From IMG/VR virus record IMGVR_UViG_3300036945_000759, positions 1 through 26,943 of that record: DNA of 26,943 bases. The stretch is one strand, 5' to 3'. This document shows, piece after piece, positions 1 through 26,943 of the stretch. Every line of letters begins with the position of its first letter. Positions within the stretch are counted from its first letter, which is position 1. Made by a program: the position numbers and the translations under genes. The notes beneath the pieces are model-generated. The model had not been told where the DNA came from. It made no database searches and saw only the letters and a program-made list of their open reading frames with translations. Source of the stretch: a virus.

Positions 1-127
1 TGCTTTAGTAGGTTTAATAGCTTATTTCAAAACCTCACAGGAGGCAGCGGACAGGTTTGCAAAAGTATTTGGTGGATTAAATCAAGTATTTAATTTCTTT
101 ATTAAAAGTGTTGCGTTTATTGGTGAA
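1..127. repeat. Terminal direct repeat, left copy (circular contig overlap)
   Basis: Positions 1-127 are identical to 26817-26943. The repeat lies inside the tape-measure gene, and joining the ends restores one continuous reading frame. The sequence is therefore a closed circle or circularly permuted genome of 26,816 bp. A length of exactly 127 is also a common maximum assembly k-mer, so this is better read as assembly overlap than as a biological terminal repeat. Confidence 0.95.
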
Positions 128-2572
128 AATTTAGTAAAAGCTTTTGACAACCCTAAACAAGCAATTATTAATTTAGGAGAGAGTATAAAAGCAAATTTAA
201 TCAATAGATTTGTAGCTTTGAAAGAGATACTTGTTTCTATAACCACAGGAGATTTTAGTAAGTTGTCAGATTCTATTGTAAAAGCAAGCACAGGTATAGA
301 TGGCTTAGTTACTAAAACTGAAGCGTTTGCAAAGGCTACTAAAGAAGCTTATTTGATTGGAGAACAAATAGCTAAACAAAAGATAAAGATTGAGCTATTA
401 GAAATCAATAACAACAAGTTATCAAAAGAAAGTTTAAGAGACAGAGAGCGTTTAAGAAATATACAGGATAACGAATTTAAAACTACTACTCAAAAATTAA
501 ATGCTGCAAAAGAAATTATTAAGCTTGCTGATAGTGAATTAAAACGTCAAGAGGAATTATACAAAGTTAAGATAGAAACAGCTAAATTAGAATCAAAGGC
601 TAATGGTAATAAAAGAGAAGATTTAAAAGCTATTTCTGAATTAGAAGCTGAGTTAGCTGAAAAACAAGAAGAAAATGCAGGAGTTCGTAGTGAACAGGTG
701 GCGTTTGAATCAGCTTTAAGAAAATCTGTCATAGAAGAAAGTTTAGCTTTAGAAAAGCAATCAAGAGACATAAGAGCGGCTTTAATAGAAGATGAATATA
801 CTAAATTGAAAGTTATTGCTGAAAACGCAAAGAAAGATGCTGAAATTGAGGTTAAAAAATCTATCGCTACTGAAGAAAGCAAAAGAGATGCTCGATTAGC
901 TATTAATCAACAATATCAAAAGAGTTTAAAAGATATAGAAGAAATGGCTCAAAATGAAAGAAGTAATTTTGAAAAAGCTATGAGGGATAGACAGATAACT
1001 GAGTTGGATAACGAATTAGAAAGAAATATTAGAAATATTCAGGCTAAATTAGAAGATGATAAAGTAGCTGCTGAAAAAACAATAAAAGATAAACAAGTTT
1101 TATTGGAAACTATTTCTTTACTTGAAAGTAATGCACAAGAAGATATAACTAATTTAACTTTAAAAGCTGAAAAAGAAAAAGCTGAGAAAATAGCTGTTTT
1201 ACAAAAAGAATTATTGAACACTCGAAGTCAGATTTTAATAGAGAATTTAGAATATAACAATGGTTTGATTTTAAAAGCAACCGAACTTACTGAAAAGGAA
1301 AGATTTGATTTAATAAAAGCTAATGAGGAAGCAATCTTTAATGAAAGAACCCGTTTAGCAAAAGAAAATCAACAATCAGAATTGGACAACCTGAATAAGC
1401 TTTATGAAAGTAAATTGATTTCTACTGAAGAATATAATTTGAAATCACAAATACTTTTAGAGAAAGGGAATCAAGAATTAAGCAAAATTCAAAAAGAATA
1501 TGATGAAAAAAGTATTACTCAATCAAAAGAAACATCTCAACAAATAATTGATAATCAAGTTAATCAACTTGATTCTTTAAAAGGTTTATTTACTAATTTG
1601 ACTAATTTATCAAATGCTCTTTTTGAAGCACAGACTTCCGTTTTTAGAAGTAATATAGCTTCTATTGATGAAGAGTTAGAAAGTATAAGAGAAAAGAAAT
1701 CACTTTTAGATGAAGAACTTAATGCTATTGATGAAAGATATAAAGTATCACAAGAGAATATAAGTTCTTTAGAAGAAGATTTAGCAAAATCAACAGGTGG
1801 TCTATCTTTTGAAATACAGGCTCAATTAGATAAAGAAAGAGAAAAACAAGACAATTTATCTAAATCACGCAAAGACGCTGTAAAAGAAATTAATAGATTA
1901 AAAGCTGCTGAAAAATTGGCTACTGAGGAGAAAGTAAAACAAGGTAAAAAGATTGAAGAGGCACAAAAGAAACAAGCTTTAGTTGCTAATTTATTAACTT
2001 TAGCTCAAACAGGGTTAGCTATTGCTTCTATTGCTGCTTCTTCAGCCAAACAGGATTTTACTTTTGGTATAGCCACAGTAGCTTCTATTGTAGCTGTTGG
2101 TGCTGCTTTAATCACTAACATATTCGCTACAAAGGCTTCATTAGAAGGTTTCGCAGAAGGCGGTTTAGTGCCTTTGTCAGGGCAAAAAATAAACCCTTCT
2201 GATGGTATTCAAAGTAATTTTAGCAATGGTGATAATATGATAGCTTCAGTAAAAACAGGTGAAGTTATATTAAATGAAAGACAACAACAATTATTAGGTG
2301 GTGAGGCTACTTTCAGTAAATTAGGTTTAAAAGGTTTTGCAGATGGTGGACTTGTAACAACTAAAAATACTTCTTCTTCTTCTTCTATTCCTTCTGTAAA
2401 CAATATTGAAACAGTTGAGGTAGATACAAATTCAAACATTTTAGCACTAATTCAAAATCAAAACACAACCATTTTAGCACTTGCTTCAAGACCTATTTAT
2501 ACAAGTTTGATAGACATTGATTCAGCTACTGAAACTTTTAAAACCCAACAAAGTAGGATAACTGTTATTTAA
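1..2572 (+). CDS. Tail tape-measure protein, C-terminal part (gene begins at 26308)
   Basis: The frame is open from position 2 and is continuous, through the circular junction, with the start codon at 26308. The joined protein is 1026 aa, of which residues 171-1026 lie here. An apparent start at 218 is only an internal Met (residue 243). Residues about 260-825 are a long, charged, heptad-like coiled coil rich in E, K, L and I. A hydrophobic Ala/Ile-rich stretch follows (about 829-880). The Gly-rich end contains FAEGGLVP and a GEVILNERQ motif of a kind often seen near the C-terminus of Bacteroidota phage tape-measure proteins. The protein would set tail length and thread through the tail tube. 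At the usual 0.15 nm per residue, the tail would be about 150 nm (inference). The next gene starts 61 nt downstream. Confidence 0.85.
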   Translation, partial: ALVGLIAYFKTSQEAADRFAKVFGGLNQVFNFFIKSVAFIGENLVKAFDNPKQAIINLGESIKANLINRFVALKEILVSITTGDFSKLSDSIVKASTGIDGLVTKTEAFAKATKEAYLIGEQIAKQKIKIELLEINNNKLSKESLRDRERLRNIQDNEFKTTTQKLNAAKEIIKLADSELKRQEELYKVKIETAKLESKANGNKREDLKAISELEAELAEKQEENAGVRSEQVAFESALRKSVIEESLALEKQSRDIRAALIEDEYTKLKVIAENAKKDAEIEVKKSIATEESKRDARLAINQQYQKSLKDIEEMAQNERSNFEKAMRDRQITELDNELERNIRNIQAKLEDDKVAAEKTIKDKQVLLETISLLESNAQEDITNLTLKAEKEKAEKIAVLQKELLNTRSQILIENLEYNNGLILKATELTEKERFDLIKANEEAIFNERTRLAKENQQSELDNLNKLYESKLISTEEYNLKSQILLEKGNQELSKIQKEYDEKSITQSKETSQQIIDNQVNQLDSLKGLFTNLTNLSNALFEAQTSVFRSNIASIDEELESIREKKSLLDEELNAIDERYKVSQENISSLEEDLAKSTGGLSFEIQAQLDKEREKQDNLSKSRKDAVKEINRLKAAEKLATEEKVKQGKKIEEAQKKQALVANLLTLAQTGLAIASIAASSAKQDFTFGIATVASIVAVGAALITNIFATKASLEGFAEGGLVPLSGQKINPSDGIQSNFSNGDNMIASVKTGEVILNERQQQLLGGEATFSKLGLKGFADGGLVTTKNTSSSSSIPSVNNIETVEVDTNSNILALIQNQNTTILALASRPIYTSLIDIDSATETFKTQQSRITVI

Positions 2573-2606
2573 TAATTATTATTCTCTTTTACTTTTAGTT
2601 TTATAT

Positions 2607-2613
2607 CTATATA
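2607..2613 (+). promoter_or_regulatory. CTATATA box before the fibre gene
   Basis: CTATATA lies 20 nt before the start at 2634. It is one of seven such boxes before genes and a possible phage promoter element. Confidence 0.4.
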
Positions 2614-2633
2614 TTTAAAAAATAAAAAATCGT

Positions 2634-4796
2634 ATGGCTTTTAATTTAACAACAATACCAATAAACAATGACACTACTGTTGGAGAAGCTTTCACAATAG
2701 TGAGGGACAACCTTGACCAACAAATTCAAAATGTTGAACTAATAGGTTCTGATTTAACTTTCACCACACACGATGGGACTGATTTAGAAGTTAGTTTAAC
2801 TTCTTTAGCGGCAGGTGATTTAGATGCTACTTTAGAAAGAGGAAACACTACTGATAATGATATAATCATGCTAAACGCTGTTAATGAGTTAAAATTGGCA
2901 AAAGAGGTTATATTAATAAAAGATTTAATTGGTGAAAGAAAAACATCTATTGACGGAAGAGGGATCAAATTCTTTAATTTTCAAGATGATTTTATCAGTT
3001 TATCTTCAGGAGGTTATGCTCCTATTGGTGGATGTGAGGTTCTTTTACCAACAAGAACAGGTACTTTAGCCTTAATAGAAGATGTGAACGCATTGACGTT
3101 AGATAGTGTAACCACAGCAGGGAATACAACTATTAACAGAATAATTGTTGGTCAGATATTTATAAATCAACAGGTTGCGGATGAGCCACCTTTTTTAATA
3201 AGTATGTTGGACACAAATTCAAGACCAATTATATATATCAGTGATGTCTCAAACTCCAACTCTCTCACACTTTCTTCTGAATTATTGAGTTCAGGACGAG
3301 TGCAAAATTTCCAAGATAAAACAGGAACAATAGCTTTATTAGAAGATATTGATTTTACTTTTGAAAATGGTATAACTTTTGAAAACCCTGTTGTGAAATT
3401 AGGAGGAGATATAACTGAGAATACTACTTTTAATGCTTTTGGAGCATTTGATGTGAATTTCTTTTTATATGCTAATAGTGTTTTTGAAGTGGGAGTAACA
3501 AACCCTAATACTGACAATGTTCTTCAATTAAGATTAGGCTTTGATACTGTCAAGCTTGGTGTAGAGACTATTTCAGGGTTTGTTCAAACACTTCTTGATA
3601 ACGGTACTGTAAGTCTTAAATCGGCTTCCTTTAACAATTCTGCAAGTGCTGAAATACTTGTAGGACAAACTTATGTAACTGAGAATTATTCTGATACTCT
3701 TGGAGAATTTATTGGTTCTTGGTTTAAAAACTCTTCTGAAACAACCATGAGTGTTAAAAATAACACAGAGACAAAAGAAATGCGTATTGATGTTAGCCTT
3801 ATCACAGACGATTACAAACTATCAAATAGGGACGAAAATGGCACTGCTTTTTTAGAATTAAAACCTTTAAATAGTAATATAACTTCAGATGGTGCAATAG
3901 CTTTAAAAAATGCTGACAATAGTAGATCAATAGAATTATCAGATACAAATGGTATATTACTTAAAAATAATAAATCAAATCAGAAAATAAGGTTAGAAGG
4001 TGGTAATGGTTCTGATATAGAAATATATTCAAATGACATTGTTTTTTTACAAAACTTGAACGCAAATGTAACTTTAAATAGTTCAGGTTTATTGTTGAGT
4101 AGTACAGTTAAATCAACAGTATCTTCTAATACTACAAAAATAGATACAACTCCTACCGAAATTGTTGTATTTTCAGGTAGTGCAGGATTCAATGGTGTAA
4201 AATACTTTGCTGATTATAGTGCTGATTATACAAATAGAAGCTTAGTAGATAAAGGTTTTATAGATACTCAATTAACTTCTTATCAAACTTTAGCACAGAA
4301 AGGTGTTGTAAATGGATACGCCTCTCTTGGAGCAGATGGAAAACACGTAGCTTCAGAAATACCTGTTAGAGCTTATGGTGGTTTTACTTGGACAGGAGTT
4401 CTTTTCAATCAGAGCATTACCACGGCAAACGTTTTTGAAAAGGCAGGACAAGCCTCAGTGGTTATGGGTTCATTGAATTTATTTACTCACAGTACAGGAA
4501 GATTGACTTATACAGGTTCTGTTACAAAACAATTTAAAATACAAGGTTCTTGTAATATTACCTGCACTTCTACTTCTCAAACTATTTCGATCAGGATAGC
4601 TATAAACGGCACTACTTTAATAGGAAGTGAAAACATAACAGTTGTTTCTGCAACAGGAAGATGGGAAGGATTGACACCACAGATAATAACCAATTTATCT
4701 ACTAATGATTTCATTGAGATATACGTAACTAATAGCTCGAACGGTGGTGCAGTTAATCAGAGGACTATGAATTTAATAATTGAGCAAATAGATTAA
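2634..4796 (+). CDS. Tail fibre / receptor-binding protein
   Basis: This 720-aa protein is rich in beta-forming residues. Two copies of a short repeat, TGTLALIEDV (about residue 145) and TGTIALLEDI (about residue 230), match a motif frequent in fibre proteins. The segment GVVNGYASLGADGKH near residue 560 resembles the linker found before C-terminal domains of Bacteroidota phage fibres. The last ~140 residues look like a separate beta-sandwich domain suited to receptor binding. The gene follows the tape-measure gene, as expected for a distal tail protein, and precedes a strong terminator at 4853-4882. The ATG at 2634 follows an A-rich leader with a CTATATA box. No enzymatic motif was seen. The assignment rests on repeats, composition and position. 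Confidence 0.65.
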   Translation: MAFNLTTIPINNDTTVGEAFTIVRDNLDQQIQNVELIGSDLTFTTHDGTDLEVSLTSLAAGDLDATLERGNTTDNDIIMLNAVNELKLAKEVILIKDLIGERKTSIDGRGIKFFNFQDDFISLSSGGYAPIGGCEVLLPTRTGTLALIEDVNALTLDSVTTAGNTTINRIIVGQIFINQQVADEPPFLISMLDTNSRPIIYISDVSNSNSLTLSSELLSSGRVQNFQDKTGTIALLEDIDFTFENGITFENPVVKLGGDITENTTFNAFGAFDVNFFLYANSVFEVGVTNPNTDNVLQLRLGFDTVKLGVETISGFVQTLLDNGTVSLKSASFNNSASAEILVGQTYVTENYSDTLGEFIGSWFKNSSETTMSVKNNTETKEMRIDVSLITDDYKLSNRDENGTAFLELKPLNSNITSDGAIALKNADNSRSIELSDTNGILLKNNKSNQKIRLEGGNGSDIEIYSNDIVFLQNLNANVTLNSSGLLLSSTVKSTVSSNTTKIDTTPTEIVVFSGSAGFNGVKYFADYSADYTNRSLVDKGFIDTQLTSYQTLAQKGVVNGYASLGADGKHVASEIPVRAYGGFTWTGVLFNQSITTANVFEKAGQASVVMGSLNLFTHSTGRLTYTGSVTKQFKIQGSCNITCTSTSQTISIRIAINGTTLIGSENITVVSATGRWEGLTPQIITNLSTNDFIEIYVTNSSNGGAVNQRTMNLIIEQID

Positions 4797-4820
4797 TTTA
4801 CAATTAGATTAATTTACAAT
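4789..4820. repeat. 16-bp tandem duplication at the end of the fibre gene
   Basis: TAGATTAATTTACAAT occurs twice in direct succession (4789-4804 and 4805-4820). The first copy contains the stop codon of the fibre gene. It looks like a recent slippage duplication. Confidence 0.8.
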
Positions 4821-4852
4821 TAGGTTAAAACGAAACAAAAAGAAAGAAAGAA

Positions 4853-4882
4853 GGGAATCTGAAAAATGGTTTCCTTTTTTTT
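4853..4882 (+). terminator. Rho-independent terminator after the fibre gene
   Basis: GGGAATC (4853-4859) pairs with GGTTTCC (4868-4874) with two G-T wobbles and an 8-nt loop. Eight T's follow (4875-4882). It separates the tape-measure/fibre unit from the portal unit. Confidence 0.75.
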
Positions 4883-4890
4883 ATTTATTA

Positions 4891-4897
4891 CTATATA
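4891..4897 (+). promoter_or_regulatory. CTATATA box before the portal gene
   Basis: CTATATA lies 18 nt before the start at 4916 and 8 nt after the terminator T-run, where a new promoter would be expected. Confidence 0.45.
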
Positions 4898-4915
4898 AAA
4901 TAAAATACTTTAATT

Positions 4916-6073
4916 ATGAATAAAGATAAGATACAAGGTAGAAATGTGCAAATTAATAACAGTTTAGTAGAGAAACTTAACGTTTACACAGCAAAACCAC
5001 AAATAAATATAAAATCTTCTAACTTCTACATTTGGGGTTCGGACAACTTATACTCGCAAAAATTACTTGATTTGTTGGACTATTCCCCTATACATTCAGC
5101 TTGTATAAAGACAATAAAAACAGGTATCATAGGACAAGGATTTAAAGTAGATAACGAAAAGAATTTTAAACTATTTGAGAAATATAACACTCTTACTTTA
5201 AAAACTTTAATAACAAGATTTGCTTCTGATTGGGCTTTAAGTAATTCAATAGGTGCTAAGCTTATAAAAACAAAGGACGAAAAGAACTTTTTAATTGAGC
5301 ATAGTTCTTCTTTAAATATGAGAGTTTCAACAGATATTTCTTTTGAAAACATGATACCTTTATATTATGGTGTTAGTAGAGATTGGGCGAGAAAGAATCA
5401 AGCTGAAAATAAAGTAATAGTTTTACCTTCTTTTGATAGTAATAGAGGAGAAGAGGAAGTAGATTATGATGCTTACTTTTATAGATTTGTTGAATATAGT
5501 GCTGATGCGAGTTTTTACCCTACACCAAACTATCAGGCAGGAGTACCCGCTATTATAATTCAAAAACAAAGCAATGAGTTTAACTCATGGAATATGACAA
5601 ACAAATGGTCGCCTACTACTATTATAACAGTTGCAGGTATAATGGACGATATTGATAGTCAAAACACCATAGTAAACAACTTAGAAGCCCAATATAAAGG
5701 TGAAAAAAGCTCAGGTAGTACAATATTTTTATTTCCTGATAGTTTAGAAACAGCTCCAAAGATTGATGTTATAACACCTACTTTGACAGAAGGTCAGTTT
5801 TTAAACCTTATGACAGAAGCAACACAACAAATACTTTCAGCTCATCAAATTACTTCAGGAGAGATAGTTGGTTTACCAACAGGTGGAAGTACCTTAGGGG
5901 GAGACGTAAATAAAATTAAAGTAGCTTTTGAAATGTTTGATAATCAAGTCATAGCTCCTCAAAGAGAAATAATTAAAGAACAATTAAATTATCTTTTATT
6001 AGAAGGAGGATGGGATTTTCAAATACTTGAAATTACACCTAACTCTTTTAAATTGACAAATTCAACTGTCTAA
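4916..6073 (+). CDS. Portal protein
   Basis: This 385-aa protein has the organisation of a phage portal. An N-terminal segment containing YSPIHSACIKTIKTGIIGQG (about residues 56-75) corresponds to the usual region near the start of the clip/wing domain. A later part has SAHQITSGEIVGLPTGG (about 306-322) followed by helices. Portals form the dodecameric ring at the capsid vertex through which the terminase pumps DNA. It is followed after 26 nt by a connector-like gene, which supports a head-neck role. Its place after the tail fibre gene and about 14 kb from the terminase is unusual. It is preceded by a terminator and a CTATATA box, so it probably begins a transcription unit. Confidence 0.7.
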   Translation: MNKDKIQGRNVQINNSLVEKLNVYTAKPQINIKSSNFYIWGSDNLYSQKLLDLLDYSPIHSACIKTIKTGIIGQGFKVDNEKNFKLFEKYNTLTLKTLITRFASDWALSNSIGAKLIKTKDEKNFLIEHSSSLNMRVSTDISFENMIPLYYGVSRDWARKNQAENKVIVLPSFDSNRGEEEVDYDAYFYRFVEYSADASFYPTPNYQAGVPAIIIQKQSNEFNSWNMTNKWSPTTIITVAGIMDDIDSQNTIVNNLEAQYKGEKSSGSTIFLFPDSLETAPKIDVITPTLTEGQFLNLMTEATQQILSAHQITSGEIVGLPTGGSTLGGDVNKIKVAFEMFDNQVIAPQREIIKEQLNYLLLEGGWDFQILEITPNSFKLTNSTV

Positions 6074-6099
6074 TAAACAACATTTTAAATAAAAAAAGT

Positions 6100-6594
6100 A
6101 TGCTTTATACAACAACAGATATAAAAACAAATACATTAATACCTTCAACGATTGAGGATAGATTCCTTCTTTCTACTTTTGAAATAGTAGAGAGGTCTCA
6201 TATCTTGAATGTATTGGGGTCTGAGCTTCTTTCTGAGCTTACTTCTCAGTTTAAGACTAATACTATATCACCAAGCAACCAAGTCCTCTTAGACGAGCTT
6301 AGAACGCTTTACATAGTAGCCACAGTTTATCAAGGATTAACCTTTTGGAACAATAGAGTTTTTAAGACAGGAGTAGGAAAACAAAACAGTGCTTTTGTAG
6401 AAAATTTAAGTAAAGAAGAGGAGATTAATCATTCAGCTAATATGCTTCAAAGTGTTCAAACTTTAGAATCCTCTATGCAAAAATGGTTAAATGAAAATAG
6501 TATTAATTACCCTTTATATAAAACAAAAGAAAGAGGTAACACAGTTCGCAAAACAGGAGGGTTTTATTTAATTGATACAAAATGTTTGGATTAA
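6100..6594 (+). CDS. Head-tail connector/adaptor-like protein
   Basis: This 164-aa, mostly helical protein starts 26 nt after the portal gene. Its pattern resembles small head-neck connector families of Bacteroidota phages (I think of the DUF6712 type, from memory). A start like ITDIKTNTLIPSTI is followed by a helix around ILNVLGSELLSEL, a central LLDELRTLYIVATVYQG helix, then GVGKQ and a C-terminal NYPLYKT segment. Such proteins sit below the portal and close the neck. The last 13 nt overlap the next gene, so the two are translationally linked. The family match was not tested. Confidence 0.5.
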   Translation: MLYTTTDIKTNTLIPSTIEDRFLLSTFEIVERSHILNVLGSELLSELTSQFKTNTISPSNQVLLDELRTLYIVATVYQGLTFWNNRVFKTGVGKQNSAFVENLSKEEEINHSANMLQSVQTLESSMQKWLNENSINYPLYKTKERGNTVRKTGGFYLIDTKCLD

Positions 6595-6866
6595 GTTTAG
6601 AAATAGTATTATCCGTTTTAGGTTATGGTTTTAGCCTTTTCGGTGTTTATTTAGAGATAGTTAGAAGAATTGACAGGGTCACTCATAAAAAAGAGTTATT
6701 ACATGACAAAGTTACAGTTTTAGTAGATAGATTGATAAGACATGAAAATGATACAAAAGAATCTTTAAAAACTCTTCATACAAATTTTAATGATTTAAGT
6801 AAAAGTTTAAATGATCTATTATTGAAATTTGCTGTATTACAGGAGACATTAAAACATACTAAATAA
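6582..6866 (+). CDS. Small membrane-anchored coiled-coil protein
   Basis: This is a 94-aa protein. Residues about 4-27 (LEIVLSVLGYGFSLFGVYLE) are a single N-terminal membrane segment. The rest is a charged helix with heptad-like leucines (HTNFNDLSKSLNDLL), probably a coiled coil. It overlaps the connector gene by 13 nt and the next gene by one base (TAATG), so the cluster is a tight operon. A one-membrane-segment protein with a helical tail, next to another membrane protein, could belong to a lysis cassette (spanin- or holin-like). No sequence motif proves this. Function unknown. Confidence 0.5.
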   Translation: MFGLSLEIVLSVLGYGFSLFGVYLEIVRRIDRVTHKKELLHDKVTVLVDRLIRHENDTKESLKTLHTNFNDLSKSLNDLLLKFAVLQETLKHTK

Positions 6867-7219
6867 TGGACGAATATAAAGATATGTCAAAGGAAGAGTT
6901 TAAGGCTCGTATGTTAAAAAGTAAAGAAGCCTTAGAAGAAGGTTATGTTGAAAAGAGTTTATTCCATTATTTACTTATTGGTTTTAAAAGACTTGGAGCT
7001 ATGATAGCTTTAAACACTTACATATTGGTCAGTAAAGAACCAAGTCTTATCTTATTTTGGTCTTTATTACCTTTAGCTTTTATACTTTTAGTAAGAGACG
7101 GAGGAGAGAAGAAAAGTGAAAGAGAAACAGAAAGGGATAAGAAAGTAGATGAATTAAACAAAATTTTAGACAATCAAGAAAAAGAAAAGGACAAAAAAAA
7201 TAAATCAAATGGTAAATAA
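6866..7219 (+). CDS. Small membrane protein, holin candidate
   Basis: This 117-aa protein has a charged N-terminus and two hydrophobic segments, about residues 45-57 (marginal) and 62-78 (ILFWSLLPLAFILLV). Its C-terminal tail is strongly charged (EKEKDKKNKSNGK). Small size, two membrane segments and a basic tail are typical of holins, which permeabilise the inner membrane at lysis. The start codon overlaps the previous stop (TAATG), and the end overlaps the next gene by 11 nt. The holin call is inference from topology and position. No endolysin was recognised nearby. Confidence 0.4.
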   Translation: MDEYKDMSKEEFKARMLKSKEALEEGYVEKSLFHYLLIGFKRLGAMIALNTYILVSKEPSLILFWSLLPLAFILLVRDGGEKKSERETERDKKVDELNKILDNQEKEKDKKNKSNGK

Positions 7220-9593
7220 AATACAACCTTACGACTTCCATTTAAAAGGGAGTGCAGATGAAAATACATACGCTGTTGTTTTAGGAGAACCTAATCAAGG
7301 TAGCAAATCTGTTTTAATATTTAGTGCTTTTAATAATTTAGGAGGTGCTAACATGAACAATGTAACTTTGACCATTAATGGACTACCTATCTTTTTTACT
7401 TTAGAACCTACACAAGACCAATTAGGTAATGCAGGTTCTTTTGATAACGATAGTTGGTTAGAAAGAGTAGGGTTGCAATTATTTGCAGGTTCAGGAAACA
7501 CTTTTGCAAAAAGGAAAAGATATTGGTTAGATGTCTTAGTTGATTATTTGACACAAACTCCTATTGGTCTTGACTATAACATCTCAATAGATTATAAATA
7601 TACTGATTCAATAAGAATTGAAAGTAGAAGAAACAGTGCTAATCTAAATTTGACTTATTCGACTAATGGTGATTCTACAAACTTTTTTCTTTTAAAAGAA
7701 AACATAGCAGGTTTTAATGATTTCTCTCTTCAAGAAGACGAAAACGCTTACATAGGATGTGAAGTTTGGACTGATGATATAAGGAGTAAACCATTTAATT
7801 CTTATGCTTTAGAATACGCTTTTAACGGCACAACTTCTGAAACTCAAAGAAGATTTAATAGTAGATTATTTATTGATTTACAAAAATCTTTAACACAAGA
7901 CTTTAAATATTATTTTGATTTGAAAGGTATTTTTGAAGGAACTATAAGAACTTCTATACCTGTTTTTAATATTGAATCAAACGAAGACGATATTGATACT
8001 AACACAAAAGAGTTTAGGGTTATTCAAGACAGATCAGCTATAACCAATTATACAATAAGACCTTATGTTATACAAAATATTTCATCAAATGGAATAAAAA
8101 CTAAAAGAAAAACTTATTTATATCCGAGCATAGAACAAGGTAGAGATTTCAATGGTGATTTAATAACCGTAACTCCTGATTACAAATACTTTTTATTAAA
8201 CACTTTAAAAGAAACAAATCTTTATCCTTATTGGAGACAGTTTTATTTTAAAAACAATGAACCTTTTATACAAGAACCAATAAGAAGTAAAGCTGTAATA
8301 ACTTTCACTTATCCTATAATACCTGAGACTACTTCTTTTGAATTTACTACAACCAATACAGGTTTTCATAAAATAGACAATACAGCTCCTTACGTAGGTG
8401 TTTTTGAAGATGTAACTGATTTGTTAGAAAGGATTACTAAACTATGTGCGGACATAACTGCTGACTCAGGTGGTTATTTACAAGCCAATGTGATAGCTTC
8501 AAGAGGTTACTCAGAAGTAGATATTGAAATATATGAAACACAATTAGATGATACCTATATAACCGATGTTGTTTGTACCAATTCAGCAGCTTTAGTTTCA
8601 GTTAATCCTTATTCTATTAAAGGTTTAGTTAAAAACCAAGATGGTATTGAATACGATTGGGTTGATAAAGAAGGAGGAGTTTTATTTCTTTCTAAAAAAC
8701 CAAGACAATCTTTTTTACAAGTTAGATCAGATAAAAACCATTTTTACAAAAATGACCAAGATGGGACTTATCATTCTTACACTACACTTTCTATTTTAAT
8801 GAAGAATTTAACAAGTGAGATAAGTTTTTTTTCTTATTATAAATTAAAAGTTGTAGCAACAAAACTTGACAATTCAAAAGTAGAACGTTATCTTGGTTTA
8901 GTAGATACCTCAGATTCTTTAAAAGACTCTTTAGTTTTTACTTACCCTGAAGCATTTGACGAGGTAGCTTTATTTCCTTTATTAGATAATAAAAACGGTT
9001 TATATCATTTTACTACTTACTATAAGCATTATTTTCCAAACTTAGGAACTGATATAAAAGAAATATCTTTTCAAATGATAGTAGAAATAATAAGAGATTT
9101 GACTACATACTCCGCTCCTTATTCAGAAGTATTGACTTATAAAGTTGTAGCTCCTAATATTGTAAATACTAAAGTTATAAGATTTTTAAACTCAATTGGT
9201 GGATGGGATGAAGTATTATGTGATAGAACAATCAAAGTAGAGATAGATTCAAATGTTTCTTTATTCAGATCAAGTTCCCCTGTATATAAAAACACTTTAG
9301 AAAGTTATGCTGTAAAACCTATCAATGAGAATTTGAATGGTGAATTAACTGTTGGTGAAATAAATACTAACGAGACATTTACTTGTAGAATTGTTGTTAA
9401 TGATAGAGAGGAATGGGTTTATTTAAAAGAATTATTAACAAGTCCGACAGTTTTAGAACAAAACTCTTTAAATGAATACAGATATGTTTCAATAATCAAA
9501 TCAAATTGGATTGATAGTGTTGAAGAATCAAATCAGATATTTGAGTTCAGTTATAAATACCTACAAACAAACTCGGTAAAAGTAAACGTTTAA
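7209..9593 (+). CDS. Large tail/baseplate-like structural protein
   Basis: This 794-aa protein is rich in aromatic and beta-forming residues and has no membrane segment or enzymatic motif. Near residue 660 it has FLNSIGGWDEV, similar to the FLN-GGWD signature I associate with Bacteroidota phage and prophage tail proteins. It starts inside the end of the preceding membrane-protein gene (11-nt overlap) and is the last gene before the noncoding control region. A virion role in the tail tip or adhesion apparatus is likely by size, composition and company. The exact role is unknown. Confidence 0.5.
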   Translation: MVNKIQPYDFHLKGSADENTYAVVLGEPNQGSKSVLIFSAFNNLGGANMNNVTLTINGLPIFFTLEPTQDQLGNAGSFDNDSWLERVGLQLFAGSGNTFAKRKRYWLDVLVDYLTQTPIGLDYNISIDYKYTDSIRIESRRNSANLNLTYSTNGDSTNFFLLKENIAGFNDFSLQEDENAYIGCEVWTDDIRSKPFNSYALEYAFNGTTSETQRRFNSRLFIDLQKSLTQDFKYYFDLKGIFEGTIRTSIPVFNIESNEDDIDTNTKEFRVIQDRSAITNYTIRPYVIQNISSNGIKTKRKTYLYPSIEQGRDFNGDLITVTPDYKYFLLNTLKETNLYPYWRQFYFKNNEPFIQEPIRSKAVITFTYPIIPETTSFEFTTTNTGFHKIDNTAPYVGVFEDVTDLLERITKLCADITADSGGYLQANVIASRGYSEVDIEIYETQLDDTYITDVVCTNSAALVSVNPYSIKGLVKNQDGIEYDWVDKEGGVLFLSKKPRQSFLQVRSDKNHFYKNDQDGTYHSYTTLSILMKNLTSEISFFSYYKLKVVATKLDNSKVERYLGLVDTSDSLKDSLVFTYPEAFDEVALFPLLDNKNGLYHFTTYYKHYFPNLGTDIKEISFQMIVEIIRDLTTYSAPYSEVLTYKVVAPNIVNTKVIRFLNSIGGWDEVLCDRTIKVEIDSNVSLFRSSSPVYKNTLESYAVKPINENLNGELTVGEINTNETFTCRIVVNDREEWVYLKELLTSPTVLEQNSLNEYRYVSIIKSNWIDSVEESNQIFEFSYKYLQTNSVKVNV

Positions 9594-9645
9594 TACTTTG
9601 ATCAGTATAAGATTAAAAAGGCTAATTAAAAATACTTTATAAAAT

Positions 9646-9753
9646 ATGTTTTTTAAGAGGGGAAAAAAGTTAAACCAAAATCTTAATTTTAATAAAAAGG
9701 TAACTTTTTTTTCTAAGAGCCGTTATAAAAAGTATAAAAAAGTTACCAAATAA
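9646..9753 (+). CDS. Possible 35-aa basic peptide overlapping hairpin copy 1
   Basis: An ATG at 9646 opens 35 codons ending at TAA 9751-9753. The product is very basic, with K/R at more than a third of positions and no acidic residue. The last 19 codons cover the first hairpin. The second hairpin copy (10216-10275) reads in the same frame as a similar peptide: KKVTFFSKSRYKKYKKVTK here, KKVAFFLKTRYKRHKKATK there, with the same TAA. The second copy has no ATG. The similarity could mean a small gene plus a decayed duplicate, or simply reflect a conserved DNA element. Uncertain. Confidence 0.3.
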   Translation: MFFKRGKKLNQNLNFNKKVTFFSKSRYKKYKKVTK

Positions 9754-9773
9754 TGTTACTTTTAACAATTAAA
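9694..9773 (+). repeat. Hairpin repeat, copy 1
   Basis: Left arm GGTAACTTTTTT (9699-9710) pairs perfectly with AAAAAAGTTACC (9736-9747) around a 25-nt loop containing CCGTTATAAAA. A second right-arm-like GTTACTTTT follows at 9755-9763. The same layout occurs at 10216-10297 with compensatory changes. Confidence 0.75.
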
Positions 9774-9915
9774 TATAGGACATAAAAACACTTTTATCTT
9801 TTTACTCTCTTGGAGTATATTTTTTAAGAGGTGGTTTAAAAAAAACAATATCACCAATGTAAAATAAACAACTTAACATTTTATTTAATGTTTTATTTAA
9901 TCAAATTAATATAAT

Positions 9916-9994
9916 AAAAGTGTAACTTTTTTTAATTTAAGGATATAAGGAAAAATAAATTTTAAAAAGAGTTACAAAAAGATTACAAATTACC
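9916..9994 (+). repeat. Hairpin repeat, degenerate middle copy
   Basis: GTAACTTTTTTT (9922-9933) faces AAAAAGAGTTAC (9964-9975), with a two-base bulge. Further arm-like GATTAC (9981-9986) and ATTACC (9989-9994) follow. It keeps the T-rich left arm and repeated right arms but lacks the CCGTTATAAAA loop and is not an open frame. Confidence 0.45.
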
Positions 9995-10061
9995 TAATCA
10001 AAGATTAAACAAAGATTTACAATTATTAACTATAATATTTAAAAATAATTAAAATAAAGTA

Positions 10062-10091
10062 TTGTTCTATAAAATTAATGTATTATATTTG
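10062..10091 (+). promoter_or_regulatory. Bacteroidota-type promoter
   Basis: TTG at 10062-10064 is followed, 19 nt later, by TATATTTG at 10084-10091. The latter is an exact match to the TAnnTTTG -7 consensus of the Bacteroidota primary sigma factor. Transcription should start around 10097-10100. It is the clearest host-type promoter in the window and would drive the leader RNA and, if the terminator at 10182-10210 is read through, the helicase gene. Confidence 0.7.
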
Positions 10092-10097
10092 TACATC

Positions 10098-10210
10098 AAA
10101 AAAGAAAAGTAGACTATATAAAGGTAATAGACAAATAAACAGTGATTCTTAGACTACAATAAAAACTTTGGTAACGGTTTTAAAGAGGAAGTAATTAATC
10201 CTCTTTTTTT
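10098..10210 (+). ncRNA. Predicted ~110-nt leader or small RNA
   Basis: This is the stretch from the expected start point of the 10062-10091 promoter to the terminator at 10182-10210. It has no ATG. It contains a CTATATA box (10114-10120), GTAGACTA (10109-10116) that can pair with TAGACTAC (10150-10157) with one mismatch, and GGTAAC (10170-10175). It could be a free small RNA or an attenuated leader of the helicase gene. The ends are estimates. Confidence 0.4.
10182..10210 (+). terminator. Rho-independent terminator upstream of the helicase gene
   Basis: AAAGAGGA (10182-10189) and TCCTCTTT (10199-10206) form an 8-bp stem with a 9-nt loop. The T-run continues to 10210. It lies between the promoter at 10062-10091 and the helicase gene, so it acts either as the end of a small RNA or as an attenuator. 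Confidence 0.75.
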
Positions 10211-10215
10211 AGATT

Positions 10216-10297
10216 AAAAAGGTAGCTTTTTTTTTAAAAACCCGTTATAAAAGACATAAAAAAGCTACCAAATAAAAAGCTACTTTAAAAAATTAAA
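10216..10297 (+). repeat. Hairpin repeat, copy 2
   Basis: GGTAGCTTTTTT (10221-10232) pairs perfectly with AAAAAAGCTACC (10258-10269) around a 25-nt loop containing CCGTTATAAAA. A second GCTACTTT follows (10279-10286). Relative to copy 1, the A-T pair at stem position 5 has become G-C on both arms, and the extra arm carries the matching change. Confidence 0.75.
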
Positions 10298-10328
10298 CTT
10301 TAAAAACAGTTACCTTAACAAACATAAC

Positions 10329-12137
10329 ATGGAAAATTTATTAAACAAAAAACCTCTTAAAGCAGGTAAGTATCTAACAGAAATACCAACAAATGCTCGT
10401 ATTGCTAAAAAATATACAGGTATTGGTGGAAGCACAGCAGAAATTACTGCAAAGAGAAATAGTGTAATATTAATGCCTTCATTACCCGCAGTGATCTCAA
10501 AAGGTTCAGAAAAGTCAAGTCTTTACAACGTAGATGATATTCATTCAGTTTATGGTGGTAAAAATGATATTGATGATATAATAGCTTATATAAACTCAGA
10601 AGTAGAGTTTAAAAAGATTGTTATGACTATGAGCAGAAAAAGTATTAATGTTTTAATCGAATTAACAAAAATATTTCCTGAGCTTTTTAATTACAATTTA
10701 TTATTTGACGAAATTGACAGCGTTCCTGAAGATGCAACATGGAGATCAGATTTAGCTTTATGTTATGATTTAATTTCTATTTGGAAATTTGGTATTAAGA
10801 CCAATATAGAAGAAGCAAAGAAAAAGAAATTATGGTTGAATCAGGTTGGCTCAATATCAGTTATCTCAGCAACAGGTATGAACAATCTTCATTTACCCTC
10901 TATTAAAAATTTACAACTTTATGAAGTTGAAACCCAAGCAGATAGACTTAATTTCCCTGTAACCATTATTGAAACAGAAAGTGATGTTGAAGGAACAGCA
11001 GCTAAATACATAGCTAAATCAGATTCAGAAAAAACTTTTATATTCTACAATAACGTAGAAGGTTCTTTAAGATTAATAAATCACTTAGAGGAAAACAATA
11101 GCAAAATATATTGTGGTGACTCTTCAAAACATAAAGCAGGTATTTTTAGCAGTGATAACATAAACAACTTTGGTAAATATAACTTTTCAACTAAAGCTTA
11201 TTTCAGAGCAGTAGACTTCAATGCTTCAGGAGAAGTATTTATTATTTCAGATACTGATAGTCTTCACGCTCAATTGACAATCGAAGATATTATTCAATGT
11301 GCAGGTAGACTTAGACAAAACATTATTAAAATTACTATTATTATGAACACAAAAACAAACACTCACAAACTAAAAGATGTTTCTACTGAAACTTTATTAG
11401 AAATGTTTAAAGACTATGCGAACCAAGAACTTGGAGCTATAAAAACACTTGATTTATTGGGTGAACTCACAGAAAAGAAAATCAATGATTGTGAGGCTGT
11501 AAGAAGAAATATAAATGGAGAATTTGTTATAAATTATGGTTGGATTGAAAACAAAGTTAAAACAATCAAACAAGATAATCTTTTACATTCTGATACAAAA
11601 CTTATGAGTGAAGCATTAAACAATTACGGTTTTAAATCAACAGTAGTTAAAGAAGATTCAACAGTTGAAAAACTAAAAAGAGTTGAAAAAACAGATTGGA
11701 ATGTTAGATTAGAAAAAATGTGCAAACTATTTGAAAAAGAAGGTCAAGAAGAATATAATTTTATGATTAGAAGTTTGGATAACGATAATACACTTATTTG
11801 GAAAGGTTTAAAACATTTAGGTGTTGAAGTTACTATGAATACAACTTCTAAATCAGAACTTGTCGCTCTTGTTGAAGAGAAAGAAACAGAAAAATGTAAA
11901 TCATCAATTGGTATCGCTCTTTCAAAAAGATTCTCTAAAGGTGGTGAGTTAGAATCAAAGAAAGCAAAGGTTATACTTCAAGAATTGTATGACACGTTTG
12001 GTTTTAAATCGACAGCAAAAGCAACAAGTTTTAATCTTTACTTTAATGAATCTAAAACTTTTGACAAAAAAGTAAATGGGGCAGTGGTTAAATTTACAAA
12101 ATTCTCTTTACCAAAATATTCAGTATCAGTTCAGTAA
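10329..12137 (+). CDS. Superfamily 2 helicase-like protein with degenerate Walker A
   Basis: This is a 602-aa protein. Residues 30-36, TGIGGST, occupy the motif I (Walker A) position, but the invariant Lys is replaced by Gly34. Motif II is DEID (127-130), motif III is SAT (180-182), a motif V-like segment is around 288-297, and motif VI is QCAGRLRQ (323-330). These are the marks of a DEAD/DEAH-like superfamily 2 ATPase. About 260 C-terminal residues match nothing I recognise. It is the first gene after the control region and the only replication-type enzyme seen, so a role in phage DNA replication or origin opening is plausible. From memory, related phage and mobile-element proteins in Bacteroidota share a lysine-less P-loop. 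Whether it hydrolyses ATP is uncertain. Confidence 0.6.
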   Translation: MENLLNKKPLKAGKYLTEIPTNARIAKKYTGIGGSTAEITAKRNSVILMPSLPAVISKGSEKSSLYNVDDIHSVYGGKNDIDDIIAYINSEVEFKKIVMTMSRKSINVLIELTKIFPELFNYNLLFDEIDSVPEDATWRSDLALCYDLISIWKFGIKTNIEEAKKKKLWLNQVGSISVISATGMNNLHLPSIKNLQLYEVETQADRLNFPVTIIETESDVEGTAAKYIAKSDSEKTFIFYNNVEGSLRLINHLEENNSKIYCGDSSKHKAGIFSSDNINNFGKYNFSTKAYFRAVDFNASGEVFIISDTDSLHAQLTIEDIIQCAGRLRQNIIKITIIMNTKTNTHKLKDVSTETLLEMFKDYANQELGAIKTLDLLGELTEKKINDCEAVRRNINGEFVINYGWIENKVKTIKQDNLLHSDTKLMSEALNNYGFKSTVVKEDSTVEKLKRVEKTDWNVRLEKMCKLFEKEGQEEYNFMIRSLDNDNTLIWKGLKHLGVEVTMNTTSKSELVALVEEKETEKCKSSIGIALSKRFSKGGELESKKAKVILQELYDTFGFKSTAKATSFNLYFNESKTFDKKVNGAVVKFTKFSLPKYSVSVQ

Positions 12138-12158
12138 AAATAAAAAACTAATCATTAA

Positions 12159-12173
12159 TACTTCAATTAAGTT
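12159..12173. repeat. 15-bp direct repeat, copy 1
   Basis: TACTTCAATTAAGTT occurs here, 22 nt after the helicase stop, and again at 12453-12467 after the next gene. ACTT...AAGT inside each copy gives partial dyad symmetry, as in operator half-sites. Confidence 0.6.
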
Positions 12174-12190
12174 ATTAAATTAAAATCAAA

Positions 12191-12439
12191 ATGGGATCAA
12201 TATCAAAAAACATTAAAAATGAAATAGTTATAGAGGAGAGAAAATCTTTAGAAGACGTTATTAGTATTTGGGAAACGGTTAAGAATACAGACAAAAGAAG
12301 TGGTTTTGTTTTTACTGTTGAAAATAAACATTTTATCTCTTGTACTAAGTTTGATAAAACAACAGAGACTTACACTATTGATGAAGATAATTTTCAGAAG
12401 TGGGGAGAAAGAACGGTAGAAAAATTAAGCAAAATATAA
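12191..12439 (+). CDS. Hypothetical 82-aa protein
   Basis: This small, soluble, charged protein has mixed helix and strand character and no membrane segment. No family is recognised. Visible features are a helical N-terminal half (SLEDVISIWETVKN) and a strand-rich middle (GFVFTVENKHFISCTKF). It starts 53 nt after the helicase gene, has an A-rich leader, and is flanked on both sides by the same 15-bp repeat. An early accessory role is possible, but nothing in the sequence defines it. The frame is a credible gene by codon pattern and location. Confidence 0.5.
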   Translation: MGSISKNIKNEIVIEERKSLEDVISIWETVKNTDKRSGFVFTVENKHFISCTKFDKTTETYTIDEDNFQKWGERTVEKLSKI

Positions 12440-12452
12440 ACTTTTAAATACT

Positions 12453-12467
12453 TACTTCAATTAAGTT
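12453..12467. repeat. 15-bp direct repeat, copy 2
   Basis: This is an exact copy of 12159-12173, located 14 nt after the stop of the 82-aa gene. The two copies bracket that gene. Confidence 0.6.
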
Positions 12468-12520
12468 TATTTTATCTATTTACAAAAATTAACAAATAAT
12501 ATTAGATTAAACCAATTTTA

Positions 12521-12538
12521 TATATTATATTTAGTAAC
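12521..12538 (+). promoter_or_regulatory. Possible promoter upstream of the nuclease gene
   Basis: TATTATATTT occurs here (12524-12533) exactly as in the strong promoter at 10082-10090 and is followed by a similar GTAACAT/GTACAT. The -7-like octamer TATATTTA (12526-12533) deviates from TAnnTTTG only in the last base. No good TTG lies at the -33 position. It sits 18 nt before the start codon of the next gene. Confidence 0.35.
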
Positions 12539-12555
12539 ATAAAAACAATAACATA

Positions 12556-13248
12556 ATGGATAAAGAATTAACTTTAGAAGATTTAACAGGGGAAAAATAC
12601 AAAACAGGAGGAGAGTTAAACAAGATAGCTGAGAAATATAATTCAGTATCACCAAAAAGCACAGTACCTATTATAAAACTTTATGATTATCATAATCCTA
12701 AATCATATAAGGAATGTGTCGATTTAATCTCCTCACACACCGAAAAAGGAAGTGATAGTGATTGTCCATGTGGTTGCAGATCAAAAGGTTCTTTAAAAGA
12801 TTTCGCAATGAAATTGTGGGAAAAAGTACAAAAAGAACAAGAAGTGAAATCTGCAGCTACTACTAATTCTAAATTATTTTCTTTTAGTTTTCAAGATTGT
12901 ATGGATTTTATAATTGGTTTATTTGTTAAAAACTCTCTTATAGGATTGTCAATGGAACAAAAACTTATTGATAAACTTAATAAAAATGATAAAGGTAAAA
13001 CATTTGTTAGAGCAGATGCCAATCTTGATGGTAAGTATAGTGTGGATATATTGATGTATGAGAATGGTGAATTGAAAAAAGGTGTTCAGGTTAAACCTAC
13101 AAGTTATGATAGAACTCCTAATGAAATAAAAATCAGAAATGAAAAAAACAATACAGCTTTTAAAGAAGACTTCAAATTGGATCACGATGTAACTTATGTT
13201 TATTATGATTTCAAAACGTTAAAATTTACAAATCCAAAATACAACTAA
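12556..13248 (+). CDS. PD-(D/E)XK nuclease candidate
   Basis: This is a 230-aa protein. The C-terminal half has a PD-(D/E)XK-like core: Glu134 in a helix (SMEQKLIDKL), Asp164 in YSVDILMY, and Gln178-Val179-Lys180 in GVQVKPTSY. From memory, the VRADAN...QVKP pattern is close to MjaI-type restriction endonucleases and related phage nucleases. The N-terminal half has a separate feature, a Cys cluster CPCGC (residues 70-74) in a hydrophilic loop, which could bind metal. It could act in recombination, host DNA attack or genome end processing. It is followed after 2 nt by a membrane-protein gene. The fold call is reasonable; the precise role is not known. Confidence 0.45.
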   Translation: MDKELTLEDLTGEKYKTGGELNKIAEKYNSVSPKSTVPIIKLYDYHNPKSYKECVDLISSHTEKGSDSDCPCGCRSKGSLKDFAMKLWEKVQKEQEVKSAATTNSKLFSFSFQDCMDFIIGLFVKNSLIGLSMEQKLIDKLNKNDKGKTFVRADANLDGKYSVDILMYENGELKKGVQVKPTSYDRTPNEIKIRNEKNNTAFKEDFKLDHDVTYVYYDFKTLKFTNPKYN

Positions 13249-13250
13249 TT

Positions 13251-13673
13251 ATGACAAACATTGATTTATTATTTAGACTTGGTCTATTTCTTTCAGTAGT
13301 AGGATTCCATTTAATCACTCGTAACGCTTTAGAATATTTATCTGATAAGATTAGTTTTTTTTATTACGTTTGGAAAGTATTTAGATGTTTAAAATGTTTA
13401 AATGTTCAAACACAAGCTTATTTTACTTTGTATCTTGCTTATATTGGTGTAGCAGTATTCAATCTTTGGTACTTTATTTCATTGTTTGTTATACTTGTAA
13501 CAGCGGCTTATGTGTCAGAAAATATTAGTAAATTCTTTCAAGGTAGAGCTTTAGATGAGATTGATGAAATGATGAAAGAACAGGAGGATAAAATAGAAGG
13601 GATGGTGGATGTTACATACAGACCGAAAGTAAAAAGAAATACTGTTAAAAGTAAAATCGTTAAAAAGAACTAA
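13251..13673 (+). CDS. Membrane protein with CxxC motif
   Basis: This is a 140-aa protein. Hydrophobic segments lie at about residues 5-21 and 56-88 (the latter long enough for two spans). A Cys46-x-x-Cys49 pair sits just before the second hydrophobic region, and the tail is charged and basic (KRNTVKSKIVKKN). Small phage membrane proteins with a CxxC before membrane spans are known (DUF1360-like), but the match here is weak. It starts 2 nt after the nuclease gene and its stop overlaps the next start (TAATG). The function is unknown; lysis, superinfection exclusion and host-envelope roles are all possible. Confidence 0.5.
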   Translation: MTNIDLLFRLGLFLSVVGFHLITRNALEYLSDKISFFYYVWKVFRCLKCLNVQTQAYFTLYLAYIGVAVFNLWYFISLFVILVTAAYVSENISKFFQGRALDEIDEMMKEQEDKIEGMVDVTYRPKVKRNTVKSKIVKKN

Positions 13674-14266
13674 TGACTTCAAAAGAATATATTGACTTTA
13701 TTTGGAAACAAAAGACGGTGTGGACTTCCCATACCGTTTCCAAATTTAGAAAGAGTGGTGGATTTTCAGTAGAGTTGGTTGAGGAAGCTGTTTTAGACAC
13801 TATAATCTATTTTATTAAAAGTATTGAAAGATACGAATTAAATAGTGAAGAGGAGAAACTTAAAAGATTTGAAATATTTACTGAACATGATTTTAATAAT
13901 TATTTTTATAAATCAATAGCCAATAAAACCAAGACTTATTTAATAAAAAGTTACGCAGGTCAGAATACCATGTTTGGAGAGGATTCCTTTGATTTAGATG
14001 TTTTTGAATTTATGCGAGATATTGAGAAAGAAGAAGCAGAAGAGAAGAAAAAAGATAATGCTTTACTTTTAATCAAAGAAACACTATATAATTTTAAACA
14101 AGAAAGATTGATAACTGAAAATGACATAGAGATTTTTTGGAAATGTAATGAAGCAAATGGTAAAACTAAAAAGGAAAAAGAAGGAAATAAAGATTATATT
14201 TGCACTAAGGAAGAAAAAGTTGTTTATAGGAATATTGTCAAACTGTTAAAGTTAAAATTGAATTAA
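13673..14266 (+). CDS. Sigma/late-regulator-like protein
   Basis: This is a 197-aa helical, charged protein. Residues about 30-90 resemble sigma-70 region 2: an acidic helix VEEAVLDTIIYFIKSIERY, then HDFNNYFYKSIANKTKTYL, which parallels the FrxWLyxIaxN pattern. The C-terminal third could carry a DNA-binding helix. Sigma-like or ArpU/RinA-type regulators often sit directly upstream of phage terminase genes and switch on late transcription. This position fits. If correct, it could recognise the CTATATA boxes found before structural genes. Similarity is at pattern level only. The gene overlaps its upstream neighbour by one base. Confidence 0.4.
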   Translation: MTSKEYIDFIWKQKTVWTSHTVSKFRKSGGFSVELVEEAVLDTIIYFIKSIERYELNSEEEKLKRFEIFTEHDFNNYFYKSIANKTKTYLIKSYAGQNTMFGEDSFDLDVFEFMRDIEKEEAEEKKKDNALLLIKETLYNFKQERLITENDIEIFWKCNEANGKTKKEKEGNKDYICTKEEKVVYRNIVKLLKLKLN

Positions 14267-14268
14267 TC

Positions 14269-14652
14269 ATGGAAGATAAAAATAAAAAAATAAAAAAAGT
14301 AAAATCAAAGATTATTGAAAGTAAAGAAGAAGGTATTACAACCTCTCTACCGTCCTCTACAAACGATTTAAAAGACATAGGTGATACAAACACACCAACA
14401 CTAAATGAAAGCCTTAAAGAAAGCATTGTAGAGCCAATTGTTGAAACTATTAAGGAAGATAGCGAATATTCTAAACTGTTAAAAAACTTATCTTTGGTTA
14501 TTGATTTTAGAAATCAGAAACTATTAGATTTTGCAGGTTTTTGGAATCTTTACAGAAAGACTTTTGGTGGTAATAGAAGAAACACTACTTGTAGCTCTTG
14601 TATAGCTTCAGCGGCTTATAGATTTGTTGAAAAATTGAAATCATTAAAATAA
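14269..14652 (+). CDS. Small protein with Arg/Cys-rich C-terminus
   Basis: This is a 127-aa protein. The first ~65 residues are low-complexity (Lys-rich, then Ser/Thr/Glu-rich) and probably disordered. The last ~60 are compact: LDFAGFWNLYRKTFG, then GNRRNTTCSSC with a CxxC, then a helix. A basic CxxC-containing end suggests nucleic acid binding or metal coordination. It lies between the sigma-like gene and the terminase small subunit candidate, 2 nt after the former and 5 nt before the latter. I recall similar short proteins beside terminase genes in Bacteroidota phages but cannot assign a function. Confidence 0.5.
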   Translation: MEDKNKKIKKVKSKIIESKEEGITTSLPSSTNDLKDIGDTNTPTLNESLKESIVEPIVETIKEDSEYSKLLKNLSLVIDFRNQKLLDFAGFWNLYRKTFGGNRRNTTCSSCIASAAYRFVEKLKSLK

Positions 14653-14657
14653 CAAAG

Positions 14658-15488
14658 ATGTCAAATAAAGATAATAAAAAAGTATATCAAAGAGTTAAGA
14701 CTTCAGTCGATCCTACAAAACTAAGAACTAATACTGTTTTTGAACATATAAAATATAAGGTAGGTGAAGAATTTAGAGATGCTTATTTAGATCCTACAAA
14801 TCTATCAGTTGAAGAAACATTATCAATAAAAGATAGTATTATAGAGCAACTTGATAAGATAAAAGAGGAAATAGAAAATTATATTGAATATCCTGATGAG
14901 AAAGAGGTAATGCGGTTGGTTTATGAGTATTTAGGTAATTATACTATTGAAAAGAAAGTCTTTAAAAACTATGATTACGAGAATTTAAAAAAGTTTATTG
15001 AAGAACCTGAAAAGTTTGATATATCTGATAGATATTTAGAAGTTTGTGTTTTTTACACTTCAACTTACAATATTAGAAGATCAATGAGAGCTGTTTTCAA
15101 TAGTGCTGATATAAAAAGAGATTTTTGTAATAACCCTTGTGTAGTTATGACTATCAATTATCTTCAAAAACGTAGGGATCATTTATTAAAAATAACAAAA
15201 GAGAAACTATTTAAAAGACTTTTAGATGCTGATTCGTTGTTAGAAGCCGCACAAAAAGAATCAGAAGACGCTCCTTTGAATTTAAAAGCTGTTGAGATAC
15301 GATTAAAAATAACAGATAAAATGTATGATTTGTTAGGTGCTATTGACAGAGGTAGTATATTAGCTAAAGAAGGTATAAATATCAATATACTCAAATTAGA
15401 AAACAATAAAGCCGAATCAAAGGAAGAAGACATAGAAACTGAAATAGAAAAGGAAGATAACCACGAGGATGATTTAGATGGATATTGA
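14658..15488 (+). CDS. terS: Terminase small subunit candidate
   Basis: This is a 276-aa, largely helical protein. The middle region (residues about 135-190) contains STYNIRRSMRAVFNSADIKR followed by a Pro and a long basic helix. This is the arrangement of a small-terminase helix-turn-helix and its oligomerisation helices. The C-terminal ~35 residues are acidic and likely disordered (contacts with the large subunit are typical there). It overlaps the large-subunit gene by 11 nt, the usual neighbour. The small subunit would recognise phage DNA and regulate the packaging motor. The call rests mainly on position and architecture. Confidence 0.5.
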   Translation: MSNKDNKKVYQRVKTSVDPTKLRTNTVFEHIKYKVGEEFRDAYLDPTNLSVEETLSIKDSIIEQLDKIKEEIENYIEYPDEKEVMRLVYEYLGNYTIEKKVFKNYDYENLKKFIEEPEKFDISDRYLEVCVFYTSTYNIRRSMRAVFNSADIKRDFCNNPCVVMTINYLQKRRDHLLKITKEKLFKRLLDADSLLEAAQKESEDAPLNLKAVEIRLKITDKMYDLLGAIDRGSILAKEGININILKLENNKAESKEEDIETEIEKEDNHEDDLDGY

Positions 15489-17856
15489 TGTAAAGATAAC
15501 TAATAAGCAACAAATAGCTCTTGATTACCTTTTAAATAGTAAAGAGGTTTCAACAGTTATATTTGGTGGTGCAGCAGGTGGTGGTAAAGCACAACCATTA
15601 TGGTCAAAAGTATTAACACCGAAAGGTTGGGTAAACATAGGAGATGTGAAAGTAGGTGATGAAATTATAGCTCCTAATAATATTGTACGTAAAGTAAATG
15701 GGGTATTTCCACAGGGTAAAAAAGTTATTTATAAAATTACAATGGCAGATGACAGAAAAACTTATGCTTGTGGAGAACACTTATGGCTTTCTAAGACTAT
15801 TAAAAATGGTAAAGAGAAAATTAGAACTACTTTTGAACTTATAGAACTTTTAAAATCAAATAAATCTATTTCTTTACCTTTGATTGATAAGATTGAGTAT
15901 GGTGATAAACATGAAAACAAATTTAACCCTTATCTTATAGGTAGTTTGTTAGGTGATGGTGGTTTAACAAATACTGTTACTTTTACGACATCTGATGAAG
16001 ATAGTATTTTAGAAATTCAATCAGAGTTACCTGAAGATTTTATTATAAGACCTATTGATGGCAAATACGCTTACAGAGTTTGTTCAAAACAAAGAACTTT
16101 TAATAAAAAAGGTTTTCCCACAAACGAGTTGAAAAACTATTTAGTAGAATTGGGTTTGTTTGGTAAGAAATCAGAACATAAATTTATACCGAAAGTATTT
16201 TTAGAAGCTGATTTTGATACTAAAATTTCTATCATTCAAGGACTGATGGACACAGATGGGACAGTAGATACAAGAGGGTATTTAAGTTTTTGTAATAAAT
16301 CGAAACAATTAACTGAGGATTTACAATATCTAATAAGGAGTATTGGTGGTAAAGCTACGTTAAAAGAAATTAATAAAAGTTGGGTATATAAAGATAAAAA
16401 GAAAACGGGAACATATTATCAATTGTATATCAATACTAAATTTAACAAAGATTTATTCAGACTTAAAAGAAAGAAAGAAAGATGCCAAGGCGAGTATAAT
16501 GGTGGAAGAGGTGAATTATCAAATAGAATAAAATCTATTGAAGAATATAGTTTTGAAGAAGCACAGTGTATATCAATTGATTCACCTGATCATTTATACA
16601 TAACTGATGATTTTATAGTTACTCATAATTCTTTTTTAGGTTGTTTATGGTTAGTAATTTCAGCTTTAAAATATCCTAAAACAAGATGGTTATTAGGTAG
16701 AAGCGAATTGAGTATATTAAAGAAATCAACATTGGTTACTCTTTTAGATTTATTATCAAAACTATCTTTAAAAAGAGACGAACATTGGACTATGTTTGCT
16801 GATAGTCATATTGACTTTAAAAATGGTTCAAGGATTTTATTTATGGATTTAAAATATATGCCTTCTGATCCGAATTATGATAGTTTAGGTTCTTTAGAAA
16901 TATCAGGAGCTTTTATTGAAGAAATACCACAGGTTACTGAAAGATGTTATGAGTTGGTAATCAGTAGGATAAGATACAAATTAGATGAGTATGGTTTAAC
17001 ACCTAAACTATTCGGAAGTTGTAATCCTAATGCAGGTTGGGGTTTTACACGATTTTATTTACCTTTTAAAAAGAATACTTTACCAAGTAATACTGTTTTT
17101 ATTCCCGCTTTAACCTCAGATAATCCTTATGTTTCAAAACATTACATTGATTCTTTGAGTAAATTAAATGACAATGATAGAGAAAGATTATTATTAGGTA
17201 ATTGGGAATTTGAAGATGATGCACCGAGACTTTTTAATAAAACATGGTTGGACAATGTAGGCACAGAGCCAAATGGATTAAATAAAACAAAATATATGAC
17301 TGTTGATGTAGCACGATTTGGTGAAGATGATAGCATTCTTTGTGTTTGGGAAGATAATTGTGTAATTGATTTATTACAATTTAATAAATTAGATATACCG
17401 ACAGTAGCTGACAAAGTATTGACAATCATGCAGAAGTATAATATATTAGCAAAACATATTTTAATTGATGAAGCAGGAGTAGGTGGTGGTGTATTAGATA
17501 TATTGCATAGAAAAGGTTGTAAGGTTATAGGTTTTATAGGAGCTTCTTCACCATTAAGAAATAGTAATTTTGCTAATTTGAGACAGGAGTGTTACTTCAC
17601 TTTAGTAGATAGTAATATTTCAATATCAGACAAAGTGCGTAAAATGACTTATGAAAAAGGTAAAAACAAATCTACTTTATGGGAGGCTATTTTTCAAGAT
17701 TTATACTCTATTAAAAGGAAGATAACCGAAGATGATAAACCAAGACTTATCAGTAAATCAATTATAAAAACAGACATAGGAAGATCACCTGATTTAGCTG
17801 ATGTTATTTCAATGAGAGAATACTTTAATTTAAAACCACGTTACGGATTAGGATAA
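15478..17856 (+). CDS. terL: Terminase large subunit containing an intein
   Basis: This is a 792-aa precursor. The Walker A motif GGAAGGGK (residues 30-37) is split from its Ser385 by a 347-aa intein (residues 38-384). After splicing the protein would be 445 aa, a normal length for a phage packaging ATPase-nuclease. Downstream are a Walker B region AFIEEIP with Glu481/Glu482 and the RNase H-like nuclease residues Asp610 (VDVARFGEDD), Asp664 (LIDEAGVGGG) and Asp772 or Asp775 (DLADVISM). The enzyme pumps DNA into the prohead through the portal and cuts it. Both ATPase and nuclease motifs look intact, so activity should depend on splicing. The start overlaps the small-subunit gene by 11 nt. Confidence 0.9.
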   Translation: MDIDVKITNKQQIALDYLLNSKEVSTVIFGGAAGGGKAQPLWSKVLTPKGWVNIGDVKVGDEIIAPNNIVRKVNGVFPQGKKVIYKITMADDRKTYACGEHLWLSKTIKNGKEKIRTTFELIELLKSNKSISLPLIDKIEYGDKHENKFNPYLIGSLLGDGGLTNTVTFTTSDEDSILEIQSELPEDFIIRPIDGKYAYRVCSKQRTFNKKGFPTNELKNYLVELGLFGKKSEHKFIPKVFLEADFDTKISIIQGLMDTDGTVDTRGYLSFCNKSKQLTEDLQYLIRSIGGKATLKEINKSWVYKDKKKTGTYYQLYINTKFNKDLFRLKRKKERCQGEYNGGRGELSNRIKSIEEYSFEEAQCISIDSPDHLYITDDFIVTHNSFLGCLWLVISALKYPKTRWLLGRSELSILKKSTLVTLLDLLSKLSLKRDEHWTMFADSHIDFKNGSRILFMDLKYMPSDPNYDSLGSLEISGAFIEEIPQVTERCYELVISRIRYKLDEYGLTPKLFGSCNPNAGWGFTRFYLPFKKNTLPSNTVFIPALTSDNPYVSKHYIDSLSKLNDNDRERLLLGNWEFEDDAPRLFNKTWLDNVGTEPNGLNKTKYMTVDVARFGEDDSILCVWEDNCVIDLLQFNKLDIPTVADKVLTIMQKYNILAKHILIDEAGVGGGVLDILHRKGCKVIGFIGASSPLRNSNFANLRQECYFTLVDSNISISDKVRKMTYEKGKNKSTLWEAIFQDLYSIKRKITEDDKPRLISKSIIKTDIGRSPDLADVISMREYFNLKPRYGLG
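15589..16629 (+). mobile_element. Class 3-type intein with LAGLIDADG homing endonuclease
   Basis: The insert is 347 codons in frame, within the terminase Walker A motif. Block A begins with Ala rather than Cys or Ser and reads AQPLWSKVLTPKGW. The C-terminal junction is VTHN followed by Ser. The Trp/Cys/Thr triad of class 3 inteins is present: Trp66 in block B (GEHLWL), Cys327 at block F position 4 (AQCISI), and Thr345 just before the terminal His346-Asn347 (intein numbering). Two LAGLIDADG motifs, YLIGSLLGDGG (precursor Asp160) and IIQGLMDTDGT (Asp260), indicate a probably active homing endonuclease. Its target would be the intein-free Walker A coding sequence in related phages. Confidence 0.9.
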
Positions 17857-17867
17857 ATAAATAAATT

Positions 17868-18628
17868 ATGACTAAAATAAAAAAAGATGGGTTATCAATA
17901 GGAGATTGGTTGCTTATACAAAATACTACTGAAGAATTAGATATTATCAGTATTGTCATGGGTGTTGAAAAGAAAGATTTACTTATTAAAAGTGTTGAAG
18001 ATTATTTAGCTTGTAGGACTTACACAGATAATGTTTTAAAAAGTATCATGGGAACAAAACCTGATAACCATTTTGAAATAAATGGAGAACCTTATATTGT
18101 TTTAGAAACTTATAGAGACATGAATGTTTCTGATTGGCTTGATGTGGAGTCTTTAATAAAGACTGAGAAGGGGTTTAATTTAAGCTACAAGCTCTTTATT
18201 TTATTATCACGTAAGAATGTCAAAGGTTTTTATAAAGCCTCTGTAAGCGCAGAAGAATACGATTACAGAGAGAAAGAATGGTTGAATCTGCCTGTTGAAT
18301 ATTTATTACAAACTAATAGTTTTTTTTTGCAAAAATTGATAATATTAGAAAAGATTGGTCAGTCATATACCCTGTTACAAAACCTGTTAACAAATCAAAA
18401 TCAACAAACGAACATAACAAACAATCTCCGTCAGGGTTTAAAAAACTATCAGACAAATATGGATTCTCGTGGATTTTATGGCAAGTTGCACAACAATCTA
18501 TTAAAGAGTTTAACGAACTTAAATCTATGGCTATCGAGGAAGCATTTGTTCTTATTAGTATGTTTATCGAAGAGAAAAAGCTTATTGAAATCAATTCAAA
18601 ACAACAAGAGTTGAAACAAATTAAATAA
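17868..18628 (+). CDS. Tail-assembly-chaperone-like protein made by -1 frameshift
   Basis: The ATG frame runs to a stop at 18612-18614 (248 aa). However, after residue 153 its composition turns into Leu/Asn/Lys-rich, non-protein-like sequence. In the -1 frame, the same DNA encodes ~100 residues that look like a true domain (for example DKYGFSWILWQVAQQ and SMAIEEAFVLISMFIEEKK) and ends at TAA 18626-18628. The switch point is a nine-T run (18320-18328) read AGT TTT TTT TTG, which contains the canonical U_UUU_UUG heptamer. The frameshifted product would be 253 aa. N-terminal pattern (EINGEPYIVLETYRDMNVSD) and two-part design resemble tail assembly chaperones such as lambda G/GT. It lies 11 nt after the terminase gene. 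Confidence 0.55.
18320..18329 (+). promoter_or_regulatory. Probable -1 ribosomal frameshift site
   Basis: Nine T's followed by G give U_UUU_UUU and U_UUU_UUG in the zero frame, both ideal X_XXY_YYZ slippery heptamers. A slip of one base joins the 153-residue N-terminal part to the protein-like -1 frame. No obvious Shine-Dalgarno stimulator lies upstream. A one-base deletion in the contig would look the same. Confidence 0.55.
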
Positions 18629-18629
18629 A

Positions 18630-18751
18630 ATGGTAAATATGAATAAAAATAATAATCTGTCAAAGGATAAAAAGTAGCAGACTTTTTTTATGGTGATTTG
18701 GTTAGAGTACCTTATAATGAAGGTGATTTAGTAATGGAGAAAAAAATATAA
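18630..18751 (+). pseudogene. Possible small ORF interrupted by a frameshift
   Basis: ATG 18630 gives 15 codons ending at TAG 18675-18677. In the -1 frame, from about 18674, the text reads VADFFYGDLVRVPYNEGDLV and ends at TAA 18749-18751. It looks protein-like but has no start. Joining the two at the run of five A's (18669-18673) would give about 40 aa. The same spot forms an AAAAAGT/ACTTTTT hairpin, so the region may instead be a weak terminator. Low confidence. Confidence 0.25.
18669..18689 (+). terminator. Weak A/T hairpin with T-run, possible terminator
   Basis: AAAAAGT (18669-18675) pairs with ACTTTTT (18681-18687) around loop AGCAG, and T's continue to 18689. The stem has only one strong G-C pair, so termination would be weak. 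It lies between the frameshift gene and a CTATATA box. Confidence 0.35.
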
Positions 18752-18753
18752 AA

Positions 18754-18760
18754 CTATATA
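18754..18760 (+). promoter_or_regulatory. CTATATA box before the 253-aa tail gene
   Basis: AAAACTATATAA, with the box 5 nt before the start at 18766. If it is a -10-type element, the transcript would be nearly leaderless. Confidence 0.4.
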
Positions 18761-18765
18761 AAAAC

Positions 18766-19527
18766 ATGAAAGGAATTTTAGACATACATAACTTAATAAA
18801 AGAGTTTTCCACAGAAAGTGGTTACTTTAATTATTTCCAAGTAGGAGATCAATTGCAAATACCTAATAGTGAAGAAAACGAATATCCTCTTTTATTTTTA
18901 GAAGAGCCTATAAATGTTTCTGTGTCAAAAAATGATACAACTTATAATTTTGCTTTAATAACTGCTTTTCCATGTTCAACAGACAATGATGATGAAATAC
19001 CATTTTTAACGCAGCACACGCATTCTTTGTTATTACCAAAATTAAGAGATTTTTTAATTTCAAAAAAGTTTACGGTTTCAAATTTAACTGCTACTACAAT
19101 AAGTAAATACGCAGAAGATAATATTTCAGGTTTAAGAATTGATTTATCTTTAAATTATGGATCAGCTAACAAATGCGTCATTGATGAAACAGCTTATGTT
19201 ACAGCTTTAAATTCTATAATGGACAAAGCCTCTTTTGTGATTGATTCTGAAAATAGATTACCAATTGAAAGTGATTTCACAGTAGAAGAAAATAATAATT
19301 TTGTTTTTGATTATAGTTCTTTTGTTTTAGAAAGCTTGACGGGTTATATAAAAATATACTCAGAAGATGATATAAGCAATCCTGTCTTTTGTGGTCTTTT
19401 GTATAATGACACAAATGATTGGTTTAAAAGATATTATAAAAGCTTGATTCACAATCTTGAATCACAGGTCAGCTTCTCTATTAACCCTTTACCTTCTATT
19501 AAATATTATAAAGATATAACAGTTTAA
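18766..19527 (+). CDS. Tail structural protein, possibly tail terminator
   Basis: This is a 253-aa soluble protein without membrane segments or enzyme motifs. The start, a helix (LDIHNLIKEF) followed by NYFQVGDQLQIP and EYPLLFLEEP, resembles the opening of tail-completion/terminator-like proteins of Bacteroidota phages as I recall them. The remainder is strand-rich. It begins 5 nt after a CTATATA box and is followed after 2 nt by a large tail/baseplate gene, with which it is surely co-transcribed. Its ~250 aa are long for classical tail terminators (about 130-150 aa), so the assignment is tentative. Confidence 0.45.
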   Translation: MKGILDIHNLIKEFSTESGYFNYFQVGDQLQIPNSEENEYPLLFLEEPINVSVSKNDTTYNFALITAFPCSTDNDDEIPFLTQHTHSLLLPKLRDFLISKKFTVSNLTATTISKYAEDNISGLRIDLSLNYGSANKCVIDETAYVTALNSIMDKASFVIDSENRLPIESDFTVEENNNFVFDYSSFVLESLTGYIKIYSEDDISNPVFCGLLYNDTNDWFKRYYKSLIHNLESQVSFSINPLPSIKYYKDITV

Positions 19528-19529
19528 AT

Positions 19530-21821
19530 ATGAGTACCTTATTGATAAATGGTTTACCTGCTGATCTACCTTTAGATTTCAGTCCAACTTTAAGTAAGAA
19601 GTTTTTTGATGTTAATCAACCTACTAATAAATTTAATACCATAAGTTTCGGATTAACTTTGCCTGATACTGCGAATAACAAAATCGTGTTTAAAAATATA
19701 ATTCACCCTGACACAGTTCAGAAGTTTAATAAAAATGTTTATAATGCTATTTTATATTCTTCCAACAATGAAATTCTAAAAGGTCAATTCTTTCTTGATA
19801 GTATCAATAATGGTTATGAAGGCAATTTAGTAGGTAATGATTTATCAGATTTTTTTAATTTAATAAAAGGGAAGAATTTAAAAGATTTAGAAAGTGTTGA
19901 ATCTGTTGGTAAACAATTAGGTATAATTGAAAACCTTAATTTAGGAGAAGGAGTAAGTAATGACATAGCTTTAAATATATTTAATCAATATGAAGCAAGG
20001 AGTAATCCTGCTGATAACGATTATAAAGGTTTTATATTTCCTTATATTATGAGGATTAATAAAAACTTTGAATCACCTGAGATGCCCATAAACGCTATAT
20101 TGAAAGCGGTACATACATTTGATGAGTTATTACCCGCATTTTATATTAGAGATGTTTTAAAGCTTATAGCTCTTTATGCTGATTTCACGTTATTAATTAA
20201 TGCTGAAATAGAAAACGATATAAAAGATTTAATGATGCCTTACACAGGGTCAAGACCTTTTGAATGGGGTTTGGGAACAGGGTCAAAATTAGGTCATGTT
20301 TATACAAAGACTAACATAATAGAACCTCCTTATGATTGGTCGAAGTCTGATGTATTACCAACATCACAAAATATGTCTAAAAAAGGAAGTTTTATAAATC
20401 AAGGTTATATTACTTATGATTGTGATTTTGAAGGTTATTTAAAAATAGATGTTCGTGCTGCTGTATATAACACCTCCTCTCCTGCTGTTCCTAATACATA
20501 CTTATCAGGAACAGTTTTTAAAACAGATCAGGAAAGAACATTGGAAGAGGGTGGAGAATTATTAGAAATATTTAGTGGTAGTCAAATAACAACTATTTAT
20601 TATGCTGTTAGTAAAGGTGATAGAGTCCATGTTAAAATAGATACACAGGCTGTACTTAGGTATTTTACAAATCTTGAAATTAGATATGTAAGGAAAAATG
20701 ATTCAACAACATTAATAAATGAAGAAAGTTACATTGATTTCGGAAGTGATGTTCCTTATGCTTTCAATTTGCCCGAAATGTCTATGATAGAATTTCTAAA
20801 TGGTGTCATTGGATTAGGATATTATTTAAAAATAAACAATAATTTAAAAACTTTGTATTTAGAGAAGTATGAGACTATTTTACAAAATCAGTATTTGAAA
20901 AGTGAAGATAACACTTATGATTTAAGAGCTTTGAAGTTGAACAGTTATAGTTTAAAACCTGCTTTAACAGATGATTTTATTGTCTCTTACGTTTTTGATG
21001 AGAAGGACGGTTCAAGAAGTGCCGAAGAAGTTTATTCAAAACCTGTTGCTATAACTTTACCTTTTGCTAAAACTTATTTTTCTGATTATTTAGTTTTACC
21101 TAATCTTAATATACCATTACCTTGTTTGATGACTTCTGAAGTAAAAGCACAGAGTAGAGTAAGTTATGTATGGGAGGATTATAGAATATACGAAGAATGG
21201 AGTTCTTCAACTGCTTTTCAAGTAGGAGATAAAGTGAAATACACTTTTCTTATTTACAATACTCCGACTTATCCTATCAATGTCAAATATTCTTTATATT
21301 ATACTTGTTTAGTGAACAATACAAACCAAGACCCAACTATACAAAGTATTTATTGGGAAGAAGACCCCGCTCCTTACAATTATAATTCAGATATTTCTTA
21401 TGATTTTAAACCGAGGATATTACGTTTTGTAGGAGGAATAGCAATAGGTGATGTGGTTTCTATTTTCGGATCAATAAATTTTAGATATGAACATATTAAT
21501 TATGTCAATGGTGAGTTTTTCAGACCTTTTTCTGATTATATGACTGTTTTACCGAAATGCGAATTTGATGAAACAATTGAAAGTAAATACATAACTGATA
21601 TAAATTATAAATCCTTAGAAGGTGTTTTGAATACTGATACCCACGAGGTTCAATGGTTAGGTTATATGACAGATCAAGAGTGGAATAGTTGGAATAAAGG
21701 CTTACCTGTTGTTAGTATTGATGGTGCTAAACATTTAATAACTGAGATTAGTCAGTGGAATGTGGATAATTTTAAAGCGAAGGGAAAAGCCATAAAGTTT
21801 GTAAACAATTTTAAAAAATGA
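19530..21821 (+). CDS. Tail/baseplate-like protein
   Basis: This is a 763-aa structural protein. The N-terminus (LLINGLPADLPLDFSPTL, then KFNTISFGLTLPDTANN) matches the pattern I associate with large Bacteroidota phage tail proteins, where an I-G-ADL opening is followed by an FSxTxxLPxTxxN segment. The body is a mixture of strands with many aromatic residues, as in baseplate hub proteins. No peptidoglycan hydrolase motif is visible. It starts 2 nt after the preceding tail gene and ends 3 nt before a head-closure-like gene, so tail and head genes share one transcript here. Confidence 0.5.
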   Translation: MSTLLINGLPADLPLDFSPTLSKKFFDVNQPTNKFNTISFGLTLPDTANNKIVFKNIIHPDTVQKFNKNVYNAILYSSNNEILKGQFFLDSINNGYEGNLVGNDLSDFFNLIKGKNLKDLESVESVGKQLGIIENLNLGEGVSNDIALNIFNQYEARSNPADNDYKGFIFPYIMRINKNFESPEMPINAILKAVHTFDELLPAFYIRDVLKLIALYADFTLLINAEIENDIKDLMMPYTGSRPFEWGLGTGSKLGHVYTKTNIIEPPYDWSKSDVLPTSQNMSKKGSFINQGYITYDCDFEGYLKIDVRAAVYNTSSPAVPNTYLSGTVFKTDQERTLEEGGELLEIFSGSQITTIYYAVSKGDRVHVKIDTQAVLRYFTNLEIRYVRKNDSTTLINEESYIDFGSDVPYAFNLPEMSMIEFLNGVIGLGYYLKINNNLKTLYLEKYETILQNQYLKSEDNTYDLRALKLNSYSLKPALTDDFIVSYVFDEKDGSRSAEEVYSKPVAITLPFAKTYFSDYLVLPNLNIPLPCLMTSEVKAQSRVSYVWEDYRIYEEWSSSTAFQVGDKVKYTFLIYNTPTYPINVKYSLYYTCLVNNTNQDPTIQSIYWEEDPAPYNYNSDISYDFKPRILRFVGGIAIGDVVSIFGSINFRYEHINYVNGEFFRPFSDYMTVLPKCEFDETIESKYITDINYKSLEGVLNTDTHEVQWLGYMTDQEWNSWNKGLPVVSIDGAKHLITEISQWNVDNFKAKGKAIKFVNNFKK

Positions 21822-21824
21822 TTT

Positions 21825-22256
21825 ATGAATGAGAAAGCCTTTTTAGATGATTTGAACAAGACTATTTACTTTTTAATAAAACAAAGATTAGAGAGTAAAG
21901 GATTGCCAAAAAACAGTAAAGCTGTTGGTAGTATAGTAGTAGATGCTTCTTTATACGATTTGTCAATACAGTATCCTGAATATTTAGGTTATTGGGATTC
22001 AGGTAGGAAGTCAGGAGGTAAGAAAGTACCTATTATGGCTTTAGTAGAATGGATAAAAGGAAAAAACTTAAATAAGGGTAAAAAGACAGATACGCAATTA
22101 GCTTTTGCTATTCAAACAGCTATATGGAAAAGAGGTTTAAAACCTAAAAACATTTTACCTTCTTTAATGAATGAAATAATTGATTTGTATTTAGAAAACA
22201 TTGTTGAGTATAAATCAGAAGAAGTGCAAAAAACCATTAAAGAAATAAAAATTTAG
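21825..22256 (+). CDS. Head-closure / tail-completion-like protein (HK97 gp10-like)
   Basis: This is a 143-aa protein. The central part reads GYWDSGRKSGGKKVPIMALVEWIKGK, in two pieces SGRKSGGKK and PIMALVEWIKGK. It is followed by LAFAIQTAIWKRGLKPK. A SGRxxGxxP...I..W...AFAI...I...G pattern is typical of HK97 gp10-like neck and tail-completion proteins, which connect portal and tail. The gene sits just upstream of the protease-scaffold-capsid cluster, consistent with head morphogenesis. A 39-nt gap with a CTATATA box follows. Confidence 0.55.
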   Translation: MNEKAFLDDLNKTIYFLIKQRLESKGLPKNSKAVGSIVVDASLYDLSIQYPEYLGYWDSGRKSGGKKVPIMALVEWIKGKNLNKGKKTDTQLAFAIQTAIWKRGLKPKNILPSLMNEIIDLYLENIVEYKSEEVQKTIKEIKI

Positions 22257-22260
22257 CATA

Positions 22261-22267
22261 CTATATA
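22261..22267 (+). promoter_or_regulatory. CTATATA box before the protease gene
   Basis: ACTATATAA, with the box 28 nt before the start at 22296, in a 39-nt intergenic gap. Confidence 0.4.
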
Positions 22268-22295
22268 AATAAGAAAAAAAGCAACAATAAAAATT

Positions 22296-22928
22296 ATGGA
22301 TAAAATTCCAAGATATAAAGCTGTTATAGATACAGAAAACAGTGAAGAACAAGGTGTAAATTTTATCAGCCTTGTTGAAAGCCCTGCTACTGAAGAACAG
22401 TGGGTTGCTCTTTCAAAAGAAAAAGAGAAAGAAAAGGAAGTAAAATTGTCTTTAGATGTTGAAAAACAAATAGTTACAGGTGCAGTTTTAATACCTAAAC
22501 AAGAGATTTATAGGATTACAGCAGGTGAAGAATGGTTATTGATTTATGATGAAGATTGTATAGAACAAATAGCTATTAATTTCTTTAAAAAATTAAAAGG
22601 TGTAAATAAAACAACTCTCGAACATAGTTCAGACAAATTCTCTAATGTTACAATTTATGAATCATGGATCAAAACAACTGAAAATGACAAATCAAACGAT
22701 CTACTTAAAAAGAATTATCCAAAAGGAACATGGTTTGTAACTATGAAAATAGAAGATCAGGTTATTTGGAATAGTATAAAAGAAGGGAAATACAAAGGAT
22801 TTAGCATAGAAGGTCTGTTTGACATACACCCTATAAATGATAAAATAGTAAAACAAAATAAAACTATTAAAAATCAATTAGGTTTGTCTGAAATTTTCAA
22901 TGAAGTTAAAAAAATATCTACTATATAA
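22296..22928 (+). CDS. XkdF-type prohead protease
   Basis: This is a 210-aa protein. The order of conserved pieces fits the XkdF putative serine protease family: ISLVESPATEEQW (residues 24-36), GAVLIPKQEIYRI (62-74), an LEHS segment with His110, VTIYESWI (118-125), and a KGFSIEGLF segment with Ser170 as the likely nucleophile. Such proteases mature the prohead by cutting scaffold and capsid proteins. It is directly upstream of a scaffold candidate and the major capsid gene, the usual arrangement. A CTATATA box lies 28 nt before the start and another straddles the stop codon. Confidence 0.75.
   Translation: MDKIPRYKAVIDTENSEEQGVNFISLVESPATEEQWVALSKEKEKEKEVKLSLDVEKQIVTGAVLIPKQEIYRITAGEEWLLIYDEDCIEQIAINFFKKLKGVNKTTLEHSSDKFSNVTIYESWIKTTENDKSNDLLKKNYPKGTWFVTMKIEDQVIWNSIKEGKYKGFSIEGLFDIHPINDKIVKQNKTIKNQLGLSEIFNEVKKISTI
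22921..22927 (+). promoter_or_regulatory. CTATATA box before the scaffold-like gene
   Basis: ACTATATAA, overlapping the protease stop codon, 14 nt before the preferred start at 22942. Confidence 0.35.
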
Positions 22929-22941
22929 TAAAAAACAAGTA

Positions 22942-23562
22942 ATGAAGAATAGAACAATTTTAAACCTCGTACTCAATTTGTTTAAACAGATTAAAACGAC
23001 ACTATCCATTGAAACCTTAAAAGAAGGAGGAAGTGTCGAAATCGGTGAAGATGGGGTACTTTATACTCTTAACGACGATGGTTCTCGTGGCGTGGTAGTT
23101 GCTGATGGAACTTATGAGTTAGAAAATGGTATGACACTTATTGTAAAAGATGGTGTAATAATCCAAGATCAAAAAGTAGAAGTAGAAGTAGAAACAGAGA
23201 TGGAAACAGAACCAAGTGTTGAAACTGAGATTGAAATTATTTCTAATCCTTCAGAGGAACAGGTGATTGAAACAGACCCTTTAACAGAACCTACTAATGA
23301 TTCTACTGATTACAAAAAACTTGCTGAAGACTTACAATCTTTTATCGAAAACGAACTCAAAACTTTAAGAGAAGATATGACTAAGTTAGAAGAAATGTTA
23401 AGCAAAGAAAGTCTTTCTATTAAAGAAGAAATAACCAAGCTTTCAAAACAACCAAAAACCAATCAAAAGATAAATAGACAAGTTGTTAGTAAAAAAGAGA
23501 CTTTTTCAAATGAAGATAAAGCTCAAGTTCTTTTAAATAATCTTAAAAATCTAAATAAATAA
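22942..23562 (+). CDS. Scaffold-like protein
   Basis: This is 206 aa if started at ATG 22942. An upstream in-frame ATG at 22900 would give 220 aa but would overlap the protease gene by 29 nt. The 22942 start has a normal gap and a CTATATA box 14 nt before it, so it is preferred. The middle has a short beta-rich part (VEIGEDGVLYTLNDDG, GTYELENGMTLIVKDG). A Glu/Val/Thr-rich low-complexity stretch follows, then a long coiled coil (about residues 125-190). Coiled-coil acidic proteins between protease and capsid genes commonly act as scaffolds. The call rests on architecture and position. Confidence 0.5.
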   Translation: MKNRTILNLVLNLFKQIKTTLSIETLKEGGSVEIGEDGVLYTLNDDGSRGVVVADGTYELENGMTLIVKDGVIIQDQKVEVEVETEMETEPSVETEIEIISNPSEEQVIETDPLTEPTNDSTDYKKLAEDLQSFIENELKTLREDMTKLEEMLSKESLSIKEEITKLSKQPKTNQKINRQVVSKKETFSNEDKAQVLLNNLKNLNK

Positions 23563-23564
23563 AA

Positions 23565-24545
23565 ATGACTTTTAATTCATTGTACAAAGGCGGATTCGAT
23601 GCCTCTAAAATCTTTTCTGAAGCAATTGTTGGTAATCCTTCTATTGCTAAAGAACTTATACGTTTGATCGCAGGTGTTAAGCATTCAACAAACGTACCTG
23701 TTATGGGTGGTGGTATCCCTGCGCAAGCATATACTTGTGAACCTACTCCTTCTGCTACACTTAGCTACACTGAAAGGAATGTGACTCTTAGTAAAGTAAC
23801 TTTCTATGACGAAATGTGTTTGGACAATCTTCGTGCTACTTATGCTAATCAATACATGAAAGCGGGTGCTTCTAACCTTGAAGCTCCTGAGTTTAATATG
23901 TGGCTTGAGACTTATGCTTCTGAGCAAATTGCAAAAGGATTAGATTCTCTTTTATGGAATGGTGCTACTGTTGCTACTAAGGCTTCTGTTGCTGCTTCAG
24001 GTTTGAGTGCAGGTCTTAAAGCTATTGTTGCAGGTTTCCCTACTACTGTTGTTGATTCTTTTATTGCTGATGCTATCCTTAGTGGTGTTGCAGGTGTTGA
24101 TCCTATCTATGTAGATGGTGATACTCTTTCAAGCTCAAACATTGTTGTTGAAATTGGTAAAATGTTCTCTGCTATCTCTGATGAGGTTTTTAACTCAAAT
24201 CAAGATGGTAAATTGAAAATATTTCTTCCTTACAACACAAAGAAATTCATAGCTGTTGCTAACAACCAAGCTACTAACTATACTAAACCTTTTGATTTGG
24301 TCAATGGTTCTTATTCTTACAATGGTGTTGCTATTGAATTTGTAGGACTTCCTTCTAATACAGGATTGGTTGGAGTTGCAGGAACTGATGGTAACTTAGT
24401 AGTCGCTACTGATTTAGCTTCTGATTGGTCAAGTGTCGAAATCAATAAAGTGAACAACTCAGGTGATAATATCTTTATTAAAGCCGTTGTTGGTTTAGCT
24501 ACTGCTGCTATCGTTCAAGGACAAATCGTAGTTTACGGAGCGTAA
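23565..24545 (+). CDS. Major capsid protein
   Basis: This is a 326-aa protein rich in Ala, Val and Gly. It has an N-arm helix (DASKIFSEAIVGNPSIAKEL), a strand region (SATLSYTERNVTLSKVTFYD) and a helical spine with MWLETYASEQIAKGLDSLLW. The C-terminal half reads as an A-domain with LKIFLPYNTKKFI and AIEFVGLPSN. This is the layout of HK97-fold capsid proteins of Bacteroidota phages. Protease and scaffold-like genes come directly before it, 2 nt upstream, and a strong terminator comes after it. Codons are more GCT/GTT/CTT-biased than in its neighbours, as expected of a highly expressed gene. Confidence 0.75.
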   Translation: MTFNSLYKGGFDASKIFSEAIVGNPSIAKELIRLIAGVKHSTNVPVMGGGIPAQAYTCEPTPSATLSYTERNVTLSKVTFYDEMCLDNLRATYANQYMKAGASNLEAPEFNMWLETYASEQIAKGLDSLLWNGATVATKASVAASGLSAGLKAIVAGFPTTVVDSFIADAILSGVAGVDPIYVDGDTLSSSNIVVEIGKMFSAISDEVFNSNQDGKLKIFLPYNTKKFIAVANNQATNYTKPFDLVNGSYSYNGVAIEFVGLPSNTGLVGVAGTDGNLVVATDLASDWSSVEINKVNNSGDNIFIKAVVGLATAAIVQGQIVVYGA

Positions 24546-24550
24546 TTTAA

Positions 24551-24578
24551 AAGGGAGCTAACCCTCCCTTACTTTTAT
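24551..24578 (+). terminator. Rho-independent terminator after the capsid gene
   Basis: AAGGGAG (24551-24557) and CTCCCTT (24564-24570) form a perfect 7-bp stem with a 6-nt loop. A T-rich stretch (ACTTTTATTTTT) follows. It closes the protease-scaffold-capsid unit. Confidence 0.85.
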
Positions 24579-24616
24579 TTTTAATTTTATTTTTTAATTT
24601 TTAACAAACAAAATAT

Positions 24617-25147
24617 ATGGCTTGCGCTAATTTGACAGATATATTGAGATCATGTGATTCAACCAACATTGGTGGAATTTCAAAATGGTTCGCTGTTCCT
24701 AAAGAAGATGTTTTGACTTTTACAGTTGTAGATAACGTTGTAACCGTTTTAACTCTTAAAGCTACAAAGAAATTTTACACTATTCAGGTTGAACCAAGTT
24801 TGAGTTCAGCTACTTCTGAATTTGTAAAACCAAACAGATTTTACAGAGAAACTACTATAATGGTCATCATGGATGACGATTCAGAAGTTTTAGGTACTAT
24901 TGACAACCTTAACAAAGGACAGTTTGTGATCATTGCTGTTTTAGAAAACGGACAAAGTAAGGTATTCGGATTGAGTGATTCAGTCGAGACTTTCGTTAAT
25001 TCAAGAGGTATGGAGGCTGTTACTTCAGCTTATACTTCAGGTGTCGCTGATAGCGATTCAGCTACTCACACTATCACTTTGACAGGTAAGCGTTCAACCC
25101 TTACTCCTTTTCTTGATAATGCCGTAGTAATTGATACTATCGTTTAA
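24617..25147 (+). CDS. Major tail (tube) protein
   Basis: This is a 176-aa, strand-rich protein with the start MACANLTDILRSCDSTNIGG followed by ISKWFAVP. The end contains the strand THTITLTGKRSTLTPFL. This type of N-terminus and the ITLTGK...FL strand are what I associate with tail tube proteins in Bacteroidota siphoviruses. It is a single gene between two terminators, so it can be expressed at a high level. It stands between the major capsid and tape-measure genes, as expected for a tube protein. It shares a pattern with the N-terminal part of the next gene. Confidence 0.55.
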   Translation: MACANLTDILRSCDSTNIGGISKWFAVPKEDVLTFTVVDNVVTVLTLKATKKFYTIQVEPSLSSATSEFVKPNRFYRETTIMVIMDDDSEVLGTIDNLNKGQFVIIAVLENGQSKVFGLSDSVETFVNSRGMEAVTSAYTSGVADSDSATHTITLTGKRSTLTPFLDNAVVIDTIV

Positions 25148-25174
25148 TTTATTTTTTTTCTTCTTTATCATCAC

Positions 25175-25207
25175 AAAAGAGTTTCCTAAAAAGAGACTCT
25201 TTTTTTT
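25175..25207 (+). terminator. Rho-independent terminator after the tail tube gene
   Basis: AAAAGAGT (25175-25182) and ACTCTTTT (25196-25203) form an 8-bp stem around a 13-nt loop. T's continue to 25207. A CTATATA box lies 3 nt downstream, so a new transcript probably begins there. Confidence 0.8.
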
Positions 25208-25210
25208 ATA

Positions 25211-25217
25211 CTATATA
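25211..25217 (+). promoter_or_regulatory. CTATATA box before the 349-aa tail gene
   Basis: ACTATATA lies 5 nt before the start at 25223, immediately after the terminator at 25175-25207. Confidence 0.45.
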
Positions 25218-25222
25218 TTATT

Positions 25223-26272
25223 ATGGAGTACACGATTTCTAATTCAAATTCTATAACAGGTTTTTCAAAGCTATATTACGCTTATTTTGATGAAACCGCT
25301 AATACTCTTTTAAAGATTAAAAGAGGTGAGAAAGGTGATATTATTGACATATTTACTAATATTGTTTGGAGACAATTTGACTTCACTTCTTTGGAGGTGA
25401 AAACAGCTACTACTTTTGGTTTATTATCAAAAGGGTTAAATGAGGGAGAAGTGCTTATAAAAAGAAATGTTTTAAATGTAGAAGAATTGATTGAATTGGA
25501 TAAATTAAAATCTAAATTTTTTATTTGGTTATTAGTTTCAGAATCTAACTCCTATATTGTCTCTGTAAAAAGTAAAATACTTCCTTTCTATTCTTTAAAA
25601 ACAGAAGAGAATTTAACTTTTGAATTAAAGATGAAAACAGATATTTCTTTAATCAGTGAGGATTATGTTAAAAGAATAAATATTGAAGAAGGTGAAAACA
25701 GTCCTCAAATAGATTATTGTAAATTAGGTTTGACAGATGTTTTAAAGTTAGCTATTACAAAATATAAACCACACACTCCTATTTATGATGATTCAGGATT
25801 TTTAAAGGATTTGTTTCCTTTTGATGGAATCAGTATTGAAAAAAATGATTGGATGGGTATTATCCCTTACGCAACAACTTATGATGTTAATATTAGTAAA
25901 GGTGGTGTGAGACAATCTTTAAATGTCAAAATGAGTAAAAGTTTATTCACGCAAGACATAGTTAATAATGTTTCACAAGAAAAATGGATAGTGGTTTTAT
26001 ATACTTCTTCAGATCAATTAATAATGCTACGAGAATGTACAATAGATCAGGTAAGCACAAATCAAAATGATGGAGATAACACTCTTTCTTTTAATTTTAT
26101 ACAAGAGGGTAATAAAATAGACTATTTGATAAGTTATTACCCTGAAGGAGCATTGCCTTATATATCTTCTGATCTTTATGATTGTTGTGAAGGTTTTTAT
26201 GGTGTTAAAACTAATGATACTATTGTAACAATACAAGATATATGGAATTGTTTTCTTATTAACTTTTTCTAA
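25223..26272 (+). CDS. Tail-tube-like structural protein with extra C-terminal domain
   Basis: This is a 349-aa protein. Residues 1-150 follow the pattern of the upstream 176-aa tube protein: ITGFSKLYYAYFDE against IGGISKWFAVPKED, KSKFFIWLLVSESNSYIVSV against KGQFVIIAVLENGQSKVFGL, and LTFELKMKTDISL against HTITLTGKRSTLT. A further ~200 residues have no recognised relative. It could be a tube-fold adaptor at one end of the tail (tube initiator or Dit-like) or a minor tube component. It lies directly before the tape-measure gene, where chaperones often sit, but it does not resemble one. A CTATATA box is 5 nt upstream. Confidence 0.45.
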   Translation: MEYTISNSNSITGFSKLYYAYFDETANTLLKIKRGEKGDIIDIFTNIVWRQFDFTSLEVKTATTFGLLSKGLNEGEVLIKRNVLNVEELIELDKLKSKFFIWLLVSESNSYIVSVKSKILPFYSLKTEENLTFELKMKTDISLISEDYVKRINIEEGENSPQIDYCKLGLTDVLKLAITKYKPHTPIYDDSGFLKDLFPFDGISIEKNDWMGIIPYATTYDVNISKGGVRQSLNVKMSKSLFTQDIVNNVSQEKWIVVLYTSSDQLIMLRECTIDQVSTNQNDGDNTLSFNFIQEGNKIDYLISYYPEGALPYISSDLYDCCEGFYGVKTNDTIVTIQDIWNCFLINFF

Positions 26273-26283
26273 ATCTTTAAAAA

Positions 26284-26290
26284 CTATATA
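26284..26290 (+). promoter_or_regulatory. CTATATA box before the tape-measure gene
   Basis: AACTATATAA, with the box 17 nt before the start at 26308, in a 35-nt intergenic gap. Confidence 0.4.
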
Positions 26291-26307
26291 AGGTTAAACA
26301 AATTAAT

Positions 26308-26943
26308 ATGGAACAAAAAGTATTTTCGATAAAAGTAAACGGTGTCAAAGAGTTTAAAAGCTTAAATGATATTGTGAAAACAACTGCTTCAAATCTAACA
26401 GACATGAAAGAGAAGCAATTAGCTTTAAATGAGGCTTTAAAAGATTCAAGTTTGTCTGTTGAAGAAGTTAAAAAAGTTAATAAAGAGCTTAATATTTTAG
26501 ATAAAACTGTTACTGACTTAGGTAAGACCTCGGTAGAAACTAAAGATTCTTTTAAAGGTGTTAAACAAGCGTTTGACGGAGTATCAAAGTCTTCTGTTGG
26601 TCTTTTACAAACTTTTGCAGGCACTTCTTCTGAAGGTTCAAAACTATCCTCTACGATAGAAGGTATGGTAGCTGTTTATACGCAATTCGGTGGTACAGTA
26701 AAAACCTTAAAAGGTTCACTTGTTTCTACTTTTGAAAATAGTAGTTCTGCTGCACAAAAGTTTGGTAACATAACTAAAATAGCCATAGCTTCAACAGGGA
26801 TAGGACTTCTATTAGTTGCTTTAGTAGGTTTAATAGCTTATTTCAAAACCTCACAGGAGGCAGCGGACAGGTTTGCAAAAGTATTTGGTGGATTAAATCA
26901 AGTATTTAATTTCTTTATTAAAAGTGTTGCGTTTATTGGTGAA
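26308..26943 (+). CDS. Tail tape-measure protein, N-terminal part (runs off the window end)
   Basis: The ATG at 26308 opens a frame with no stop before the window end. It joins in phase with position 2 through the 127-base overlap. The N-terminus begins MEQKVFSIKVNG and has helical, charged segments. A hydrophobic segment near residues 157-178 (around STGIGLLLVALVGLIAYF) resembles the membrane-active segments of tape-measure proteins. The start is supported by a 35-nt gap after the previous gene that carries a CTATATA box 17 nt upstream. The full product is 1026 aa. Its position after the two tube-like genes and before the fibre gene fits the assignment. Confidence 0.85.
   Translation, partial: MEQKVFSIKVNGVKEFKSLNDIVKTTASNLTDMKEKQLALNEALKDSSLSVEEVKKVNKELNILDKTVTDLGKTSVETKDSFKGVKQAFDGVSKSSVGLLQTFAGTSSEGSKLSSTIEGMVAVYTQFGGTVKTLKGSLVSTFENSSSAAQKFGNITKIAIASTGIGLLLVALVGLIAYFKTSQEAADRFAKVFGGLNQVFNFFIKSVAFIGE
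26817..26943. repeat. Terminal direct repeat, right copy (circular contig overlap)
   Basis: This is the exact copy of 1-127. Everything from 26817 onward duplicates the start of the window and should be counted once. See the left copy. Confidence 0.95.

Follow-up and report, generated by a model that had tools for sequence, protein, structure and literature searches.

Class 3 inteins in the large terminase subunit (TerL) of mycobacteriophages have already been described (Kelley et al. 2016, PMC5050341), and in that study mycobacteriophage TerL inteins, at insertion sites other than the one considered here, were spliced and two of them cut intein-free DNA. The published signature of the class consists of Trp at B:12, Cys at F:4, Thr at G:5 and Ser/Thr at +1 (PMC5222942, PMC5050341), and the class 3 splicing mechanism has been characterised (PMC5222942, PMC7664689). 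A survey from 2020 counted 1,701 class 3 inteins, 82.5% of which had LAGLIDADG motifs (PMC7891396). A phage origin of class 3 inteins is claimed in passages of papers that cite Tori and Perler 2011.

The window analysed here is the whole 26,943-nucleotide stretch of the IMG/VR virus record IMGVR_UViG_3300036945_000759. We read one of its genes as a phage TerL with a class 3, LAGLIDADG-bearing intein in its P-loop, between the Lys and the Ser of the Walker A motif, and assign this reading a probability of about 0.94. The features are collected in Table 1.

Table 1. Features of the intein-bearing TerL gene, with positions in the window and the basis of each assignment.
Feature	Position	Strand	Basis
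N-extein of TerL, 37 aa	15478..15588	+	Ends in Walker A GGAAGGGK; intein-free relatives are continuous through GGxAGGGK-S/T
Complete class 3 intein, 347 aa	15589..16629	+	Residues, relatives and predicted fold
Splicing domain, N-terminal part, residues 1-67	15589..15789	+	Ala1, block A, block B with His64 (B:10) and Trp66 (B:12); HINT fold in the model
LAGLIDADG homing endonuclease domain, about residues 114-293	15928..16467	+	Motif 1 D123, K198, motif 2 D223; Pfam, profile alignment and fold
Splicing domain, C-terminal part, residues 312-347	16522..16629	+	Block F Cys327 (F:4); block G VTHN with Thr345 (G:5), His346 and Asn347
C-extein of TerL	16630..17856	+	Starts at Ser+1 (the Walker A Ser); Terminase_3; alignment with five other TerL

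The large terminase ORF (15478-17856, plus strand) is open throughout its 792 codons, and the insert is a stop-free run of 347 codons that starts with AQPL and ends with VTHN. The junctions read VIFGGAAGGGK / AQPLWS...IVTHN / SFLGCLWL, so that both the coordinates and the position between Lys and Ser of GGAAGGGK/S given in a preliminary description of this DNA are as stated there. When the flanks are joined they yield VIFGGAAGGGKSFLGCLWL, a normal TerL sequence of the intein-free kind; in DNA the joined intein-free site is GGTGGTGGTAAA followed, across the insertion point, by TCT. Removal of the insert would leave a protein of 445 aa, a length similar to that of the Flavobacterium phage 11b TerL (432 aa). 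Residues 1-37 and 385-792 of the precursor constitute the terminase, with a match to Pfam Terminase_3 at residues 391-569 (E 2.6e-9). The C-terminal part also matches PHROG terminase families and aligns over its full length with the TerL of Flavobacterium phage 11b (42% identity), Cellulophaga phage phi10:1 (40%) and Bacteroides phage Versailles (35%). Motifs of the C-extein such as AFIEE, VDVARFGED and SPDLAD are conserved, and judging from the Terminase_3 match and the alignment with intein-free TerL the ATPase and nuclease motifs are intact outside the insert. The locus comes from one metagenomic record, as might be expected if the insert were a chimera made in assembly, or else an insertion domain of the ordinary, lineage-specific kind. 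We give this explanation next to no weight: the frame is kept on both sides, every splice-junction residue is present, and an intein 40-43% identical occupies the same K/S site in an independent record (L001, IMGVR_UViG_3300006879_000085), with further cases in L019, L022 and others.

The site without an intein is well represented. Single-protein scans of IMG/VR with the intein or the C-extein returned one locus each, and profile scans were therefore needed. The TerL relatives are the top 80, ranked by how similar they are to the window C-extein, from a profile scan of IMG/VR; its patterns were placed in the C-extein only, so that the scan selected neither for nor against inteins. GGxAGGGK-S/T is uninterrupted in 76 of these 80 relatives and the P-loop is odd or altered in the remaining four; neither the window insert nor an intein block G ending was found among the best 80. 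Since the motif is uninterrupted in 76 relatives and none of the 80 carries the insert, the most natural reading of these alignments is that the insertion is derived and that its empty site is known precisely. One TerL relative (L137, around 3001) has GGGE-S in place of GGGK-S in its Walker A motif, by mutation or error. The exact joined 35-nt site had no match in IMG/VR and a near-identical intein-free allele was not found there, which leaves the homing target undocumented in a close relative.

As to the splicing domain, the first residue of the insert is Ala, i.e. not a Cys, Ser or Thr nucleophile, and the +1 residue is the Ser of Walker A. Alignments to Mycobacterium class 3 DnaB inteins, by phmmer and by profile, put W66 and H64 on W67 and H65 of the M. 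smegmatis DnaB class 3 intein (6bs8), and C327 on the cysteine of its CVEVD sequence in block F. W66 and H64 also line up with their counterparts in all relatives. The preliminary description had made its class 3 call depend on Cys327 lying at F:4; the alignment places it on the block F Cys, which is invariant in each of the three sets compared (14, 38 and 74 inteins). Trp66, Cys327, Thr345, His346 and Asn347 are all invariant in the sets of 14 phage and 38 viral inteins. C327 is likewise invariant in all 74 inteins from bacterial genomes; these loci were chosen by a pattern requiring H-x-W and a THN end, so that for those residues conservation in this set was built in by the selection, while Cys327 and Ala1 are unaffected. 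In Klebsiella JD001 TerL, a distant relative, the block F Cys and the block B Trp are both missing, and the triad is thus not forced by homology alone. The diagnostic residues (Ala1, His64, Trp66, Cys327, Thr345, His346-Asn347 and Ser+1) are all present, with Trp66, Cys327 and Thr345 at the positions originally given, and each of the sequence criteria applied identifies the insert as a class 3 intein.

Ala1 does not by itself distinguish class 2 from class 3, and inteins with the Trp-Cys-Thr (WCT) triad could in principle use either route (PMC5222942). Ser+1 might then attack the N-terminal junction directly, with Cys327 dispensable. We consider this highly improbable, given the complete triad together with Ser/Thr+1, the invariance of C327 in all aligned relatives, and the need for Cys F:4 in all three WCT mini-inteins tested in that same work.

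An AlphaFold2 model of the intein, made with the 38-sequence alignment, has a pLDDT of 94.3 and a pTM of 0.92. In VIA-align it matches PI-SceI over its whole length (Z 27.6, rmsd 3.2, 322 residues), and its splicing domain matches the class 3 M. smegmatis DnaB intein (6bs8; Z 20.2, rmsd 1.5, 123 residues). The predicted structure accordingly has the HINT fold of an intein.

Relatives of the window intein are widespread. In tblastn searches they were found in 769 of 50,697 phage records, far beyond chance, and 726 of the 769 cover at least 80% of the insert. The link between class 3 inteins and phages given in the preliminary description holds up. A strictly defined P-loop GK/S or GK/T junction is present in 76 of the 94 inteins compared, in diverse ATPases, and most of the 74 bacterial-genome inteins likewise lie at a P-loop Lys/Ser or Lys/Thr junction. 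Two loci drew attention in passing. L055 has, around 2501-3526, a class 3 type intein with a C-extein that begins SGKT, inserted earlier in Walker A than the usual Lys/Thr. In Salmonella phage SA002 (L010, 1558-4148) a helicase is annotated as two genes, and the split falls where an unrecognised class 3 intein begins.

In the intein tree the TerL inteins cluster, requiring 3 changes compared with 9.6 in shuffled labels (0 of 500 shuffles as low). In the extein tree the intein-bearing TerL do not form one clade (AU p 0.0005 for five of them), and the TerL of L022, with an intein, is sister to that of Bacteroides phage Versailles, without one; branches are long and placement is weak in both trees, and the identity of the exact sister groups is accordingly uncertain. 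The distribution of the intein is sporadic relative to the terminase tree, a pattern compatible with horizontal gain, with loss, or with both, chiefly within TerL. One possible account, which we put forward only tentatively, is that a single class 3 lineage has colonised P-loop NTPases that are unrelated to one another, in phages as well as in bacteria (TerL, SF2/SNF2 and DnaB-type helicases, and other AAA-type proteins). Its endonuclease would tolerate variation in the Walker A-coding sequence, which would make P-loop codons a common landing site, and within TerL one main lineage would have reached a 27 kb phage. Composition carries no signature of recent transfer when the intein is compared with the surrounding gene: GC is 28.6% in the intein vs 29.6% in the extein, and GC3 16.1 vs 16.4%. 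With values so nearly equal, nothing points to the intein having lately come from a genome of different composition.

The preliminary description had also reported a two-motif LAGLIDADG endonuclease with acidic residues, and both motifs prove to be real: LIGSLLGDGG (with D123) and IQGLMDTDGT (with D223) lie in one chain, and Pfam LAGLIDADG_3 (PF14528) covers the second (E 3e-10). In the model the domain matches the folds of PI-SceI and I-DmoI. By profile alignment D123, K198 and D223 correspond to D218, K301 and D326 of PI-SceI, which we take to be the catalytic residues of that enzyme. Because these counterparts are kept, the endonuclease is probably active. On the other hand, the missing near-identical empty allele, a composition matching that of the host gene, as expected after long residence, and the long branch of the window intein in the intein tree (1.01) would all suit a splicing-competent intein with a dead endonuclease, i.e. 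an inherited passenger that has lost homing. This we hold to be unlikely, albeit less so than the other alternatives weighed in this work, since decay would be expected to lose catalytic residues or delete the domain; D123, D223 and K198 are retained here, and the domain is modelled with high confidence and without truncation.

If the window intein is an active class 3 element, the 792-aa precursor is not expected to bind ATP before the intein is removed. Cys327, aided by His64 and Thr345, would attack the Lys-Ala1 bond, the acyl group would be transferred to Ser+1, Asn347 would cyclise, and an O-to-N shift would ligate Lys to Ser, restoring the 445-aa TerL. The excised 347-aa protein would keep its endonuclease, with the joined P-loop DNA of intein-free TerL alleles as the target, and repair of the cut allele would copy the intein in. 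The splicing chemistry, DNA cleavage, homing and the dependence of packaging on splicing we infer from characterised relatives. Packaging dependence and the ability to home are well-founded inferences, because the insert separates Lys from Ser within Walker A and the catalytic Asp and Lys residues are kept; with the two Walker A residues apart in the precursor, ATP binding, and hence packaging, should need splicing.

The Walker A position, by tying TerL activity to splicing, also raises the question of a conditional intein that gates packaging, a redox or other cue acting via Cys327 so that TerL becomes active only when conditions allow. A mycobacterial class 3 DnaB intein has been proposed to sense oxidative stress (PMC6195587). 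No sign of regulation was seen in the window sequence, however; most class 3 inteins bear an endonuclease, and such inteins have been suggested to be constitutive splicers and mobile elements (PMC7891396). Moreover, the mycobacteriophage TerL inteins tested spliced readily (PMC5050341), and 76 of the best 80 TerL relatives do without an intein. We therefore regard gating as very unlikely and retain the reading of a mobile class 3 intein.

An exact 127-nt direct repeat at the ends of the record (1-127 and 26817-26943) is consistent with a circular assembly of 26,816 bp, and a tape-measure-like gene spans the circle junction. The intein takes up about 3.9% of this 26.8 kb circle, and the earlier remark that it is a large cargo for so small a phage was fair. 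The genome is smaller than that of every complete carrier in 60 sampled records; the carriers among these records have at least 42 kb when one 24-kb partial genome is left out. From its TerL and capsid relatives the phage is assigned, with moderate confidence, to a Bacteroidota host. The major capsid protein gave no match in a scan of IMG/VR, and among phages only Cellulophaga phage phi46:1 matched it (31.5%); the TerL of that phage has 421 aa and is without an intein. A portal search in five contigs with intein-bearing TerL found no portal; the contigs are fragments, and the result is thus uninformative. Elsewhere in the window, 10329-12137 encodes a 602-aa protein that by eye is helicase-like, with a degenerate P-loop (GIGGST) and no Pfam or PHROG match, and the protein encoded at 12556-13248 weakly matches the MjaI restriction endonuclease family (E 1.6e-4, just below the Pfam cut-off). 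In the ORF at 17868-18614 a T run near 18320-18329 may mark a frameshift or sequencing error, and in the region 18315-18630 the reading frame changes character beyond that run.

The novelty implied in the preliminary description was overstated, since class 3 inteins in phage TerL are known (PMC5050341), including one at the P-loop Lys/Thr in mycobacteriophage Dusk. The window intein leaves the understanding of intein mechanism or origin unchanged. It adds to the known P-loop TerL class 3 inteins a case in a Bacteroidota-type TerL lineage and a 26.8 kb genome, and with a full WCT triad, an intact endonuclease and dozens of empty-site relatives it is an unusually clean case for asking whether packaging waits on splicing.

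The Dusk TerL resembles that of the window in being a phage TerL with class 3 residues at the P-loop site. The mycobacteriophage TerL inteins differ in their sequence (about 27% identity), in their Actinobacteria phage terminases and in having Thr+1. The P-loop class 3 inteins of jumbo phages (helicases of Proteus phage 10, Salmonella SA002, Xanthomonas LucasX and PhiPA3; TerL of Klebsiella N1M2) align over the full length at 36-41% identity and share the GK/T junction, the class 3 residues, with Leu replacing Ala1 in Proteus phage 10, and both LAGLIDADG motifs; unlike the window intein, they mostly reside in other host ATPases and in phages of 200-300 kb. The Mch and Msm DnaB1 class 3 mini-inteins (6rix, 6riy, 6bs8) have the same splicing domain fold and catalytic residues but no endonuclease domain. 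PI-SceI, the yeast VMA1 intein, shares the Hint plus LAGLIDADG architecture and the positions of the catalytic Asp and Lys; it is longer, sits in a eukaryotic host protein, and is a class 1 intein (Cys1). The TerL intein of L001, with 346 aa, agrees with that of the window in the K/S Walker A site, in A1, W, C, T, HN and S+1, and in its LAGLIDADG domain, whereas its TerL belongs to another branch, with 30% identity.
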